From an uncultured Bacteroidota bacterium (GTDB lineage Bacteria; Bacteroidota; Bacteroidia; Chitinophagales; Chitinophagaceae), in assembly GCA_903874055.1 (NCBI GenBank), contig CAIQQR010000079.1:1-64000 (forward strand): a stretch of 64,000 nucleotides of DNA, written 5' to 3'. Below are positions 1 to 64,000 of this stretch, piece after piece. Every line of letters starts with the position of its first letter. The stretch's first letter is position 1. The translations under genes and the position numbers were made by a program. A model generated the notes under the pieces. The model was not told where the DNA came from and did not search any database. It saw only the letters and a program-made list of their open reading frames with translations.

Positions 1-1167
1 CTTACTTATGCCGAAATTGGACAACGTTTACCTGTAATGGGCGGGTATTATAAAGTGTTTGCGCATTGCTATCATCCTGGAGTTGGATTTACCATTAATG
101 TACTCATATTAATTAGTAATGCAGCTTCTCTTGCGGTGGTTGCTTTAATTGGTGCTGACTATGTAAGTGATTTAGTTTTTGGTCATCCTTCAAGTACTTT
201 CTTTAATGTTTGTATAGCATCATTGTCTGTAGGACTTTTTTATATTGTTAATTTATTAGGATTAAAAACAAGTAGCAGAACGCAAAATATTTTGATGATT
301 GTAAAAATCAGTTTGATACTTTTATTAATTTCTTCATTGTTCAAAGGGGTAACGGTTCCAATTCATGGTGTAAACGAAGGTACCATTCGGGTGTATGATG
401 GAAGCAATGGTTATTTGTTATTGCTAGTAAGTTTAGTGTCCGTATTTTTTACATACGGAGGATATCAGCAAACCATCAATTTTGGTTCTGAAATAAAATC
501 TGCTAAAACAATGCAAAGAGGAATTGTACTGGGCATATTGATTGTGTTGTTTTTATATTTAGCTATTAACTATACCTATATAAAAGTGATTGGGTTTGAG
601 CACATGAAAAATGCCAATGCCATTGGATCCTTATTATTTGAAGCATGGTTTGGGAAATATGGTGCAAAGGCTTTTGATTTTGCAATGGTATTAAGTGTAC
701 TTGCTTATGTAAACGTTATTTTAATGAGTAATCCTCGTGTGATGTTTGCCATGAGTGAGGACAAAGTATTACCAAAATTATTTCAACAAAAACATCCAAA
801 AACTGAAGCATTGGTTCCTGGCTTAACTGTATTTGCGATAACCACTATTTTAATCACCTTTTTTGGTAAAGGAGTGGATGATGTATTAAGCTTTAGTATC
901 TTTTTAGACTGTATGGGTATGAGCACATCTGCGGCAACTTTATTTATTTTAAGAAGTAAGGGGCAGGGAGATACCTCAGTTACGGGCTATTTAAAAAAGT
1001 GGACACCTATATTTTGTACCGTTTTTGTTTTATCCTATGCATTTGTTGCCATTGCAGTAGTCATTGACAAGCCTTATGCGGCATTAACGGCAGTTATTTT
1101 AATCATTATTGTATTAATCTTGTACAGATTATTCTATTATGAAAAAGTACCAAAAACAATCAATTAA
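1..1167 (+). CDS. APC-family amino acid permease, 5'-truncated by window edge
   Basis: Frame open from base 1 (LTYAEIGQRLPVMGGYYK...); multi-TM APC-like protein. Confidence 0.8.
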   Translation, partial: LTYAEIGQRLPVMGGYYKVFAHCYHPGVGFTINVLILISNAASLAVVALIGADYVSDLVFGHPSSTFFNVCIASLSVGLFYIVNLLGLKTSSRTQNILMIVKISLILLLISSLFKGVTVPIHGVNEGTIRVYDGSNGYLLLLVSLVSVFFTYGGYQQTINFGSEIKSAKTMQRGIVLGILIVLFLYLAINYTYIKVIGFEHMKNANAIGSLLFEAWFGKYGAKAFDFAMVLSVLAYVNVILMSNPRVMFAMSEDKVLPKLFQQKHPKTEALVPGLTVFAITTILITFFGKGVDDVLSFSIFLDCMGMSTSAATLFILRSKGQGDTSVTGYLKKWTPIFCTVFVLSYAFVAIAVVIDKPYAALTAVILIIIVLILYRLFYYEKVPKTIN

Positions 1168-1224
1168 AGGTGAATTTAGCCTTTCATGTATCTAAATACT
1201 TGTTTAATATAGTTGGGTTTCCGT

Positions 1225-1243
1225 TTGTCTAAAAATTAGACAA
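1225..1243. repeat. Perfect inverted repeat TTGTCTAA-aaa-TTAGACAA
   Basis: 8-bp arms read directly in the intergenic region. Confidence 0.7.
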
Positions 1244-1244
1244 G

Positions 1245-1266
1245 TAGGCTTTATTAGCCTATTTTT
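1245..1266 (+). terminator. Intrinsic terminator TAGGCT-ttatt-AGCCTA-TTTTT
   Basis: 6-bp stem followed by T tract, downstream of permease. Confidence 0.65.
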
Positions 1267-1297
1267 GTATTGTAATAAATGCGTTCAAAATAATCAC

Positions 1298-2758
1298 ATG
1301 AAATACATATTATATTTATTTTTTATAACAATTTCGCTAAGTGCAACTGCTCAAACTCCTCAACAATGGGATTTAAAAACCTGTGTGGAGTATGCAATTC
1401 AACACAATATATCTGTCCAACAAGCAGATATTCAATCGAGATTGGCAAAGCTTCAATCTGAATTGGCTAAATCAAATCAGTTGCCCACTTTAAATGGTTC
1501 AACCGGTATGGGTTTAAGATTAGGTCGTTCAATTGATCCAACCACCAATGGTTTTACCAACACTCAATTCTTGTACAACAACTTTGGAATGAATGGAGGT
1601 GTACAAATATTTAATGCTGGTAAACTTAAAAACAATGCGGATGCTGCTAATTTAAGTTGGCAGGCATCCGAAGCAGATAAGCAAAACACATCAAATGATA
1701 TTTCATTGAGTGTGGCTACTTATTATTTACAAGTTTTATCTGCCATTGAGCAAGCTGAAATCGCTAAAATTCAAATTGGGCAAACAACACAGCAGTTAGC
1801 AGCTACTAAAAAAAGAGTAGAAGTTGGCTTGCTTCCAGAATTAAATTTATTAGAGTTAGAAACACAATTGGCGAACGATAGCAGTACTTATATTTCTGCA
1901 AATGCAAATGTGGAACAAAGTAAAATGTCCATGAAGGCTTTATTAAATTTAGATGCTAGTCAGCCATTTGATATTCAAGTGCAAGCAGTGGATCAAATTA
2001 AATTACAGTCTTTTGCCGACTTACAACCTGACTACGTTTATACTGTAGCAGCTGCAAATTTACCAAGTGTCAAAGCGGCTAATTTACGAGTGAAAGTTGC
2101 TGAAAAAAATAAATTAGTAGCTAAAGCAAATTTTTATCCAACATTAAGTTTTGGGTATAATTTAAGTTCTAACTTTTCGAATGTATTTAATTATGTGAGT
2201 GGCTACAACCTAACAGGAGTAAGCACTCCAAATGCAACTACTCCATTTGTAACAGTGAATAGCGCTAAATATTATATACAAAGTCCAGTATTTTCGCCCG
2301 TTACTACACAAAGAAATTGGGGTAATATTTGGAATGGTTGGGGCGATCAAGTAAATAACAACTTTGGTCAAAGTTTTGGTCTTCAAATGTCTATTCCAAT
2401 TTTTAATGGTAATCAATCAAAAATTACTTATAAGCAGTCTTTGTTAAATTATCGTAATGCAAGTCTTACACAAGAAAATACCAATCTTAAATTAAAGCAA
2501 GATATCTATACAGCTTATAATAATGCAGTAATTGCATTTAATAAATTAGTGGCAAATCAAAAAGCAACTGCTTCTGCTGAAAAAACGTATTTATTTGCTA
2601 CAAAAAGATATGACTTAGGTTTATTAGGAACTATTGAATTGTTAAACAATCAAAATAATTTCCTTAAAGCAAAAATGAATTTTAAAGCTGCTCAATACGA
2701 GTATGTTTTCAGAATTAAATTATTAGAATTTTATAAAGGAGAATCCCTTTCACTATAA
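1298..2758 (+). CDS. TolC family outer membrane efflux protein
   Basis: Signal peptide MKYILYLFFITISLSATAQ, OEP architecture; start moved from 1265 to the signal-peptide Met. Confidence 0.88.
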   Translation: MKYILYLFFITISLSATAQTPQQWDLKTCVEYAIQHNISVQQADIQSRLAKLQSELAKSNQLPTLNGSTGMGLRLGRSIDPTTNGFTNTQFLYNNFGMNGGVQIFNAGKLKNNADAANLSWQASEADKQNTSNDISLSVATYYLQVLSAIEQAEIAKIQIGQTTQQLAATKKRVEVGLLPELNLLELETQLANDSSTYISANANVEQSKMSMKALLNLDASQPFDIQVQAVDQIKLQSFADLQPDYVYTVAAANLPSVKAANLRVKVAEKNKLVAKANFYPTLSFGYNLSSNFSNVFNYVSGYNLTGVSTPNATTPFVTVNSAKYYIQSPVFSPVTTQRNWGNIWNGWGDQVNNNFGQSFGLQMSIPIFNGNQSKITYKQSLLNYRNASLTQENTNLKLKQDIYTAYNNAVIAFNKLVANQKATASAEKTYLFATKRYDLGLLGTIELLNNQNNFLKAKMNFKAAQYEYVFRIKLLEFYKGESLSL

Positions 2759-2787
2759 ATAAATAAGCATAAAATAAATAGCGCGTT

Positions 2788-4137
2788 ATGAATAAGAAAT
2801 TAATTTGGGTACTAGTTGGAATAGCTGCAGTCATTATCCTTTTAGTAGGATTAAAAAAAGCAGGTGTTATTGGTAAAGAAACAGGAGAGGAAGTTACTTC
2901 CGAAAAAGTACAATTACGTACTATCACAGAATCGGTAAATGCGAGTGGTAAAATTTACCCAGAAATTGAAGTAAAAGTAAGTCCAGATATCTCTGGGGAA
3001 ATTGTAAACTTATTTGTGGAGGAAGGAGACAAAGTTACAAAAGGTCAAGTTCTTGCTAAGATATATGCTGATATTTATTCAACACAAAGAGACCAAGCAA
3101 ATGCAAGTGTGAATCAGTTCCAAGCACAATATGAAAATATTAAAGCGTCCCTAAGTGGTTTAAAAACAAGCTACGATAATGCAAAAACAACTTATGATCG
3201 TTACAAAAAATTATTAGATGATAAAATTGTATCAAGATCTGAATTTGAGCAAACTGAGCAAGCGTATCGTTCTGCTGAGTCTAGTTATTTAGGTGCTTTA
3301 CAAACTATTAAAAGTGGTGCTGCACAAATTCAAGGTGTTCGCGCACAATTATCGCGCGCCGAAAAAGATTTAGCACGTACCACCATTACTGCTCCAATGG
3401 ACGGTATCATTAGTTCAATGAGTGTTAAGAAAGGCGAACGTGTGGTGGGTACAGCACAAATGGCAGGAACTGAAATGATGCGTGTTGCAGATATGAAAAG
3501 TATTGAAGTAAGAGTTGATGTTGGTGAGAATGATATTACCAAAGTGAAAATTGGGGATACGGCTTTAGTGGAAGTGGATGCTTATAATAATAGAAAATTT
3601 AAAGGAGTTGTTTATAAAATTGCTAATCCAGTAACTGCTGCTACTGCCGTAACTGCTTCAACTGAGGTGGCTAACTATAAAGTCCATATTCGTTTAGAGC
3701 CTTCAAGCTATGAAGACTTAATTAAAGAAAACAGCAAGTTTCCTTTCCGTCCAGGAATGACTGCTAGTGCAGATATTCAAACAAAATCAAAAGCAAACGT
3801 AATTTCGATTCCATTAAATGCGGTAACTACAAGAGATAAGGAAGGAAATGGAAAAGATACAAAAGTGTCTACTAAAACAGATGATAAAGCAGCACCTGCT
3901 GCAACAAGCAAAGAAGATGATTTAAATGAAGTAGTTTTTGTTTTACAAAAAGACAATAAGGTTAAAATGGTAAAAGTAAAAACAGCTATTCAAGACCTTA
4001 ATTATATCGAAGTGAGTGGCTTGAAAGTGGGAGAGGAAGTGATCACTGGGCCATATAGCACTGTGAGTAAATTATTAAAAGACGGAACCTTGGTAAAAGT
4101 GGTTACAAAGGATAAATTATTTGAAGAAAAGAAATAG
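2788..4137 (+). CDS. HlyD/RND-type periplasmic adaptor subunit
   Basis: N-terminal TM, biotinyl-lipoyl-like half motifs, coiled coil, beta-barrel region. Confidence 0.9.
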   Translation: MNKKLIWVLVGIAAVIILLVGLKKAGVIGKETGEEVTSEKVQLRTITESVNASGKIYPEIEVKVSPDISGEIVNLFVEEGDKVTKGQVLAKIYADIYSTQRDQANASVNQFQAQYENIKASLSGLKTSYDNAKTTYDRYKKLLDDKIVSRSEFEQTEQAYRSAESSYLGALQTIKSGAAQIQGVRAQLSRAEKDLARTTITAPMDGIISSMSVKKGERVVGTAQMAGTEMMRVADMKSIEVRVDVGENDITKVKIGDTALVEVDAYNNRKFKGVVYKIANPVTAATAVTASTEVANYKVHIRLEPSSYEDLIKENSKFPFRPGMTASADIQTKSKANVISIPLNAVTTRDKEGNGKDTKVSTKTDDKAAPAATSKEDDLNEVVFVLQKDNKVKMVKVKTAIQDLNYIEVSGLKVGEEVITGPYSTVSKLLKDGTLVKVVTKDKLFEEKK

Positions 4138-4166
4138 AATCACATAAACTAGGATATATTAAACCG

Positions 4167-4203
4167 AAAAGGGGGCACATCTAAAAAATGTGTCCCTTTT
4201 TTT
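4167..4203 (+). terminator. Intrinsic terminator after HlyD-like gene
   Basis: AAAAGGGGGCACAT ctaaaaa ATGTGTCCCTTTTTTT hairpin with one bulge and T tract. Confidence 0.8.
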
Positions 4204-4212
4204 ATGTTTTTG

Positions 4213-4220
4213 TATCTTTG
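4213..4220 (+). promoter_or_regulatory. Bacteroidetes -7 box TATCTTTG upstream of gpsA
   Basis: Matches TAnnTTTG; 4 nt before ATG at 4225. Confidence 0.6.
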
Positions 4221-4224
4221 TTAA

Positions 4225-5238
4225 ATGAACACAAAACGTATTGGTATCATTGGGAGTGGAAGCTGGGCTACTGCGATTGCTAAAATGGTAACTGACAATG
4301 GATTTACAATCAATTGGTGGGTTAGGCAGGATAGTAATATTGAGTACTTCCAAAAGCGTCATCATAACCCACACTATTTAAGAAATGCGTATTTTGATGT
4401 TTCCAAAATTGAATTTTCTGATGATGTTAGTAAGGTAGTAGAAGGGGCTGATATAGTTGTTATAGCGGTGCCCTCAATACACTTGGAATCTTCTCTTTCC
4501 CCTTTAAATGCAAATGCTTTTAAAGGAAAAAAAGTAATCTCTGCTGTTAAAGGAGTTGTCCCAAAGTTGAATATTTTATTGAATGAGTACATGGCTCAAA
4601 AATTTCAGGTGCCTATTGAGGACTACTTTACTTTATTAGGGCCTAGTCATGCCGAAGAAGTGGCTTCTGAACAATTGTCCTATTTAACTTTTTCGGGAGT
4701 GGATACCATAGCAACAACTCAAATTGCCGCTTGTTTTAACAATGAATACATCAATACCATTGTAAATAATGATGTGTTTGGTGTTCAATATGCGAGTATT
4801 GTTAAAAATATTTATGCACTTGGGGCGGGGATTGCCCATGGTCTTGAATATGGTGATAATTTCTTGAGTGTTTATATTGCCAATTGTGCCAGTGAAATGA
4901 AGTTGTTATTAAAGGCTATCATGGAAAAAACAGGGCATAAATGTGATCAGGTTAATTATTCAGCATCGGTGTATTTAGGTGACTTATTAGTGACTTGTTA
5001 TTCATTACATAGTCGTAATAGAACTTTTGGAAACATGATTGGAAAAGGATATTCTGTGCGTGCTGCAGAACTTGAAATGAATATGGTTGCCGAAGGATAT
5101 AATGCTTGTAAATGTATTTTGGCGATCAATAAAAATATCAATGCGCCACTTCCTATTATCACTGCTATTTATAAAATACTTTGGGAAGGTGCTGATCCTG
5201 GGGAAACTTTTAAGGAAATTGAAAAAATCCTTATCTAG
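4225..5238 (+). CDS. gpsA: NAD(P)H-dependent glycerol-3-phosphate dehydrogenase
   Basis: IGIIGSGSWATAIAK Rossmann motif, typical length and motifs. Confidence 0.93.
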   Translation: MNTKRIGIIGSGSWATAIAKMVTDNGFTINWWVRQDSNIEYFQKRHHNPHYLRNAYFDVSKIEFSDDVSKVVEGADIVVIAVPSIHLESSLSPLNANAFKGKKVISAVKGVVPKLNILLNEYMAQKFQVPIEDYFTLLGPSHAEEVASEQLSYLTFSGVDTIATTQIAACFNNEYINTIVNNDVFGVQYASIVKNIYALGAGIAHGLEYGDNFLSVYIANCASEMKLLLKAIMEKTGHKCDQVNYSASVYLGDLLVTCYSLHSRNRTFGNMIGKGYSVRAAELEMNMVAEGYNACKCILAINKNINAPLPIITAIYKILWEGADPGETFKEIEKILI

Positions 5239-5250
5239 TTGGTTGTTGCA

Positions 5251-6378
5251 TTAATCAACAATAAAAAATTCACTTGCGATTCCATCAGCCAAAAATCTAG
5301 CATTTTTAGTTATTGTAAATCCTTGTAAAGTCGCTTCTATTTTCCCATTTTGTAAAAAAGCGTTTGAAATCGTTTTTGTATGTTCCAAGTAAGCAACGCC
5401 AAAACGTTTTTCAATATCAGCTAATGAAAAGCCTTCCTGTAACCTCAATGAAATCATCATATATTCATTGTATTGAGTAGCCGTTTCTAATTGCTCTTTT
5501 TCAAAAGGGACTTTATTGTCTTCTAATGATTTTATATAAAGTGCATTGTTGGCAATATTCCACTGTCTTGAATGTTGGTTAAAAGAATGTGCTGATGGCC
5601 CCAAGCCCAAATAGGGCAGGCCTTTCCAATAACCGCTATTGTGTTTGCTTTGATGTCCAGGCAAGGCAAAATTGGAAATCTCATAATGCTCAAAACCTAT
5701 TTTGGTAAGTGCATCTACTACTATTTCAAAATGCCTTGCTTGTTTCTCCGTATCAATATTTTCAATTTTATTTTGTTGAATTAGATGATGGAGTGTTGTC
5801 TTTTCTTCTACTGTTAAAGCATAGCATGAAATATGAGGAATCTGATATTGATGTAGTATTTCAATATCTTTTAATAATGCCTCATCTGTTAAATGAGGAG
5901 TGCCATAAATTAAATCGGTGCTTAAATTATAAATATTTGCCTCTTGTGCAAACCTGATTGCGTTATGTGATTGTTGAGTGCTATGTGCGCGATTCATCCA
6001 GGAAAGTGCTTCCTCTTGAAAACTTTGAATACCTATGCTTAATCGATTAATACCCTTTGATGCCCACATTTTAGTTTTAGCTAAATCAATATCGTCAGGG
6101 TTGGCTTCTAAGCTGAATTCAAACCTAGGATCAATTGTAAAGTTTTCGTGAATTGCCTTCAATATTTTGTCAATATGTTCGGCACTCAAAAGAGAAGGGG
6201 TTCCACCACCAAAATACAGGGTTTCCACCTTATCATTCAAGTAGTCTTTTTGTAATGCTATTTCTTTTACAAGGGCATTCACGAATGCATCAATTTGTTC
6301 GATTTGTGTTGAAAAATGAAAATTACAGTAATGACAGGCTTTTCTGCAAAAGGGAATATGGATATAAATGCCTGACAT
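5251..6378 (-). CDS. hemW: Radical SAM HemW-type protein
   Basis: MSGIYIHIPFCRKACHYCNFHF CxxxCxxC motif and GGGTPS. Confidence 0.92.
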   Translation of the reverse strand: MSGIYIHIPFCRKACHYCNFHFSTQIEQIDAFVNALVKEIALQKDYLNDKVETLYFGGGTPSLLSAEHIDKILKAIHENFTIDPRFEFSLEANPDDIDLAKTKMWASKGINRLSIGIQSFQEEALSWMNRAHSTQQSHNAIRFAQEANIYNLSTDLIYGTPHLTDEALLKDIEILHQYQIPHISCYALTVEEKTTLHHLIQQNKIENIDTEKQARHFEIVVDALTKIGFEHYEISNFALPGHQSKHNSGYWKGLPYLGLGPSAHSFNQHSRQWNIANNALYIKSLEDNKVPFEKEQLETATQYNEYMMISLRLQEGFSLADIEKRFGVAYLEHTKTISNAFLQNGKIEATLQGFTITKNARFLADGIASEFFIVD

Positions 6379-6394
6379 AATTATGATTAGTGAA

Positions 6395-6402
6395 CAAAGC
6401 TA
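6395..6402 (-). promoter_or_regulatory. -7 box TAGCTTTG for hemW
   Basis: CAAAGCTA on + strand; 16 nt from start codon. Confidence 0.45.
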
Positions 6403-6444
6403 ACTATTAGTTACTAATTCTAATAGAGTATACTTATTTTTGCA

Positions 6445-7464
6445 ATGATGATGTCTTTATTCAAAAGCTTTTTATTGGGAGGAATTTGCCTATTTATGCT
6501 CTCCGCATTTGGGCAAAAAGATACTGCCATGCTCAAAATGGATACCTCTAATAAGTTAGTTGACTCTACTTCAAAAAAAGACACCCTTTTAATTAAGTAT
6601 ATTCCTGTTTTACCAAAAACCTACCAACATGAAGATGCTTGGTTTATTCAAAATTTACATATCAGTATTGCAGATACCAATATTGATATTCTAAAAGATT
6701 ATAAAAATTATTATGCCCAAAAAAATACTGCATTTAAATTGTATTTTAAAAATAGTGTTAAAGCAAATGGGGGACAAATTATTTATAAAATTGAACAAAG
6801 ATATTCTCTGCCAGACAAAGATTTACTTTATTACTTGCTCATTGGAATTATTTTATTGTATGGCCTAATAAATAATTTATACCCTCAATATTATCCAAAA
6901 CTGTTCAGTCAATTTAGCCAATCTTCATTAAGGATGATACAAAATAGGGAGCAGTTAGTGCAAAATACAGTGGCCTCATTAGCCTCAAACATTAATTTTG
7001 TTTTATCTTTTTCGTTAATGTCTACGCTGCTTATTTTTAATAGACATCTATTGCCTATATCCTTTTGGCAGGCTTACTTATACTTATGTGTCTTCTTTTT
7101 AATACTCAATTTAGGAAAGTATATTATTCTTCAATTGGTTGGCTACATTTTTAATGTAAAAGACTTGGTAAATACCTATGTTTTTGTGGTATTTTTAATT
7201 AACAAGGTTTTGGGGATATTATTGCTGCCATTTATTCTTATGCTGGCATTTTCAAAGCCTGCCTACTACACAATTGCCTTTGGGGGAGCTGCAATTTTGA
7301 CAATTTTGTTATTCTTATACCGATATTTATTCTCATTAACGTCTGTTAGGAACAAATTACATATATCTTCCTTTCATTTTTTTCTTTACCTTTGTGCTTT
7401 CGAAATATTGCCTCTCTTGATATTGTACAAATTTATCGTTCAATATTTAGGAGGAACTTATTAA
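6445..7464 (+). CDS. DUF4271 domain membrane protein
   Basis: Signal peptide plus C-terminal multi-TM; located upstream of hemD-like gene. Confidence 0.75.
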   Translation: MMMSLFKSFLLGGICLFMLSAFGQKDTAMLKMDTSNKLVDSTSKKDTLLIKYIPVLPKTYQHEDAWFIQNLHISIADTNIDILKDYKNYYAQKNTAFKLYFKNSVKANGGQIIYKIEQRYSLPDKDLLYYLLIGIILLYGLINNLYPQYYPKLFSQFSQSSLRMIQNREQLVQNTVASLASNINFVLSFSLMSTLLIFNRHLLPISFWQAYLYLCVFFLILNLGKYIILQLVGYIFNVKDLVNTYVFVVFLINKVLGILLLPFILMLAFSKPAYYTIAFGGAAILTILLFLYRYLFSLTSVRNKLHISSFHFFLYLCAFEILPLLILYKFIVQYLGGTY

Positions 7465-7480
7465 AGAAGAATTGTGAAAA

Positions 7481-8284
7481 ATGGCAAAAGCAACTAGTGT
7501 AGAAAAAAAGACGGCGACAAATAAGTCCATTAAGAAAATCTTTATCTCACAAGCGCGACCTGAAAGTGAAAGGTCGCCTTATTTTGAGTTGGCTACTAAG
7601 CATAAAGTAGAATTGCATTTTCATCCCCTAATTGAATTGGTTTCTATTCCTTCAAAAGAGTTTAGAAAATCTAAAATAGATATTTCTACTTATACTGCTG
7701 TCATTTTTACAAGTAAAAATGCCATTGAACATTTTTTCAGAACCTGCGATGAGTTAAAAGTAAACGTTAGTCAAGACACTAAATATTTTTGTATTACAGA
7801 GTCGGTTGCCTTGTTTTTGCAAAAATTTATTATGTACCGAAAACGTAAAGTTTTCTTTGGTTCTGATGGCTCTAATAAAAAATTATTTGATGTTTTAAAT
7901 AAACACAAAGCGGCTGAGCGTTTCTTATATGTATGTAGTGAAAATCAACAAGACAACGAAATTGTAAATTGGTTAAAAGACCATAGCTGTCAATTTGATT
8001 TAGGGTATATGTATCGCTCGGTAAGCAGTGATTTAAAACATGTTTTTGATCAACATGAATACGATGTTATTTGTTTATTTACGCCAAGTGGTTTAAAAAG
8101 TTTATACGAAAACAAACCTGGTTTTATACAAAATGGTACGGCCATTTGTGCTTTTGGATCTAATACTTGCAAGGCGGTTGAAGATGCTGGCTTAACATTA
8201 CACATTCGAGTGCCAAGTCCTCAAACACCAAGTATGATGGCTGGTTTAGATTTATATTTAAGCCAACTAAGTAAAAAGAAATAA
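7481..8284 (+). CDS. hemD: Uroporphyrinogen-III synthase
   Basis: HemD-like fold signature (FTSKNAIEHFF, FTPSGLKSL, AFGSNTCKAVEDAGL). Confidence 0.85.
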   Translation: MAKATSVEKKTATNKSIKKIFISQARPESERSPYFELATKHKVELHFHPLIELVSIPSKEFRKSKIDISTYTAVIFTSKNAIEHFFRTCDELKVNVSQDTKYFCITESVALFLQKFIMYRKRKVFFGSDGSNKKLFDVLNKHKAAERFLYVCSENQQDNEIVNWLKDHSCQFDLGYMYRSVSSDLKHVFDQHEYDVICLFTPSGLKSLYENKPGFIQNGTAICAFGSNTCKAVEDAGLTLHIRVPSPQTPSMMAGLDLYLSQLSKKK

Positions 8285-8293
8285 ATTGCATCA

Positions 8294-10336
8294 ATGAATG
8301 CAATGTCCCCCTTTACCAATGAACTTATTCATGAAACAAGTCCTTACTTGCTTCAGCATGCCCATAATCCAGTGAATTGGATTCCTTGGTCAGAAAATCT
8401 TTTTGATTTAGCTGCAAAAAATAATAAACCTATTTTACTAAGTATTGGCTATGCTGCATGTCATTGGTGTCATGTAATGGAAAGAGAAAGTTTTGAATCT
8501 ATAGAGGTAGCAACTTTTATGAATGAACATTTTATAAATGTAAAAGTGGACAGAGAGGAACGTCCCGATATAGATCATATTTACATGGATGCATTGCAAG
8601 CAATGACTGGTAGCGGTGGATGGCCATTGAATATTTTTTTATTGCCTAATGGTAAACCTTTTTATGGAGGCACTTACTTCCCTCCAATTCCAATGCAAAA
8701 CCGGGCATCCTGGATGGATGTTTTAAAATCCGTACACGAGGCTTTTGAAAAGAACTATGATAAATTAGCGGAGCAAGCCATTAATTTATCCAATCATTTA
8801 GTACAAGCCAATATTAAATTGAATGCGGCAGATAATGAAATGGATTCAGCACCCATTGCTACAAAAGATGATTTAGAAATAATTGCTGGGCGCATTATGC
8901 AATCCGCCGATACGCAGTGGGGTGGTTTTGGAAATGCGCCAAAGTTTCCCCAAACTTTTGCATTACAGATGTTATTAAGACATTATTATGTTTTTAAAAA
9001 TATCAATTCATTAAATCAGGTTACTTTATCCCTGGATAAAATGATTCAAGGTGGAATATATGATCACTTAGGAGGTGGATTTTCAAGATATAGTACCGAT
9101 GGGCATTGGCAGGCCCCTCACTTTGAAAAAATGCTATACGACAACGCTTTACTCATTAGCATTTTATCTGAAACCTATCAGGTTACACAAAAAGAAAATT
9201 ATAAAATTGTAATTCATCAAACACTACAATTTTTAGATAACGAATTATCCAATAAGGAGGGCGCTTTTTATGCTGCATTAGATGCAGATAGTGAAGGAGT
9301 AGAAGGGAAATATTATACTTGGAATTACGATGAATTAAAAACACTTGTTCCTGAAAATAGCTTTGACGCCTTTTGTGCATATTATCAAATTCAATCAACT
9401 GGCAATTGGGAGCACACCAATATTTTATGGACGCAACATGATTTTTTAGTAAGTGAAACTGAAAGTTTTAAAACTATCAAACAACAGTTGCTTGCTGTTC
9501 GGGAAAAAAGAATTAGACCAGGTTTAGATCATAAAATTATTTTATCCTGGAACAATTTAATGATCATTGCGCTTTGTAAGGCAGCCTCAGCATTAGGTGA
9601 TAATGGGCTCGTAACAAAGGCTATTAAAGCAATACAGTGGATTGAAGAAAATATGTTTAACGACGCCGAAGGTTATTTTTATCATGTAAATACGAATGGG
9701 AAAAATAATAGTCCTGCATTTTTAGATGATTATGCAAGTTTAATACAAGCGTATATTTATTTGCAAGAAATTACAGGAGACACTCAATATTTGCATAAAG
9801 CAAAAGCATGGACTGAATATGTTCAAACTCATTTTATAGACGAAGAAAAAACGTTTTATTATTTCACTCCTGTATATCAAAAGGATCTGGTGATTCGTAA
9901 AAAAGAAAATTACGATGGTGCTCAGCCAAGTGGGAATGCAATGATGTCTTATAACCTATTGTACTTGTCCAACATGTTTGCAATTCCGGAGTGGAACCTT
10001 CAGGCAAGGAAAATGGTGTTTACCATGCGTAAAATGATCCTCCAATATCCATCTTCATTTAGTATCTGGGCGCAGAGTTTTACCATACTACATTTGGGCT
10101 TTTTGGAGCTTGTAAATATTGGCTCAAAAGCCAATGAATTGCAATTATCGGTTTTAAAGCCATTTTTGCCCCATAGAATGACTGTATTTACGAATAATCT
10201 CGACAGCGAATTAAGCCTTACTAGTCACAAACAAAGCATTGATAATCAGTACTATATATGTATAAATAATACCTGCTTACCTCCTTTCGCAAATATGAAG
10301 GATTTTTTAACATATATCAATCAACTAAATTATTAA
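8294..10336 (+). CDS. Thioredoxin-domain protein, YyaL/SPATA20-like (DUF255)
   Basis: [24 protein letters not shown] and [14 protein letters not shown] motifs. Confidence 0.93.
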
Positions 10337-10466
10337 TTTGCACCACTTGTAATGCATGGATTTTGTAACTTTATCCATACTTTCAAAAGAGTGTTAGCAG
10401 TATATATTAAAAAAAATTTAAATATTATAATCTTGGTATGTCCAAGCGTTATTCTAAATAATAATT

Positions 10467-11804
10467 ATGGTTAAGAATTTGAAAATTGCAAAACTTAAAT
10501 TTCCGTTGATGCTATTGACGGTTTTATTAAGTTCATTATTGTTTTTTGCATTCGAGTCAAAAAGTGTTTTAAGAAATACAAAACTAAGAACTGATGCACA
10601 AATGGCATACATTCCTGGTGGTTCTTACTACATGGGAGCTAGTGATGAGCAAATTGACAATTCATTGATGAATCATAAAAAATTAGTTTCAGTTTCAAGC
10701 TTTTGGATGGACAAAACTGAAATCACCAATGAACAATACCGTCGCTTTGTGGGCTATGTAGCAGATTCATTAAAGTATTTAAACTATTATTTAAAGACTA
10801 CTAATATTCCTGATGAAGATACTTTGAAAGTAGATTGGGGAAAAGTGGCTACCATGAATAAGTTTATTGCAAACGCTAAAACTCAAAAGGATATTGAAGG
10901 TTTATTGTCTTCGAGATTAACTGAAGTGGTATTGCAACAACCTAACAGATTAAAAGGACACCCATTACAATTGGATCCTAATAAAATGATTTATAGTTAC
11001 ACTTTTGTGGATTTAAAAAAAGCTGCTGAATTATCAAATTCAAATAAAGGTTTGAAAAACGAAAAGCGTTTATTTAAAATTAAAAAAGAAGTAGCTATCT
11101 ATCCTGACTCTTTAGTATGGGGAAGAGATTTCTCCTATTCAGAAAATGATCCCTTAATGATTATGTATTTTTCACATAAATCATACAATGATTATCCAGT
11201 AGTAGGTGTGTCTTGGAAACAAGCAACTGCATTTTGTCACTGGAGAACAGAACATAGTGATTATTATCAGGGACGCCCGGGAAAGAAAGATTTATTAATT
11301 GATGGCGTATATCGTTTACCATCAGAAGCTGAATGGGAATATGCTGCAAGGGGAAATTCAAAAATTAATGCAATGTTCCCTTGGGGTGCTCCTTATGCCC
11401 GAACTAGAGAAGGTCGTTTAATGGCCAATTTTAAACCAGGTAGAGGTGATTATTTTGGAGGTGATACAAAAGTAGATGGTATTACTCCAGTTAAAGTGAA
11501 ATCTTATACCGAAAATGGATTTGGTTTATACGATATGGCTGGAAATGTTGCTGAGTGGACTAGTACAGTATATGATGAGGCAGGTGGTCCATCAGATTTT
11601 AATCCAAATTATCAATATGATGTAGATGATAAAGATGAGTTAAAAGAAAAAAGAGATCCACGTGCTAGAAAATCAATAAGAGGCGGATCTTGGAAAGACA
11701 ATGCATATAATTGTCAAGTGAGCACAAGAAATTTCGAGTATCAGTTTAATGCAAAATCATATATAGGATTCAGATGTGTATTGTACACAACTCCTAAATA
11801 TTAA
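10467..11804 (+). CDS. gldK: T9SS/gliding protein GldK (FGE-sulfatase fold)
   Basis: FGE-like domain, first gene of gldKLMN order; no lipobox Cys seen. Confidence 0.87.
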   Translation: MVKNLKIAKLKFPLMLLTVLLSSLLFFAFESKSVLRNTKLRTDAQMAYIPGGSYYMGASDEQIDNSLMNHKKLVSVSSFWMDKTEITNEQYRRFVGYVADSLKYLNYYLKTTNIPDEDTLKVDWGKVATMNKFIANAKTQKDIEGLLSSRLTEVVLQQPNRLKGHPLQLDPNKMIYSYTFVDLKKAAELSNSNKGLKNEKRLFKIKKEVAIYPDSLVWGRDFSYSENDPLMIMYFSHKSYNDYPVVGVSWKQATAFCHWRTEHSDYYQGRPGKKDLLIDGVYRLPSEAEWEYAARGNSKINAMFPWGAPYARTREGRLMANFKPGRGDYFGGDTKVDGITPVKVKSYTENGFGLYDMAGNVAEWTSTVYDEAGGPSDFNPNYQYDVDDKDELKEKRDPRARKSIRGGSWKDNAYNCQVSTRNFEYQFNAKSYIGFRCVLYTTPKY

Positions 11805-11885
11805 TCAGTAAATTATTGAACATTCAATTATAGTTCTCAAAGACAGATAAATCCAAAAACATTCATTAAAACATAAAAACAATTT

Positions 11886-12434
11886 ATGAGTCAAGTTAAC
11901 AAACCTGAAGTAAAAAAAGATTTCAAATATTGGGTAGACAAAGCGGTTTCAGTAGGAGCTGCTGTAGTAATTGTAGGTGCTTTATTCAAAATTTTGCACT
12001 GGCCATTTGCTAATACTTTTTTGATTGTTGGTATGTTTACGGAGGCTGCTATCTTTTTAGTATATGCTTATCTTCCTTCAGATCCTCAGGATCATTCACA
12101 TGATGGTGTTGGTACGGCTACTTTAGATAGTTCTGAGTTAATCAAAGCATTGAACGACGTTAAAACTTCAATTGAAAATACAAATACAAATATTGGTGCA
12201 ATAAGTGCTCAAACAGAAGGCTTGAAAAACTTAAATGCAAAATTTGAATCAATGGGTAAAACATTGGATGAATTAAATCATTTTTATGGCAGCGTTAAAA
12301 CTTTATCTGAATCAATGACAAGTTCAGTGGGTGACGCAGCGCGTACAAAAGATCAATTAAATGCATTGGCAAACAATTTAACAGAATTGAATGCAGTGTA
12401 TACTAATATGATTTCTGCGATCAAAGGAAAATAA
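11886..12434 (+). CDS. gldL: T9SS inner membrane motor protein GldL
   Basis: Two N-terminal TMs with Glu (GMFTEAAIF), position between gldK and gldM. Confidence 0.9.
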   Translation: MSQVNKPEVKKDFKYWVDKAVSVGAAVVIVGALFKILHWPFANTFLIVGMFTEAAIFLVYAYLPSDPQDHSHDGVGTATLDSSELIKALNDVKTSIENTNTNIGAISAQTEGLKNLNAKFESMGKTLDELNHFYGSVKTLSESMTSSVGDAARTKDQLNALANNLTELNAVYTNMISAIKGK

Positions 12435-12467
12435 TTTAATAGCAAATTCAAATAAAAATATTTTTAG

Positions 12468-14075
12468 ATGGCATTACCTAAAGAACCAAGGCAGAAAATG
12501 ATTAATATCATGTACTTGGTATTAACTGCTATACTTGCCCTAAATGTTTCGAGTGAAATTCTTAATGCATTTAAAACAATTGAGGATAGTTACGTAAGAT
12601 CAAATAAAGAATTATCAGATCGAAGTATAAAATTAGTATCAGATTTTGATGACGAAGGAATCAAAAAACAATTCCCTGAAAAAGTGGCTTACTGGAAACC
12701 CAAAGCAGTTCAAATTAAAGAATTGTCAGAAAAGTTAGCTGCTCAAATTGAGGATTTAAAAAATTCATTAAAGCAGGCTTCTAATTTAAAACCCGATGGT
12801 ACTTTTAATGATGAAGATTTAGAAGCTACTACAAGAATTTTAGCTCCTAATGAAAGTCATAGTAAAGAAAAGCAGGCTAAGGGGGAAGAACTTTATGCAT
12901 TGTTGGCTAAATACAAAACTGATTTAGCAAGCATTGATACCGCATTGGCAACACAAGTAAATAAATTGCCAATTAATTTAGAAATTCCTAAATTATACAA
13001 TAAGGATAATCAAACTATTGTTGATGGTATGAATACCCCACAAGAAAAGTGGTCTTATATTTATTTTCACATGACTCCAACAATTGCGGGTTTAGCTATC
13101 TTATCTAAATTCCAAAATGATGTAAGAAACAGTGAAGCTCAATTAATTGATTATTGTTATTCTCAAGTTACCTCTGTAAGAATGTCAACAACACTTGCTG
13201 CTATTGCAAACGCAAGTTCAACAATGGTAATGGCAGGAGACGAGTTAATCATTACAGCAGGATTAGGTGCTTACAATCAAGATACAAAACCAACCATCAC
13301 TATTGATGGTGCAAGTGTTCCTTTAAATGCAGATGGTCAAGGAGTTTATAAAACCATTGCATCAAGTGCAGGTGATTTTACAAAGCATGTAACGGTTAGT
13401 TATAAAGATCCTTCATCGGGTGAACAAAAATCAAAATCAACTGAGGTTAAGTATAAAGTGGGTATTCCAACAGGCTTAGCTTTCTCTGTGGATTCAACCA
13501 AAGTATTTTACAATGGAATACCTGATGGAAATCCAATTTCAATTTCTGGTGCTGTGGGTGGTGCCGGTGCTATTAAAGTAAGCGTTGTTGCAGGATCGGC
13601 TAAAATTGAACAAAAAGGCCCAGGCAGATATACTGTATTTCCTAATGCAGAAGGGGTGTTGGAATTAAATATTACTGATGGCAAGAATTCTAAAACCGAA
13701 AGAATTAGAGTTAAGGGATTACCTGAACCACAAGCAGCATACGTAATAGGAACTTTAACAAAACCAACATATTATGGTGGTGTAGTAAGTGCTAGCGAAT
13801 TTAAATTACAACAAGGACTTGCTACAAAAGTACCTGATGACTTTATTTTTAGCGGAATTAAATATAGAATCAAGTCTTTCAAAATGCAATTTTCTGGAAA
13901 AGGATTTGCAGGTATTGAAACAGTAAATATTAATAGCAATAGTTTCGCAGGTGCAGCTAGCTTAATGGCAAAATGTACTCAGGGTAGTCAGGTGTTAATT
14001 ACGGATATTATTGCGGAAGATGCTGCTAAAAAAGATCGTAGAATTAATAATACCATTTCATTTTTCCTAAAATAA
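12468..14075 (+). CDS. gldM: T9SS protein GldM
   Basis: MALPKEPRQKMINIMYLVLTAILALNVSSEIL N-terminus typical of GldM/PorM. Confidence 0.95.
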   Translation: MALPKEPRQKMINIMYLVLTAILALNVSSEILNAFKTIEDSYVRSNKELSDRSIKLVSDFDDEGIKKQFPEKVAYWKPKAVQIKELSEKLAAQIEDLKNSLKQASNLKPDGTFNDEDLEATTRILAPNESHSKEKQAKGEELYALLAKYKTDLASIDTALATQVNKLPINLEIPKLYNKDNQTIVDGMNTPQEKWSYIYFHMTPTIAGLAILSKFQNDVRNSEAQLIDYCYSQVTSVRMSTTLAAIANASSTMVMAGDELIITAGLGAYNQDTKPTITIDGASVPLNADGQGVYKTIASSAGDFTKHVTVSYKDPSSGEQKSKSTEVKYKVGIPTGLAFSVDSTKVFYNGIPDGNPISISGAVGGAGAIKVSVVAGSAKIEQKGPGRYTVFPNAEGVLELNITDGKNSKTERIRVKGLPEPQAAYVIGTLTKPTYYGGVVSASEFKLQQGLATKVPDDFIFSGIKYRIKSFKMQFSGKGFAGIETVNINSNSFAGAASLMAKCTQGSQVLITDIIAEDAAKKDRRINNTISFFLK

Positions 14076-14106
14076 GTTGAAGGTCGATTTTAAATACTAA
14101 AAGTAT

Positions 14107-15099
14107 ATGAAAACAAGTAAACATTTTAATATTGTCAAGTTTGTAGGTTTAATCTCAATGAGTTTAATTTCGTGCATTCAATTAATAGCGCAAACTCCTG
14201 CAAAGAAAACTTCCTATCAGTTTGGGAATATTAAAACAAAACCTGTAACTATTTATGAGGAAGTGAATGGTTTTTTTACAGATTCTGCTATACAAGAAAC
14301 TATTAGCGACACTTCATTAGAAAAAAAGATTAACGCCACGAATCATCAGACTCCTATAATTAGAAAAGAGGACGTTCAGTTTTACGAAACTATTTGGGAG
14401 GATATTGATGGTAGAGAAAAGAAAAATAGATTGTTATTGTATGAGCAAAATGCTGCTGCAACAAATGATCGTTTCATTGCAATTTTAATTAATGCATTGG
14501 TGAATGACTCAGCGAATGTCAAGGCCTACTCTGATGATTTATTTACTACGAATAAATCTTTAGCAGATATTGAAACATTATTCAATGGCCCAATGCGACC
14601 AGTAACCGTAACAAGATTAGACGGCACTACTTATGATACATTGCAACCTGATGGGTCAAAAGCGCTTGCTACAGATTCTATTTATGCATTCAGAATTAAG
14701 TCACAATATATTTACGATAGCAAAAGTAGTAGAATGTATTATAGAATTATAGGTATCGCACCTTTGGCTAAAATACCTGGTGATTCTTCGGTAAATTCAG
14801 ACGGCAGTAAAGCTGGCAAAGAAATGGCTCCATTGTTTTGGGTTTCTTATCCAAAAATTAGAGCAGACTTAAAATCAATCCCTATTTATAATCCAAAAAA
14901 TAGCACTGACATTGTTGATTGGGCTAAGATATTAGAATATAAATACTTTGACGGTCATATCGTTAAAACTTCTTACGAGAATTTCAAGGATCAATCAATG
15001 AGTGATATCTATAAAAAGGATCCAAGAAAAAGATTGGAGTTGGCTGAAAAAACAATGATGCGTATTGATAATTTTGAACAAGATCGTTGGGTGTATTAA
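14107..15099 (+). CDS. gldN: T9SS protein GldN
   Basis: Signal peptide, GldN-like motif (WEDIDGREKKN, MYYRIIGIAPL), follows gldM. Confidence 0.92.
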   Translation: MKTSKHFNIVKFVGLISMSLISCIQLIAQTPAKKTSYQFGNIKTKPVTIYEEVNGFFTDSAIQETISDTSLEKKINATNHQTPIIRKEDVQFYETIWEDIDGREKKNRLLLYEQNAAATNDRFIAILINALVNDSANVKAYSDDLFTTNKSLADIETLFNGPMRPVTVTRLDGTTYDTLQPDGSKALATDSIYAFRIKSQYIYDSKSSRMYYRIIGIAPLAKIPGDSSVNSDGSKAGKEMAPLFWVSYPKIRADLKSIPIYNPKNSTDIVDWAKILEYKYFDGHIVKTSYENFKDQSMSDIYKKDPRKRLELAEKTMMRIDNFEQDRWVY

Positions 15100-15114
15100 T
15101 ACCTGACACATTTA

Positions 15115-16920
15115 TCATAAATTATTTCCTAAGGCCGCTAATAAAATAGCGGTCTTTTTTTCGCCTATCAATTTTACTAGTATTGGTTGTTTTGCCTCCT
15201 TAATTTTTTGCACCGATTTAAAGTGCAATAACAAAATCTCTTTTGTCTTTGGGCCAATGCCTTCAATATGGTCAAGTCCGGAATCCAATGCCCCTTTTGA
15301 TCTCTTACTTCTATGAAATTGGATACCAAAACGATGTACTTCGTCTCTGATATTTCTAATAAGTTTATGTGCTTCACTATGCCAATCTAATATGACCGAC
15401 TTACTATCGCCAGGGAAAAACAATTCTTCAATGTTTTTGGCAAGGCCAACTGTTGTCACTTTGTCTTGTATCCCAAGCTCGGTTAAAGCCTCTAAAGCAG
15501 CATTTAATTGTCCTTTTCCACCATCAATGATGATAAGCTGAGGCAAAGGCATTTTCTTTTCTATCACCGATTTATAGCGCCTTCCAACCGACTCTTTCAT
15601 ACTGGCAAAGTCATTGATTCCGACAACTGTTTTGATATTAAATTTTCGATAGTCCGACTTACTTGGCACTCCGTTTTTAAAACATACCATTGCAGATACT
15701 GGGTAGGCGCCCTGGAAATTTGAGTTATCAAAACATTCAATATGGGTAGGCGTTTTTTGTAAATGCAAAACATCTTTCATTTCTTCAAGTATCTCATTGT
15801 ACTTTGGATCCTCCACACTTACTAAAGCTTGCTTATGTTTCCAATCTCTTAATGCATAATCCGCATTCTTTTGTGAAAGGGCAAGTAATTGTTCCTTATC
15901 GCCAGCTTGAGGAATGGTATACTTTACATCGAATACTTTTTCGGTTAATTCAAATGGGATGATAATTTCCTTTGCTCTACTATTTAAATTGGTTCTAAAA
16001 TAATGAATTGCAAAACTTAAAATGGTTTCAATATTTTCTTCAATGGGAACGGTAAGTGGCAAAATATGAGTTTGAATAATTCTACCGTTCTCGATCATTA
16101 AGTAGCTAACATAAGCCTGGTCAGCATCATGGGAAATTGTAAATACATCCATGGCGTGAAGCTGCTTGATATAAATTGCCGATTTTGTTTGGTAATTTTC
16201 AAGTTCTTCTATTTTCTTTTTAGTAATTGCAGCTCTTTCAAATGACATATTTTTGGCCTGCTCCAGCATTGTAGTTTTTAAATTGGCAATTACAGGTTTT
16301 ATATTTCCTTTTAATAAATGTTGAACCTGCTCAATAGATTCATTATATTCAGCAAGTGTTTGAAAGCCTTGGCAAGGCCCCAGGCAATTACCTAAATGAT
16401 ATTCTAAACATACTTTAAATTTTCCTTGCTCAATATTTTTCGGCGTTAATGGAAGGGTGCAGGTTCTTAAAGGAATCGTATGTTTTATATGATCAATTAA
16501 TTCCCTCACTGCTAAAACATTGGTAAAAGGACCTATATAAGTGCTTCCATCATTTATCTTTCTTCTTGTTAAAAATACCCTTGGGAAATGCTCTTTTTTA
16601 ATAATAATATAAGGGTATGTTTTATCATCCTTTAGATTGATATTGTATTTAGGCTGATAATTTTTAATTAATTCATTTTCAAGGATAAATGCATCATGCT
16701 CTGAATTCACAATGGTAAATTGTATATCCTTAATTTTTTGCACCAACTCAATGGTTTTAAGGGTATGTCCATTATTGGATAAAAAGTAAGAGCTCACTCT
16801 TTTTCTTATGTTCTTTGCCTTGCCTACATACAATAAATGCCCATTTTCATCAAAATATTGATAAATCCCTGGCTCCTGTGGCAGGCTTGCTTGTATTTCC
16901 TTAAATAACTCTTTTTCCAT
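15115..16920 (-). CDS. uvrC: Excinuclease ABC subunit C
   Basis: GIY-YIG N-terminus (PGIYQYFDENGHLLYVGKAKNIRKRV), UvrC homology region, HhH C-terminus; start at MEKELFKEI. Confidence 0.95.
   Translation of the reverse strand: MEKELFKEIQASLPQEPGIYQYFDENGHLLYVGKAKNIRKRVSSYFLSNNGHTLKTIELVQKIKDIQFTIVNSEHDAFILENELIKNYQPKYNINLKDDKTYPYIIIKKEHFPRVFLTRRKINDGSTYIGPFTNVLAVRELIDHIKHTIPLRTCTLPLTPKNIEQGKFKVCLEYHLGNCLGPCQGFQTLAEYNESIEQVQHLLKGNIKPVIANLKTTMLEQAKNMSFERAAITKKKIEELENYQTKSAIYIKQLHAMDVFTISHDADQAYVSYLMIENGRIIQTHILPLTVPIEENIETILSFAIHYFRTNLNSRAKEIIIPFELTEKVFDVKYTIPQAGDKEQLLALSQKNADYALRDWKHKQALVSVEDPKYNEILEEMKDVLHLQKTPTHIECFDNSNFQGAYPVSAMVCFKNGVPSKSDYRKFNIKTVVGINDFASMKESVGRRYKSVIEKKMPLPQLIIIDGGKGQLNAALEALTELGIQDKVTTVGLAKNIEELFFPGDSKSVILDWHSEAHKLIRNIRDEVHRFGIQFHRSKRSKGALDSGLDHIEGIGPKTKEILLLHFKSVQKIKEAKQPILVKLIGEKKTAILLAALGNNL
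15133..15161 (+). terminator. Intrinsic terminator of gldKLMN located inside the 3' coding end of uvrC
   Basis: GGCCGCTA-ataaaa-TAGCGGTC-TTTTTTT. Confidence 0.75.
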
Positions 16921-16936
16921 GATCGCACCGAAAGCA

Positions 16937-16957
16937 CAAAAATACTTTATATTTTTG
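16937..16957. promoter_or_regulatory. Divergent -7 boxes CAAAAATA-cttta-TATTTTTG (uvrC / DUF2721)
   Basis: Two TAnnTTTG boxes in opposite orientation, 5 bp apart. Confidence 0.55.
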
Positions 16958-16961
16958 TGGT

Positions 16962-17405
16962 ATGGAATTAACTGTAAATATACCTGCGCTACTTTTTCCA
17001 GCAATTAGTTTAATTATGCTGGCCTATACCAACCGTTTTTTGGCCTTATCAAGCAGGGTGAGGGTGTTGCATGATAAATACCATGCTCAGGAACAAAGGC
17101 ACCTGATATTTACCCAAATTAAGAATTTAAAGTACCGACTTAAACTGATAAGGAACATGCAAACCTATGGCGTAGCTTCATTGCTATTTTCCATAGTGTC
17201 CATGTTTTTCATTTATATCCAATACCAACGCGTAGCTCAATTTATTTTTGCGGTGAGTTTGATTTCGTTTTCTTGGTCTATAATACTGTCTCTACTTGAG
17301 ATTAGATTAAGCACCAAGGCAATTGAAATTGAATTAAGCGACATTGAAGGACTTGAGGATCCTTCGGTAATGGAATACTTGAAAAAGAAGTTCGAACGCG
17401 AATAG
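16962..17405 (+). CDS. DUF2721 family membrane protein
   Basis: Three TM segments, DUF2721-like N-terminus. Confidence 0.7.
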   Translation: MELTVNIPALLFPAISLIMLAYTNRFLALSSRVRVLHDKYHAQEQRHLIFTQIKNLKYRLKLIRNMQTYGVASLLFSIVSMFFIYIQYQRVAQFIFAVSLISFSWSIILSLLEIRLSTKAIEIELSDIEGLEDPSVMEYLKKKFERE

Positions 17406-17442
17406 GTAAAACATAAATCATTTCAAACCTAGATAGTTCAAT

Positions 17443-19212
17443 CTAATTATTAGACTTTCTTTCTCCAATTTGTTGTCTCCACATTGCATAATATAAACCT
17501 TTCTCTGTAAGTAAAGAATCGTGGTTACCCTGTTCAATTATCTTTCCTTTCTCTAATACATAAATACGCGTTGCATGAATGATGGTGCTCAAACGGTGGG
17601 CAATCATAATAGTAATTTGCTCACGTTCTGCAGATAATTCGCGAATGGTATCTGTAATAGATTCCTCTGTTAAACTATCCAGGCTTGAAGTGGCTTCGTC
17701 AAATATTAATAAATGAGGATGTCTTAATAAAGCGCGTGCAATAGAAAGTCTTTGTTTTTCACCTCCACTTAATTTTAATCCACCTTCCCCAATCACAGTA
17801 GATAATCCGTTTCCGCCTTTATCTAAAATATTGGTGCAACTTGATTTTTGCAAGGCTACAAGCATTTCTTCCTCAGTTGCATTTGGTGCAACGAATGCTA
17901 AATTTTCTTTAATGGTGCCGGCAAATAATTGGGTATCCTGTGTAACAAAACTAATTTGATTTCTTAGTTCGTTCATATCAATTTGCTTGCTGTTAACTCC
18001 ATTGATTAATATTTGACCTTCCTGTGTTTGGTACAAGCCAACAATTAGTTTTACCAATGTGCTTTTGCCAGCGCCAGATGGCCCCACAAAGGCAATCGTT
18101 TCGCCTTTTTTCACTTCAAAGCTAATGTCATCCATCGCTTTAAAGTTGGCAGTTTGGTGTTGAAAACCAACATGTTCAAATGCTAAATGTTCAATATTTC
18201 CTATAGGCACTGCTTCGGCAGGATTAATTTCAATTTCTTTTTTCATCAAAGCATCGAAATTATTTAAGGAAGCTTCGGTTTCACGATAGCTCATGATAAT
18301 ACTTCCAATTTCTTGTAATGGGCCAAAAATGAAAAAGCTATAAAACTGTAATGATATCAATTGTCCTACAGATAAGATCTCTTTAAAAATTAACCACATT
18401 AAAGTAAAAGTGATCACTTGTCTTAAAAAGTTAACCATCGTGCCTTGGATAAAACTTAAGGAACGAATATTTTTTACCTTCTTTAATTCAAGCGCTAATA
18501 TTTTGTAAGTATTATTATTTAATCGAGCCACTTCCTGATTGGTTAAGCCTAAACTTTTTACCAATTCAATATTACGCAAGCTCTCGGTAGTGGTGCCGGC
18601 AAGTGTTGTAGTTTCTTTTACAATATTCTTTTGAATGGACTTTATTCTTTTACTTAATAAATTGGTTACATAAGCAATAGTGCCAGCCCCTAAAATGTAA
18701 ATAGGCATGATTGACCAATGCAGCTTAGTTGCATAAATGGAAATAAAAACAATGCTTACAATAATACCAAATACCACATTAATCACATAGCTAATGAACT
18801 TTTCACAATCTGCTCTAGCTTTTGTCAAAATTGATAATGTTTCGCCGCTTCTTTGATCTTCAAATGCTTGATACGGCAATTGCATGGAGTGTTTTAATCC
18901 ATCGGTAAATAGGGAAGCCCCAAATTTTTGTATAATTACATTTACAGTATAATCCTGAAATGCTTTTGCAATTCTACTTACCATAGCGGTGCCTACTAAT
19001 AATCCTAATATCTTTCCTATTCCTTTTAAGAATTCCGGTTGGGTTCTTATGTTACCCATTGCGTCTTTAAATGGGGTTTTTGCAAATTCATCAATCAACC
19101 TTCCAAACAACATGGGGTCAAACATGGAAAAGGTTTGATTAATAGCAGCTAGTATAAAACCAATGATTACTAGTTTTCTAAAAGGGCGTAAATATTGAAA
19201 TAATATCTTCAT
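17443..19212 (-). CDS. ABC exporter, fused permease/ATPase
   Basis: TMD plus Walker A GPSGAGKST, signature LSGGEKQRLSIARALL. Confidence 0.93.
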   Translation of the reverse strand: MKILFQYLRPFRKLVIIGFILAAINQTFSMFDPMLFGRLIDEFAKTPFKDAMGNIRTQPEFLKGIGKILGLLVGTAMVSRIAKAFQDYTVNVIIQKFGASLFTDGLKHSMQLPYQAFEDQRSGETLSILTKARADCEKFISYVINVVFGIIVSIVFISIYATKLHWSIMPIYILGAGTIAYVTNLLSKRIKSIQKNIVKETTTLAGTTTESLRNIELVKSLGLTNQEVARLNNNTYKILALELKKVKNIRSLSFIQGTMVNFLRQVITFTLMWLIFKEILSVGQLISLQFYSFFIFGPLQEIGSIIMSYRETEASLNNFDALMKKEIEINPAEAVPIGNIEHLAFEHVGFQHQTANFKAMDDISFEVKKGETIAFVGPSGAGKSTLVKLIVGLYQTQEGQILINGVNSKQIDMNELRNQISFVTQDTQLFAGTIKENLAFVAPNATEEEMLVALQKSSCTNILDKGGNGLSTVIGEGGLKLSGGEKQRLSIARALLRHPHLLIFDEATSSLDSLTEESITDTIRELSAEREQITIMIAHRLSTIIHATRIYVLEKGKIIEQGNHDSLLTEKGLYYAMWRQQIGERKSNN

Positions 19213-19214
19213 AA

Positions 19215-19853
19215 TTATGATTTTTGTTCGTCGGCGTACAATTGGTTGTATTGGTCAATACAGGCAACTACTTCTTCGACGCCTGCCTTTTTTTCGGCAC
19301 TTGTTACGAATCCTTGTGGTAAAAAGGGTAGATGTTGTTTTAAGATATCAAACATAGCAGCTACATTTCTTGCAACTACTGCAGGTTTTTCCTTGTCTGA
19401 TTTTGTAAAAATGAGGGTGTATGGAATTTCCCATTTCACCATTTGTTCAATAAATTCTAAATCAATTTTTTGAGGAGTATGTCTACTATCAATCAAAACA
19501 AATACTCTATTTAAATTAGGACGTTTTCTTAAATAGTTTTCAATCATCTGCTCCCATCTTCTTCGACTACTTTGTGAAACTTTAGCAAAGCCATAGCCTG
19601 GTAAATCCACAATATACCATTTGTCCCAAGGCCCTTTTGCATTAGAGCTCATGATTTCAAAATGATTAATAAGTTGGGTCTTGCCCGGTGTTCCTGATGT
19701 TTTTGCTAAATTCTTTTGATTGCATATGGCATTAATAATGGAGGACTTGCCCACATTGCTTCTGCCAATAAATGCGTATTCGGGTTGCTCTAATTTTGGG
19801 CACTGTTCAAAGCCAGGGCTAGAAATTAAATAAGTTGCTTTGTTAATTTTCAT
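19215..19853 (-). CDS. engB: Ribosome biogenesis GTP-binding protein YihA/YsxC (EngB)
   Basis: GRSNVGKSSIINAI, TPGKTQLINHF, DLPGYGFAKV. Confidence 0.95.
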   Translation of the reverse strand: MKINKATYLISSPGFEQCPKLEQPEYAFIGRSNVGKSSIINAICNQKNLAKTSGTPGKTQLINHFEIMSSNAKGPWDKWYIVDLPGYGFAKVSQSSRRRWEQMIENYLRKRPNLNRVFVLIDSRHTPQKIDLEFIEQMVKWEIPYTLIFTKSDKEKPAVVARNVAAMFDILKQHLPFLPQGFVTSAEKKAGVEEVVACIDQYNQLYADEQKS

Positions 19854-19858
19854 GGTTA

Positions 19859-21376
19859 TTATATTAATACCTTCCCTGTCATTTCTTTAGGTATTGGCAC
19901 ATTCATCATAGTTAATATGGTGGGTGCGATATCACCTAATTTACCTGCTTTAATTGTACCATTCCACTCATTATCAATAATAAAGAAAGGAACTAAATTG
20001 GTAGTATGAGCTGTATTAGGACTGCCGTCTTCGTTAATCATATAATCTGCATTGCCATGATCTGCAGTTAGAAAAATAGTGTATCCATTTTTTAATCCTG
20101 CAGTAACTATTTGATTTACACAAGCGTCTACTGTTTCAACAGCTTTCACCACAGCACTAAAGATTCCAGTGTGACCAACCATATCCGCGTTGGCAAAATT
20201 CAAACAAATAAAATCGGGGTTGCCTGCATTAATTTCTGGCAATAATTTATCTGTTAATTCCTGAGCACTCATTTCTGGTTGTAAATCATAGGTAGCTACT
20301 TTTGGAGAAGGAGCCATGATGCGTGATTCACCTTCAAAAGGAACTTCACGACCGCCACTAAAAAAGAAAGTAACATGAGGATACTTTTCAGTTTCTGCAA
20401 TTCTAATTTGCTTTTTATTGTTTTGAGCTAATACATCACCTAAGGTATTTACTAAATTATCATTCTCAAAAATCACATGCACATTTTGGAAAGTCTCATC
20501 ATACTTAGTAATGGTGGTATAATGTAGATTTAATTTTTTCATTCCAAATTCAGGAAAATCTTTTTGAGACAACACTTCTGTAATTTCTCTACAACGATCA
20601 GTTCTAAAATTAAAACACAATACAGCATCGCCCGATTCAATTTTAGCAATAGGAGCGCCATTTTCTAAAAGTATAGTGGGCTTGATAAATTCATCAGTAA
20701 TGTCTTTTGCATAATTTTCTTTAATCGCTTCAATTGCTGAGTTGGCAGTAGGTCCCTTTGCATTTACTAATGCATCATAGGCTAATTGAACTCTTTCCCA
20801 ACGCTTATCACGATCCATTGCATAGTATCTTCCGCTCAGGGTGGCAATTTTTCCTACAGATGTTTTTAAATGTGCTTCTATGTTTTCAATATAAGCCAAA
20901 CCACTTTTCGGATCGGTATCTCTTCCGTCTGTAAAGGCATGAATGAAAACCTTATCTAATCCATTCGCTTTACAAATATCACAGATCGCTTTTAAATGGG
21001 AGGTATGTGCATGTACACCGCCATCACTTACTAATCCTAATAAATGCAAAGGTTTTTTATTTTCTTTTGCATAATGAATAGATGCCAATAAAGTTGGGTT
21101 CGTGGCTAATTCACCATCACGTATTGCTACATTGATTCTTTGTAATTCTTGATACACTATCCTCCCTGCACCTAAATTCAAATGACCAACTTCACTATTA
21201 CCCATTTGCCCCTCGGGCAATCCTACCTCCTCGCCACAAGTAATTAAAGTGGAATGTGGGTATTTATTATACAAACTGCTTACAAAAGGGACATTTGCTT
21301 GTTGAATAGCATCAGATAAAGGCACTTTGCCTAATCCCCAACCATCCATTATTACTAAAATTACTTTTTTTGACAT
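19859..21376 (-). CDS. gpmI: 2,3-bisphosphoglycerate-independent phosphoglycerate mutase
   Basis: MSKKVILVIMDGWG, GNSEVGHLNLGAGRIVYQ; start set at 21376. Confidence 0.95.
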   Translation of the reverse strand: MSKKVILVIMDGWGLGKVPLSDAIQQANVPFVSSLYNKYPHSTLITCGEEVGLPEGQMGNSEVGHLNLGAGRIVYQELQRINVAIRDGELATNPTLLASIHYAKENKKPLHLLGLVSDGGVHAHTSHLKAICDICKANGLDKVFIHAFTDGRDTDPKSGLAYIENIEAHLKTSVGKIATLSGRYYAMDRDKRWERVQLAYDALVNAKGPTANSAIEAIKENYAKDITDEFIKPTILLENGAPIAKIESGDAVLCFNFRTDRCREITEVLSQKDFPEFGMKKLNLHYTTITKYDETFQNVHVIFENDNLVNTLGDVLAQNNKKQIRIAETEKYPHVTFFFSGGREVPFEGESRIMAPSPKVATYDLQPEMSAQELTDKLLPEINAGNPDFICLNFANADMVGHTGIFSAVVKAVETVDACVNQIVTAGLKNGYTIFLTADHGNADYMINEDGSPNTAHTTNLVPFFIIDNEWNGTIKAGKLGDIAPTILTMMNVPIPKEMTGKVLI

Positions 21377-21489
21377 AATCTTTATTTTTGGTCTACTTAG
21401 TTCTAATTTTGTGCTGTGAAACACCATTTTAATTAAAAAATGAGTTTCATGCAAATTTACGCAGATATCCTTACATCTAATATTAAAAA

Positions 21490-21879
21490 ATGAACTGGAT
21501 TAGACAAATATTACTATTGGCGCTCTTTGCTTTTGCTAGTTTGGGAGCTAATGCTCAAAATGATGCGGACCAATTGGTGCAGCATTTGCAGACTGCCAAT
21601 TTTAATAAATTAATTTCCTTTTGGGATACACAAGTGGAAGTGAATTTACCCAATTTTACGGGTCAAAAACAATTTAGCCCTGCAGATGCGAATGAAATGT
21701 TGAGGTCTTTTTATAGTCGAAACAATATCATTGGCTTTGAGAAAAATGCGGAAAGAAAAGTAGGCAGCACTATTTATTTGACAGGCAAATTATTTTCTCA
21801 AAATGCAAAATACAATTTAACTTTATTGATGCAGGAAAATAAGCAGCACTTAACTATTGTAAGTGTTAGAGTAAGTTAA
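21490..21879 (+). CDS. DUF4783 family exported protein
   Basis: Signal peptide plus NTF2-like short domain typical of Bacteroidetes. Confidence 0.7.
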   Translation: MNWIRQILLLALFAFASLGANAQNDADQLVQHLQTANFNKLISFWDTQVEVNLPNFTGQKQFSPADANEMLRSFYSRNNIIGFEKNAERKVGSTIYLTGKLFSQNAKYNLTLLMQENKQHLTIVSVRVS

Positions 21880-21907
21880 TTGCATCCATTATTATAAGCA
21901 CTATTGA

Positions 21908-22246
21908 ATGAGTAAGAAAAATAAAGCAGCAGGGTCCCCGTTAGTGTATAGTACCGATCCAAATTACTTACCACCAAGTGAAGAGGAAACAGTTGAAACC
22001 TTACCACCAGATCAACAGCCATTGCGTGTGATACTTGAAACAAAACATCGTGCTGGTAAAACAGTTACTATTGTTTATGGTTTTATAGGAAGTGAAGATG
22101 ATATGAACGCTTTAGGTAAACTGCTTAAAAATCATTGCGGTACGGGAGGTTCAGTGAAAGACGGTGAAATAATTATTCAAGGAGATCACCGTCAAAAAGC
22201 ATTTCAATTTTTAAAGCAAAAAGGATATAGCAAGGCTAAATTGTAG
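21908..22246 (+). CDS. SUI1/YciH-like translation initiation factor
   Basis: KTVTIVYGFIGSEDDMNALGKLLKNHCGTGGSVKDGEIIIQGDHRQK. Confidence 0.9.
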   Translation: MSKKNKAAGSPLVYSTDPNYLPPSEEETVETLPPDQQPLRVILETKHRAGKTVTIVYGFIGSEDDMNALGKLLKNHCGTGGSVKDGEIIIQGDHRQKAFQFLKQKGYSKAKL

Positions 22247-22252
22247 TCGGCA

Positions 22253-22879
22253 TTAAAAATACACTTCTAAGTTGCACTTGTTCTTAAGGTCTCTTACTAA
22301 AGGATATTGTTCGGCAATGCGATCGTATTTTTGTTTACTATTAAGACGCATGTGCAATGGAACATCTTCTTGTTCACTAGCCTCCACCAATATATCAAAT
22401 TGAATGGCCCTGTTTTGAAATTTATCCCAAACTTTCTCTAATACATTCATTCTTTCCTGCTCTACAAATTTCTGAGCTGTTAATGCGCCAACTGTAATGG
22501 TAAAGTGAGTATCGTCAATGATATTAAGTTGCGCTACTTTAAAAGTTCCTGCAGATGCATGCTTTGCATTGGCTTCCAAAACTACTGCATATTCATCCCA
22601 GCAAGTTCTCAAAATATCCATATCTAATGGAATAGATTCTTTAACCTCTTCAATGTCATATTCCTTGCCATATTTTTGTTGTAATACGGCCAGTAAATTT
22701 TTATTAGCGCCACCTGTAGAAGTGGGTGATGAAATAGCTGTTGGCTTTGCTTGTGTAATAGGAGCATCTGGCGTCGCTGCTGGTGAGTTTGTAACATGGG
22801 GTTTTGGAGCAACAGCTGGCGTAGGGGTTTCAATAACAAGTTTGGCTTCCGAGTTAACTACAATATTACTTAAAGGCAT
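22253..22879 (-). CDS. dnaX: DnaX (gamma/tau) C-terminal segment, in the -1 frame relative to the ATPase ORF
   Basis: Pro/Ala linker followed by DnaX-like C-terminal domain (KQKYDRIAEQYPLVRDLKNKCNLEVYF); frame is open back to the A9 run of the upstream ORF. Confidence 0.75.
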   Translation of the reverse strand: MPLSNIVVNSEAKLVIETPTPAVAPKPHVTNSPAATPDAPITQAKPTAISSPTSTGGANKNLLAVLQQKYGKEYDIEEVKESIPLDMDILRTCWDEYAVVLEANAKHASAGTFKVAQLNIIDDTHFTITVGALTAQKFVEQERMNVLEKVWDKFQNRAIQFDILVEASEQEDVPLHMRLNSKQKYDRIAEQYPLVRDLKNKCNLEVYF

Positions 22880-22914
22880 TATTTTCTTTAAGCGAATAGG
22901 GTAGTGTGCATCAA

Positions 22915-24054
22915 CTAGTTTTTTTTTACTATCTGGTTGTCATCCAAACTTAATTCAATTGCTTGTGCCAAAAAGTTCAATTTTATAATGGCCATTTCAA
23001 CATGCAGCCTTTTATTGCGTGCTTGTTTAAATTGAATCTCAGCTTCGTTTAAAATATTAAGCGCACTCACTAAATAGGGAGTGCTAATTTCTTTTGCGGT
23101 ATTAATGTATTGATCTCTCCAGCCTTCAATGGATTCTAATAATGAAGCACTAGCAGGGTCTTTACATACTAATAAATTTCTGATAAAGGAGGCTAGTCCA
23201 GATAATACCATATCTCCTTCAAATCCTTTTTGATTGATTTCATCATACAATAACATGGCCTTGGTAAGGTCTTGTTTTGTTAGGTATTCGATCAATTTAA
23301 AAAAGTATTCTTCGTCTAATATGTTTAAATGCTCAAGGGTATTTTTATAAGTTAATTCGCCATTTGAAAAACTTACAATTTTATCTAAAATACTCAAGGC
23401 ATCACGCATGCAACCTTCACTTTTTTGAGCAATTAGTTGTAATGCGTTTCGTTCTGCTTTAATATGCTCCTTGCCAATAATTTCTTCTAAATGCTCTACT
23501 GTATCGTTATTGGTAATTCTTTTAAAATCAAAAATTTGACATCTACTTAAAATGGTAGGTAAAATTTTATGTTTCTCTGTAGTGGCTAAAATAAAAATAG
23601 CATGTGCAGGAGGTTCTTCCAAAGTTTTTAAGAATGCATTAAATGCACTTGCACTTAACATATGGACCTCATCCACAATATATACTTTGTATTTACCGGC
23701 TTGTGGTGCGAATCTTACTTGATCCACTAAGGTTCTAATATCATCTACCGAGTTATTGCTGGCAGCATCTAATTCGTGTATGTTTAAGCTAGCTCCTTTT
23801 TCAAAAGAGGTGCAGCTATTACATTCGTTACAAGCTTCGCCTTCCTTGGTAATATTGGTGCAATTGATGGTCTTAGCTAAAATACGTGCACAGGTTGTTT
23901 TGCCAACCCCTCTTGGTCCACAAAACAAAAAAGCATGCGCTAAATGATTGTTTAAAATGGCATTCTTAAGGGTGGTCGTTATATGCGACTGCCCCACAAC
24001 TGTATTAAAGTTTTGGGGTCTATATTTTCTAGCAGAAACAACAAAATTATCCAT
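22915..24054 (-). CDS. dnaX: DNA polymerase III gamma/tau ATPase portion (gamma-like product)
   Basis: GPRGVGKTTCARILAKTINC, zinc-binding Cys cluster, DEVHMLSASAFNAFLKTLEEPP. Confidence 0.95.
   Translation of the reverse strand: MDNFVVSARKYRPQNFNTVVGQSHITTTLKNAILNNHLAHAFLFCGPRGVGKTTCARILAKTINCTNITKEGEACNECNSCTSFEKGASLNIHELDAASNNSVDDIRTLVDQVRFAPQAGKYKVYIVDEVHMLSASAFNAFLKTLEEPPAHAIFILATTEKHKILPTILSRCQIFDFKRITNNDTVEHLEEIIGKEHIKAERNALQLIAQKSEGCMRDALSILDKIVSFSNGELTYKNTLEHLNILDEEYFFKLIEYLTKQDLTKAMLLYDEINQKGFEGDMVLSGLASFIRNLLVCKDPASASLLESIEGWRDQYINTAKEISTPYLVSALNILNEAEIQFKQARNKRLHVEMAIIKLNFLAQAIELSLDDNQIVKKN
22919..22927 (-). promoter_or_regulatory. A9 slippery run at dnaX ORF junction (AGT-AAAAAAAAA-CTAG on minus strand)
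   Basis: GTA AAA AAA AAC TAG in zero frame; -1 frame reads GTA AAA AAA AAA CTA GTT GAT... into the downstream ORF. Confidence 0.7.
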
Positions 24055-24151
24055 AGCTGACCTGCAATATACATATTATCCCCTAAAAATTTAGGCGCCT
24101 TTTATGCACATTAATTTTCTTTGAGTAGACACTTGTACAGGGTAAAATAAA

Positions 24152-25336
24152 TTAGGAACCAGTAGTGTATTCCATAACAGGGTGGCGCTCAAAAGGATGT
24201 GCTGCTGTATCAAAAATATGTCTAAATGTGACCATATGTCTGCTTGGTTTTGCCCCTAAGCTTTTGTAAATATTTACCATTTTTGGATTCCAGTCGGCAG
24301 CCCAACCCATTTCATATTGTTGGTATATCTTAATGTCTAAAATCGATAAATAACTTGAATAAATTAAAAAGCTATCAATTCCTAAGGATTGGTACTTTGG
24401 TACTACACCAAATGCCAAACCTGTTAAACGATTATTTTGACCTCTAAACTTCATCCATAATAAATGAAGCTTTTGTTTTAACCCCAATTTGCCATCAAAA
24501 AATTTAAAATATTGATTTACATCAGGGATATTAATAAACATGGCAATGGGTTCTTCCTTATAATAGGCAAAACATATAACACGAGGATCCATGACTGGTT
24601 TAAGAGATGTAAACAATTTCATGATTTGATCAAAAGTAATGGCCTTTGCTTCACCATGTTGCGCCCATGCTGAATTATAGATTGTTACAAAATCCTGCGC
24701 GAATTTTTCTAATTGTGATTTATCTAAATGCCTTGTTTGATAATCAGGCTTCGCTTTAAATTTTTCATAGCGCTCTTTAAATTTCGGAGGCAATTCATCA
24801 AATATATTTAGTCGGTAATAATATTGATTGTAATAATTCTCAAAACCGTAGTTGGCAAATAGGGTCTCGTAGTATTCCGGATTAAATGACATTCCATACA
24901 TGGGTTCATTGTCATAGCCCTCTACCATTAAGCCCCACCATTTATCACGGTCACCAAAATTAATTGGGCCGTCCATGGCTTCCATGCCATTTTCAATCAA
25001 CCATTTTTTTGCAGTATCAAATAATAAATTTGCAACAGTATGATCGTTGATGGAATCAAAGTAGCCCACACAGCCGACAGGGAATTCAGTGCCCTTATTT
25101 ACATATTTGCTATAATAAAAAGCAGCAATACGACCCACCGTACTACCATCCTGGTCTTGCACAATCCATCTTTTGGCATTGCCGTCTTTAAATAATTTAT
25201 TTTTTTCAGGATGGAATACCTGTTCCACCTCATTGTCCAATGGACGAATATAATAAGGATTGTCTTGATTTACTTTCGCATTCAAGTTTAGAAATTCCCT
25301 AACTAGTTTGGGTGTTGTTACTTCTAAAACAGTCAT
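24152..25336 (-). CDS. Conserved hypothetical, GNAT-like
   Basis: Full-length ORF; weak GNAT-like signature near C-terminus. Confidence 0.6.
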   Translation of the reverse strand: MTVLEVTTPKLVREFLNLNAKVNQDNPYYIRPLDNEVEQVFHPEKNKLFKDGNAKRWIVQDQDGSTVGRIAAFYYSKYVNKGTEFPVGCVGYFDSINDHTVANLLFDTAKKWLIENGMEAMDGPINFGDRDKWWGLMVEGYDNEPMYGMSFNPEYYETLFANYGFENYYNQYYYRLNIFDELPPKFKERYEKFKAKPDYQTRHLDKSQLEKFAQDFVTIYNSAWAQHGEAKAITFDQIMKLFTSLKPVMDPRVICFAYYKEEPIAMFINIPDVNQYFKFFDGKLGLKQKLHLLWMKFRGQNNRLTGLAFGVVPKYQSLGIDSFLIYSSYLSILDIKIYQQYEMGWAADWNPKMVNIYKSLGAKPSRHMVTFRHIFDTAAHPFERHPVMEYTTGS

Positions 25337-25345
25337 AGCTGCAAT

Positions 25346-26047
25346 TTAGAATTTTTTTAATACACTCAATGCAAATATGCCTGCAGTTTCGGTTCTTAAT
25401 CTTGTATTGCCAAGATGTATTGCTTGAAATTGTTGGTTTGCTGCTTGCTCAATTTCATTTGGACTAAAATCACCTTCGGGGCCAATAAGTAAAACGCAAT
25501 CATCACTTGCATTAATTTCTTTAATGCTTGTTTTTTGAGTGGGCTCGCAATGTGCAATTAATTTTTGGGATGCTTGTGTGGTATGGATGAGTTCTTCAAA
25601 TGCGGTAGGGGTATGCAAACTTGGCAACCAAGCTTGTTGACTTTGAATCATTGCAGATTGCAAAATGTTTTGCATTCTATCTTGCTTAAATCTTTCGTGA
25701 ACGGTACGCTCGCAAAGCAATGGTATAATGGTATGAACGCCCATTTCTGTTGCTTTTTCAAGCAACCATTCAAGGCGTACTGCATTTTTTAACAAGGAAA
25801 TTCCTAAAGTAATTTTTTGTACTGGAGCAACAATATTTTTTTGATTTTGAATTTGTACTGTAGCAGATTTTTTATGTGCATCGGTAATGATGGATTCAAA
25901 AATTGCTCCAAGGCCATTAGTTAAATCAATTCTATCGCCTTCCTTCATTCTTAATACCTGAATACAATGCTTGCTTGTTTCTTCACTTAAAATATAAGTA
26001 GAAACAATATTGGAGAGTTGTGGTTCATAAAAATAAGGAACAGACAT
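25346..26047 (-). CDS. rsmE: 16S rRNA (uracil1498-N3)-methyltransferase
   Basis: LLIGPEGDFSPNEIEQA and LGNTRLRTETAGI motifs. Confidence 0.93.
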   Translation of the reverse strand: MSVPYFYEPQLSNIVSTYILSEETSKHCIQVLRMKEGDRIDLTNGLGAIFESIITDAHKKSATVQIQNQKNIVAPVQKITLGISLLKNAVRLEWLLEKATEMGVHTIIPLLCERTVHERFKQDRMQNILQSAMIQSQQAWLPSLHTPTAFEELIHTTQASQKLIAHCEPTQKTSIKEINASDDCVLLIGPEGDFSPNEIEQAANQQFQAIHLGNTRLRTETAGIFALSVLKKF

Positions 26048-26078
26048 AGCTATCGAATTTATTAATTTTTATGCAAAA

Positions 26079-27653
26079 TTAAAAAGGACTTTCATCATTT
26101 AATCCTTCATCAAATTCACCGCCATTCATACGACTTCCTTGAATAAAAAATCTACCTCCATCCCCTTCGGCTGCTGGATTGTTGAAGCTAGAAACTGGCT
26201 TGTAGTTATTGGGTAAACCAGGCAAGGTGCCACTATCACCATCCCATTCCTCAAATCTTTGAATATCTAATCTTGCTCTTAATTTAACTAAGTCTAAAGA
26301 ACCGTTTCTGTGTTTTGCAATTCTAATATGCGTTTCTCCCTGTGTACTTTCTCCATTCTCATTACTCATTACTTCATAATATTCTGGACGATAAATAAAC
26401 ATAACCATATCGGCATCTTGTTCAATGGCGCCTGATTCACGAAGGTCACTCAACTGAGGCATCTTGCTTTCTTTTCTGGTTTCCACCGCACGACTCAACT
26501 GAGATAATGCAATAATAGGAATGTTTAATTCTTTTGCTAAAGCCTTTAAACTTCGTGAGATATTACTAATCTCTTGTTCACGATTAGAATTTCTATCACC
26601 AGATCCACTCATTAATTGTAAGTAGTCAATGATGATAATTTTCACATTGTGTTTATTCACTAATCTTCTTGCCTTTGCCCTAAATTCAAAAATATTTAAA
26701 GCGGCAGTATCGTCAATATAAATAGGAGCAGTTTCTAATTTTTTTATACCCTTGCTGTGCAATTGTTGGTATTCGTAATCCTCTAATTTACCACGAGATA
26801 TTTTCTCCATTTTAATTTCACTCTCTGCACTCAAAATTCTCTGCACCAATTGTGAGGCACTCATCTCCAAACTGAAAAATCCAACTGCCTGTGGTTTTGT
26901 TGGGTGCAATGCTGCATTACGTGCTAAGTTTAATGCGAAAGCGGTTTTACCCACCGAAGGTCTTGCAGCCAATATAATTAAATCCGTTGGTTGCCAACCG
27001 TAAGTGATACGATCAAGTGAATTAAATCCACTAGGCACGCCCGAAATCTCATCCTTCTTAGTTCTTAATTCATCAATTCTGTTTACAGCATCAGCCAATG
27101 CATTTTGGATATCCACGAAATTCTTTTTCAAGTAATTATTCGTGATATTGAACATTTTTGTTTCACTGTCATCCAATAAGTCAAATACATCTGTACTGTC
27201 TTCGTATGCGTTTGCAATTACTTCGCCACTAATTCTTATGAGTTCTCTTTGAATAAATTTCTGTAAAACAATTCTTGCATGCGCTTCAATATTTGCAGTA
27301 GAAACTACCACATTGGTCAACTTTGAAATATAATACGCGCCACCTACTAAATCCAATTGTTCGCGTTTTTTTAATGCTTCTACAACTGTAAGCATATCAA
27401 TGGGCTGATTGTCCATTTGTAAACCTTGCATAGCAGTAAAAATCATCTGGTGCGCATCGGTATAAAAACACTCTGGCTTTAAAATTTCGGTAACCGTATC
27501 AAATGCACTTTTCTCTAATAAGATACCACCCAGCACGGCTTCTTCTAATTCTTTAGCCTGAGGTGGAATTTTTCCATACATCATGGAACTAATGTCCACA
27601 CTTGAGCTCTTTTTGCGGTTTTTAGTATTGGTATTGATATTTGGAATCGACAT
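26079..27653 (-). CDS. dnaB: Replicative DNA helicase DnaB
   Basis: PPQAKELEEAVLGGILLEKSAF, ARPSVGKTAFALNLARNAA; start set at MSIPNINTNTK. Confidence 0.95.
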   Translation of the reverse strand: MSIPNINTNTKNRKKSSSVDISSMMYGKIPPQAKELEEAVLGGILLEKSAFDTVTEILKPECFYTDAHQMIFTAMQGLQMDNQPIDMLTVVEALKKREQLDLVGGAYYISKLTNVVVSTANIEAHARIVLQKFIQRELIRISGEVIANAYEDSTDVFDLLDDSETKMFNITNNYLKKNFVDIQNALADAVNRIDELRTKKDEISGVPSGFNSLDRITYGWQPTDLIILAARPSVGKTAFALNLARNAALHPTKPQAVGFFSLEMSASQLVQRILSAESEIKMEKISRGKLEDYEYQQLHSKGIKKLETAPIYIDDTAALNIFEFRAKARRLVNKHNVKIIIIDYLQLMSGSGDRNSNREQEISNISRSLKALAKELNIPIIALSQLSRAVETRKESKMPQLSDLRESGAIEQDADMVMFIYRPEYYEVMSNENGESTQGETHIRIAKHRNGSLDLVKLRARLDIQRFEEWDGDSGTLPGLPNNYKPVSSFNNPAAEGDGGRFFIQGSRMNGGEFDEGLNDESPF

Positions 27654-27764
27654 AATTAACACTGTTTTCTTACTGCGAAAATCCACTCTAAAAAGCAGAA
27701 CATGAAATTTATTTTCAAGTTTGGATATCCACAAATCCCTACAATGGCAATGCACATGATTTTG

Positions 27765-27777
27765 GGGTTATTCACCT
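27765..27777. repeat. Direct repeat copy 1 GGGTTATTCACCT
   Basis: Identical 13-mer to copy 2, 32 bp start-to-start. Confidence 0.75.
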
Positions 27778-27788
27778 GTTTTGCACCT

Positions 27789-27796
27789 CAAATTTA
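27789..27796 (-). promoter_or_regulatory. Candidate dnaB -7 box TAAATTTG
   Basis: CAAATTTA on + strand, between the two 13-bp repeats. Confidence 0.45.
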
Positions 27797-27809
27797 GGGT
27801 TATTCACCT
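27797..27809. repeat. Direct repeat copy 2 GGGTTATTCACCT
   Basis: Identical 13-mer. Confidence 0.75.
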
Positions 27810-27838
27810 TTGGGGCCACGCGCGCGCAAAAAATTGCT

Positions 27839-27846
27839 TATTTTTG
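27839..27846 (+). promoter_or_regulatory. -7 box TATTTTTG upstream of pheT
   Basis: Matches TAnnTTTG, 23 nt from ATG. Confidence 0.5.
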
Positions 27847-27869
27847 AAGCCATACTTTAAAGTGCTTAT

Positions 27870-30281
27870 ATGACCATTAGTTACAACTGGCTGAGTGAAT
27901 ATTTACCTAAAACAATTAGCCCCGAAGATTTATCTACTATATTGACCTCAATTGGATTAGAAGTGGAATCCATGGAAAAAATAGAAAATTTTAAAGGTGG
28001 TCTAGCAGGATTGGTAGTGGGTGAAGTGGTGGAATTAAGCCAACATCCAAATGCAGATAAATTAAAATTAACAAAAGTAAATACTGGAGGAGAACGTCCC
28101 TTAAATATTGTATGTGGTGCTAACAATGTTGCATTAGGTCAAAAAGTAGTGGTAGCAACTATTGGAACAACTATATATCCTAAAAATGCCGAAGCAGGTA
28201 TTACCATGAAGTTGGCAAAAATTAGAGGGGAAGAAAGTGAGGGCATGATTTGTGCCGAAGATGAAATTGGAATTAGTGATGATCACGGAGGAATTATTAT
28301 TTTAGATCCTAGCATTCATGTAGGTACTCCTGTTGCTTCACTTTATGAATACTATCAAGATTATGTGTATGAAATAGGACTTACTCCAAATCGGATGGAT
28401 GCCATGAGTCATTATGGTGTTGCAAAAGATGTTTGTGCTTATTTATCTTATCATGAATCTCCAACACAAGCAAAAAGTCCTTTTACAAAAACATTGGTAA
28501 AAGACAATAAAGTAAAGCCTTTCAAAGTAGTGATTGAAGATACTAATGCATGTGCACGCTATAGTGGTTTGGTGATTGAAGGAGTGCAAGTGAAGGATGC
28601 CCCCAACTGGTTAAAAAATAGATTAAGTGCCATTGGCGTTCGTAGTATTAATAATATTGTAGACATTACTAATTATATTTTACACGAAACTGGACAGCCT
28701 TTGCATGCATTTGATGCCCATCAAATAAAAGATGCAACGGTAGTGGTAAAAAAGTATGCTGCTGACAGTATGTTTGTTACTTTGGATGGTACAGAAAGAA
28801 AGTTAACAGCAAATGATTTAATGATTAGTGATACCGAAAAGCCATTATGTATTGCTGGTGTTTTTGGCGGATTAAAAAGTGGGGTGTCCACATCAACAAC
28901 GAGTATATTTTTAGAAAGTGCTTGGTTTGAGAATATACATGTACGTAAAACTTCATTGCATCATGGCCTTAGAACTGATGCGGCTACTCGTTTTGAGAAG
29001 GGGGTGGATATTGCGGGTACTGTAAATGTGCTAGAGCGTGCAGCTGGGTTAATTCAAGAAATGGCTGGAGGAAAATGTAGCGAGGTGGTGGATATTTATC
29101 CTAGTCCAGCTTCAAAAGCCGTGGTGACACTTACTTATGCGTACTTGAAAAAACTAAGTGGAAAAGTGTATCCAAATGAAAAAGTAAAAACAATTTTAAC
29201 AAGTTTGGGCTTTGAGGTATTAAATGAAAATGCAGAAAGTATTCAAGTGGCCGTTCCATACCATAAGCCTGACATTAGTTTGCCAGCCGACTTGGTAGAA
29301 GAGGTGTTAAGAATTGATGGCTTGGATAATATTGAAATTCCGAGTTCTATTACTATGAGTCCTTCTATTGATCCTTTAGAACAAAAGGAAAAATTCAAAG
29401 AAAAAATGGCCAATTATTTAGTGGGCCGTGGGTTTACAGAAATATTGACTAACTCAATAACCAACAGTGCTTACTTTAGTGAGGAAACATTAACTACTGC
29501 AGTTAAAATGTTAAATAACTTGAGTGCCGAATTGGATGTGATGCGTCCAAGTATGTTGGAGACCGGTTTAGAGACCATTGCGTATAATTTAAATAGACAA
29601 AACAATGCTATTTCGTTTTTTGAAATTGGCAAAGTATATGGCAAATCTAATGCTGGTAAATATTACGAAGCGGAACAATTGGCAATTTATATTTCGGGAA
29701 AACAACAGGCAGATAGTTGGAGAACAAAAGGAACTGATCAGGACTATTTTGTAGCAAAAGGAATTGCGAATGCCATTTTAGATTTATTAGGAATCAATGG
29801 ATTGCAAGAAAAAACTAGTTCCAATGGAAGCACAGAATTAGTTTGGAACAAAAAAACAATTGGACAGCTGGAAGCAATGGGCAATAAAAAGCTGCAGGCC
29901 TTTGGAATTAAGCAAGGGGTGTACTATATCAATTTTGATTTAACCGCATTATTTGCAGCCTACCAAAGTAAGAAAGTAGTGTATAAAGAGGTTTCAAAAT
30001 ATCCGTCAGTAGAAAGAGACTTAGCGTTGGTGATTGCTAAAGAAACTCCATTTGAAGCTATTCAATTAAGTATTCAGCAAGCAAAATTATCAGCACTTAA
30101 TTCAGTTCGTGTATTTGATATTTTTGAAAGTGAAAAATTAGGAGTGGGTAAAAAATCAGTAGCCATTAATTTTGTTTTCAATGCAACAGATAAGACTTTA
30201 ACGGATGTTGAAATTGATACAATGATGAAGTCATTGATTCAACTTTTTGAAAAAAATATTCAAGCTGAAATTAGAAAATAA
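27870..30281 (+). CDS. pheT: Phenylalanine--tRNA ligase beta subunit
   Basis: MTISYNWLSEYLP, tRNA-binding domain, FDX-ACB C-terminus. Confidence 0.96.
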   Translation: MTISYNWLSEYLPKTISPEDLSTILTSIGLEVESMEKIENFKGGLAGLVVGEVVELSQHPNADKLKLTKVNTGGERPLNIVCGANNVALGQKVVVATIGTTIYPKNAEAGITMKLAKIRGEESEGMICAEDEIGISDDHGGIIILDPSIHVGTPVASLYEYYQDYVYEIGLTPNRMDAMSHYGVAKDVCAYLSYHESPTQAKSPFTKTLVKDNKVKPFKVVIEDTNACARYSGLVIEGVQVKDAPNWLKNRLSAIGVRSINNIVDITNYILHETGQPLHAFDAHQIKDATVVVKKYAADSMFVTLDGTERKLTANDLMISDTEKPLCIAGVFGGLKSGVSTSTTSIFLESAWFENIHVRKTSLHHGLRTDAATRFEKGVDIAGTVNVLERAAGLIQEMAGGKCSEVVDIYPSPASKAVVTLTYAYLKKLSGKVYPNEKVKTILTSLGFEVLNENAESIQVAVPYHKPDISLPADLVEEVLRIDGLDNIEIPSSITMSPSIDPLEQKEKFKEKMANYLVGRGFTEILTNSITNSAYFSEETLTTAVKMLNNLSAELDVMRPSMLETGLETIAYNLNRQNNAISFFEIGKVYGKSNAGKYYEAEQLAIYISGKQQADSWRTKGTDQDYFVAKGIANAILDLLGINGLQEKTSSNGSTELVWNKKTIGQLEAMGNKKLQAFGIKQGVYYINFDLTALFAAYQSKKVVYKEVSKYPSVERDLALVIAKETPFEAIQLSIQQAKLSALNSVRVFDIFESEKLGVGKKSVAINFVFNATDKTLTDVEIDTMMKSLIQLFEKNIQAEIRK

Positions 30282-30315
30282 CTATATTCATTTATCAATT
30301 CAATAAAGCCTAACA

Positions 30316-30606
30316 ATGGTTGATTTAAAAAAATCCATATCCAACTTACAAGAAAAGCTGAGTGCTTTATTAAAGATGTATGTGGCTTTAGAAAAAGAAA
30401 ATCAACAATTAAAAGCTACCATTGCCAATCAAAAGCAGGTACAGCAGACATTGGAAGAAAAAATAAAAGAAGGTCAGGGGCAATTGACTGCTGCATTGAT
30501 GAACCAGGGTGGTGGCATGGACCCAGCAGAAAAAGCAAAGCTGATTAAAAAAATTGACCAATATATTAAGGAGATTGACAATGGAATTAATAATCTTAAT
30601 CCTTAA
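30316..30606 (+). CDS. Small coiled-coil protein upstream of zapA
   Basis: 96 aa, heptad-like Leu/Glu/Lys pattern. Confidence 0.7.
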   Translation: MVDLKKSISNLQEKLSALLKMYVALEKENQQLKATIANQKQVQQTLEEKIKEGQGQLTAALMNQGGGMDPAEKAKLIKKIDQYIKEIDNGINNLNP

Positions 30607-30632
30607 TATTCCAATAAGCATAAAATAATTGT

Positions 30633-30947
30633 ATGTCCGCTGAGCAAACCAACCCTAATGAGATGATCCCGGTTAATATTACGATTGCCGATCGTAGTTA
30701 TAGGGTAAGAATTGCTCCAAAGGATGAAGAGGCTGTTCGAAAAACAGCTACCATTATCAATGCTAAAATGGTAGAGTTTAAGAATTTATATGCAGGGAAG
30801 GACATGCAAGACTATATCTCCATGGTGCTTTTATGGTTCACCACCGAGCAACAATCCTCAGGCCAAAACCTATATGAGGTTGAAAATCTTCAAAATCAAC
30901 TCGATTCCCTTACCGCCAGCATCGAAAAAGTAGTTTCTGGCAACTAA
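30633..30947 (+). CDS. zapA: Cell division protein ZapA
   Basis: VNITIADRSYRVRIAPKDEEAVRKTATIINAKM. Confidence 0.88.
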   Translation: MSAEQTNPNEMIPVNITIADRSYRVRIAPKDEEAVRKTATIINAKMVEFKNLYAGKDMQDYISMVLLWFTTEQQSSGQNLYEVENLQNQLDSLTASIEKVVSGN

Positions 30948-31010
30948 TTAACAGGAGAAGGGGGCAAATTCATCTATTCATTCCATTATTTCTTTATCTT
31001 CGTAGCTGAA

Positions 31011-31122
31011 CCTTTGACGCATTATATTAATTCGTAATGGATTGTCTTGCAACATAGTACATTTACTATGTCAGTTGGATGTTTTTGAACGAACAATTAG
31101 TAATATTTCAAATCGAAAAAGG
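31011..31122 (+). ncRNA. Candidate rod-like structured RNA, possibly 6S-like
   Basis: CCTTT/AAAGG, ATATTA/TAATAT, ATTGT/ACAAT and apical ACATAGTA-catt-TACTATGT pairings in the zapA-rny gap. Confidence 0.4.
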
Positions 31123-31159
31123 GGCAGTATGATTTTTTTTAAACAACAAGATTTAGACA

Positions 31160-32725
31160 ATGGAACCATCAATATTATTGATCATCGTAGGAGCGTCTTC
31201 ACTAGTGGGCGGACTCCTGGTAGGCAAATTGGTATTTGCGCGTAATACCAAAAAACAAGTAGAAGATGCAGAAGCTCAAGCAGCTAGCATTTTAAAAGAA
31301 GCTGAATTAAGAGCCGAAACAGTAAAAAAAGAAAAGCAATTAGAAGCTAAAGAACGCTTTGTGCAATTAAAGGCCGATCACGACCGTGAAATTTTAGAGC
31401 GCAACAAAAAAATTGGTGAAGCTGAAAATAGAATCAAGCAAAATGAATTGAATATCAATTCAAAAGTAGCTGCTTTGGATAAGCAAATCAAAGACAACGA
31501 TATAATCAAAGAAAAATTAAATCGTGAAATTGATTTAGTAAATGTAAAGCGTACCGAATTAGAAAAGCACCAAGAAGAGCATATTCGTCGTTTGGAAAAA
31601 ATTGCGAATTTAAGTGCCGAAGATGCAAAGCAACAATTAATTGAAAGTCTTAAGAATGAAGCCCAAACACAGGCTTTGGCTTTGCAACAGGATATTATTG
31701 AAGACGCAAAACAAAAAGCAAATAAGGAAGCCCGTAAAATTATTATTCAATCTATCCAGAGAACGGCAGCTGAAGTAGCTATCGAAAATACAGTGACTGT
31801 GTTTAATTTGGAGTCTGATGAAATGAAAGGTCAAATCATTGGTCGTGAAGGTCGAAATATTCGTGCCATTGAAGCAGCAACGGGTGTGGACTTAATCGTG
31901 GATGATACACCGGAAGCTATCTTACTTTCTTCATTCGATCCATTGCGTCGTGAAATTGCACGTTTATCATTACAACGTTTAGTGGCAGATGGTCGTATTC
32001 ACCCAGCACGTATCGAGGAAGTGGTTGAAAAAACACGTCGTCAATTGGAAGAACAAATTGTTGAAATTGGAGAGCGTACTGTTATTGAATTAGGTATCCA
32101 TGGTTTACATAAGGAGTTAATTAGAATCGTAGGTAAAATGCGTTTCCGTAGTTCTTATGGTCAAAACTTATTAATGCACTCTCGTGAAACTGCAAACTTA
32201 TGTGGTATCATGGCAGCTGAATTGGGAATGAATCCTAAATTAGCTAAGAGAGCAGGTTTATTACACGATATTGGTAAAGTGCCAGATGAGGAAACAGAAT
32301 TAAGCCACGCATTATTAGGGGCTAAATTAGCAGAGAAATATGGTGAGAACCCTGCAGTGGTAAATGCTATTGGTGCCCACCACGATGAAATGGAAATGCA
32401 ATATGTAATTTCTCCAATTATCCAGGCTTGTGACGCCATTAGTGGTGCAAGACCAGGGGCGAGAAGAGAAATTATGCAACAATATATTCAGAGAATCAAG
32501 GACTTAGAAAATTTAGCCATGAACTACCAAGGGGTAGAAAAGGCTTATGCGATCCAAGCCGGTCGTGAATTAAGGGTGATTGTGGAAGCCGAAAAGGTAA
32601 CCGATCAGTCTTCAGACCAATTGAGCTTTGAAATTGCACAGAAAATCCAGACTGAAATGACCTATCCTGGTCAGATTAAGGTGACTGTAATCCGTGAAAA
32701 AAGAGCAGTAAATATTGCTCGATAG
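31160..32725 (+). CDS. rny: Ribonuclease Y
   Basis: N-terminal TM, coiled coil, KH ([27 protein letters not shown]), HD domain (HDIGKV). Confidence 0.96.
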
Positions 32726-32797
32726 TAGAAAAAAGGCCTAAAAAGGCAGGAATTTAATATTTGGTTGAAATAATTTGGATAATAGCGAGGGTAACCC

Positions 32798-32805
32798 TAC
32801 CTTTG
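32798..32805 (+). promoter_or_regulatory. -7 box TACCTTTG upstream of rplS
   Basis: Matches TAnnTTTG. Confidence 0.55.
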
Positions 32806-32827
32806 CCGTCCGCAAAAAACAAGAATT

Positions 32828-33178
32828 ATGAGCGAAGCAGTAAAGTTCGTACACGAGCAATTGACAGCAAAAAAAGAATACCCAGCATTTAAAGCTGGTG
32901 ATAATATTACCGTAAACTACAAGATTGTAGAGGGTGGTAAAGAGCGTATCCAAAGTTTCCGTGGTGATGTAATCAAAACACAAGGAACTGGTGCTACAGC
33001 TACTTTTACTGTTCGTAAAATATCTGATGGTGTAGGTGTAGAGCGTTTATTCCCTTTCTTATCTCCTAACATCGATGGTATCGTGTTAAATAAGTCTGGT
33101 AAAGTACGTCGTGCTAAATTATACTACTTACGTGATCGTAGTGGTAAGAGCGCTCGTATCAAGGAAAAAAGATTCTAG
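32828..33178 (+). CDS. rplS: 50S ribosomal protein L19
   Basis: [30 protein letters not shown]-terminal [21 protein letters not shown]. Confidence 0.96.
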
Positions 33179-33229
33179 TACTCAACAAGCAAGTTTTTAT
33201 ACAAAACTCTTTTTGAATCAATTTATAGT

Positions 33230-33262
33230 AAACGGATTCCGATTTTCGGAGTCCGTTTTTTT
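33230..33262 (+). terminator. Intrinsic terminator after rplS
   Basis: AAACGGATTCCGA ttt TCGGAGTCCGTTTTTTT. Confidence 0.8.
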
Positions 33263-33327
33263 ATGATATTTCACGTACCTTTAATTTTAAGTTTTATTCA
33301 ATTTATTACCTACTAATAACTGTTACA

Positions 33328-34767
33328 TTGTTTCCATTCATCTCCATAAAAGAATATCAAAATGCATTAGCTGCCGGTACTGTTTCTTGTACACAAGCAG
33401 TTGATTTTTATTTGGAAGCAATTGATAAAAATACGCAGTTAAATTCTTTTTTAGAAGTATTTAGTAAGGAAGCAAAACAGCGTGCGATTGAATTAGATGC
33501 GCTTCAATCTGTTGGAAAACCATTAGGTAAATTACATGGAGTGATAGTGGGTATTAAAGATGTATTGTGCTTTAATGGACATCATGTAAGCGCTGCATCT
33601 AAAATACTTGAAAATTATACAGCAGTCTATTCTGCAACTGCGGTACAAAAATTAGTAGACGCGGGTGCTATTATAATTGGTAGACAAAACTGTGATGAAT
33701 TTGCAATGGGAAGCAGTAATGAAAATTCTGCTTTCGGTCCTGTAAAAAATGCACTAGATAATACGCGTGTTCCAGGGGGTTCATCAGGTGGTTCAGCAGT
33801 GGCTATTCAAGCCAATTTATGCATGGTGAGTTTGGGATCAGATACTGGTGGATCCGTTCGTCAGCCGGCAGATTTTTGTGGTGTGATTGGACTTAAGCCA
33901 AGTTATGGTCGAATATCAAGATATGGATTAATTGCCTATGCATCTTCCTTTGATCAAATAGGCATCTTTTCACATACTATTCAAGATGCTGCATTGGTTT
34001 TGGAAGTAATTGCCGGTGCAGATAATTTTGATAGCACTGTTTCGGCTAAAGAAGTGCCTAGTTTTTTAACTGGTATTGAAAAAGAAAATGCAAGTCCTAA
34101 AAGAGTAGCTTACTTTAAAGAAACTTTATCACATCCTGGATTAGATCCTGAAATTAAAAAACAAACTGAATCATATTTAGCATCCTTGGTAGAAAAAGGA
34201 TATCAAGTGGAGGCAATTGATTTTAGTTTACTTAGTTATTTAGTGCCAACCTATTATGTACTTACTACAGCGGAGGCATCCAGTAATTTATCTCGTTTTG
34301 ATGGTATTAAATTTGGTCATCGCACAAAAGATAAAATAGAAGACCTGACTGACTTATATAAAAAATCTAGAACCGAAGGTTTTGGTGCAGAAGTGCAAAG
34401 AAGAATTTTATTGGGCACCTTTGTTTTAAGTGCGGGCTATTTTGATGCTTATTTTACAAAAGCACAACAAGTGCGTCGAAAATTAGTAGATCTTACCAAT
34501 GATTTGTTTTCAAAGTATGACATTTTGGTTTCACCAACCGTACCTAGTCCTGCTTTTAAATTAGGAGAAAAAAGTCACTCTGCTACTGAAATGTTTTTAG
34601 CAGATATTTACACCGTGTATGCAAATTTGGTAGGCATACCAGCGATATCCATTCCTTTATTTAAGCACTCCAATGGAATGCCTTTTGGTTTACAAATAAT
34701 GAGTGCCTCTTTTAATGAATTAGGGTTACTTCAGTTTTCGAATGAAATGATGAAATTGAAACAATAA
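33328..34767 (+). CDS. gatA: Asp-tRNA(Asn)/Glu-tRNA(Gln) amidotransferase subunit A, TTG start
   Basis: Amidase signature GGSSGGSAVAIQANLCMVSLGSDTGGSVRQPA. Confidence 0.93.
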   Translation: MFPFISIKEYQNALAAGTVSCTQAVDFYLEAIDKNTQLNSFLEVFSKEAKQRAIELDALQSVGKPLGKLHGVIVGIKDVLCFNGHHVSAASKILENYTAVYSATAVQKLVDAGAIIIGRQNCDEFAMGSSNENSAFGPVKNALDNTRVPGGSSGGSAVAIQANLCMVSLGSDTGGSVRQPADFCGVIGLKPSYGRISRYGLIAYASSFDQIGIFSHTIQDAALVLEVIAGADNFDSTVSAKEVPSFLTGIEKENASPKRVAYFKETLSHPGLDPEIKKQTESYLASLVEKGYQVEAIDFSLLSYLVPTYYVLTTAEASSNLSRFDGIKFGHRTKDKIEDLTDLYKKSRTEGFGAEVQRRILLGTFVLSAGYFDAYFTKAQQVRRKLVDLTNDLFSKYDILVSPTVPSPAFKLGEKSHSATEMFLADIYTVYANLVGIPAISIPLFKHSNGMPFGLQIMSASFNELGLLQFSNEMMKLKQ

Positions 34768-34774
34768 TTATTTT

Positions 34775-35848
34775 ATGAATTTGCATTTTAAGCTTTTCAT
34801 TAAAAAAATTACTTGCATTGGTTTGTTGATGGTTTGCATGCTTCAAATTAATCAATTAAATGCGCAAACGTCAAAAGCTAAAGAGGATTCATTACAAGAT
34901 GTAAGGGTAGGGTTTTCAAGTTTATTTAAAATCACTTCCACAGGGAATAAAGAAAAGCCATTTAATTTTCAATTGAATCCTAAGGCCATTAGTTTTATTC
35001 AAAGCTATATGGATAAGCAAGGGGCTGAATTGACTAAAATGAAAACCTGGGCAAAACCCTATTTTAATTTATACGATGAAATTTTAACAGCGAATGGAGT
35101 TCCAGTGGAATTAAAATATTTAAGTGTTATTGAAAGTCATTTAAGTTCCAATTTAGTTTCTTGGGCTGGTGCAGTGGGTCCTTGGCAATTGATGCCTGAT
35201 GAAGCTGCACGCTTTGGTTTAAAGACAAGTCCCATTGACGAAAGAACCGATTATAGAAAAAGCACTATCGCGGCAGCTACTATACTAAAAGAATTGTATG
35301 CTCAATTTGGAGATTGGCTATTAGTGGTGGCAGCATATAATGGAGGTGCAGGAAGGGTAAAGCAAGCGATACAAAAAAAAGGCACCAAAGATTTTTGGCA
35401 ACTACAATATGAACTTCCATTAGAAACCAGAAATCATGTAAAAAAATTCATAGCCACACACTATGTAATGGAAGAGAACGCGAGAGCGTTCGATGAAAGC
35501 GGAAAACTAAACGCGTTCGATGAAAGCGGAAAACTAAACGCGTTCGATGAAAGCGGAAAACTATCCCCTGGTATAGATGCAAAAAACAAAAAGGGTAACA
35601 GCGTTTTATTACAACCCGAATTAATAGAAGTATCCGTTAGTGGTAGATATAAAATTGCCGTGATTGCTGCTTACTTGGATATTGTAGAAAAAGAGTTAAG
35701 TGTGTTGAATCCTAAATTCGATCAAATAGTGGCTACAGGTAAAACTTATTCTTTAAAATTGCCTAAGGACAAGCTAGAAAAATTTGAGGCCCGCAAAAAT
35801 GATATTTTACAGGCCTCTTTACAATCTTTATACTCAATTAAGGAGTAG
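34775..35848 (+). CDS. Lytic transglycosylase (SLT/MltD-like) with internal 9-aa tandem repeat
   Basis: Signal peptide, YLSVIESHLSSNLVSWAGAVGPWQLMP. Confidence 0.88.
   Translation: MNLHFKLFIKKITCIGLLMVCMLQINQLNAQTSKAKEDSLQDVRVGFSSLFKITSTGNKEKPFNFQLNPKAISFIQSYMDKQGAELTKMKTWAKPYFNLYDEILTANGVPVELKYLSVIESHLSSNLVSWAGAVGPWQLMPDEAARFGLKTSPIDERTDYRKSTIAAATILKELYAQFGDWLLVVAAYNGGAGRVKQAIQKKGTKDFWQLQYELPLETRNHVKKFIATHYVMEENARAFDESGKLNAFDESGKLNAFDESGKLSPGIDAKNKKGNSVLLQPELIEVSVSGRYKIAVIAAYLDIVEKELSVLNPKFDQIVATGKTYSLKLPKDKLEKFEARKNDILQASLQSLYSIKE
35486..35566 (+). repeat. 3 x 27-bp in-frame tandem repeat (AFDESGKLN/S)
   Basis: gcgttcgatgaaagcggaaaactaaac twice exactly, third copy ends ctatcc. Confidence 0.95.
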
Positions 35849-35878
35849 TATTATTTTAATTCTTGTAGTTTTTATACC

Positions 35879-36232
35879 CTAGAAATCGTCATCAAATTCG
35901 TCTTTATCATCAAACAAATCGTCGTCTAAATTTAAGTCATCGTCCAAGCCTAGGTCATCATCTTCATCACTTGACTTCTTTCCTTTGCCCGCTTTCTTAG
36001 TTGCTTTTTTTGGAAGATCAAATTCTTCAAAATCAGGATCCCAACTATCGTCGTCTTCTGTTTTTCCCCAATCATCATCCTCTAAATCATCATTGTCATC
36101 GACATCATCATTTTCATCGGCATCATCATTATCTACTTTTTTCTTTGATGCTGACTTGCTCACTTTTTCCGCTGGACCTAAATCGGGTTTCTGTGTTGCG
36201 GACTTTTTTTCTTTGATTGTTTTTACTGCCAT
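35879..36232 (-). CDS. Highly acidic low-complexity protein
   Basis: 117 aa, Lys-rich N-terminus and Asp/Glu-rich remainder; ORF after purA terminator. Confidence 0.65.
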   Translation of the reverse strand: MAVKTIKEKKSATQKPDLGPAEKVSKSASKKKVDNDDADENDDVDDNDDLEDDDWGKTEDDDSWDPDFEEFDLPKKATKKAGKGKKSSDEDDDLGLDDDLNLDDDLFDDKDEFDDDF

Positions 36233-36285
36233 AGTTCATTGAAATTACACTGTAAAATTTCAACCATTTTTTTTATTTGCCAAAT

Positions 36286-36335
36286 AAAAAAGGACTTTTT
36301 TTTGATTAATTAAATCTAGAAAAAAATCCTTTTTT
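36286..36335 (-). terminator. Terminator-like hairpin after purA
   Basis: AAAAAAGGA...TCCTTTTTT complementary arms with inner T7/A7 pairing. Confidence 0.65.
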
Positions 36336-36340
36336 ACATA

Positions 36341-37603
36341 TTAAAGATGTATAATTTGGTCTCTACCAGGTCCGTTAGAAACGAACTTCACAGGAACACC
36401 TAAATAGGTATTAATATATTCAATATATGATTTCATGGTAGCAGGTAATTCGCTTTCATTTTTCATTTTTGTTGAATCTATATTCCAACCCTGCATTGTT
36501 TTCCAAACAGGAGTAACCGGTGTGCCAACCAATTGAAAAGGAACATAGTCTATTTGCTTTCCTTCCATTTCATAAGCGATTCCTAAATCAAGTGTTTCAA
36601 ATGAATCTAAGATATCTGCTTTAGTCATGATAATCTGCGTTACACCATTAATCATGCAGGTATATTTTAATGCAACAAGGTCAATCCAACCACATCTACG
36701 TGGTCTTCCCGTAGTTGCACCAAACTCACTTCCGATTTTCCTTAATTCTTCCCCTTTTGCATCATGCAATTCAGTAGGGAAGGGTCCACTACCTACTCTT
36801 GTACAATAAGCCTTTGATATTCCGAACACTTCGCCTATTTGCTTAGGAGAAATACCTAATCCTGTACAAACACCTGCCGAAATGGTATTACTTGAAGTTA
36901 CAAATGGGAAAGTTCCAAAATCTATATCTAACATGGAGCCCTGAGCACCTTCGGCCAATACTTTTTTACCTTTTGCAATTTGATCATTAATAAAATATTC
37001 GCAATTAATGATATTTAAAGTTTTTAAGAACTCAATGGCTTCAAAAAACTCAGATTCCATTTCACTGATATCCTCATTAAAATTATAGCTATCTAAAATT
37101 TTCTGATGCTTCATTCTTAAGGCAATGTATTTGCTGATAAATTTCTTATCTAACAAATCACCCACTCTCAAAGCGTTTCTACCCGTCTTGTCCATATAAG
37201 CCGGACCAATTCCCTTAAGCGTTGAGCCAATCTTTGCTTCTCCCTTTGAAAGTTCAGATGCTTTATCTAAAGCTCTATGGCTTGGGATAATAATATTTGT
37301 TCTTTCTGAAATAAATAAATTCTTTTTAACATCCACTCCCATGCTAGCAACAGCATCACATTCTTTTTTTAAAGTAACTGGGTCTAATACCACGCCATTC
37401 CCGATAATGTTTATTTTATCCTGATGAAAAATACCAGAAGGTATTTGGTGTAAAACCATTTTACTGCCATTCACATATAAAGTATGTCCTGCATTGGGCC
37501 CACCTTGGAACCTTGCAATAATATCATACTTAGGAGCAAAATAATCTACTATTTTTCCTTTTCCTTCGTCGCCCCATTGAAGGCCTAAAATAACGTCTAC
37601 CAT
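36341..37603 (-). CDS. purA: Adenylosuccinate synthetase
   Basis: VDVILGLQWGDEGKGKIVDYF. Confidence 0.96.
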   Translation of the reverse strand: MVDVILGLQWGDEGKGKIVDYFAPKYDIIARFQGGPNAGHTLYVNGSKMVLHQIPSGIFHQDKINIIGNGVVLDPVTLKKECDAVASMGVDVKKNLFISERTNIIIPSHRALDKASELSKGEAKIGSTLKGIGPAYMDKTGRNALRVGDLLDKKFISKYIALRMKHQKILDSYNFNEDISEMESEFFEAIEFLKTLNIINCEYFINDQIAKGKKVLAEGAQGSMLDIDFGTFPFVTSSNTISAGVCTGLGISPKQIGEVFGISKAYCTRVGSGPFPTELHDAKGEELRKIGSEFGATTGRPRRCGWIDLVALKYTCMINGVTQIIMTKADILDSFETLDLGIAYEMEGKQIDYVPFQLVGTPVTPVWKTMQGWNIDSTKMKNESELPATMKSYIEYINTYLGVPVKFVSNGPGRDQIIHL

Positions 37604-37622
37604 GATTGTTGTATTGAGGGTA

Positions 37623-37630
37623 CAAAAATA
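37623..37630 (-). promoter_or_regulatory. -7 box TATTTTTG for purA
   Basis: CAAAAATA on + strand, 19 nt from ATG. Confidence 0.5.
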
Positions 37631-37702
37631 AGTCTAGAAAATAGGATAACCTATTAATCCTAATATAAATTCTCAACATAAAAAATGTGAAGATAAATAA
37701 CA

Positions 37703-37721
37703 GCTAAAAACTGTTTTTAGC
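37703..37721 (-). terminator. Hairpin after relA/spoT gene
   Basis: GCTAAAAA-ctg-TTTTTAGC perfect 8-bp arms. Confidence 0.45.
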
Positions 37722-37728
37722 AGCTATT

Positions 37729-39987
37729 TTAAGCTTGTTCGGTATCAAATCTGTTTACCTGTTGGATTCCATTGAGTGATTTAATTCTATCAACTAAAGC
37801 TTCCAATTCATCTTTATCATGAACGTATACCTTAATGGTGCCTTCAAACAGCCCTTCTTTGGATTCAATAGTTAAGGCGGCTATATTAATTTTTAGTTCA
37901 CCACTAATGATATTGGTGATTTTATTTACCACCCCAACATCATCCAGTCCAATAATACTAAGACCTGTTAGGAAAGAAATTTCTTTATTTTTTGCCCATT
38001 TGGTTTTAACTACTCTGTGTCCATAATTGGCTAAAAGTTGGGTAGCATTTGGGCAGGTGGTACGATGAATAATTAATCCCTTGCCAGTACTCACAAATCC
38101 AAAAACATCATCTCCAGGAATAGGGTTGCAACATTTTGCAAGTGTGTATTTGATTTGATCACTAGACTCTCCAAAAATGATTAATTCAGAATCTTTTTTA
38201 GAAACTGGTTTAGGGGTATTGTGATCATGTACCACTTCGGTTAGAGTAACCAATGGTTTGGGCGCTTCTATTTTATCTCCAACTACCTGGAACATTTTTA
38301 GTTCCTTTAAATCAATATTCTTTGTAGCAATTTTATACAATAAATCAAGTTGACTATTTAATTTATAATAGTTCATTACTTGATCAATATTAAATGGATT
38401 GTATACCGCACCAATGCCTTCTAATTTTCTTTGCAAAGTATATTTTCCCTCCTCTGCAATAGTTTTCTTTTCTTCTCTTAATGCATCCTTAATGCTATTT
38501 TTTGCTTTTGCAGTAACAACATTGTTTAACCAGTCTTCACTGGGCTTTTGTTTATTACTGGTAATAATTTCAATTTGATCCCCACTTCTTAATTTATGAC
38601 TGATAGGAACTAATTTGTGGTTCACTTTTGCACCAATACATTTAGAACCAATAGCAGTATGAATGTAAAATGCAAAGTCCAATGCCGAGCTATTCGTAGG
38701 CAACATTTTTATATCTCCCTTTGGAGTGTAAACGTATATTTCCTCAGCAAGAAATGAAGTTTTAAAGTCTTGTAAAAAATCAATGCCACCTTCATCCTGA
38801 TTTCCTAAGGCCTCTCTTATTTGCATGAACCATTTATCAAATCTATCTTCATTTTGAGTGCCTTCTTTGTATTTAAAATGAGCTGCTAATCCTTTTTCTG
38901 CAATCTCATTCATTCTCTTAGTTCTAATTTGCACTTCCACCCATTTTCCCTGCGGTCCCATCACCGTAGTATGCAAAGCTTCGTATCCATTGCTCTTTGG
39001 ATTACTTAACCAGTCTCTTAATCTTTCGGGAGAGGGAAGATATTCATCCGTAATTAAAGAATACACTTTCCAACACTCTTCTTTCTCCTTTTCTAGTGGA
39101 GCGTCTAATATTACTCTAATGGCAAATAAGTCATAAACTTCTTCAAAGCTTACTCCTTTCTTTTTTATTTTATTCCAAATAGAGTGGATACTTTTTGGCC
39201 TTCCATAAATTTCAAAATCAAAACCAATTGAAGTTAATTTATCTTTTAATGGACGAATAAATTCATTAATATATTTAGTTCTTTCTCTTTTTGTCTCCGC
39301 TAATTTTTTGGCAATCTCTTTATAAGTATCTGCCTCCAAATATTTCATGGACAAGTCTTCCAACTCCGTTTTTATATTGTACAATCCCATTCTGTGCGCT
39401 AAAGGAGCGTATACCCAAATGGTTTCAGAAGCAATCTTTAATTGCTTTTCTTGTTTCATGGAATCTAACGTACGCATATTGTGTAAGCGATCGGCTAGCT
39501 TTATTAATATGACTCTTGGATCATCCGTTAATGTTAAAAGTATTTTCTTAAAATTTTCAGCTTGCTGGCTACTATTCGTATCCATCACTGTAGAAATTTT
39601 TGTCAATCCATCTACAATTTTTGCAATCTCATTTCCAAATTCACTCTTAATATCATCTAATGTAATATCTGTATCCTCAACAGTGTCATGTAACAACGCA
39701 CAAATGGTACTTCGCACTCCTAGTCCAATTTCTTCCACACAAATCATAGCAACAGCAATAGGGTGGAATATATAGGGCTCTCCACTTTTACGACGCATTG
39801 TTTTATGCGCATTGGCAGCCATTTCAAAAGCAGTTCTTAAAAGCTCTTTATCTCCTTTTTTAATCTTAGGCCTTAGTGCACGTGAAAGGGCACGATACTT
39901 TCGAACAATTTCTTTTTTTTCTTGTTCTTCGTCCAAATTGTAGTTGGTAACAATTGCTGGTTTAATATCGTCTTCTGAGTATTCCAC
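37729..39987 (-). CDS. Bifunctional RelA/SpoT family (p)ppGpp synthetase/hydrolase
   Basis: HD (ALLHDTVEDT), synthetase, TGS and ACT domains. Confidence 0.95.
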   Translation of the reverse strand: MEYSEDDIKPAIVTNYNLDEEQEKKEIVRKYRALSRALRPKIKKGDKELLRTAFEMAANAHKTMRRKSGEPYIFHPIAVAMICVEEIGLGVRSTICALLHDTVEDTDITLDDIKSEFGNEIAKIVDGLTKISTVMDTNSSQQAENFKKILLTLTDDPRVILIKLADRLHNMRTLDSMKQEKQLKIASETIWVYAPLAHRMGLYNIKTELEDLSMKYLEADTYKEIAKKLAETKRERTKYINEFIRPLKDKLTSIGFDFEIYGRPKSIHSIWNKIKKKGVSFEEVYDLFAIRVILDAPLEKEKEECWKVYSLITDEYLPSPERLRDWLSNPKSNGYEALHTTVMGPQGKWVEVQIRTKRMNEIAEKGLAAHFKYKEGTQNEDRFDKWFMQIREALGNQDEGGIDFLQDFKTSFLAEEIYVYTPKGDIKMLPTNSSALDFAFYIHTAIGSKCIGAKVNHKLVPISHKLRSGDQIEIITSNKQKPSEDWLNNVVTAKAKNSIKDALREEKKTIAEEGKYTLQRKLEGIGAVYNPFNIDQVMNYYKLNSQLDLLYKIATKNIDLKELKMFQVVGDKIEAPKPLVTLTEVVHDHNTPKPVSKKDSELIIFGESSDQIKYTLAKCCNPIPGDDVFGFVSTGKGLIIHRTTCPNATQLLANYGHRVVKTKWAKNKEISFLTGLSIIGLDDVGVVNKITNIISGELKINIAALTIESKEGLFEGTIKVYVHDKDELEALVDRIKSLNGIQQVNRFDTEQA

Positions 39988-40043
39988 TTATCACGAAAAT
40001 ACATAAAAGCAACATGATTTTTACAAACAACAAGCAGATAATG

Positions 40044-40051
40044 TAACTTTG
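40044..40051 (+). promoter_or_regulatory. -7 box TAACTTTG upstream of ABC transporter
   Basis: Matches TAnnTTTG, 7 nt before ATG. Confidence 0.5.
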
Positions 40052-40058
40052 CCCCCAT

Positions 40059-41864
40059 ATGTCGTCTACGCAGCCAAAACCCATGTTCAAATCCGTTATT
40101 TTAGCAAGAGTCTTTTCTTTTGTTAAACCCTATCGATTCATTTTTTGGAGCAATGTTTTATTGGCAATTATTTTAGCATTTGCTACACCTGTTCGACCTT
40201 TCCTGATTCAGTCCACGGTTAACTTGGCCATTGGCAAACAAGTAGTATTACCTGTTTGGGTTAACTTTTTTATTCCTGCTGCTGCACATACCGAAATAAT
40301 AAAATTAATTATTGCGATTACATTATTTCAAGTTGGATTTATATTAATTGAAACGGTGTTACGTTTTTTCTTTTCATTTGGTATGTCTTGGTTAGGACAA
40401 CAAGTGGTGCGTGATTTGCGTAACACGGTATATGATAAAATCATGCATTGGGAAATGCGTCAATTTGATCAAACACCCATTGGTACTTTAACCACTAGAA
40501 CCATCAATGATATTGAAAGTATCAATGATATTTTTTCCGATGGGTTAATTCCAATATTAGCCGATTTGCTTACAATTGTTGTTACGCTAACCACCATGTT
40601 TGTGATTAATTGGAAGTTGACTTTAATTTGTTTGATTCCATTTCCTATTATGTTGGTGGCTACTTATTTTTTTAAAGAAAGTGTTAATAAAAGTTTTATT
40701 CAAGTACGTAATGCAGTGGCGGCATTAAATGCTTTTGTGCAAGAACATATTTCGGGAATGCAGGTAGTGCAAGCTTTTGCTGCTGAAGAAAAGGAAATGG
40801 ATAAATTTGTAAAAATTAATGAGCGCCATAAATTAGCCAATATACAAGCCATCTTTGCTTATTCAGTTTTCTTTCCTGTTGTGGAAGTGGTACTGGCATT
40901 AAGCATTGGATTAATTGTATGGTGGGTTGCTGGCCAGTCTTTGGATGCTGGATTGTTGGTCGCTTTTATATTGTTCTTAAATCAAATATTTAGACCACTT
41001 CGTATGATTGCAGACAAATTCAATGTCTTGCAAATGGGGATGGTTGCAGCCGAGCGCGTATTTAAAGTTTTGGATAATAAAGATATTACCGAAAATAAGG
41101 GAACTTATGCGCCTGCACATATCAATGGTAAAATTGAATTTAATAAAGTACAGTTTGCTTATAGTGAACCTAATTGGGTTTTAAAAGGAATTGATTTTAC
41201 TGTTGAAGCAGGGCAAACCATTGCATTGGTGGGATCTACTGGTAGTGGTAAAACATCTATCATTAGCATTTTAAATAGATTGTATCCCTATCAATCGGGT
41301 GCTATTTTATTGGACGATCATCCGATAGAATCTTATTCCTTGGATAGACTACGTGCTTCCATAGGAGTAGTTTTGCAAGATGTATTTTTATTCTCCGGTT
41401 CGGTATATGACAATATAACCCTTCGTAATCCAGCTATCACAAAAGAACAAGTGCAGGAGGCTGCTAAAATGATTGGCATGCATGATTTTATTATGCAACT
41501 ACCAGGAGGGTATGATTATCATGTAATGGAACGAGGTTCGACACTTAGTTTAGGTCAAAGACAATTATTGAGTTTTATTCGTGCACTTTTATACAATCCG
41601 TCTATTTTAATTTTAGACGAAGCCACTTCCTCCATTGACACAGAAAGTGAGCAATTAATAGAAAAAGCAATTGATGCATTAATTAAAGGAAGGACTTCCA
41701 TAGTAATTGCCCATCGTCTTTCCACCATTCGAAAAGCGGATAAAATCATTGTTTTAGACAAGGGATCAATTGTTGAAATGGGGTCTCATAATGAGCTATT
41801 ACAATTGGGGGGATTTTACTCAACATTGACTGAAATGCAATTCGCAGAAAAAAAAGTAAGCTAA
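40059..41864 (+). CDS. ABC exporter, fused permease/ATPase
   Basis: Walker A GSTGSGKTS, signature LSLGQRQLLSFIRALL. Confidence 0.94.
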   Translation: MSSTQPKPMFKSVILARVFSFVKPYRFIFWSNVLLAIILAFATPVRPFLIQSTVNLAIGKQVVLPVWVNFFIPAAAHTEIIKLIIAITLFQVGFILIETVLRFFFSFGMSWLGQQVVRDLRNTVYDKIMHWEMRQFDQTPIGTLTTRTINDIESINDIFSDGLIPILADLLTIVVTLTTMFVINWKLTLICLIPFPIMLVATYFFKESVNKSFIQVRNAVAALNAFVQEHISGMQVVQAFAAEEKEMDKFVKINERHKLANIQAIFAYSVFFPVVEVVLALSIGLIVWWVAGQSLDAGLLVAFILFLNQIFRPLRMIADKFNVLQMGMVAAERVFKVLDNKDITENKGTYAPAHINGKIEFNKVQFAYSEPNWVLKGIDFTVEAGQTIALVGSTGSGKTSIISILNRLYPYQSGAILLDDHPIESYSLDRLRASIGVVLQDVFLFSGSVYDNITLRNPAITKEQVQEAAKMIGMHDFIMQLPGGYDYHVMERGSTLSLGQRQLLSFIRALLYNPSILILDEATSSIDTESEQLIEKAIDALIKGRTSIVIAHRLSTIRKADKIIVLDKGSIVEMGSHNELLQLGGFYSTLTEMQFAEKKVS

Positions 41865-41966
41865 AATTTCTTAAAACATTGATTTTCAACTTATTGTATT
41901 TAAAGATTTTTTTCTAAGCAACTTAAGTTTCTATTAATATTTGCTCATTTTCCAGCGCTTTATTCT

Positions 41967-41974
41967 TATCTTTG
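41967..41974 (+). promoter_or_regulatory. -7 box TATCTTTG upstream of atpB
   Basis: Matches TAnnTTTG. Confidence 0.5.
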
Positions 41975-41994
41975 CCGCAAATTTTGAGCACATC

Positions 41995-43107
41995 ATGTCT
42001 TTTTTGAGAATAAAAACTTTACTGGTAGCGGGTTTCAGCTTAATTGCTGTATTGAGTGTAACAAATTCATTTGCCAATGAAAATGCAAATGAGGGTGTAA
42101 AAGAGGCTGCAAAGAAACAAGAAGGTAGTTTTAATGTTACTGAAACAATTTTAGAACACATTAAGGATGATCATAGCTGGCATTTATGGGGAGATAAATC
42201 CATTCACTTACCGGTAATTTTAAAAACCTCAAAAGGATTTGAAGTTTTCTCTTCTGAAAAATTAGTGGACGAACATCACGAGCCTGTTGTGTACAAAGGC
42301 AATTTTGATTATAAATTAATTGAAGGGAAAACAAAGATTGTAGATGCAAGTGGCAATGTAGATAAGGAAGCGAGCAAACAACTTTGGGATTTATCCATCA
42401 CTAAAAATGTTGCCAGCTTATTTGTATCCGTGTTTATTTTATTAGTGGTATTATTAAGTTCCGCGGCTGCTTATAAGAAAACAGGTGTTAAAACAGCACC
42501 TAAGGGATTGCAATCTTTCATGGAGCCTATTATTTTATTTGTTAGAGACGAGGTAGCGGTTCCAAACATTGGCGCTAAAAAAGCGGGCAAGTACATGCCT
42601 TTTTTATTAACTATTTTCTTTTTGATTTTAACCAATAACTTTTTAGGTTTAATTCCTTTCTTTCCAGGTGGAGCCAACGTGAGTGGTAATATTGCTTTCA
42701 CTATGACTTTAGCAGTTTGTGTATTTATCGTGGTGAATTTAAGTGCGAATAAAAGTTATTGGGAACACATTTTCTGGATGCCAGGTATGCACTGGAGCAT
42801 GAAATTGTTCTTAGCACCTATTGAATTAATTGGTGTATTCACAAAGCCTATCTCTTTAATGATTCGTTTATTCGCAAACATTACTGCGGGTCACATTCTA
42901 GTATTAAGTTTGATTTGTTTAATCTTCATATTCAAAACGGTTTTTGCTTCAGCAATTGCTGTTCCTTTTGCAGTGTTTATTGGTATGATTGAATTGTTGG
43001 TTGCATTTTTGCAAGCCTTCATCTTTACCATGTTAGCTGCTATGTACATTGGAATGGCAACAGAAGAGCATCACCACGAAGGACATGCGGAAGCGGCTCA
43101 TCACTAA
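41995..43107 (+). CDS. atpB: F0F1 ATP synthase subunit A with signal peptide and long N-terminal extension
   Basis: ELIGVFTKPISLMIRLFANITAGH motif; start set at MSFLRIKTLL. Confidence 0.93.
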   Translation: MSFLRIKTLLVAGFSLIAVLSVTNSFANENANEGVKEAAKKQEGSFNVTETILEHIKDDHSWHLWGDKSIHLPVILKTSKGFEVFSSEKLVDEHHEPVVYKGNFDYKLIEGKTKIVDASGNVDKEASKQLWDLSITKNVASLFVSVFILLVVLLSSAAAYKKTGVKTAPKGLQSFMEPIILFVRDEVAVPNIGAKKAGKYMPFLLTIFFLILTNNFLGLIPFFPGGANVSGNIAFTMTLAVCVFIVVNLSANKSYWEHIFWMPGMHWSMKLFLAPIELIGVFTKPISLMIRLFANITAGHILVLSLICLIFIFKTVFASAIAVPFAVFIGMIELLVAFLQAFIFTMLAAMYIGMATEEHHHEGHAEAAHH

Positions 43108-43133
43108 AAAATAAATAAAGATTTTTTCAATAA

Positions 43134-43364
<231 letters not shown>

Positions 43365-43406
43365 TCAAGTTGGGATTAGGTCCTTGACCTGATTTCAAAA
43401 ACTTTT

Positions 43407-43445
43407 TATAGGCCCTAGCACAGGGCGATGGGCCTATAATTTTTT
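43407..43445 (+). terminator. Hairpin plus T-rich tail between atpE and atpF
   Basis: TATAGGCCC ... GGGCCTATA (perfect 9-bp) then ATTTTTTAA. Confidence 0.55.
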
Positions 43446-43486
43446 AAATTGAAAAGAACAATTAGAAAATATATAAATAACATTTT

Positions 43487-43996
43487 ATGTTGTTAGAAAT
43501 TAACCCTTTAGTACTTCCAGATATTGGATTGGTGTTTTGGAACACCATCGCATTTTTGGTTTTATTGATTGTATTAGGAAAATTTGCTTGGAAACCAATT
43601 TTAAAAGCGATCAACGATCGTGAAAGCGGCATTGAAGAAGCTTTATTAAAGGCGGATAAAATGAAGGCTGAAATTGCAACTATGCAATCTGAAAATGAAG
43701 CATTATTGGCTAAAGCACGTGAGGAAAGAGCAACCCTAATTAAAGAGGCAAAAGAAGCATCTGATAAAATGGTGGCTGAAGCTAAAGAAAAAGCAAAGTT
43801 GGAATACGATAAAATTTTAACAGATGCTCAATTAGCAATTACTCAACAAAAAAATGCTGCCTTAACTGAGGTTAAAAACCAAGTGGGTACATTGGTAATT
43901 GAAGTTGCTGAAAAAGTATTAAGAAAAGAGTTGTCTAATAAAGCCGATCAAGAAAGCTATATTAAGCAATTGGCTGATGGAGTAAAATTAAATTAA
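43487..43996 (+). CDS. atpF: F0F1 ATP synthase subunit B
   Basis: N-terminal TM and long charged helix; operon position. Confidence 0.95.
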   Translation: MLLEINPLVLPDIGLVFWNTIAFLVLLIVLGKFAWKPILKAINDRESGIEEALLKADKMKAEIATMQSENEALLAKAREERATLIKEAKEASDKMVAEAKEKAKLEYDKILTDAQLAITQQKNAALTEVKNQVGTLVIEVAEKVLRKELSNKADQESYIKQLADGVKLN

Positions 43997-44001
43997 TAAA
44001 A

Positions 44002-44565
44002 ATGTCTAACGCACGTTTAGCTGGTAGATACGCAAAAAGTTTACTTGGACTTGCAACTGAGCAGGGGCAATTAGAAGCGGTATATGCAGATATGAAATAC
44101 TTGCACGCAGTATGTGAAGTAAGTAGTGAGTTTGTAAATTTATTGCGTAGTCCAATTATAAAGGCTGATCAAAAAAATAGCATCATTAATGCAGTGACCA
44201 AGGATAAAGTAAGCTTACTTACTAATTCTTTTACTGTATTGTTGGTTAAAAAAGGTCGTGAAAGTGATTTGCCCGAAATGGCAACTGCATTTATTGAGCA
44301 ATACAATGAAATTAAAGGAATACATCAAGTTACTTTAACAACTGCAGTGGAGGTAAGCGAAGATTTGAAAAAAGCAATTGAAGAAAAAGTGAAAACTGAA
44401 AACAAATTTGCGACTGTTGAATTAACTACTAAAACAGATGAAACTTTAATTGGTGGGTTTGTATTAGAATTTGATAATAATTTATTAGATGCAAGCATCG
44501 CAAGAGATTTAAGAGACATTAAAAAACAATTTACAAACAACACATTTGTAGATAAAACAAAATAA
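44002..44565 (+). CDS. atpH: F0F1 ATP synthase subunit delta
   Basis: ARLAGRYAKSLLGLA; C-terminal IGGFVLEFDNNLLDASI. Confidence 0.95.
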   Translation: MSNARLAGRYAKSLLGLATEQGQLEAVYADMKYLHAVCEVSSEFVNLLRSPIIKADQKNSIINAVTKDKVSLLTNSFTVLLVKKGRESDLPEMATAFIEQYNEIKGIHQVTLTTAVEVSEDLKKAIEEKVKTENKFATVELTTKTDETLIGGFVLEFDNNLLDASIARDLRDIKKQFTNNTFVDKTK

Positions 44566-44587
44566 TCATTTTTTAAAATAGACTATT

Positions 44588-46165
44588 ATGGTGAATATTA
44601 AGCCGGATGAAATTTCAGCAATTCTTAGACAACAACTAAGCAATTTTAATGCAAGTGCTGATTTAGAAGAAGTAGGAACTGTATTACAAGTGGGTGATGG
44701 TATCGCTCGTGTATATGGTTTAAATGGTGTAAGCAGTGGTGAACTTGTGGAGTTCGAAAACGGAGTAAAAGCAATTGCCTTAAACCTTGAGGAAGACAAC
44801 GTGGGTGTGGTAATGATGGGGGATAGCAAGGCTATTAAAGAAGGAGATAAAGTAAAAAGAACAGGCCAAATCGCATCTATTAAAGTAGGTAACGGTTTAG
44901 TAGGTCGTGTTATTAATATGTTGGGTGAGCCAATTGATGGTAAAGGCCCAATTCAAGGTGACTTATATGAAATGCCTTTGGAGCGTAAAGCACCAGGGGT
45001 AATTTTCCGTGAGCCAGTAAAAGAGCCATTACAAACAGGTATCAAAGCGATTGACGCGATGATTCCAATTGGTCGTGGACAACGTGAGTTAGTAATTGGT
45101 GACCGTCAAACTGGTAAAACAGCTATTTGTGTGGACACCATTATCAATCAAAAAGAATTTTACGATGCAGGTGAACCTGTATATTGTATTTATGTTGCGA
45201 TTGGTCAAAAAGCATCAACCATTGCCGGTGTGATGAAAACATTAGAAGACAATGGTGCGATGGCTTACACCACTATCGTAGCAGCTTCTGCAGCGGATCC
45301 AGCTCCTCAACAATTCTACGCTCCTTTTGCGGGTGCAGCGGTAGGAGAGTTTTTCCGTGATTGTGGTAAACCAGCATTGATTGTATTTGATGACTTATCA
45401 AAACAAGCGGTGGCTTACCGTGAGGTTTCATTGTTATTACGTCGTCCGCCAGGTCGTGAGGCTTATCCAGGTGACGTATTCTACTTACACAGTCGTTTAT
45501 TAGAGCGTGCTGCGAAAGTAATTGCAAACGATGATATCGCTAAAAATATGAACGACTTACCAGCTTCTATCAAGCACTTGGTAAAAGGGGGTGGTTCATT
45601 AACAGCATTGCCAATTATTGAAACACAAGCGGGTGATGTATCTGCCTATATTCCTACCAACGTAATCTCAATTACCGACGGTCAAATCTTCTTGGAAGGT
45701 AACTTGTTCAACGCAGGTATACGTCCAGCGATTAACGTAGGTATTTCTGTAAGTCGTGTGGGTGGGAACGCACAGATTAAGTCAATGAAAAAAGTATCTG
45801 GTACTTTGAAATTAGACCAAGCTTTATACCGTGAGTTAGAGGCTTTCTCTAAATTTGGTGGTGACTTAGATCCTGCTACTAAAAACGTAATTGACAAGGG
45901 TGCAAGAAACGTAGAAATCTTAAAGCAAGCTCAATACACTCCATTTACAGTAGAAAAGCAAGTTGCTATTATCTACTTGGGTACGCAAGGTTTGTTAAAA
46001 GAAGTAGCTGTTAAAAACGTAAAAGAATTTGAAGCACATTTCTTATTAGAGATGAGCAATAAATTACCAAACGTTTTAGCTGAATTCAAAAAAGGCAACT
46101 TACCTGAAGACGGAATTAAACAAATGGTGGATTTAGCGAATAGCATCATTCCTCAATACAAATAG
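44588..46165 (+). CDS. atpA: F0F1 ATP synthase subunit alpha
   Basis: [19 protein letters not shown]. Confidence 0.97.
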
Positions 46166-46180
46166 TACTTCACTATATTT

Positions 46181-46211
46181 AAAAAACCCTGAACTTAGTT
46201 CGGGGTTTTTT
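46181..46211 (+). terminator. Intrinsic terminator after atpA
   Basis: AAAAAACCCTGAAC tta GTTCGGGGTTTTTT. Confidence 0.85.
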
Positions 46212-46222
46212 GTTATTATAGT

Positions 46223-47131
46223 ATGTCTGTAATTCAAGTAAATGGTTTAAGCAAGCACTTTGGGACACTCAAGGCAGTGGACCATTTGGACTTTTCTGTA
46301 ACAGAAGGGGAAGTGTTTGGATTTTTAGGCCAGAACGGTTCGGGAAAGAGTACTACCATCAGAATGTTACTTTCTTTAATACATCCAACCAGTGGCTCAA
46401 TTGAGTTATTTGGAAAACCACTGAATAAATATCGAGATGAAATTTTAGAGGAAGTAGGTGCGATTATTGAACGCCCCGATTTATATCCTTATTTAACTGC
46501 AAAAGAACATTTGCAATTATTTGCCAAATTGCGCAACAAGCATGTTGGTGAAAACAGTATTCAAGATACTTTAGTGAAGGTGGGCCTGGCAGATCGTTCA
46601 AAAGATAAAGTTCAAACTTTTTCATTAGGGATGAAGCAGCGATTGGGAATTGCCATTGCATTATTGCACAACCCCTCTTTAATTATATTAGATGAGCCCA
46701 CAAATGGATTGGATCCACAAGGCATTTCGGATATTAGAAACTTAATAAAGCAACTTGCTCAACAGGAAGGTAAAACGGTATTGGTGTCATCTCATTTGCT
46801 TTCAGAAATTGAACAAATGGCTACTCAAATTATGATTATACATAAAGGGAAAAAAGTAGCAGATGGCCCCATTCAAAAATTATTAGATCCAAATAAAATG
46901 ATTGTGCATATTAAAACTACTAATGATGCACAAACTTTGCAGATTATTTTGTCAGGTAGTTTTAGCAATTATTTATTACAAAGAAATGACGGCATTTATC
47001 TAAGGCTTCCTGATTATGAAATTCCTTTATTGAATACTTCATTAGTGAATGCGGGCGTAGGTTTGATAGGGGTAGAGACAAGAAATTCATTGGAGGATTA
47101 TTTTTTACAGGTGACTTCAAATACAATATAA
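46223..47131 (+). CDS. ABC transporter ATP-binding protein
   Basis: GQNGSGKSTTIRMLL, FSLGMKQRLGIAIALL. Confidence 0.94.
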   Translation: MSVIQVNGLSKHFGTLKAVDHLDFSVTEGEVFGFLGQNGSGKSTTIRMLLSLIHPTSGSIELFGKPLNKYRDEILEEVGAIIERPDLYPYLTAKEHLQLFAKLRNKHVGENSIQDTLVKVGLADRSKDKVQTFSLGMKQRLGIAIALLHNPSLIILDEPTNGLDPQGISDIRNLIKQLAQQEGKTVLVSSHLLSEIEQMATQIMIIHKGKKVADGPIQKLLDPNKMIVHIKTTNDAQTLQIILSGSFSNYLLQRNDGIYLRLPDYEIPLLNTSLVNAGVGLIGVETRNSLEDYFLQVTSNTI

Positions 47132-48006
47132 TGAAAGCAATTATTTCCATAGAATTATATAAAATTTTTAGAAGGCCAAGAACTTATATTGCATTTGGGG
47201 CTATTGCAGCTTTAATTATGGTCATTCAATTGGGTTTGAAAATGGATGGTCAATCCTATGCCTCTTTTTTAATGAAGGATATCAATGATACCTTAACGGT
47301 AGATGGTAAAGTTTTAAACGGATACTTGATTTGTTATATTTTATTACAATTATTATTGGTGCATGTACCCTTGCTTGTTGCATTAATTGCTGCCGATATG
47401 ATATCGGGAGAAGCTAATTTAGGGACATTGCGTTTACTATTTACTACCCCCTATAGCAGAACACAATTGGTTATGGGCAAATTTATTGCAGCAAGTATTT
47501 ATACTATTGTTTTGTTAATATGGTTGGCATTTTTAGCACTCTTTGTTAGTATGTGGATTTTTGGAACGGATGATTTATTCTTACTCAAGTCAAATTACGT
47601 AGTACTAATACAAGAAAAAGATGTTTTATGGCGCTATGTTGGCGCATTTGTATTTGCAAGTTTCGCATTGCTTACCGTAACATCACTTGGATTTTTAATG
47701 TCAAGCATGGCTAATAATTCCATTGGGCCTATCGTTGGAACGATGAGTGCTATTGTATTTTTTACCATTTTGAGTACACTTAATATTCCTTTATTCGCAG
47801 CTATCAAGCCTTATCTATTTACCACGCACATGAATAACTGGAAAGAGTTTTTTGATATCAAAGTCAACGAAAATAATGAAGCTATTTATGGCACAATTTT
47901 AAATGTCGCAAAAATAAAAAATTCCATTATTGTACTTACGTTACATATTATATTGTTTGTTACCGCATCGGTAATTATTACAAAGCGCAAAGACATTCTA
48001 AGCTAA
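47131..48006 (+). CDS. ABC-2 type permease
   Basis: Multi-TM; TAATG overlap with ATPase gene. Confidence 0.88.
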   Translation: MKAIISIELYKIFRRPRTYIAFGAIAALIMVIQLGLKMDGQSYASFLMKDINDTLTVDGKVLNGYLICYILLQLLLVHVPLLVALIAADMISGEANLGTLRLLFTTPYSRTQLVMGKFIAASIYTIVLLIWLAFLALFVSMWIFGTDDLFLLKSNYVVLIQEKDVLWRYVGAFVFASFALLTVTSLGFLMSSMANNSIGPIVGTMSAIVFFTILSTLNIPLFAAIKPYLFTTHMNNWKEFFDIKVNENNEAIYGTILNVAKIKNSIIVLTLHIILFVTASVIITKRKDILS

Positions 48007-48011
48007 TTATC

Positions 48012-48704
48012 ATGAAAAAAATTATAAAATATAGTGTTGCTTTTTTATTAATGCTTAATTGTAGTATAGTAAGTGCACAGGTGGATCCTTTGATTGAAAA
48101 AGTAAGCCAAAAATTAGCATTGGTAAATGACTATGTAGCCGAGGGTGTGATGAAAACAGATGTTTCTTTTATTAAGGCAAGTTTGGGTAAGGTGAAAGTG
48201 TATTTTAAAAAACCAAACCTGTTGAAGGTGAAAAAGGAAGGTGGCATTTCATTATTGCCAAAAGGAGGCGTGTCAGTTACCATCAATTCATTATTGAACA
48301 CCAAACAATATATTGCGTTGCCAGCAGGCACGCAGGAGTTTAAAGGCAAAACATTAAGGGTGATTAAACTAGTGCCAACAGATGAAAAACTAGACTGGGT
48401 AATTTCTACTTTATGGATTGATCCCAATGACGCATTGGTATATAAAACCTTTACGACAACCAAGGAAAATGGTAGTTATGAAATTACCATGGAATACGGG
48501 GAATATGCAAACCTCGGATTACCTAGTAAAATTATATTTGCCTTTAATACCAAGGATTATAAACTGCCCAACGGAATTACTTTAGAATTTGGGGATGAGG
48601 ACGCTGCTGCCAAGCAAAAAGCTTTAAAGCATAAAAAAGGGACTATTGAAATTACGTATCGTAATTATGTTATCAATAAAGGAGTTTCTAATAATATGTT
48701 TTAG
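48012..48704 (+). CDS. LolA-like outer membrane lipoprotein carrier-family protein
   Basis: Signal peptide; LolA-like beta-rich pattern (VYFKKPNLLKV). Confidence 0.65.
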   Translation: MKKIIKYSVAFLLMLNCSIVSAQVDPLIEKVSQKLALVNDYVAEGVMKTDVSFIKASLGKVKVYFKKPNLLKVKKEGGISLLPKGGVSVTINSLLNTKQYIALPAGTQEFKGKTLRVIKLVPTDEKLDWVISTLWIDPNDALVYKTFTTTKENGSYEITMEYGEYANLGLPSKIIFAFNTKDYKLPNGITLEFGDEDAAAKQKALKHKKGTIEITYRNYVINKGVSNNMF

Positions 48705-48752
48705 TGACTTTATTGTCCGTACAAAGTCTTAATTTCAATCAAAGTTTAGGTC

Positions 48753-49379
48753 ATGCGATTGTATGTAACTATTTTATTTGTCATTATAAATAGTGTGCTC
48801 TTTGCACAAAAATCAAATTACAATACGGCACTTGTAAATGCAGTAGCTAGTTTCAATGCTTCCAATAACAATACCGATTATACCCGTTTAATTCAGGAGC
48901 TTGAAAAACTAGATGCCTTAAATACCAAGGACTGGATCCCTTCTTATTATCTTTCCTTAATTCACACACGCATAGTAATAAATAAAGGAGAAAACGCAGA
49001 AGCGCATGCTGATAAAGCATTGTATTGGGCAAATAAAGCAATGGCAATTTATGTAAATGATGAAACCTATTGTATTTATGCTATGGCACATATTGCAAAA
49101 ATGGCAATAAGTCCATTAATGAGGTATATTAAATACAAGGACCTAATCAATGAAAATTTAAATAAAGCTAAAAAAATAAACCCCAATAATCCACGTCCTT
49201 ATATTTTAGAAGCAAAATTACAAATGAATCTACCACGAATGTTTGGAGGCGGATGTAAGCAAGCAAAACCCTTAATAATAAAAGCACAGCAACTATTGGA
49301 CGCACAAGCTCCGCAAACTATTTTGCCTGTTTGGGGTAAGCAAAGTTTAAATGAATTAAAGGCGGGTTGTCCTATTTAG
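48753..49379 (+). CDS. Exported helical-repeat (TPR-like) hypothetical protein
   Basis: Signal peptide, helical repeats. Confidence 0.55.
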   Translation: MRLYVTILFVIINSVLFAQKSNYNTALVNAVASFNASNNNTDYTRLIQELEKLDALNTKDWIPSYYLSLIHTRIVINKGENAEAHADKALYWANKAMAIYVNDETYCIYAMAHIAKMAISPLMRYIKYKDLINENLNKAKKINPNNPRPYILEAKLQMNLPRMFGGGCKQAKPLIIKAQQLLDAQAPQTILPVWGKQSLNELKAGCPI

Positions 49380-49388
49380 CAGTAAATT

Positions 49389-50486
49389 TTATCGATAGTT
49401 CGATTCCTCTAAAGTTTCGTCCTTGGCATTTGCAAACATACGAGCACTTATTTTTTTCAATGGGTTTAAGCGCATATCTCTGTATCCTTGACGTGCATGA
49501 ATGATACGAACACATTCAAATATACTCGCGGTAAAGGAAGCAGCGTCTGCTTTGTTTTTGCCCGCAATATCAAAAGCAGTACCATGATCGGGACTGGTTC
49601 TTACAATGGGTAAACCTGCTGTAAAATTAACGCCTTCGCCAAATGCCAATGATTTAAAAGGAATTAATCCTTGATCATGGTACATTGCTAAAACGCCATC
49701 AAATTTTTCATGTGCACCTCTTGCAAAAAAGGCATCAGCTGAGTAAGGCCCAAATACCAACATTTGATTTTTACTTTCCTTTACTGCTGGACGAATAATT
49801 TCAATTTCTTCTTTACCAATTAAACCTTCATCTCCAGCGTGTGGATTTAATGCAAGCACTGCAATGCGAGGTTTATCAATTCCAAAATCTTTTTGTAAAC
49901 TACTGTTTAAGATTTGTAGTTTTTGTTTGATTTTATCCTTAGTAATATGTTTTGCAACATCCTGAATGGTAATATGTTCGGTAACTAAAGCCATTTTTAA
50001 ATTTTCAGCAACCAGTAACATTAAATTTTCTGTGTTCCCAAATGCATTTTGTAAATAAGGGGTATGTCCACTGAAATTAAATTCAGGAGATTGAATATTT
50101 TTTTTATGAATCGGAGCAGTAACTAAGCCATCTATTTTTTTATCTTTCAAAGCAGCTACTGCTTGTTGTAATGATATAAAAGCATATTTGCCACCATCCT
50201 CTGTAAGTTCACCGGGAGTTATATTTACATCCTCCTCCCAGCAATTAATAAGATTTACTTGCTTTGGATTGATTTTGGATAAATCAGGAATGGAGGAAAA
50301 GTTAAGTGCAAATTCAGGACTGAATTTTTTATAAAAATTAATGCTTTTATTGCTAGCAAATATAACGGGTACCATAAAGTCCAAGACACGACTATCAGAC
50401 AAGGATTTGATAATTAATTCAATTCCAACACCATTTAAATCACCACAACTAAATCCAATAATGGGCCTTTTAATTTCCTGAGTCAT
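49389..50486 (-). CDS. pdxA: 4-hydroxythreonine-4-phosphate dehydrogenase
   Basis: FSCGDLNGVGIELI, GLVTAPIHK, MYHDQGLIPFK; start set at MTQEIKRP. Confidence 0.95.
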   Translation of the reverse strand: MTQEIKRPIIGFSCGDLNGVGIELIIKSLSDSRVLDFMVPVIFASNKSINFYKKFSPEFALNFSSIPDLSKINPKQVNLINCWEEDVNITPGELTEDGGKYAFISLQQAVAALKDKKIDGLVTAPIHKKNIQSPEFNFSGHTPYLQNAFGNTENLMLLVAENLKMALVTEHITIQDVAKHITKDKIKQKLQILNSSLQKDFGIDKPRIAVLALNPHAGDEGLIGKEEIEIIRPAVKESKNQMLVFGPYSADAFFARGAHEKFDGVLAMYHDQGLIPFKSLAFGEGVNFTAGLPIVRTSPDHGTAFDIAGKNKADAASFTASIFECVRIIHARQGYRDMRLNPLKKISARMFANAKDETLEESNYR

Positions 50487-50524
50487 ATCCTTTTTATTAG
50501 GCTGTAAAAGTACGCACAAAAACC

Positions 50525-50532
50525 TAACTTTG
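50525..50532 (+). promoter_or_regulatory. -7 box TAACTTTG upstream of rsmA
   Basis: Matches TAnnTTTG; 4 nt before ATG. Confidence 0.6.
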
Positions 50533-50536
50533 CTAC

Positions 50537-51301
50537 ATGCAATACACGCTAAAAAAATCATTAGGGCAGCACTTTTTAACGGATAAAACGGTTTGTGAGC
50601 GTATTAAAGGGTATTTGCTTGAGCAGCCAATAGAAAGACTTGTTGAAGTAGGACCAGGAGCAGGTGCATTGACTGAATTCATTTATAAATTACCTAGTTC
50701 CGAATTTAAAGCGATTGAGCTGGATACCGAAAAAGTAAACTACTTATTGCACACTTTCCCTGAATTAAATGGGAAACTAATTAATGAGGATTTTTTAGAA
50801 ACGCAAATGCCATTTGAGCAACCCTTTACTTTGGTAGGAAATTTCCCTTATAATATTTCAACCCAAATCGTTTTTAAAGTTTTAGACTGGAAGAATAATG
50901 TACCCATGATGGTAGGAATGTTTCAAAAAGAAGTGGCTGAAAGAATTGTAGCAAAACCACATTCTAAAGCGTATGGAATTTTGAGTGTTTTAGCACAAGC
51001 TTTTTATGATGTTACTTATTTATTCGATGTTCCCCCGAGTGCATTTAATCCTCCGCCTAAAGTAGATAGTGGTGTAATTATGTTTAAGCGAAAAGAAAAA
51101 TTCCCTGAGATGTCTTCTGAAAAGAGTTTTTATCATATTGTAAAAATGGCGTTTGGTCAACGCAGAAAAATGTTGCGCAATCCTTTAAAGCCTTATTTTA
51201 CAACAGCTCAATTGGAGGATCCAATTTTCACTAAACGCGCTGAAAACCTTACCTATGATGATTATGCAGCGCTGACTTTTAAAATGCATAATGATAAATA
51301 A
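50537..51301 (+). CDS. rsmA: 16S rRNA dimethyladenosine transferase
   Basis: [28 protein letters not shown]. Confidence 0.95.
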
Positions 51302-51302
51302 C

Positions 51303-52232
51303 ATGGCATCGATTGTAATTATAACAGCACCAGTACATTCTTTTTTAATTGAAACTTTACAACAAAATGGTTATGAAGTTGTGTACGAACCTGCTATACA
51401 ATATGATCAATTGGTTGAAATAATACCCAATGCACATGGTTTAATTGTAACCACTCGATTAAAAATAGATGCTCCCATTTTAGATAAAGCAAGTCAACTA
51501 AAATGGATTGGAAGATTAGGAAGTGGAATGGAATTGATTGATGTAAATTATGCCAGTCAAAAAGGGATTCAATGTGTAAGTAGTCCCGAAGGAAATTGTA
51601 CCACAGTGGGGGAGCATACCCTTGGACTTGTGTTGACTTTAATGAATCGGATTCACAGCAGTTATTTTCAAATTCAAAATGGAGAATGGATTAGAGATGC
51701 CAATAGGGCAGATGAGCTCACTGGAAAGACAGTAGGTATCATTGGTTTGGGTAATACTGGTAGTGCTTTTGCAAAATTGTTAGCTGGGTTTGATGTTAAA
51801 ATATTGGCCCATGATATTTATAAAAAGGACTTTGAAACTGCGCAAATAAAATCGGCAAGCTTGGAGCAAATTCAGGCAGAGTCACATGTGATAAGTTTGC
51901 ATTTGCCTTTAACGGACCTGACTTTTCATTATGCAAATGACACTTTTTTTAATAATTGCATACAGAAACCCTATTTTATAAGTACTTGCCGTGGACAGGT
52001 AACGGACACTGCTGCTGTCGTAAAAGCGCTTAATAATCAACTGGTTAGAGGCGTGGGCTTGGATGTTTTGGAAAATGAACAATTGGCTAAGTATCAAGCA
52101 GATGAAAAAGCTCAATTACAAGCCTTATTGGCCTTCCCTAACTGCATTTTAACGCCTCATATAGCTGGTTATAGTCATGAAGCTTATTATAAGATGGCCA
52201 AAGTTGTATTAGAGAAATTAGCCATAATTTGA
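51303..52232 (+). CDS. D-2-hydroxyacid dehydrogenase
   Basis: [18 protein letters not shown]; start set at MASIVIITA. Confidence 0.9.
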
Positions 52233-52243
52233 CCTAAATTCAA

Positions 52244-52251
52244 TAACTTTG
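52244..52251 (+). promoter_or_regulatory. -7 box TAACTTTG upstream of greA leader
   Basis: Matches TAnnTTTG. Confidence 0.5.
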
Positions 52252-52258
52252 TATACTG

Positions 52259-52292
52259 CAACGCTACAATTATGTGGCGTTGTATTTTTTTT
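52259..52292 (+). terminator. Terminator-like hairpin in greA leader
   Basis: CAACGCTACA-atta-TGTGGCGTTG then TATTTTTTTT. Confidence 0.75.
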
Positions 52293-52308
52293 ATATAAAA
52301 CGAAGGAT

Positions 52309-52785
52309 ATGAGTGAAACTAATGTATACGTTACACAAGAGACATTTGATAAGATGCGCGAGGAATTGCATAAATTAAAATCAGTTGATCGTCCAGCTGC
52401 ATCAAGAGCTATTGCAGAAGCAAGAGAAAAAGGGGATTTAAAAGAAAATGCCGAATACGATGCTGCAAAAGAAGCACAAGGAATGTTAGAGTCTAAAATT
52501 AAACAATTAGAAGCAGCTATTTCAAATGCTAAAATTGTAGATACTAAAACGATTGATACGAGTAAGGTTACGATTTTGACCAAAGTAACTATTACGAATG
52601 AGGCAACTAAAAAGACAGTTACTTATCAATTGGTAGGAGAAAAAGAAGCAGATTTAAAAGCAGGTAAAATTTCGGCATCTTCTCCAATAGGCAAAGGCTT
52701 GATTGGAAAAAAAGTAGGTGAAATTGCCGAAGTGCAAACTCCTAATGGAACCATGAAATTTAGAGTGGATAACATAACAGTATAA
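52309..52785 (+). CDS. greA: Transcription elongation factor GreA
   Basis: EAREKGDLKENAEYDAAKEAQG; start set at MSETNVYVT. Confidence 0.95.
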   Translation: MSETNVYVTQETFDKMREELHKLKSVDRPAASRAIAEAREKGDLKENAEYDAAKEAQGMLESKIKQLEAAISNAKIVDTKTIDTSKVTILTKVTITNEATKKTVTYQLVGEKEADLKAGKISASSPIGKGLIGKKVGEIAEVQTPNGTMKFRVDNITV

Positions 52786-52794
52786 TTATTTGTT

Positions 52795-53190
52795 ATGACT
52801 ATTTTTTCAAAAATTATTAAAGGAGAAATTCCTTCTTATAAAATAGCAGAGAACGATTTGTTCTTTGCTTTTTTAGATATTTTCCCACTTCAAAAAGGAC
52901 ATACTTTAATTGTTCCAAAAATTGAAGTTGATAAACTTTTTGATGTCCCAGATGCTTATTTAAATGAGCTTATGCAATTTGCAAAACCCATTGCCAAAGC
53001 TATAGAATCTAGCTTTCACTGTAACCGTGTAAGTATGGTAACGGTAGGATTGGAAGTGCCACATGCGCATGTCCATTTGATTCCCATTAATGCTGCTGAT
53101 GATTTAAATTTTTCAAATCCAAAATTACAATTCAACCAAGAGGAGTTTGTGCAAATTCAGGAAATGATTGTAAGTAAATTAGGCAAGTAG
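52795..53190 (+). CDS. HIT family protein
   Basis: IFSKIIKGEIPSYKI...VPHAHVHLIP. Confidence 0.94.
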   Translation: MTIFSKIIKGEIPSYKIAENDLFFAFLDIFPLQKGHTLIVPKIEVDKLFDVPDAYLNELMQFAKPIAKAIESSFHCNRVSMVTVGLEVPHAHVHLIPINAADDLNFSNPKLQFNQEEFVQIQEMIVSKLGK

Positions 53191-53210
53191 AGCAATCAAT
53201 GAAGCGCTAA

Positions 53211-53801
53211 TCATTTTGCTTTTACCCTGTTTGGATTATTAGCCATGAAGGCAGCCCATCCGTTTGATTTTTTTGCAGTTTTTGAACCTTTACCTGTTTT
53301 AGAAATGAAAGGAAGTACAATACCATTCATTTGGTATAAATGACAAAGGGCAACTCCTAGTGCATCGGTAGCATCAAAGTATTTGGGTTGTTTTTTAATA
53401 GACAAAATTTGCGCTAACATTTTCCATACCATATCTTTGTCGGCATTTCCATTGCCAGTGATGGATTGCTTTACCTTTTTTGGAGCATACTCTGTTACAG
53501 GAAGTTGATAATGCATTGCAGCAGCAATGGCAACCCCTTGAGCTCGACCAAGTTTAAGCATGCTTTGTACATTCTTGCCAAAAAAAGGAGCTTCAATAGC
53601 AAAATCAGTGGGCTTATGCAATTCAATTAATTCAATAATTTTCGCATGAATCATTTGAAGTCTTGCATAAATATCTTTTTCTTTAGTAAGTTTTAATACA
53701 TCCATTTCAATTAATACTGGCTTACTACCTCCTTTTAAAAGGGCGTATCCAAGTATTTGAGTTCCAGGGTCAATTCCTAAAATAATGGGTGTCTTACTCA
53801 T
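53211..53801 (-). CDS. ruvC: Crossover junction endodeoxyribonuclease RuvC
   Basis: ILGIDPGTQILGYALL, FAIEAPFFGKN; start set at MSKTPIILG. Confidence 0.93.
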   Translation of the reverse strand: MSKTPIILGIDPGTQILGYALLKGGSKPVLIEMDVLKLTKEKDIYARLQMIHAKIIELIELHKPTDFAIEAPFFGKNVQSMLKLGRAQGVAIAAAMHYQLPVTEYAPKKVKQSITGNGNADKDMVWKMLAQILSIKKQPKYFDATDALGVALCHLYQMNGIVLPFISKTGKGSKTAKKSNGWAAFMANNPNRVKAK

Positions 53802-53848
53802 AAAGAATAAAGTTACATATATCATATCAAATTCCGAACTTTGAAGCT

Positions 53849-54790
53849 ATGTTAAAGGGATACTTTCAATACATAGTTTCATTCTCTAAAAAAAGTATTG
53901 GGCTTTTATTATTCCTCATATGCAGTTATGCTATTTATAATCAAGTTTTTTCAAATGACAATTCGATACAATATCAATCTATCTTGCATCAACTCATTTT
54001 TAAAATTCCTTTAAATCAATGGTTTGTTCTCCTTTTATTAATGATCTCAAATTTTTTAATTGAATCTATAAAATGGAGATTGGTAGTATCCTCTAATAAT
54101 TCAATTTCAATTTTAAAAGCGGTAAAAGGAGTATTGGTTGGACAAACCTTTGCATTTTTCACGCCCAATAGAATTGGGGAATACGCAGGCAGAACGCTTT
54201 ATTTAGAAGAAGGGAAAAAGCTAATGGGAGTTTCACAGCTTGCTTGGACTTCGTATGCTCAATTATTAATTACTATTATTATAGGATCAATAGCGCTTGC
54301 TTTGAATATTGGTTATTACAATTCGATTAATGGTAGTTTATTAATTGTAGTGAACATAGTACTTCCCATTATAATCATTCTTTCTGTAAGTTTATTTTTT
54401 TATAAATATGAATGGAAGGGTAGGCTTCATTTTTTAAATATTTTACAAATTGATACCAGGAGTAAGCTTTATTTATTAACCCTATCCTTTTTTAGGTATT
54501 TCATATTTTTATTACAATATGCATGGGTTGCTTATATGTTACAAATGCAAATAGATTTTATTTCTCTTGCCCTTTCAGTCGCAATTTTATTTTTATTTTT
54601 AAGTATTTTACCTACCATTAGTATTACCGAATTGGTGGTTCGAGGACAACTGTTATTATTAATATTAGCACCGTTCTGTCATAATAAAATGATGATAATA
54701 TCACTATCTTCTTTAATATGGAGTGTTAATTTCCTATTACCTTCCATTATTGGTGCTATCTTATTGTTAGGTTATCGTTTAAATCGATAA
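53849..54790 (+). CDS. Lysylphosphatidylglycerol synthase TM-like flippase family protein
   Basis: Multi-TM with FFTPNRIGEYAGR motif. Confidence 0.75.
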   Translation: MLKGYFQYIVSFSKKSIGLLLFLICSYAIYNQVFSNDNSIQYQSILHQLIFKIPLNQWFVLLLLMISNFLIESIKWRLVVSSNNSISILKAVKGVLVGQTFAFFTPNRIGEYAGRTLYLEEGKKLMGVSQLAWTSYAQLLITIIIGSIALALNIGYYNSINGSLLIVVNIVLPIIIILSVSLFFYKYEWKGRLHFLNILQIDTRSKLYLLTLSFFRYFIFLLQYAWVAYMLQMQIDFISLALSVAILFLFLSILPTISITELVVRGQLLLLILAPFCHNKMMIISLSSLIWSVNFLLPSIIGAILLLGYRLNR

Positions 54791-54816
54791 TTTTACAAGT
54801 AATTAGTAATCCTCCA

Positions 54817-55617
54817 ATGCAAAGTTTATTTATTTATTTTCTACTGCCATTTTTAAATCTTTTTGTTGTAAAGGATACAGCACTTTGTAATCAATCAAAT
54901 ACCTCTTTTTCACCAGGCGAAAAAATTGAATATACTATTTACTACAATGTAGTGGGTTTATATGTGAATGCGGGTAGCGCAGAATTTACAACAACAGCTT
55001 CCAATTGGAATGGAGCAGATGCCTATACTTTTACTGCATTGGGAAAGTCCAATAGTAAATACGATTGGATTTTTAAAGTGCGCGATAAATATGAAAGTAT
55101 TGTGGATGCACAAAGTTTGTTGCCTTATCAATTTACAAGAAAAATTAACGAAGGCAAATTTCATCAAACAGAATTATTGACTTTTAATCAAAAAGGTAAA
55201 ACAGTTAATACTTCCACTGCAGCAGGTAGTTTTAATACCGCTGAATGTACTTATGATGTTATAAGTGCCATTTATGCTGCGCGAAATATTAATTTCACCA
55301 ATATTCAGATAAACGATAAAGTGTATTTAAACTTTTTTTTAGATAAAGAATTAAATCCATCCTACTTTAAATTTTTGGGTAGAGATGAAATTACAACTCA
55401 GTATGGGAAATTTAAAGTGATTAAATTAGCACCATTATTAGTAAAGGGTACTGTTTTTAACGGGGGTGAAAAAATGATAGTATGGGTGACCGATGATGAA
55501 AATCACATTCCTGTTCGTATTGAAACACCAATAGTAGTAGGAAGCATTAAGGTTGATATGGTGGGGTATCAAAATCTAAGACATCCCTTATCTGCACTTA
55601 TTAATGTTAATGATTAA
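54817..55617 (+). CDS. DUF3108 domain protein
   Basis: FSPGEKIEYTIYYNVVGLYVNAGSAEF. Confidence 0.8.
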   Translation: MQSLFIYFLLPFLNLFVVKDTALCNQSNTSFSPGEKIEYTIYYNVVGLYVNAGSAEFTTTASNWNGADAYTFTALGKSNSKYDWIFKVRDKYESIVDAQSLLPYQFTRKINEGKFHQTELLTFNQKGKTVNTSTAAGSFNTAECTYDVISAIYAARNINFTNIQINDKVYLNFFLDKELNPSYFKFLGRDEITTQYGKFKVIKLAPLLVKGTVFNGGEKMIVWVTDDENHIPVRIETPIVVGSIKVDMVGYQNLRHPLSALINVND

Positions 55618-56479
55618 GTAAGCTGTTTAATGTAAAACTATCTTTTGCTCTAATTCCTTTTTCAGTTAACTGTAAATTACAGCATTCGTTTACTGCATCA
55701 TGCTCAAAAAATAGGGTATAATTTTTTTGCAAAGCTTCTTTCAAAAATAATTCCTTTTCATTCAATGTCACAAGTGGCTGCATATCATAACCCATTACAT
55801 ATGGAATGGGAATATGTCCAATACTTGGTAGTAAATCTGCCATGAAAACAATACATTGATTATGATATTCAATTTTAGGCAAGAGCATTCCTTCGGTATG
55901 ACCATTTACGACTATACAAGAAATATGTTCGCTAAAATGAATTTCTTGCAGACTATCATTGCTCTGATATGCAGGGATACTTATTAATTTTAATTGACCG
56001 CTCTCTTTAATAGGAATAATATTTTCTTTTAAAAAGGAAGCCTTTTCTCTTTTATTTGGATGCATAGCTAAGTCCCATTGAGACTCACTTATCCAATAAG
56101 TTGCATTCGGAAATACTGTAACCAATTTATTATTCTTTTGCTCAATTGCTCCGCCAACATGATCAAAATGTAAATGCGTTAGTAATACATCAGTAATTTC
56201 ATGGACGCTAATATTTAATTTTAATAATGCATCCTGCAAGTTATGTGTATTGCTAGGGTGGTAGTGACTAAAAAATTTTTCATCTTGCTTGTCACCCATC
56301 CCAGTATCTATTAAAATTTTTCTATCCCCATCAACTATTAACATACATCGCAAAGCCCAAGTGCATAAATTATTTTCATCAGCAGGATTCAACTTATTCC
56401 AAATAGATTTTGGTACTACTCCAAACATGGCACCTCCATCTAGTTTAAAATTACCGGTATTAATACTATGCAGTTGCAT
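55607..56479 (-). CDS. MBL-fold metallohydrolase
   Basis: TDVLLTHLHFDHVGG motif. Confidence 0.92.
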   Translation of the reverse strand: MQLHSINTGNFKLDGGAMFGVVPKSIWNKLNPADENNLCTWALRCMLIVDGDRKILIDTGMGDKQDEKFFSHYHPSNTHNLQDALLKLNISVHEITDVLLTHLHFDHVGGAIEQKNNKLVTVFPNATYWISESQWDLAMHPNKREKASFLKENIIPIKESGQLKLISIPAYQSNDSLQEIHFSEHISCIVVNGHTEGMLLPKIEYHNQCIVFMADLLPSIGHIPIPYVMGYDMQPLVTLNEKELFLKEALQKNYTLFFEHDAVNECCNLQLTEKGIRAKDSFTLNSLLNH

Positions 56480-57773
56480 TTTTGTCTAATTTTGATGTTC
56501 GGTATAATAAAATAAATCCTATCACAAAAAATATTCCTAGGGCTAATACCGAATTACGTTGTGAGCCTGTTAATTCATTAATAAATCCAAAACTAAACAT
56601 ACCAATTACGATAGCAATTTTTTCCGTTACATCAAAAAAGCTAAAATAACTTGTAGTGTCATGTGTTTCGGGCATTAATTTGGAATAGGTACTTCTACTA
56701 ACCGATTGTATCCCACCCATTACAAATCCCACAACAACTGCAAGTGTATAAAATGGAATGATACTGTTTCTAGGTAAATAATAACCCATTACACAACCTG
56801 CAATCCAAATTAGCACAGCAACCATTAGGGTATTAAAATTACCCCATTTGCTCGCAAGCCTTGCCATTAAGTTGGCGCCAGGTATGGCTACAATTTGTAT
56901 GATTAAAATGGCTAAAATTAAGTTTGTGGTAGGTATATTTAATTCACTTTTACCATATAAAGTAGCAGCGAGCATCACGGTTTGCACCCCCATATTGTAA
57001 AAGAAAAAGGCGGTTAAAAACCTTTTTAGTGTTGGAAGGTTTTTTAACTCAATCCATACTTTGATCAATTCCTTATATCCTTGGGTAATTAATTTATTTT
57101 TATGTGGGCCTTTTACTCCAGTTCCATTTGGTAATCTTCCAATAGCAAACCAACCAAAAGCCATCCACCAAATACCCACTAATAAAAAGGAAATTTGAGA
57201 AGCTTTACCAACTGTGATACCAAATAATTCAGGTTTTAGCACAAATACAAAACAAATTAGCTGTAATAAAACCGATCCAATATAGCCCATCATAAAACCT
57301 TTAGCACTAATGCGGTCCCTGTCCTCGGGTGCAGCAATTTCGGGTAAGTAAGAATTGTAAAATACCAAACTGCTCCAAAATCCCACACAGGCAATGATTA
57401 CAGAAATTAGCCCTCCTATAATATGGTTTGAATCAAAAAAATAAAGAGAGGCACAAGCCAAACTCCCCATAGTACAAAAAAACTGTAAGAATTGTTTCTT
57501 ATTTCCACGATAATCAGCAATGGAAGAAAGTATTGGCGACATGATAGCAACAATGATAAAGGCAAAGCCTAAGATATAATTGTATAAGGAGGTGTTAGAA
57601 AATTCATAACTACCTATTTTAATTTTATCAATAATGGTGTTTTCATTACCATCCCCCGTAACTGCTTCGTAATAAGCAGGGAATATAGTGGAGGTAATCA
57701 CTAAATTATATACGCTGTTGGCCCAGTCATACATAGCCCAGCCATTAATTACTTTTTTGGGTGCTGTCTGCAT
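56466..57773 (-). CDS. MFS transporter, UMF1/Atg22-like
   Basis: NGWAMYDWANSVYNLVI N-terminus, 12 TM pattern. Confidence 0.9.
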   Translation of the reverse strand: MQTAPKKVINGWAMYDWANSVYNLVITSTIFPAYYEAVTGDGNENTIIDKIKIGSYEFSNTSLYNYILGFAFIIVAIMSPILSSIADYRGNKKQFLQFFCTMGSLACASLYFFDSNHIIGGLISVIIACVGFWSSLVFYNSYLPEIAAPEDRDRISAKGFMMGYIGSVLLQLICFVFVLKPELFGITVGKASQISFLLVGIWWMAFGWFAIGRLPNGTGVKGPHKNKLITQGYKELIKVWIELKNLPTLKRFLTAFFFYNMGVQTVMLAATLYGKSELNIPTTNLILAILIIQIVAIPGANLMARLASKWGNFNTLMVAVLIWIAGCVMGYYLPRNSIIPFYTLAVVVGFVMGGIQSVSRSTYSKLMPETHDTTSYFSFFDVTEKIAIVIGMFSFGFINELTGSQRNSVLALGIFFVIGFILLYRTSKLDKNATA

Positions 57774-57864
57774 TACTAATTATTTGTATCACTAAATATA
57801 CAAATAATTAGATTGTCAAATAGACTCTAAAAAATATTGTTAGTTATTCTTGAGTGATTTGTTA

Positions 57865-58665
57865 TTATGGTACAATCACCTTTGCAAACAATAAAGCTAA
57901 TATGGTGATTCCCAATAAAATTCGGTACCATCCAAATAAGGCGAATCCCTTTTTTTGAATAAAATTGATAAAAAATCTAATACTTAAAAGCGCTACAATA
58001 AATGCTATAGCACTACCTATTAATAAAATAAATAAGTTGTCCTGAGAAAACACTTCCTTGTGCTCTTTGTAAACATCTAAAGTACTTTTAGCAGATGCTG
58101 CTAACATAGTAGGAACTGCTAAAAAAAAGGAAAATTCTGCAGCAGTTTTTTTAGTTAATTTTTGACTCATACCTCCAACAATGGTTGCTGCACTTCGGCT
58201 TAAACCTGGGAATAAAATAGATAATACTTGAAAACAACCTACTATGAATGATTTTTTATAGCTCATTTCCTGTGACTCATTTTCATTGTTGCTAAAAAGC
58301 TTGTCGATATAAAGTAAAACCACTCCTCCTGCAACCATCACCATAGCAATGATCCATAAATTACCCAATACACTATCAATGTGTTTTTTTAATAAAGCAC
58401 CAAATACCAATGCAGGTATTACTGCAACAATTAACTTCAAATAAAAACTATAATGTTTGAAGTCAAAAAACTTTTTGTAGTAAACTACCACAACCGATGC
58501 AATGGCTGCTAATTGAATCACGATTTCAAATAAATTCACAAATGGATCCTCGGGGTTGATGCCTAAAAATGGATTTGCAAACTTCATGTGTGCCGTACTT
58601 GAAATAGGTAAAAACTCGGTAATACCTTCTACAATAGCAATGATAATAGATTGAATAGTGTTCAT
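57865..58665 (-). CDS. uppP: Undecaprenyl-diphosphate phosphatase
   Basis: AIVEGITEFLPISSTAHM, FPGLSRSAATIVGGM. Confidence 0.95.
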   Translation of the reverse strand: MNTIQSIIIAIVEGITEFLPISSTAHMKFANPFLGINPEDPFVNLFEIVIQLAAIASVVVVYYKKFFDFKHYSFYLKLIVAVIPALVFGALLKKHIDSVLGNLWIIAMVMVAGGVVLLYIDKLFSNNENESQEMSYKKSFIVGCFQVLSILFPGLSRSAATIVGGMSQKLTKKTAAEFSFFLAVPTMLAASAKSTLDVYKEHKEVFSQDNLFILLIGSAIAFIVALLSIRFFINFIQKKGFALFGWYRILLGITILALLFAKVIVP

Positions 58666-58686
58666 TGAAAAAGTTTATTTATTAAA

Positions 58687-58711
58687 AAAGCGATGAGCTA
58701 TTCATCGCTTT
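58687..58711 (-). terminator. Intrinsic terminator between DUF3098 gene and uppP
   Basis: AAAGCGATGA-gctat-TCATCGCTTT, 10-bp perfect stem. Confidence 0.75.
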
Positions 58712-58730
58712 AGTTTATTTTAATGTTAAA

Positions 58731-58970
58731 TTATGATTTTTTGAAGATGGCGAAAATTTCTACAATGAATCCTGCAATAATTACAATGGGAGCCAATGTG
58801 ATACGACGAAAACCATACACTTCATTTACATTAAAAACGTTTGGGTCTGCACTTTTCCCGCCCGACATTAAAAGCATGCCAATTAATATTAAACCTGCGC
58901 CAATTAACATCCAGATATAATTTGATTTTCCGAAGAATGCTAATGACTTATTGTTGTTGTTCTGACTCAT
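58731..58970 (-). CDS. DUF3098 family small membrane protein
   Basis: Two TMs; next to ftsX-like gene as in many Bacteroidetes. Confidence 0.75.
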   Translation of the reverse strand: MSQNNNNKSLAFFGKSNYIWMLIGAGLILIGMLLMSGGKSADPNVFNVNEVYGFRRITLAPIVIIAGFIVEIFAIFKKS

Positions 58971-59009
58971 ATTCTTTTATTTGAAAATTAAATGTACTAA
59001 TAAATGTGG

Positions 59010-59885
59010 TTAGTATAATTCGTCTAGTTTCATTTTTAAATATTTTAACACACTGCGGTAGGTACTTAAAACCGAAATGCCTACTCCAAGTACAATGAGC
59101 CCGCCAAATAACATTACACTGGTGCTAATACCTTGTAAAGTGCTGATTTGTGGAAATTGACTTGTTGCCCATTCGATCAATCCAAATAATAAAAATATGG
59201 CAATAAAGGCACTTATTAATCCATTTAACAATGCACGAATTAGCAATGGTTTTGAAATAAAACTTCGGGTAGCACCCACCATTTGCATGGTCTTAATTAA
59301 AAAGCGATTGCTAAACATTGCCAAACGAATTGTAGTATCAATACTTACGATAACTATTATACAAAGAATGATAGATAATACTAAAAAGATAAGTCCAATT
59401 TTTGTAGCTCTTTCATTTAGGTTTGTTACCAAACTTTTTGGGTAAGAAATATCAGCCACTTCGTTTTTAAAATTTTGCTCAATGGCTGTACTAATTTTGG
59501 TTAAGCTATCTACATTCACGTAGTTTGCTTTTGCAAAAAAATCAACACTTTCTGGCAATGGGTTTACTTCTAAAATTTTGCCCCAATCCTCATTATTTTC
59601 CTTATTCCAAATAGCTTTTGCCTTTTCCTTGTTCACATATTCAACATTTTTAGCGTAGGGTTGGCTTGAAATAAACTGTTGAATATTGCCAATGGTATTT
59701 TTATCGGCTGTTCTTAAATAAACACTAATTCGGATATCTTCTTTAAAATTATCGCCAATGGACTGTAAATTCAAGAATAACCAGCCCATAATGCCCATAA
59801 TAAATAAAACAATGGCTACCCCCACAATACTATAAATATAGTTGGGTTTACTGCGTTTTAGAGAGCCTGATCCATTAACTGCCAT
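59010..59885 (-). CDS. ftsX: FtsX-like cell division permease
   Basis: FtsX topology and ECD (YLRTADKNTIGNIQQFI). Confidence 0.88.
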   Translation of the reverse strand: MAVNGSGSLKRSKPNYIYSIVGVAIVLFIMGIMGWLFLNLQSIGDNFKEDIRISVYLRTADKNTIGNIQQFISSQPYAKNVEYVNKEKAKAIWNKENNEDWGKILEVNPLPESVDFFAKANYVNVDSLTKISTAIEQNFKNEVADISYPKSLVTNLNERATKIGLIFLVLSIILCIIVIVSIDTTIRLAMFSNRFLIKTMQMVGATRSFISKPLLIRALLNGLISAFIAIFLLFGLIEWATSQFPQISTLQGISTSVMLFGGLIVLGVGISVLSTYRSVLKYLKMKLDELY

Positions 59886-60048
59886 AGCATTAAAATTTTA
59901 TTTGTTCGCTTTGCAAATGTACGGTTTTGAACGCTAATGGCTTACATTTGCATAGGTCGAATTATGCCTAATTTATCCATAAAAAGGGGTAAAATGGGTA
60001 GGGCAACATGAAAACTTAATAATTATAGATTCTTTAAGCAGTATAATA

Positions 60049-62799
60049 ATGGAATATCAATTTAGTAGTATCGAAAAAAAGTGGCAGGAAGCCTGGAAAA
60101 CGAAGAAGGCGTATCAGGTGAGTAATGACAGTTCAAAGCCAAAATGTTATGTATTAGATATGTTTCCTTATCCAAGTGGAGCTGGTTTGCATGTGGGTCA
60201 TCCTTTGGGTTATATCGCGTCAGATATTTATAGTCGTTTTAAAAGATTAAAAGGGTTTAATGTTTTGCATCCAATGGGCTATGATGCATTTGGTTTACCT
60301 GCGGAACAATACGCTATTGAGCATGGGGTGCATCCTGCAAAAAGTACACATGGTAATATTGATAATTTTAGAAAGCAATTAGACAATATTGGCTTTAGTT
60401 ATGATTGGGATAGAGAAGTAAGGACGTGTAATGCAAATTATTACAAATGGACGCAGTGGATTTTCTTGCAATTGTTTAATAGTTACTACGATCGTGGTGC
60501 TAAAAAAGCAAAACCAATTGCTGACTTAATTGCTGTTTTTGAAAAAGAAGGAAATACAGATAAAGTTTGCCCTGGAGATGCTAAAATACAGTTTGATGCT
60601 GCTACTTGGAAAAATTATTCTGAAAAAGAACAGCAATCTATTTTAATGAACTATCGCTTGGCATTTTGTGGCTATGGCGAAGTGAATTGGTGTGAAGCAT
60701 TAGGCACTGTATTGGCAAATGATGAAGTGATCAATGGATTTAGTGAAAGAGGCGGTCATCCTGTAGAAAAGAAAAAATTAAGACAATGGTATTTGCGTAT
60801 TACAGAATATGCCGATCGATTATTGTCCGGGTTAGATACCATTCAATTTAGTGATGCCATGAAGGAAATGCAATCCAATTGGATTGGCAAAAGTTATGGC
60901 GCGGAAATTGATTTTGCCATAAGTGGTCATGACGCTAGTTTAAGAGTGTACACCACACGTCCAGATACCGTTTTTGGTGTGGATTTTATGGTAGTAGCAC
61001 CCGAGCATGCTTTGATTGAAAGTATTACTCCTGCTTCGCATAAAGCAGCAGTGGAAGAATATATTGCTTATGTAAAAAGTAGAAGCGAACGTGAGCGTAT
61101 GGCGGAGAAAAAAATTACGGGATGTTTTACGGGGGCGTATGTAGTGAATCCTTTTAATCAACAATTAATTCCAATTTGGATTTCTGAATATGTATTAGCA
61201 GGATATGGTACGGGTGCGATTATGGCTGTTCCATGTGGAGATGATCGTGACTTTAAATTTGCTCAACATTTTAATATTCCTATTACCAATATTATTGGTG
61301 ACGCATTTGATGGCAAGGAAGCAAATCCAACTAAGGAAGCTAAACTAACCAATAGTGATTTCTTAAATGGGGTGGTACAAAAAGAAGCCATCGCCATAGT
61401 GAATGAAAAAATAGAGGAGATGGGTATTGGTCAGCGCAAAGTAAATTACAGAATGCGTGACGCCGCATTTAGCAGACAAAGATATTGGGGAGAACCTTTC
61501 CCCATTAAATGGATTGATGGGGTTGCTTATCCATTATCAGAAAATGAATTGCCGTTATTGTTGCCTGATGTAGATAATTACGGACCAGGTCCAGAGGGCG
61601 AAGGACCACTAGCTAATATTGAATCTTGGAAAGCAGAAAATTACGAGACCAATACCATGCCTGGATATGCAGGAAGTAGCTGGTATTTTTTACGTTATAT
61701 GGATTCTAATAACGATACTGAATTTTGTAGTCGTAAAGCAAGTGATTATTGGGGGCAGGTAGATTTATACATTGGTGGAACCGAACATGCAGTGGGACAC
61801 TTATTGTATAGCCGTATGTGGACCAAAGCTTTATATGATTTAGGACATATTGGTTTTGATGAGCCTTTCAAAAAATTATTAAACCAAGGAATGATTCAAG
61901 GCAGTTCTCGTTTTGTATATCGCAAAAGAGGAACGCATACATTTGTTTCAGCTGGATTAGTTGGTGCATTTGAAGTAGATCAATTGCATGTAGATGTAAA
62001 TATAGTGGATGGAGTTGAATTAGACACTGCTGCTTTTAAAAAATGGAAGCCTGATTATGTCAATGCTGAATTTATTTTAGAGGATGGCAAATATATATGT
62101 GGAGTAGAAGTAGAAAAAATGTCTAAGTCAAAATTTAATACGGTGAATCCTGATGACTTAGTACAAAAATATGGTGCAGATACTTTTAGAATGTATGAAA
62201 TGTTCTTAGGACCCGTAGAGCAAAGTAAACCATGGGATACCAAGGGTATCGAAGGAGTACACCGTTTTATTAAAAAGTTCTGGAGATTATGTTTTGATGA
62301 AATGAAAGGAAAAGTTTGGGTAGATGAGGCTCCAACTGCCCAAGAATTAAAAATATTGCATAAGACAATTAAAAAAATTGAGGAGGATACAGAGCGGTAT
62401 AGTTTTAATACTGCCATTAGTACTTTCATGATTTGTATTAATGAATTGTTTGATGCAGGTTGTCATAAAAAAGCAATATTAGAACAAGTGCTTATTTTGA
62501 TTACCCCTTACGCACCACATTTTGCTGAAGAATTATGGAGTGCATTGGGTAATGAGGGTTTAATCATTGATGCTTCTTATCCTGTTTTTGATCCACAATA
62601 CGTTTTAGAAACAGCTAAAGAATATCCAGTTAGCATTAATGGTAAAGTAAGAACTAATATTTCCATAGCACTTGATGCTACTGAAGAGCAAGTGAAAGAA
62701 ATTGTATTATCAAACGCAGCCATTCAAAAATGGATAGAAGATAAGCCAATTAAGAAATTCATTTTTGTAAAAGGTAAAATGATTAACGTAGTAGTGTAA
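60049..62799 (+). CDS. leuS: Leucine--tRNA ligase
   Basis: LDMFPYPSGAGLHVGHPLGY, KMSKSKFNTVNPDD. Confidence 0.96.
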   Translation: MEYQFSSIEKKWQEAWKTKKAYQVSNDSSKPKCYVLDMFPYPSGAGLHVGHPLGYIASDIYSRFKRLKGFNVLHPMGYDAFGLPAEQYAIEHGVHPAKSTHGNIDNFRKQLDNIGFSYDWDREVRTCNANYYKWTQWIFLQLFNSYYDRGAKKAKPIADLIAVFEKEGNTDKVCPGDAKIQFDAATWKNYSEKEQQSILMNYRLAFCGYGEVNWCEALGTVLANDEVINGFSERGGHPVEKKKLRQWYLRITEYADRLLSGLDTIQFSDAMKEMQSNWIGKSYGAEIDFAISGHDASLRVYTTRPDTVFGVDFMVVAPEHALIESITPASHKAAVEEYIAYVKSRSERERMAEKKITGCFTGAYVVNPFNQQLIPIWISEYVLAGYGTGAIMAVPCGDDRDFKFAQHFNIPITNIIGDAFDGKEANPTKEAKLTNSDFLNGVVQKEAIAIVNEKIEEMGIGQRKVNYRMRDAAFSRQRYWGEPFPIKWIDGVAYPLSENELPLLLPDVDNYGPGPEGEGPLANIESWKAENYETNTMPGYAGSSWYFLRYMDSNNDTEFCSRKASDYWGQVDLYIGGTEHAVGHLLYSRMWTKALYDLGHIGFDEPFKKLLNQGMIQGSSRFVYRKRGTHTFVSAGLVGAFEVDQLHVDVNIVDGVELDTAAFKKWKPDYVNAEFILEDGKYICGVEVEKMSKSKFNTVNPDDLVQKYGADTFRMYEMFLGPVEQSKPWDTKGIEGVHRFIKKFWRLCFDEMKGKVWVDEAPTAQELKILHKTIKKIEEDTERYSFNTAISTFMICINELFDAGCHKKAILEQVLILITPYAPHFAEELWSALGNEGLIIDASYPVFDPQYVLETAKEYPVSINGKVRTNISIALDATEEQVKEIVLSNAAIQKWIEDKPIKKFIFVKGKMINVVV

Positions 62800-62841
62800 A
62801 CCATAATAAAATATTAAATTCAACTTTTTAAAATAAGCCAT

Positions 62842-64000
62842 ATGAAAATAAGAATCCTGTTTTTTTTAAGCTTTTGTTGTACAGCAATTGCTTCCATTGC
62901 TCAAATGCCACAAAGTAATTTACCTCGTTTTGTACGTTGGGTAGACAATAACCAAGTGGTTGTAAGTACTAAATTGAATAATGAAAAAACTGCAAAGGAT
63001 TATGTATACAATATTGCAACAAAGCAATATAGTCCTGCGCCTGCTGCTGCTCAAAGTACGGATAAGCAAGTAGTAGTAAAAAATGCAAATTTATTTTTAA
63101 AAGAAAATGGGGTGGAATCGCAATTAACTTTTGATGCAGCTGAGGAAAAAAATCCAACTTTGTCTCCTGATGGAAAATATGTTGGCTATACTAAAAACAA
63201 TAATTTATATACTTTAAACCTGGCGGATAAAAAAGAAATTGCCATCACTAATGAGGATACAAAAGGTATTTTAAATGGGTATGCGAGTTGGGTTTATTTT
63301 GAAGAAATTTTTGGACGTCCAACTCAGTATCGTGCTTTTTGGTGGAGTCCTGATAGCAAGTACATTTCATTTATGCGTTTTGATGAACGAAAAGTGCCTA
63401 TGTTCCCAATATACAATAGCGATGGGCAACATGGATATATCGAAGAAACAAGGTATCCTAAAGTAGGAGACGCTAATCCAACTGTAAAAATTGGATGGGC
63501 AGCGCCAACTGGCGGTACGATTACTTGGGCAGATTTTAATGAGCAAGAGGATCAATATTTTGGTTGGCCTATTTGGAACCCAAATACGAATAGCATGTGG
63601 TTGTCATGGATGGATCGTGGTCAAAATAATTTAAAGATCTACGAATTGGATATGGTAAATGGTTCAAAAAAAGAAGTGTACAAAGAATATCAAAAAACAT
63701 GGATTGACCTAGAAGATCGCGTGAGTGGTAGAATTAATTTTTTAGCTAACAATAAAGGGTACATTGCTCAATCTGATGCTTCTGGTTGGAATCAATTGTA
63801 TTTATATGACATGACTGGCAAGTTGTTGAATCCTATTACTAATGGGAAATATACAGTAACAGGTATTAAATTAATTGATGAAAAAAATAGCACTATTTAT
63901 TTTACAGCAAGAGGCATTGAAAACACAGCGAGAATTGATTTTTATAGTGTTGGTTTTGATGGAAAAAATTTAAAGCGTTTAAGTGTTGGCGAATACAACT
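62842..64000 (+). CDS. S9 family dipeptidyl peptidase IV-like protein, 3'-truncated by window edge
   Basis: My translation from ATG 62842: signal peptide then ...LNGYASWVYFEEIFGRPTQYRAFWWSPDSKYISFMRFDE..., DPP-IV N-terminal signature. Confidence 0.85.
   Translation, partial: MKIRILFFLSFCCTAIASIAQMPQSNLPRFVRWVDNNQVVVSTKLNNEKTAKDYVYNIATKQYSPAPAAAQSTDKQVVVKNANLFLKENGVESQLTFDAAEEKNPTLSPDGKYVGYTKNNNLYTLNLADKKEIAITNEDTKGILNGYASWVYFEEIFGRPTQYRAFWWSPDSKYISFMRFDERKVPMFPIYNSDGQHGYIEETRYPKVGDANPTVKIGWAAPTGGTITWADFNEQEDQYFGWPIWNPNTNSMWLSWMDRGQNNLKIYELDMVNGSKKEVYKEYQKTWIDLEDRVSGRINFLANNKGYIAQSDASGWNQLYLYDMTGKLLNPITNGKYTVTGIKLIDEKNSTIYFTARGIENTARIDFYSVGFDGKNLKRLSVGEYN

Follow-up and report, generated by a model that had tools for sequence, protein, structure and literature searches.

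A candidate poly-A slippage cassette at the gamma/tau junction of dnaX in a Chitinophagaceae genome, with a junction A-run kept in most sampled Bacteroidota

The dnaX gene in the window (the whole 64,000-nt stretch of DNA analyzed here) was found to be split at a run of nine A's, and comparison with related sequences suggests that a poly-A slippage cassette of the Thermus type forms its gamma/tau junction, yielding both gamma and tau (probability about 0.66). On sequence level, A9–A11 is kept at this junction in most of the sampled Bacteroidota, where the tau tail is encoded in one frame and stops usually end the other two within a few codons. What is conserved is the slippery run; whether it is A9 or A10 sets only which product is encoded by the template frame.

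The split dnaX locus in the window

The window comes from a draft assembly of 2.13 Mb in 131 contigs (99% complete) belonging to Chitinophagaceae (Bacteroidota), and the named relatives of the source genome are likewise Chitinophagaceae, including Sediminibacterium. The 5′ ORF of dnaX (ORF1; 22915..24054, minus strand) was identified as DnaX by a TIGR02397 match (E 1e-134), and its Pfam matches comprised DNA_pol3_delta2, the ATPase lid and gamma3 domain III. It encodes a gamma-like clamp-loader ATPase of 379 aa. At the junction the minus strand reads CAG ATA GTA AAA AAA AAC TAG, with an A run of exactly nine (22919..22927, minus strand), and the protein ends in VKKN at the TAG that closes the template (gamma) frame directly after AAC (22915..22917, minus strand). 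This exact reading agrees with the sequence-only reading of the stretch, which had described a dnaX split at an A9 run with a gamma-like ORF ending in KKN.

The -1 frame is free of stops from CTA (22918–22916) through 221 codons to TAA (22255–22253). This tau tail (22253..22918, minus strand) consists of a linker and the DnaX C-terminal domain and contains an ORF of 208 aa (ORF2; 22879 to 22253) with an ATG at 22879. A fusion of the two parts comprises 379 + 221 = 600 aa and is tau-like; both the stop-free -1 reading into the downstream ORF and the long form of roughly 600 aa had been predicted correctly. ORF2 matched the gamma/tau model PRK14971 only over the C-terminal part of the model (430–614; E 8e-12), which confirmed that the downstream ORF carries a DnaX-like C-terminal domain, and a search of solved structures with the tau tail returned chance matches only. 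The locus thus contains an AAA+ clamp-loader ATPase, domain III and the tau C-terminal part, as expected for the DnaX gamma/tau family. The third frame is closed by a TGA (22911..22913, minus strand) that is conserved in Chitinophagaceae and, in the relatives with A10, belongs to the -1 frame. The two non-tau frames of the window are closed after 1 and 2 codons.

Two neighboring genes were recorded. A SUI1/eIF1-like gene on the plus strand (21908–22246; PF01253, E 1e-19) is convergent with dnaX and ends 6 bp from the dnaX stop, and directly upstream of dnaX a 394-aa protein is encoded on the minus strand (24152–25336) for which no Pfam match was found at 1e-5.

Conservation of the A-run and of the reading frames around it

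A9–A11 was found at the gamma/tau junction in 202 of 229 Bacteroidota dnaX loci (66 with A9, 126 with A10 and 10 with A11); the other loci contained A7–A8 (seven loci) or no run (20 loci), and no run was longer than A11. The start of the run occupies all three codon phases among the 229 loci, which shows that the run is not the product of one fixed peptide. Among the genes on the Chitinophagaceae side that encode KKK at this site, 107 of 115 use AAA AAA AAA. Other Lys codons are AAA in 74% of cases in run-bearing genes, from which all-AAA sites would be expected at about 44%, compared to 97% observed with A9 or more; this comparison is confined to genes with at least 7 A's in the run and is uncorrected for relatedness. 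Two loci contain A10 at the junction despite a strong preference for AAG elsewhere in the gene: 0 AAA and 14 AAG codons in L230, and 2 AAA and 10 AAG codons in L229. The codon counts indicate that the run is constrained even where AAG is otherwise preferred. Genes with a long open frame and no A-run were also found in several Bacteroidota clades (L200, L213, L214, L216–L218, L220, L222–L224, L231, L266–L269, L272, L276, and L277); since these clades lack the run, gamma is not made by this route everywhere.

Past the run, the frame of the tau tail stays open; in each of the other two a stop follows within 5 codons (median), compared to 15 elsewhere in the same genes. In 101 of 116 continuous Chitinophagaceae genes the -1 frame is closed almost directly by TGA, compared to a mean of 31.8 and a maximum of 43 such genes in 300 synonymous shuffles, an effect size that is overstated in so far as relatives were counted separately. 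This TGA arises from a T-ending codon before GAT, GAC, GAA, or GAG, and the amino acid encoded by that codon varies (V, I, L, T, A, and others). The same wobble base under varied amino acids argues for selection on the -1 stop. Closure of the +1 frame in Chitinophagaceae showed no enrichment (69 genes compared to 64 expected). Frame closure biased towards -1 in this way is as compatible with -1 ribosomal shifting as with slippage in which A's are added.

Across evenly sampled genomes of the phylum, the short open frame of a split gene was found in 44 of 146 genomes with a dnaX match, not counting one further case at a contig edge (G156). Of these 44, 43 were read, and each was confirmed as an A-run split followed by an open tail. 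A FastTree phylogeny of 190 loci required at least 15 changes of state between split and continuous genes. Some groups were split throughout (f5/g12 in all sampled members, f8, and f26), and others combined both states within a single genus; for example, L254 is split with A9 and L260 and L262–L264 are continuous with A10. The main set contained 47 split loci, all with at least A9 and with a long tail. The shift needed to join the two parts is -1 (one added A) in 45 of them and +1 in the remaining two, L121 from a metagenome assembly and L155.

Closer to the window, in a sample of 61 genomes of the same genus, nearly every dnaX was a single frame of about 600–650 codons, including that of the 99%-identical G048, and the junction in the nearest group reads GTA AAA AAA AAA CTA GTT GAT, with ten A's. 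Split genes were found only in the window (G000), in G052 (L012, A9 followed by TAA) and in G036 (L034, A9). As nearly all congeners have A10 and a continuous gene, the window is without one A relative to its sisters, either really or by assembly error. Within the family Chitinophagaceae, 6 of about 150 genomes were split, with one contig-edge case set aside, and the split state was shared by two species of one genus (L313 and L314). Outside the main set, L312 from a single-contig genome (G298) showed a dnaX split at a run of only eight A's (GTT AAAAAAAA CTTAACTAG), which points either to an error in the consensus or to a run that works at this shorter length. In a Chitinophagaceae metagenome-assembled genome (L083), the Lys stretch at the usual position is interrupted (CAA AAG AAG), and the same gene carries an A9 run at a more downstream position, which may be a relocated slippery run or a chance occurrence.

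Slippage, sequence error and ribosomal frameshifting as possible explanations

The proposed mechanism is slippage of RNA polymerase on the run, which would generate mRNAs with A9, A10, A11 and so on, of which those in register with the tail would give tau and the others gamma. The length of the run in the template would then decide the default product only. For the window, A9 would give gamma by default (379 aa, ending in KKN) and one extra A would give tau (600 aa, containing KKKLVDAHYPIR), while in the sisters with A10 tau would be the default and gamma would be made via slippage; a contribution from -1 ribosomal frameshifting at A AAA AAN is possible. If gamma and tau are both made whichever state the gene is in, gain or loss of a single A would be tolerated, which would explain the repeated frame flips. 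Extended to the phylum, the comparison rather favors the view that in most Bacteroidota dnaX is frame-agnostic: A9–A11 would be selected as a slippage device, lineages would swap between tau and gamma frames cheaply by single-A changes, both subunits would be made via RNA polymerase slippage, and the split would not represent damage.

The sequence-only reading had treated A10 and one continuous ORF in relatives as the mark of a homopolymer sequencing error, and this is what nearly all congeners showed. It does not sink the idea of slippage, however, because the A-run is conserved in split and continuous genes, the split state is stable in whole clades and the assembly has its other homopolymers in frame. 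An assembly or sequencing error, or a minor population variant, in a species that truly has A10 and one ORF is nevertheless a serious, if unlikely, alternative for the window itself: the nearest relatives are continuous with A10, homopolymers are error-prone, the assembly is a draft of many contigs, and the genus sample contained only three split genes. Against this, the seven other A9/T9 runs located within ORFs of the assembly, as found by pattern search, were all in frame (7/7), by which a general homopolymer error in the assembly was ruled out, and independent splits are present in many genomes, with whole groups split and two species of one genus alike. Among the A9/T9 sites of the assembly, dnaX is the only one where two long frames meet out of phase. 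The 55 ORFs of the window contain one A9/T9 run, that of dnaX, compared to 11.1 ± 3.3 by codon shuffling; such runs are thus avoided in coding DNA here, and the dnaX run is not due to chance. Runs of 8 or more A or T in the window ORFs were likewise fewer (8 compared to 26.9 by codon shuffling), suggesting that slippage is costly elsewhere in the genome. The likelihood given to an error overlaps with that given to the cassette, since an error would leave the cassette in place, with tau as the default product, and alter only that default. Far less probable is a true frameshift mutation with loss of tau, in which gamma would suffice and ORF2 would be a relic or be translated from its own ATG at 22879. 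Within the genus clade, only 5 of 34 sequences had an ATG at the ORF2 start codon, and an independent start of ORF2 was ruled out on this basis. Comparison of the tail with that of G048 showed 56 synonymous and 26 nonsynonymous codon differences (86% identity for ORF2), which indicates that the tail is under purifying selection and not in decay. Loss would also be at odds with the role of tau, which in studied bacteria connects polymerase and clamp loader.

An alternative to slippage of RNA polymerase is -1 programmed ribosomal frameshifting of the E. coli dnaX kind, acting on A AAA AAC in the window and on A AAA AAA or A AAA AAG in the relatives. Under such frameshifting the shift would give tau in the window, and in the relatives with A10 it would give gamma ending at the conserved TGA. 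Several observations are in line with this: the heptamers are present in frame, the large majority of split loci require a -1 shift (45 of 47), the -1 TGA is the most strongly kept stop in continuous genes, and tRNA-Lys UUU was the only tRNA-Lys found. A single tRNA-Lys UUU is the condition under which shifting on A AAA AAG works in E. coli, and an argument against ribosomal shifting from two tRNA-Lys genes was dropped, as only UUU was found. Shine-Dalgarno-like words upstream of the run were slightly more common than at control sites (24 of 145 loci compared to about 10%), which also speaks for ribosomal shifting; none was seen in the 18 nt before the run of the window. The earlier statement that no clear hairpin follows the run did not hold, as a local hairpin, a further point in favor of ribosomal shifting, is predicted about 13–62 nt past the run (22855..22906, minus strand, approximate limits; -12.2 kcal/mol, z -3.3). 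This hairpin is kept in the nearest few relatives only and is probably no conserved stimulator. RNA structure beside the run was not enriched over control sites in a folding test of low power, in which the E. coli dnaX stem itself was not significant, and a conserved stimulatory structure was set aside as improbable for lack of any excess over these sites. Ribosomal frameshifting is further weakened by a run of at least 9 in all codon phases, which goes beyond what a 7-nt heptamer needs, by the +1 splits (L121 and L155), which a -1 shift cannot serve, and by the weakness of A AAA AAC in E. coli, where A AAA AAG is a much stronger site (PMC5009743). On balance, ribosomal frameshifting seems unlikely. 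RNA polymerase slippage appears likelier from the sequence comparison, given the run of at least 9 in every phase, the splits in both directions, the apparent lack of a conserved downstream structure and the precedent in Thermus; it counts against slippage that only two +1 splits were found, one of them in a metagenome assembly.

Relation to known systems and meaning for Bacteroidota

For dnaX of Thermus thermophilus, PMC1088944 and PMC5009743 describe work by Larsen (2000) in which RNA polymerase was reported to slip on A9. The window resembles this system in the gene, the run of nine A's, the early stops in the non-tau frames and the proposed gamma/tau outcome: at least 9 A's were found in the dnaX sense strand at the junction, with early stops in both non-tau frames. 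It differs in that the Thermus template frame encodes tau, whereas that of the window encodes gamma and requires one added A for tau, and slippage was measured in Thermus, whereas the window is known from sequence alone. The gamma/tau interpretation and the parallel with Thermus, both put forward from the window itself, appear well, if indirectly, supported by the relatives.

A two-ORF dnaX was described by Antonov et al. (2013; PMC3711429) for 17 genes in 12 genera, 12 of them with poly-A and nine with A10, for which slippage was predicted; the runs were A7–A10 and the arrangement was reversed. This description was repeated by Atkins et al., and the main text of Antonov et al. (2013) names Chlorobi species only. 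The window shares with this type two adjacent ORFs encoding N- and C-terminal parts of DnaX in a -1 relation, a poly-A run of 7–10 (here A9) at the junction and a tau that needs recoding. Thus, the split arrangement in the window is already a known type, published in 2013. As far as the type is described there, the window differs in that its split is a one-base variant in a mostly continuous genus and that the run is conserved in both states across the phylum: in relatives the run is kept, the split state being found in three genomes of the genus sample and in 44 of 146 in the phylum sample, with most other congeners continuous. No account of a run conserved across Bacteroidota in both split and continuous genes was found in the literature covered, which was largely limited to freely readable papers and to the main text of Antonov et al., and priority is therefore uncertain.

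As in the -1 frameshift of E. coli dnaX, gamma and tau would be made from one gene at an A-rich slippery site with a nearby -1 TGA. Unlike the E. coli site, which consists of A AAA AAG with an upstream Shine-Dalgarno sequence and a downstream stem-loop, no conserved stem-loop was seen, the run contains at least 9 A's and the template frame of the window is reversed. Frameshifts at homopolymers that are partly restored by slippage have been reported for Blochmannia/Buchnera, Shigella mxiE and Citrobacter tssM (PMC5009743, PMC1088944, PMC4256274). These genes resemble the window dnaX in a frame that is broken at a homopolymer and mended in part of the transcripts, as proposed here; unlike them, the dnaX run is old and conserved, and the role of the short product is known in other bacteria.

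If the proposed mechanism is true, a core replication gene of a large phylum relies on slippage for one of its products. The annotated dnaX frame would then be nearly arbitrary, and about 30% of the sampled genomes would be annotated with a broken dnaX or with gamma only. The phylum would also offer a natural series of A9, A10, and A11, in split and continuous genes, for measuring slippage against template length. Finally, the mechanism would bear on the need for gamma, as the run and the stop behind it have apparently been selected in lineages distant from both Thermus and E. coli.
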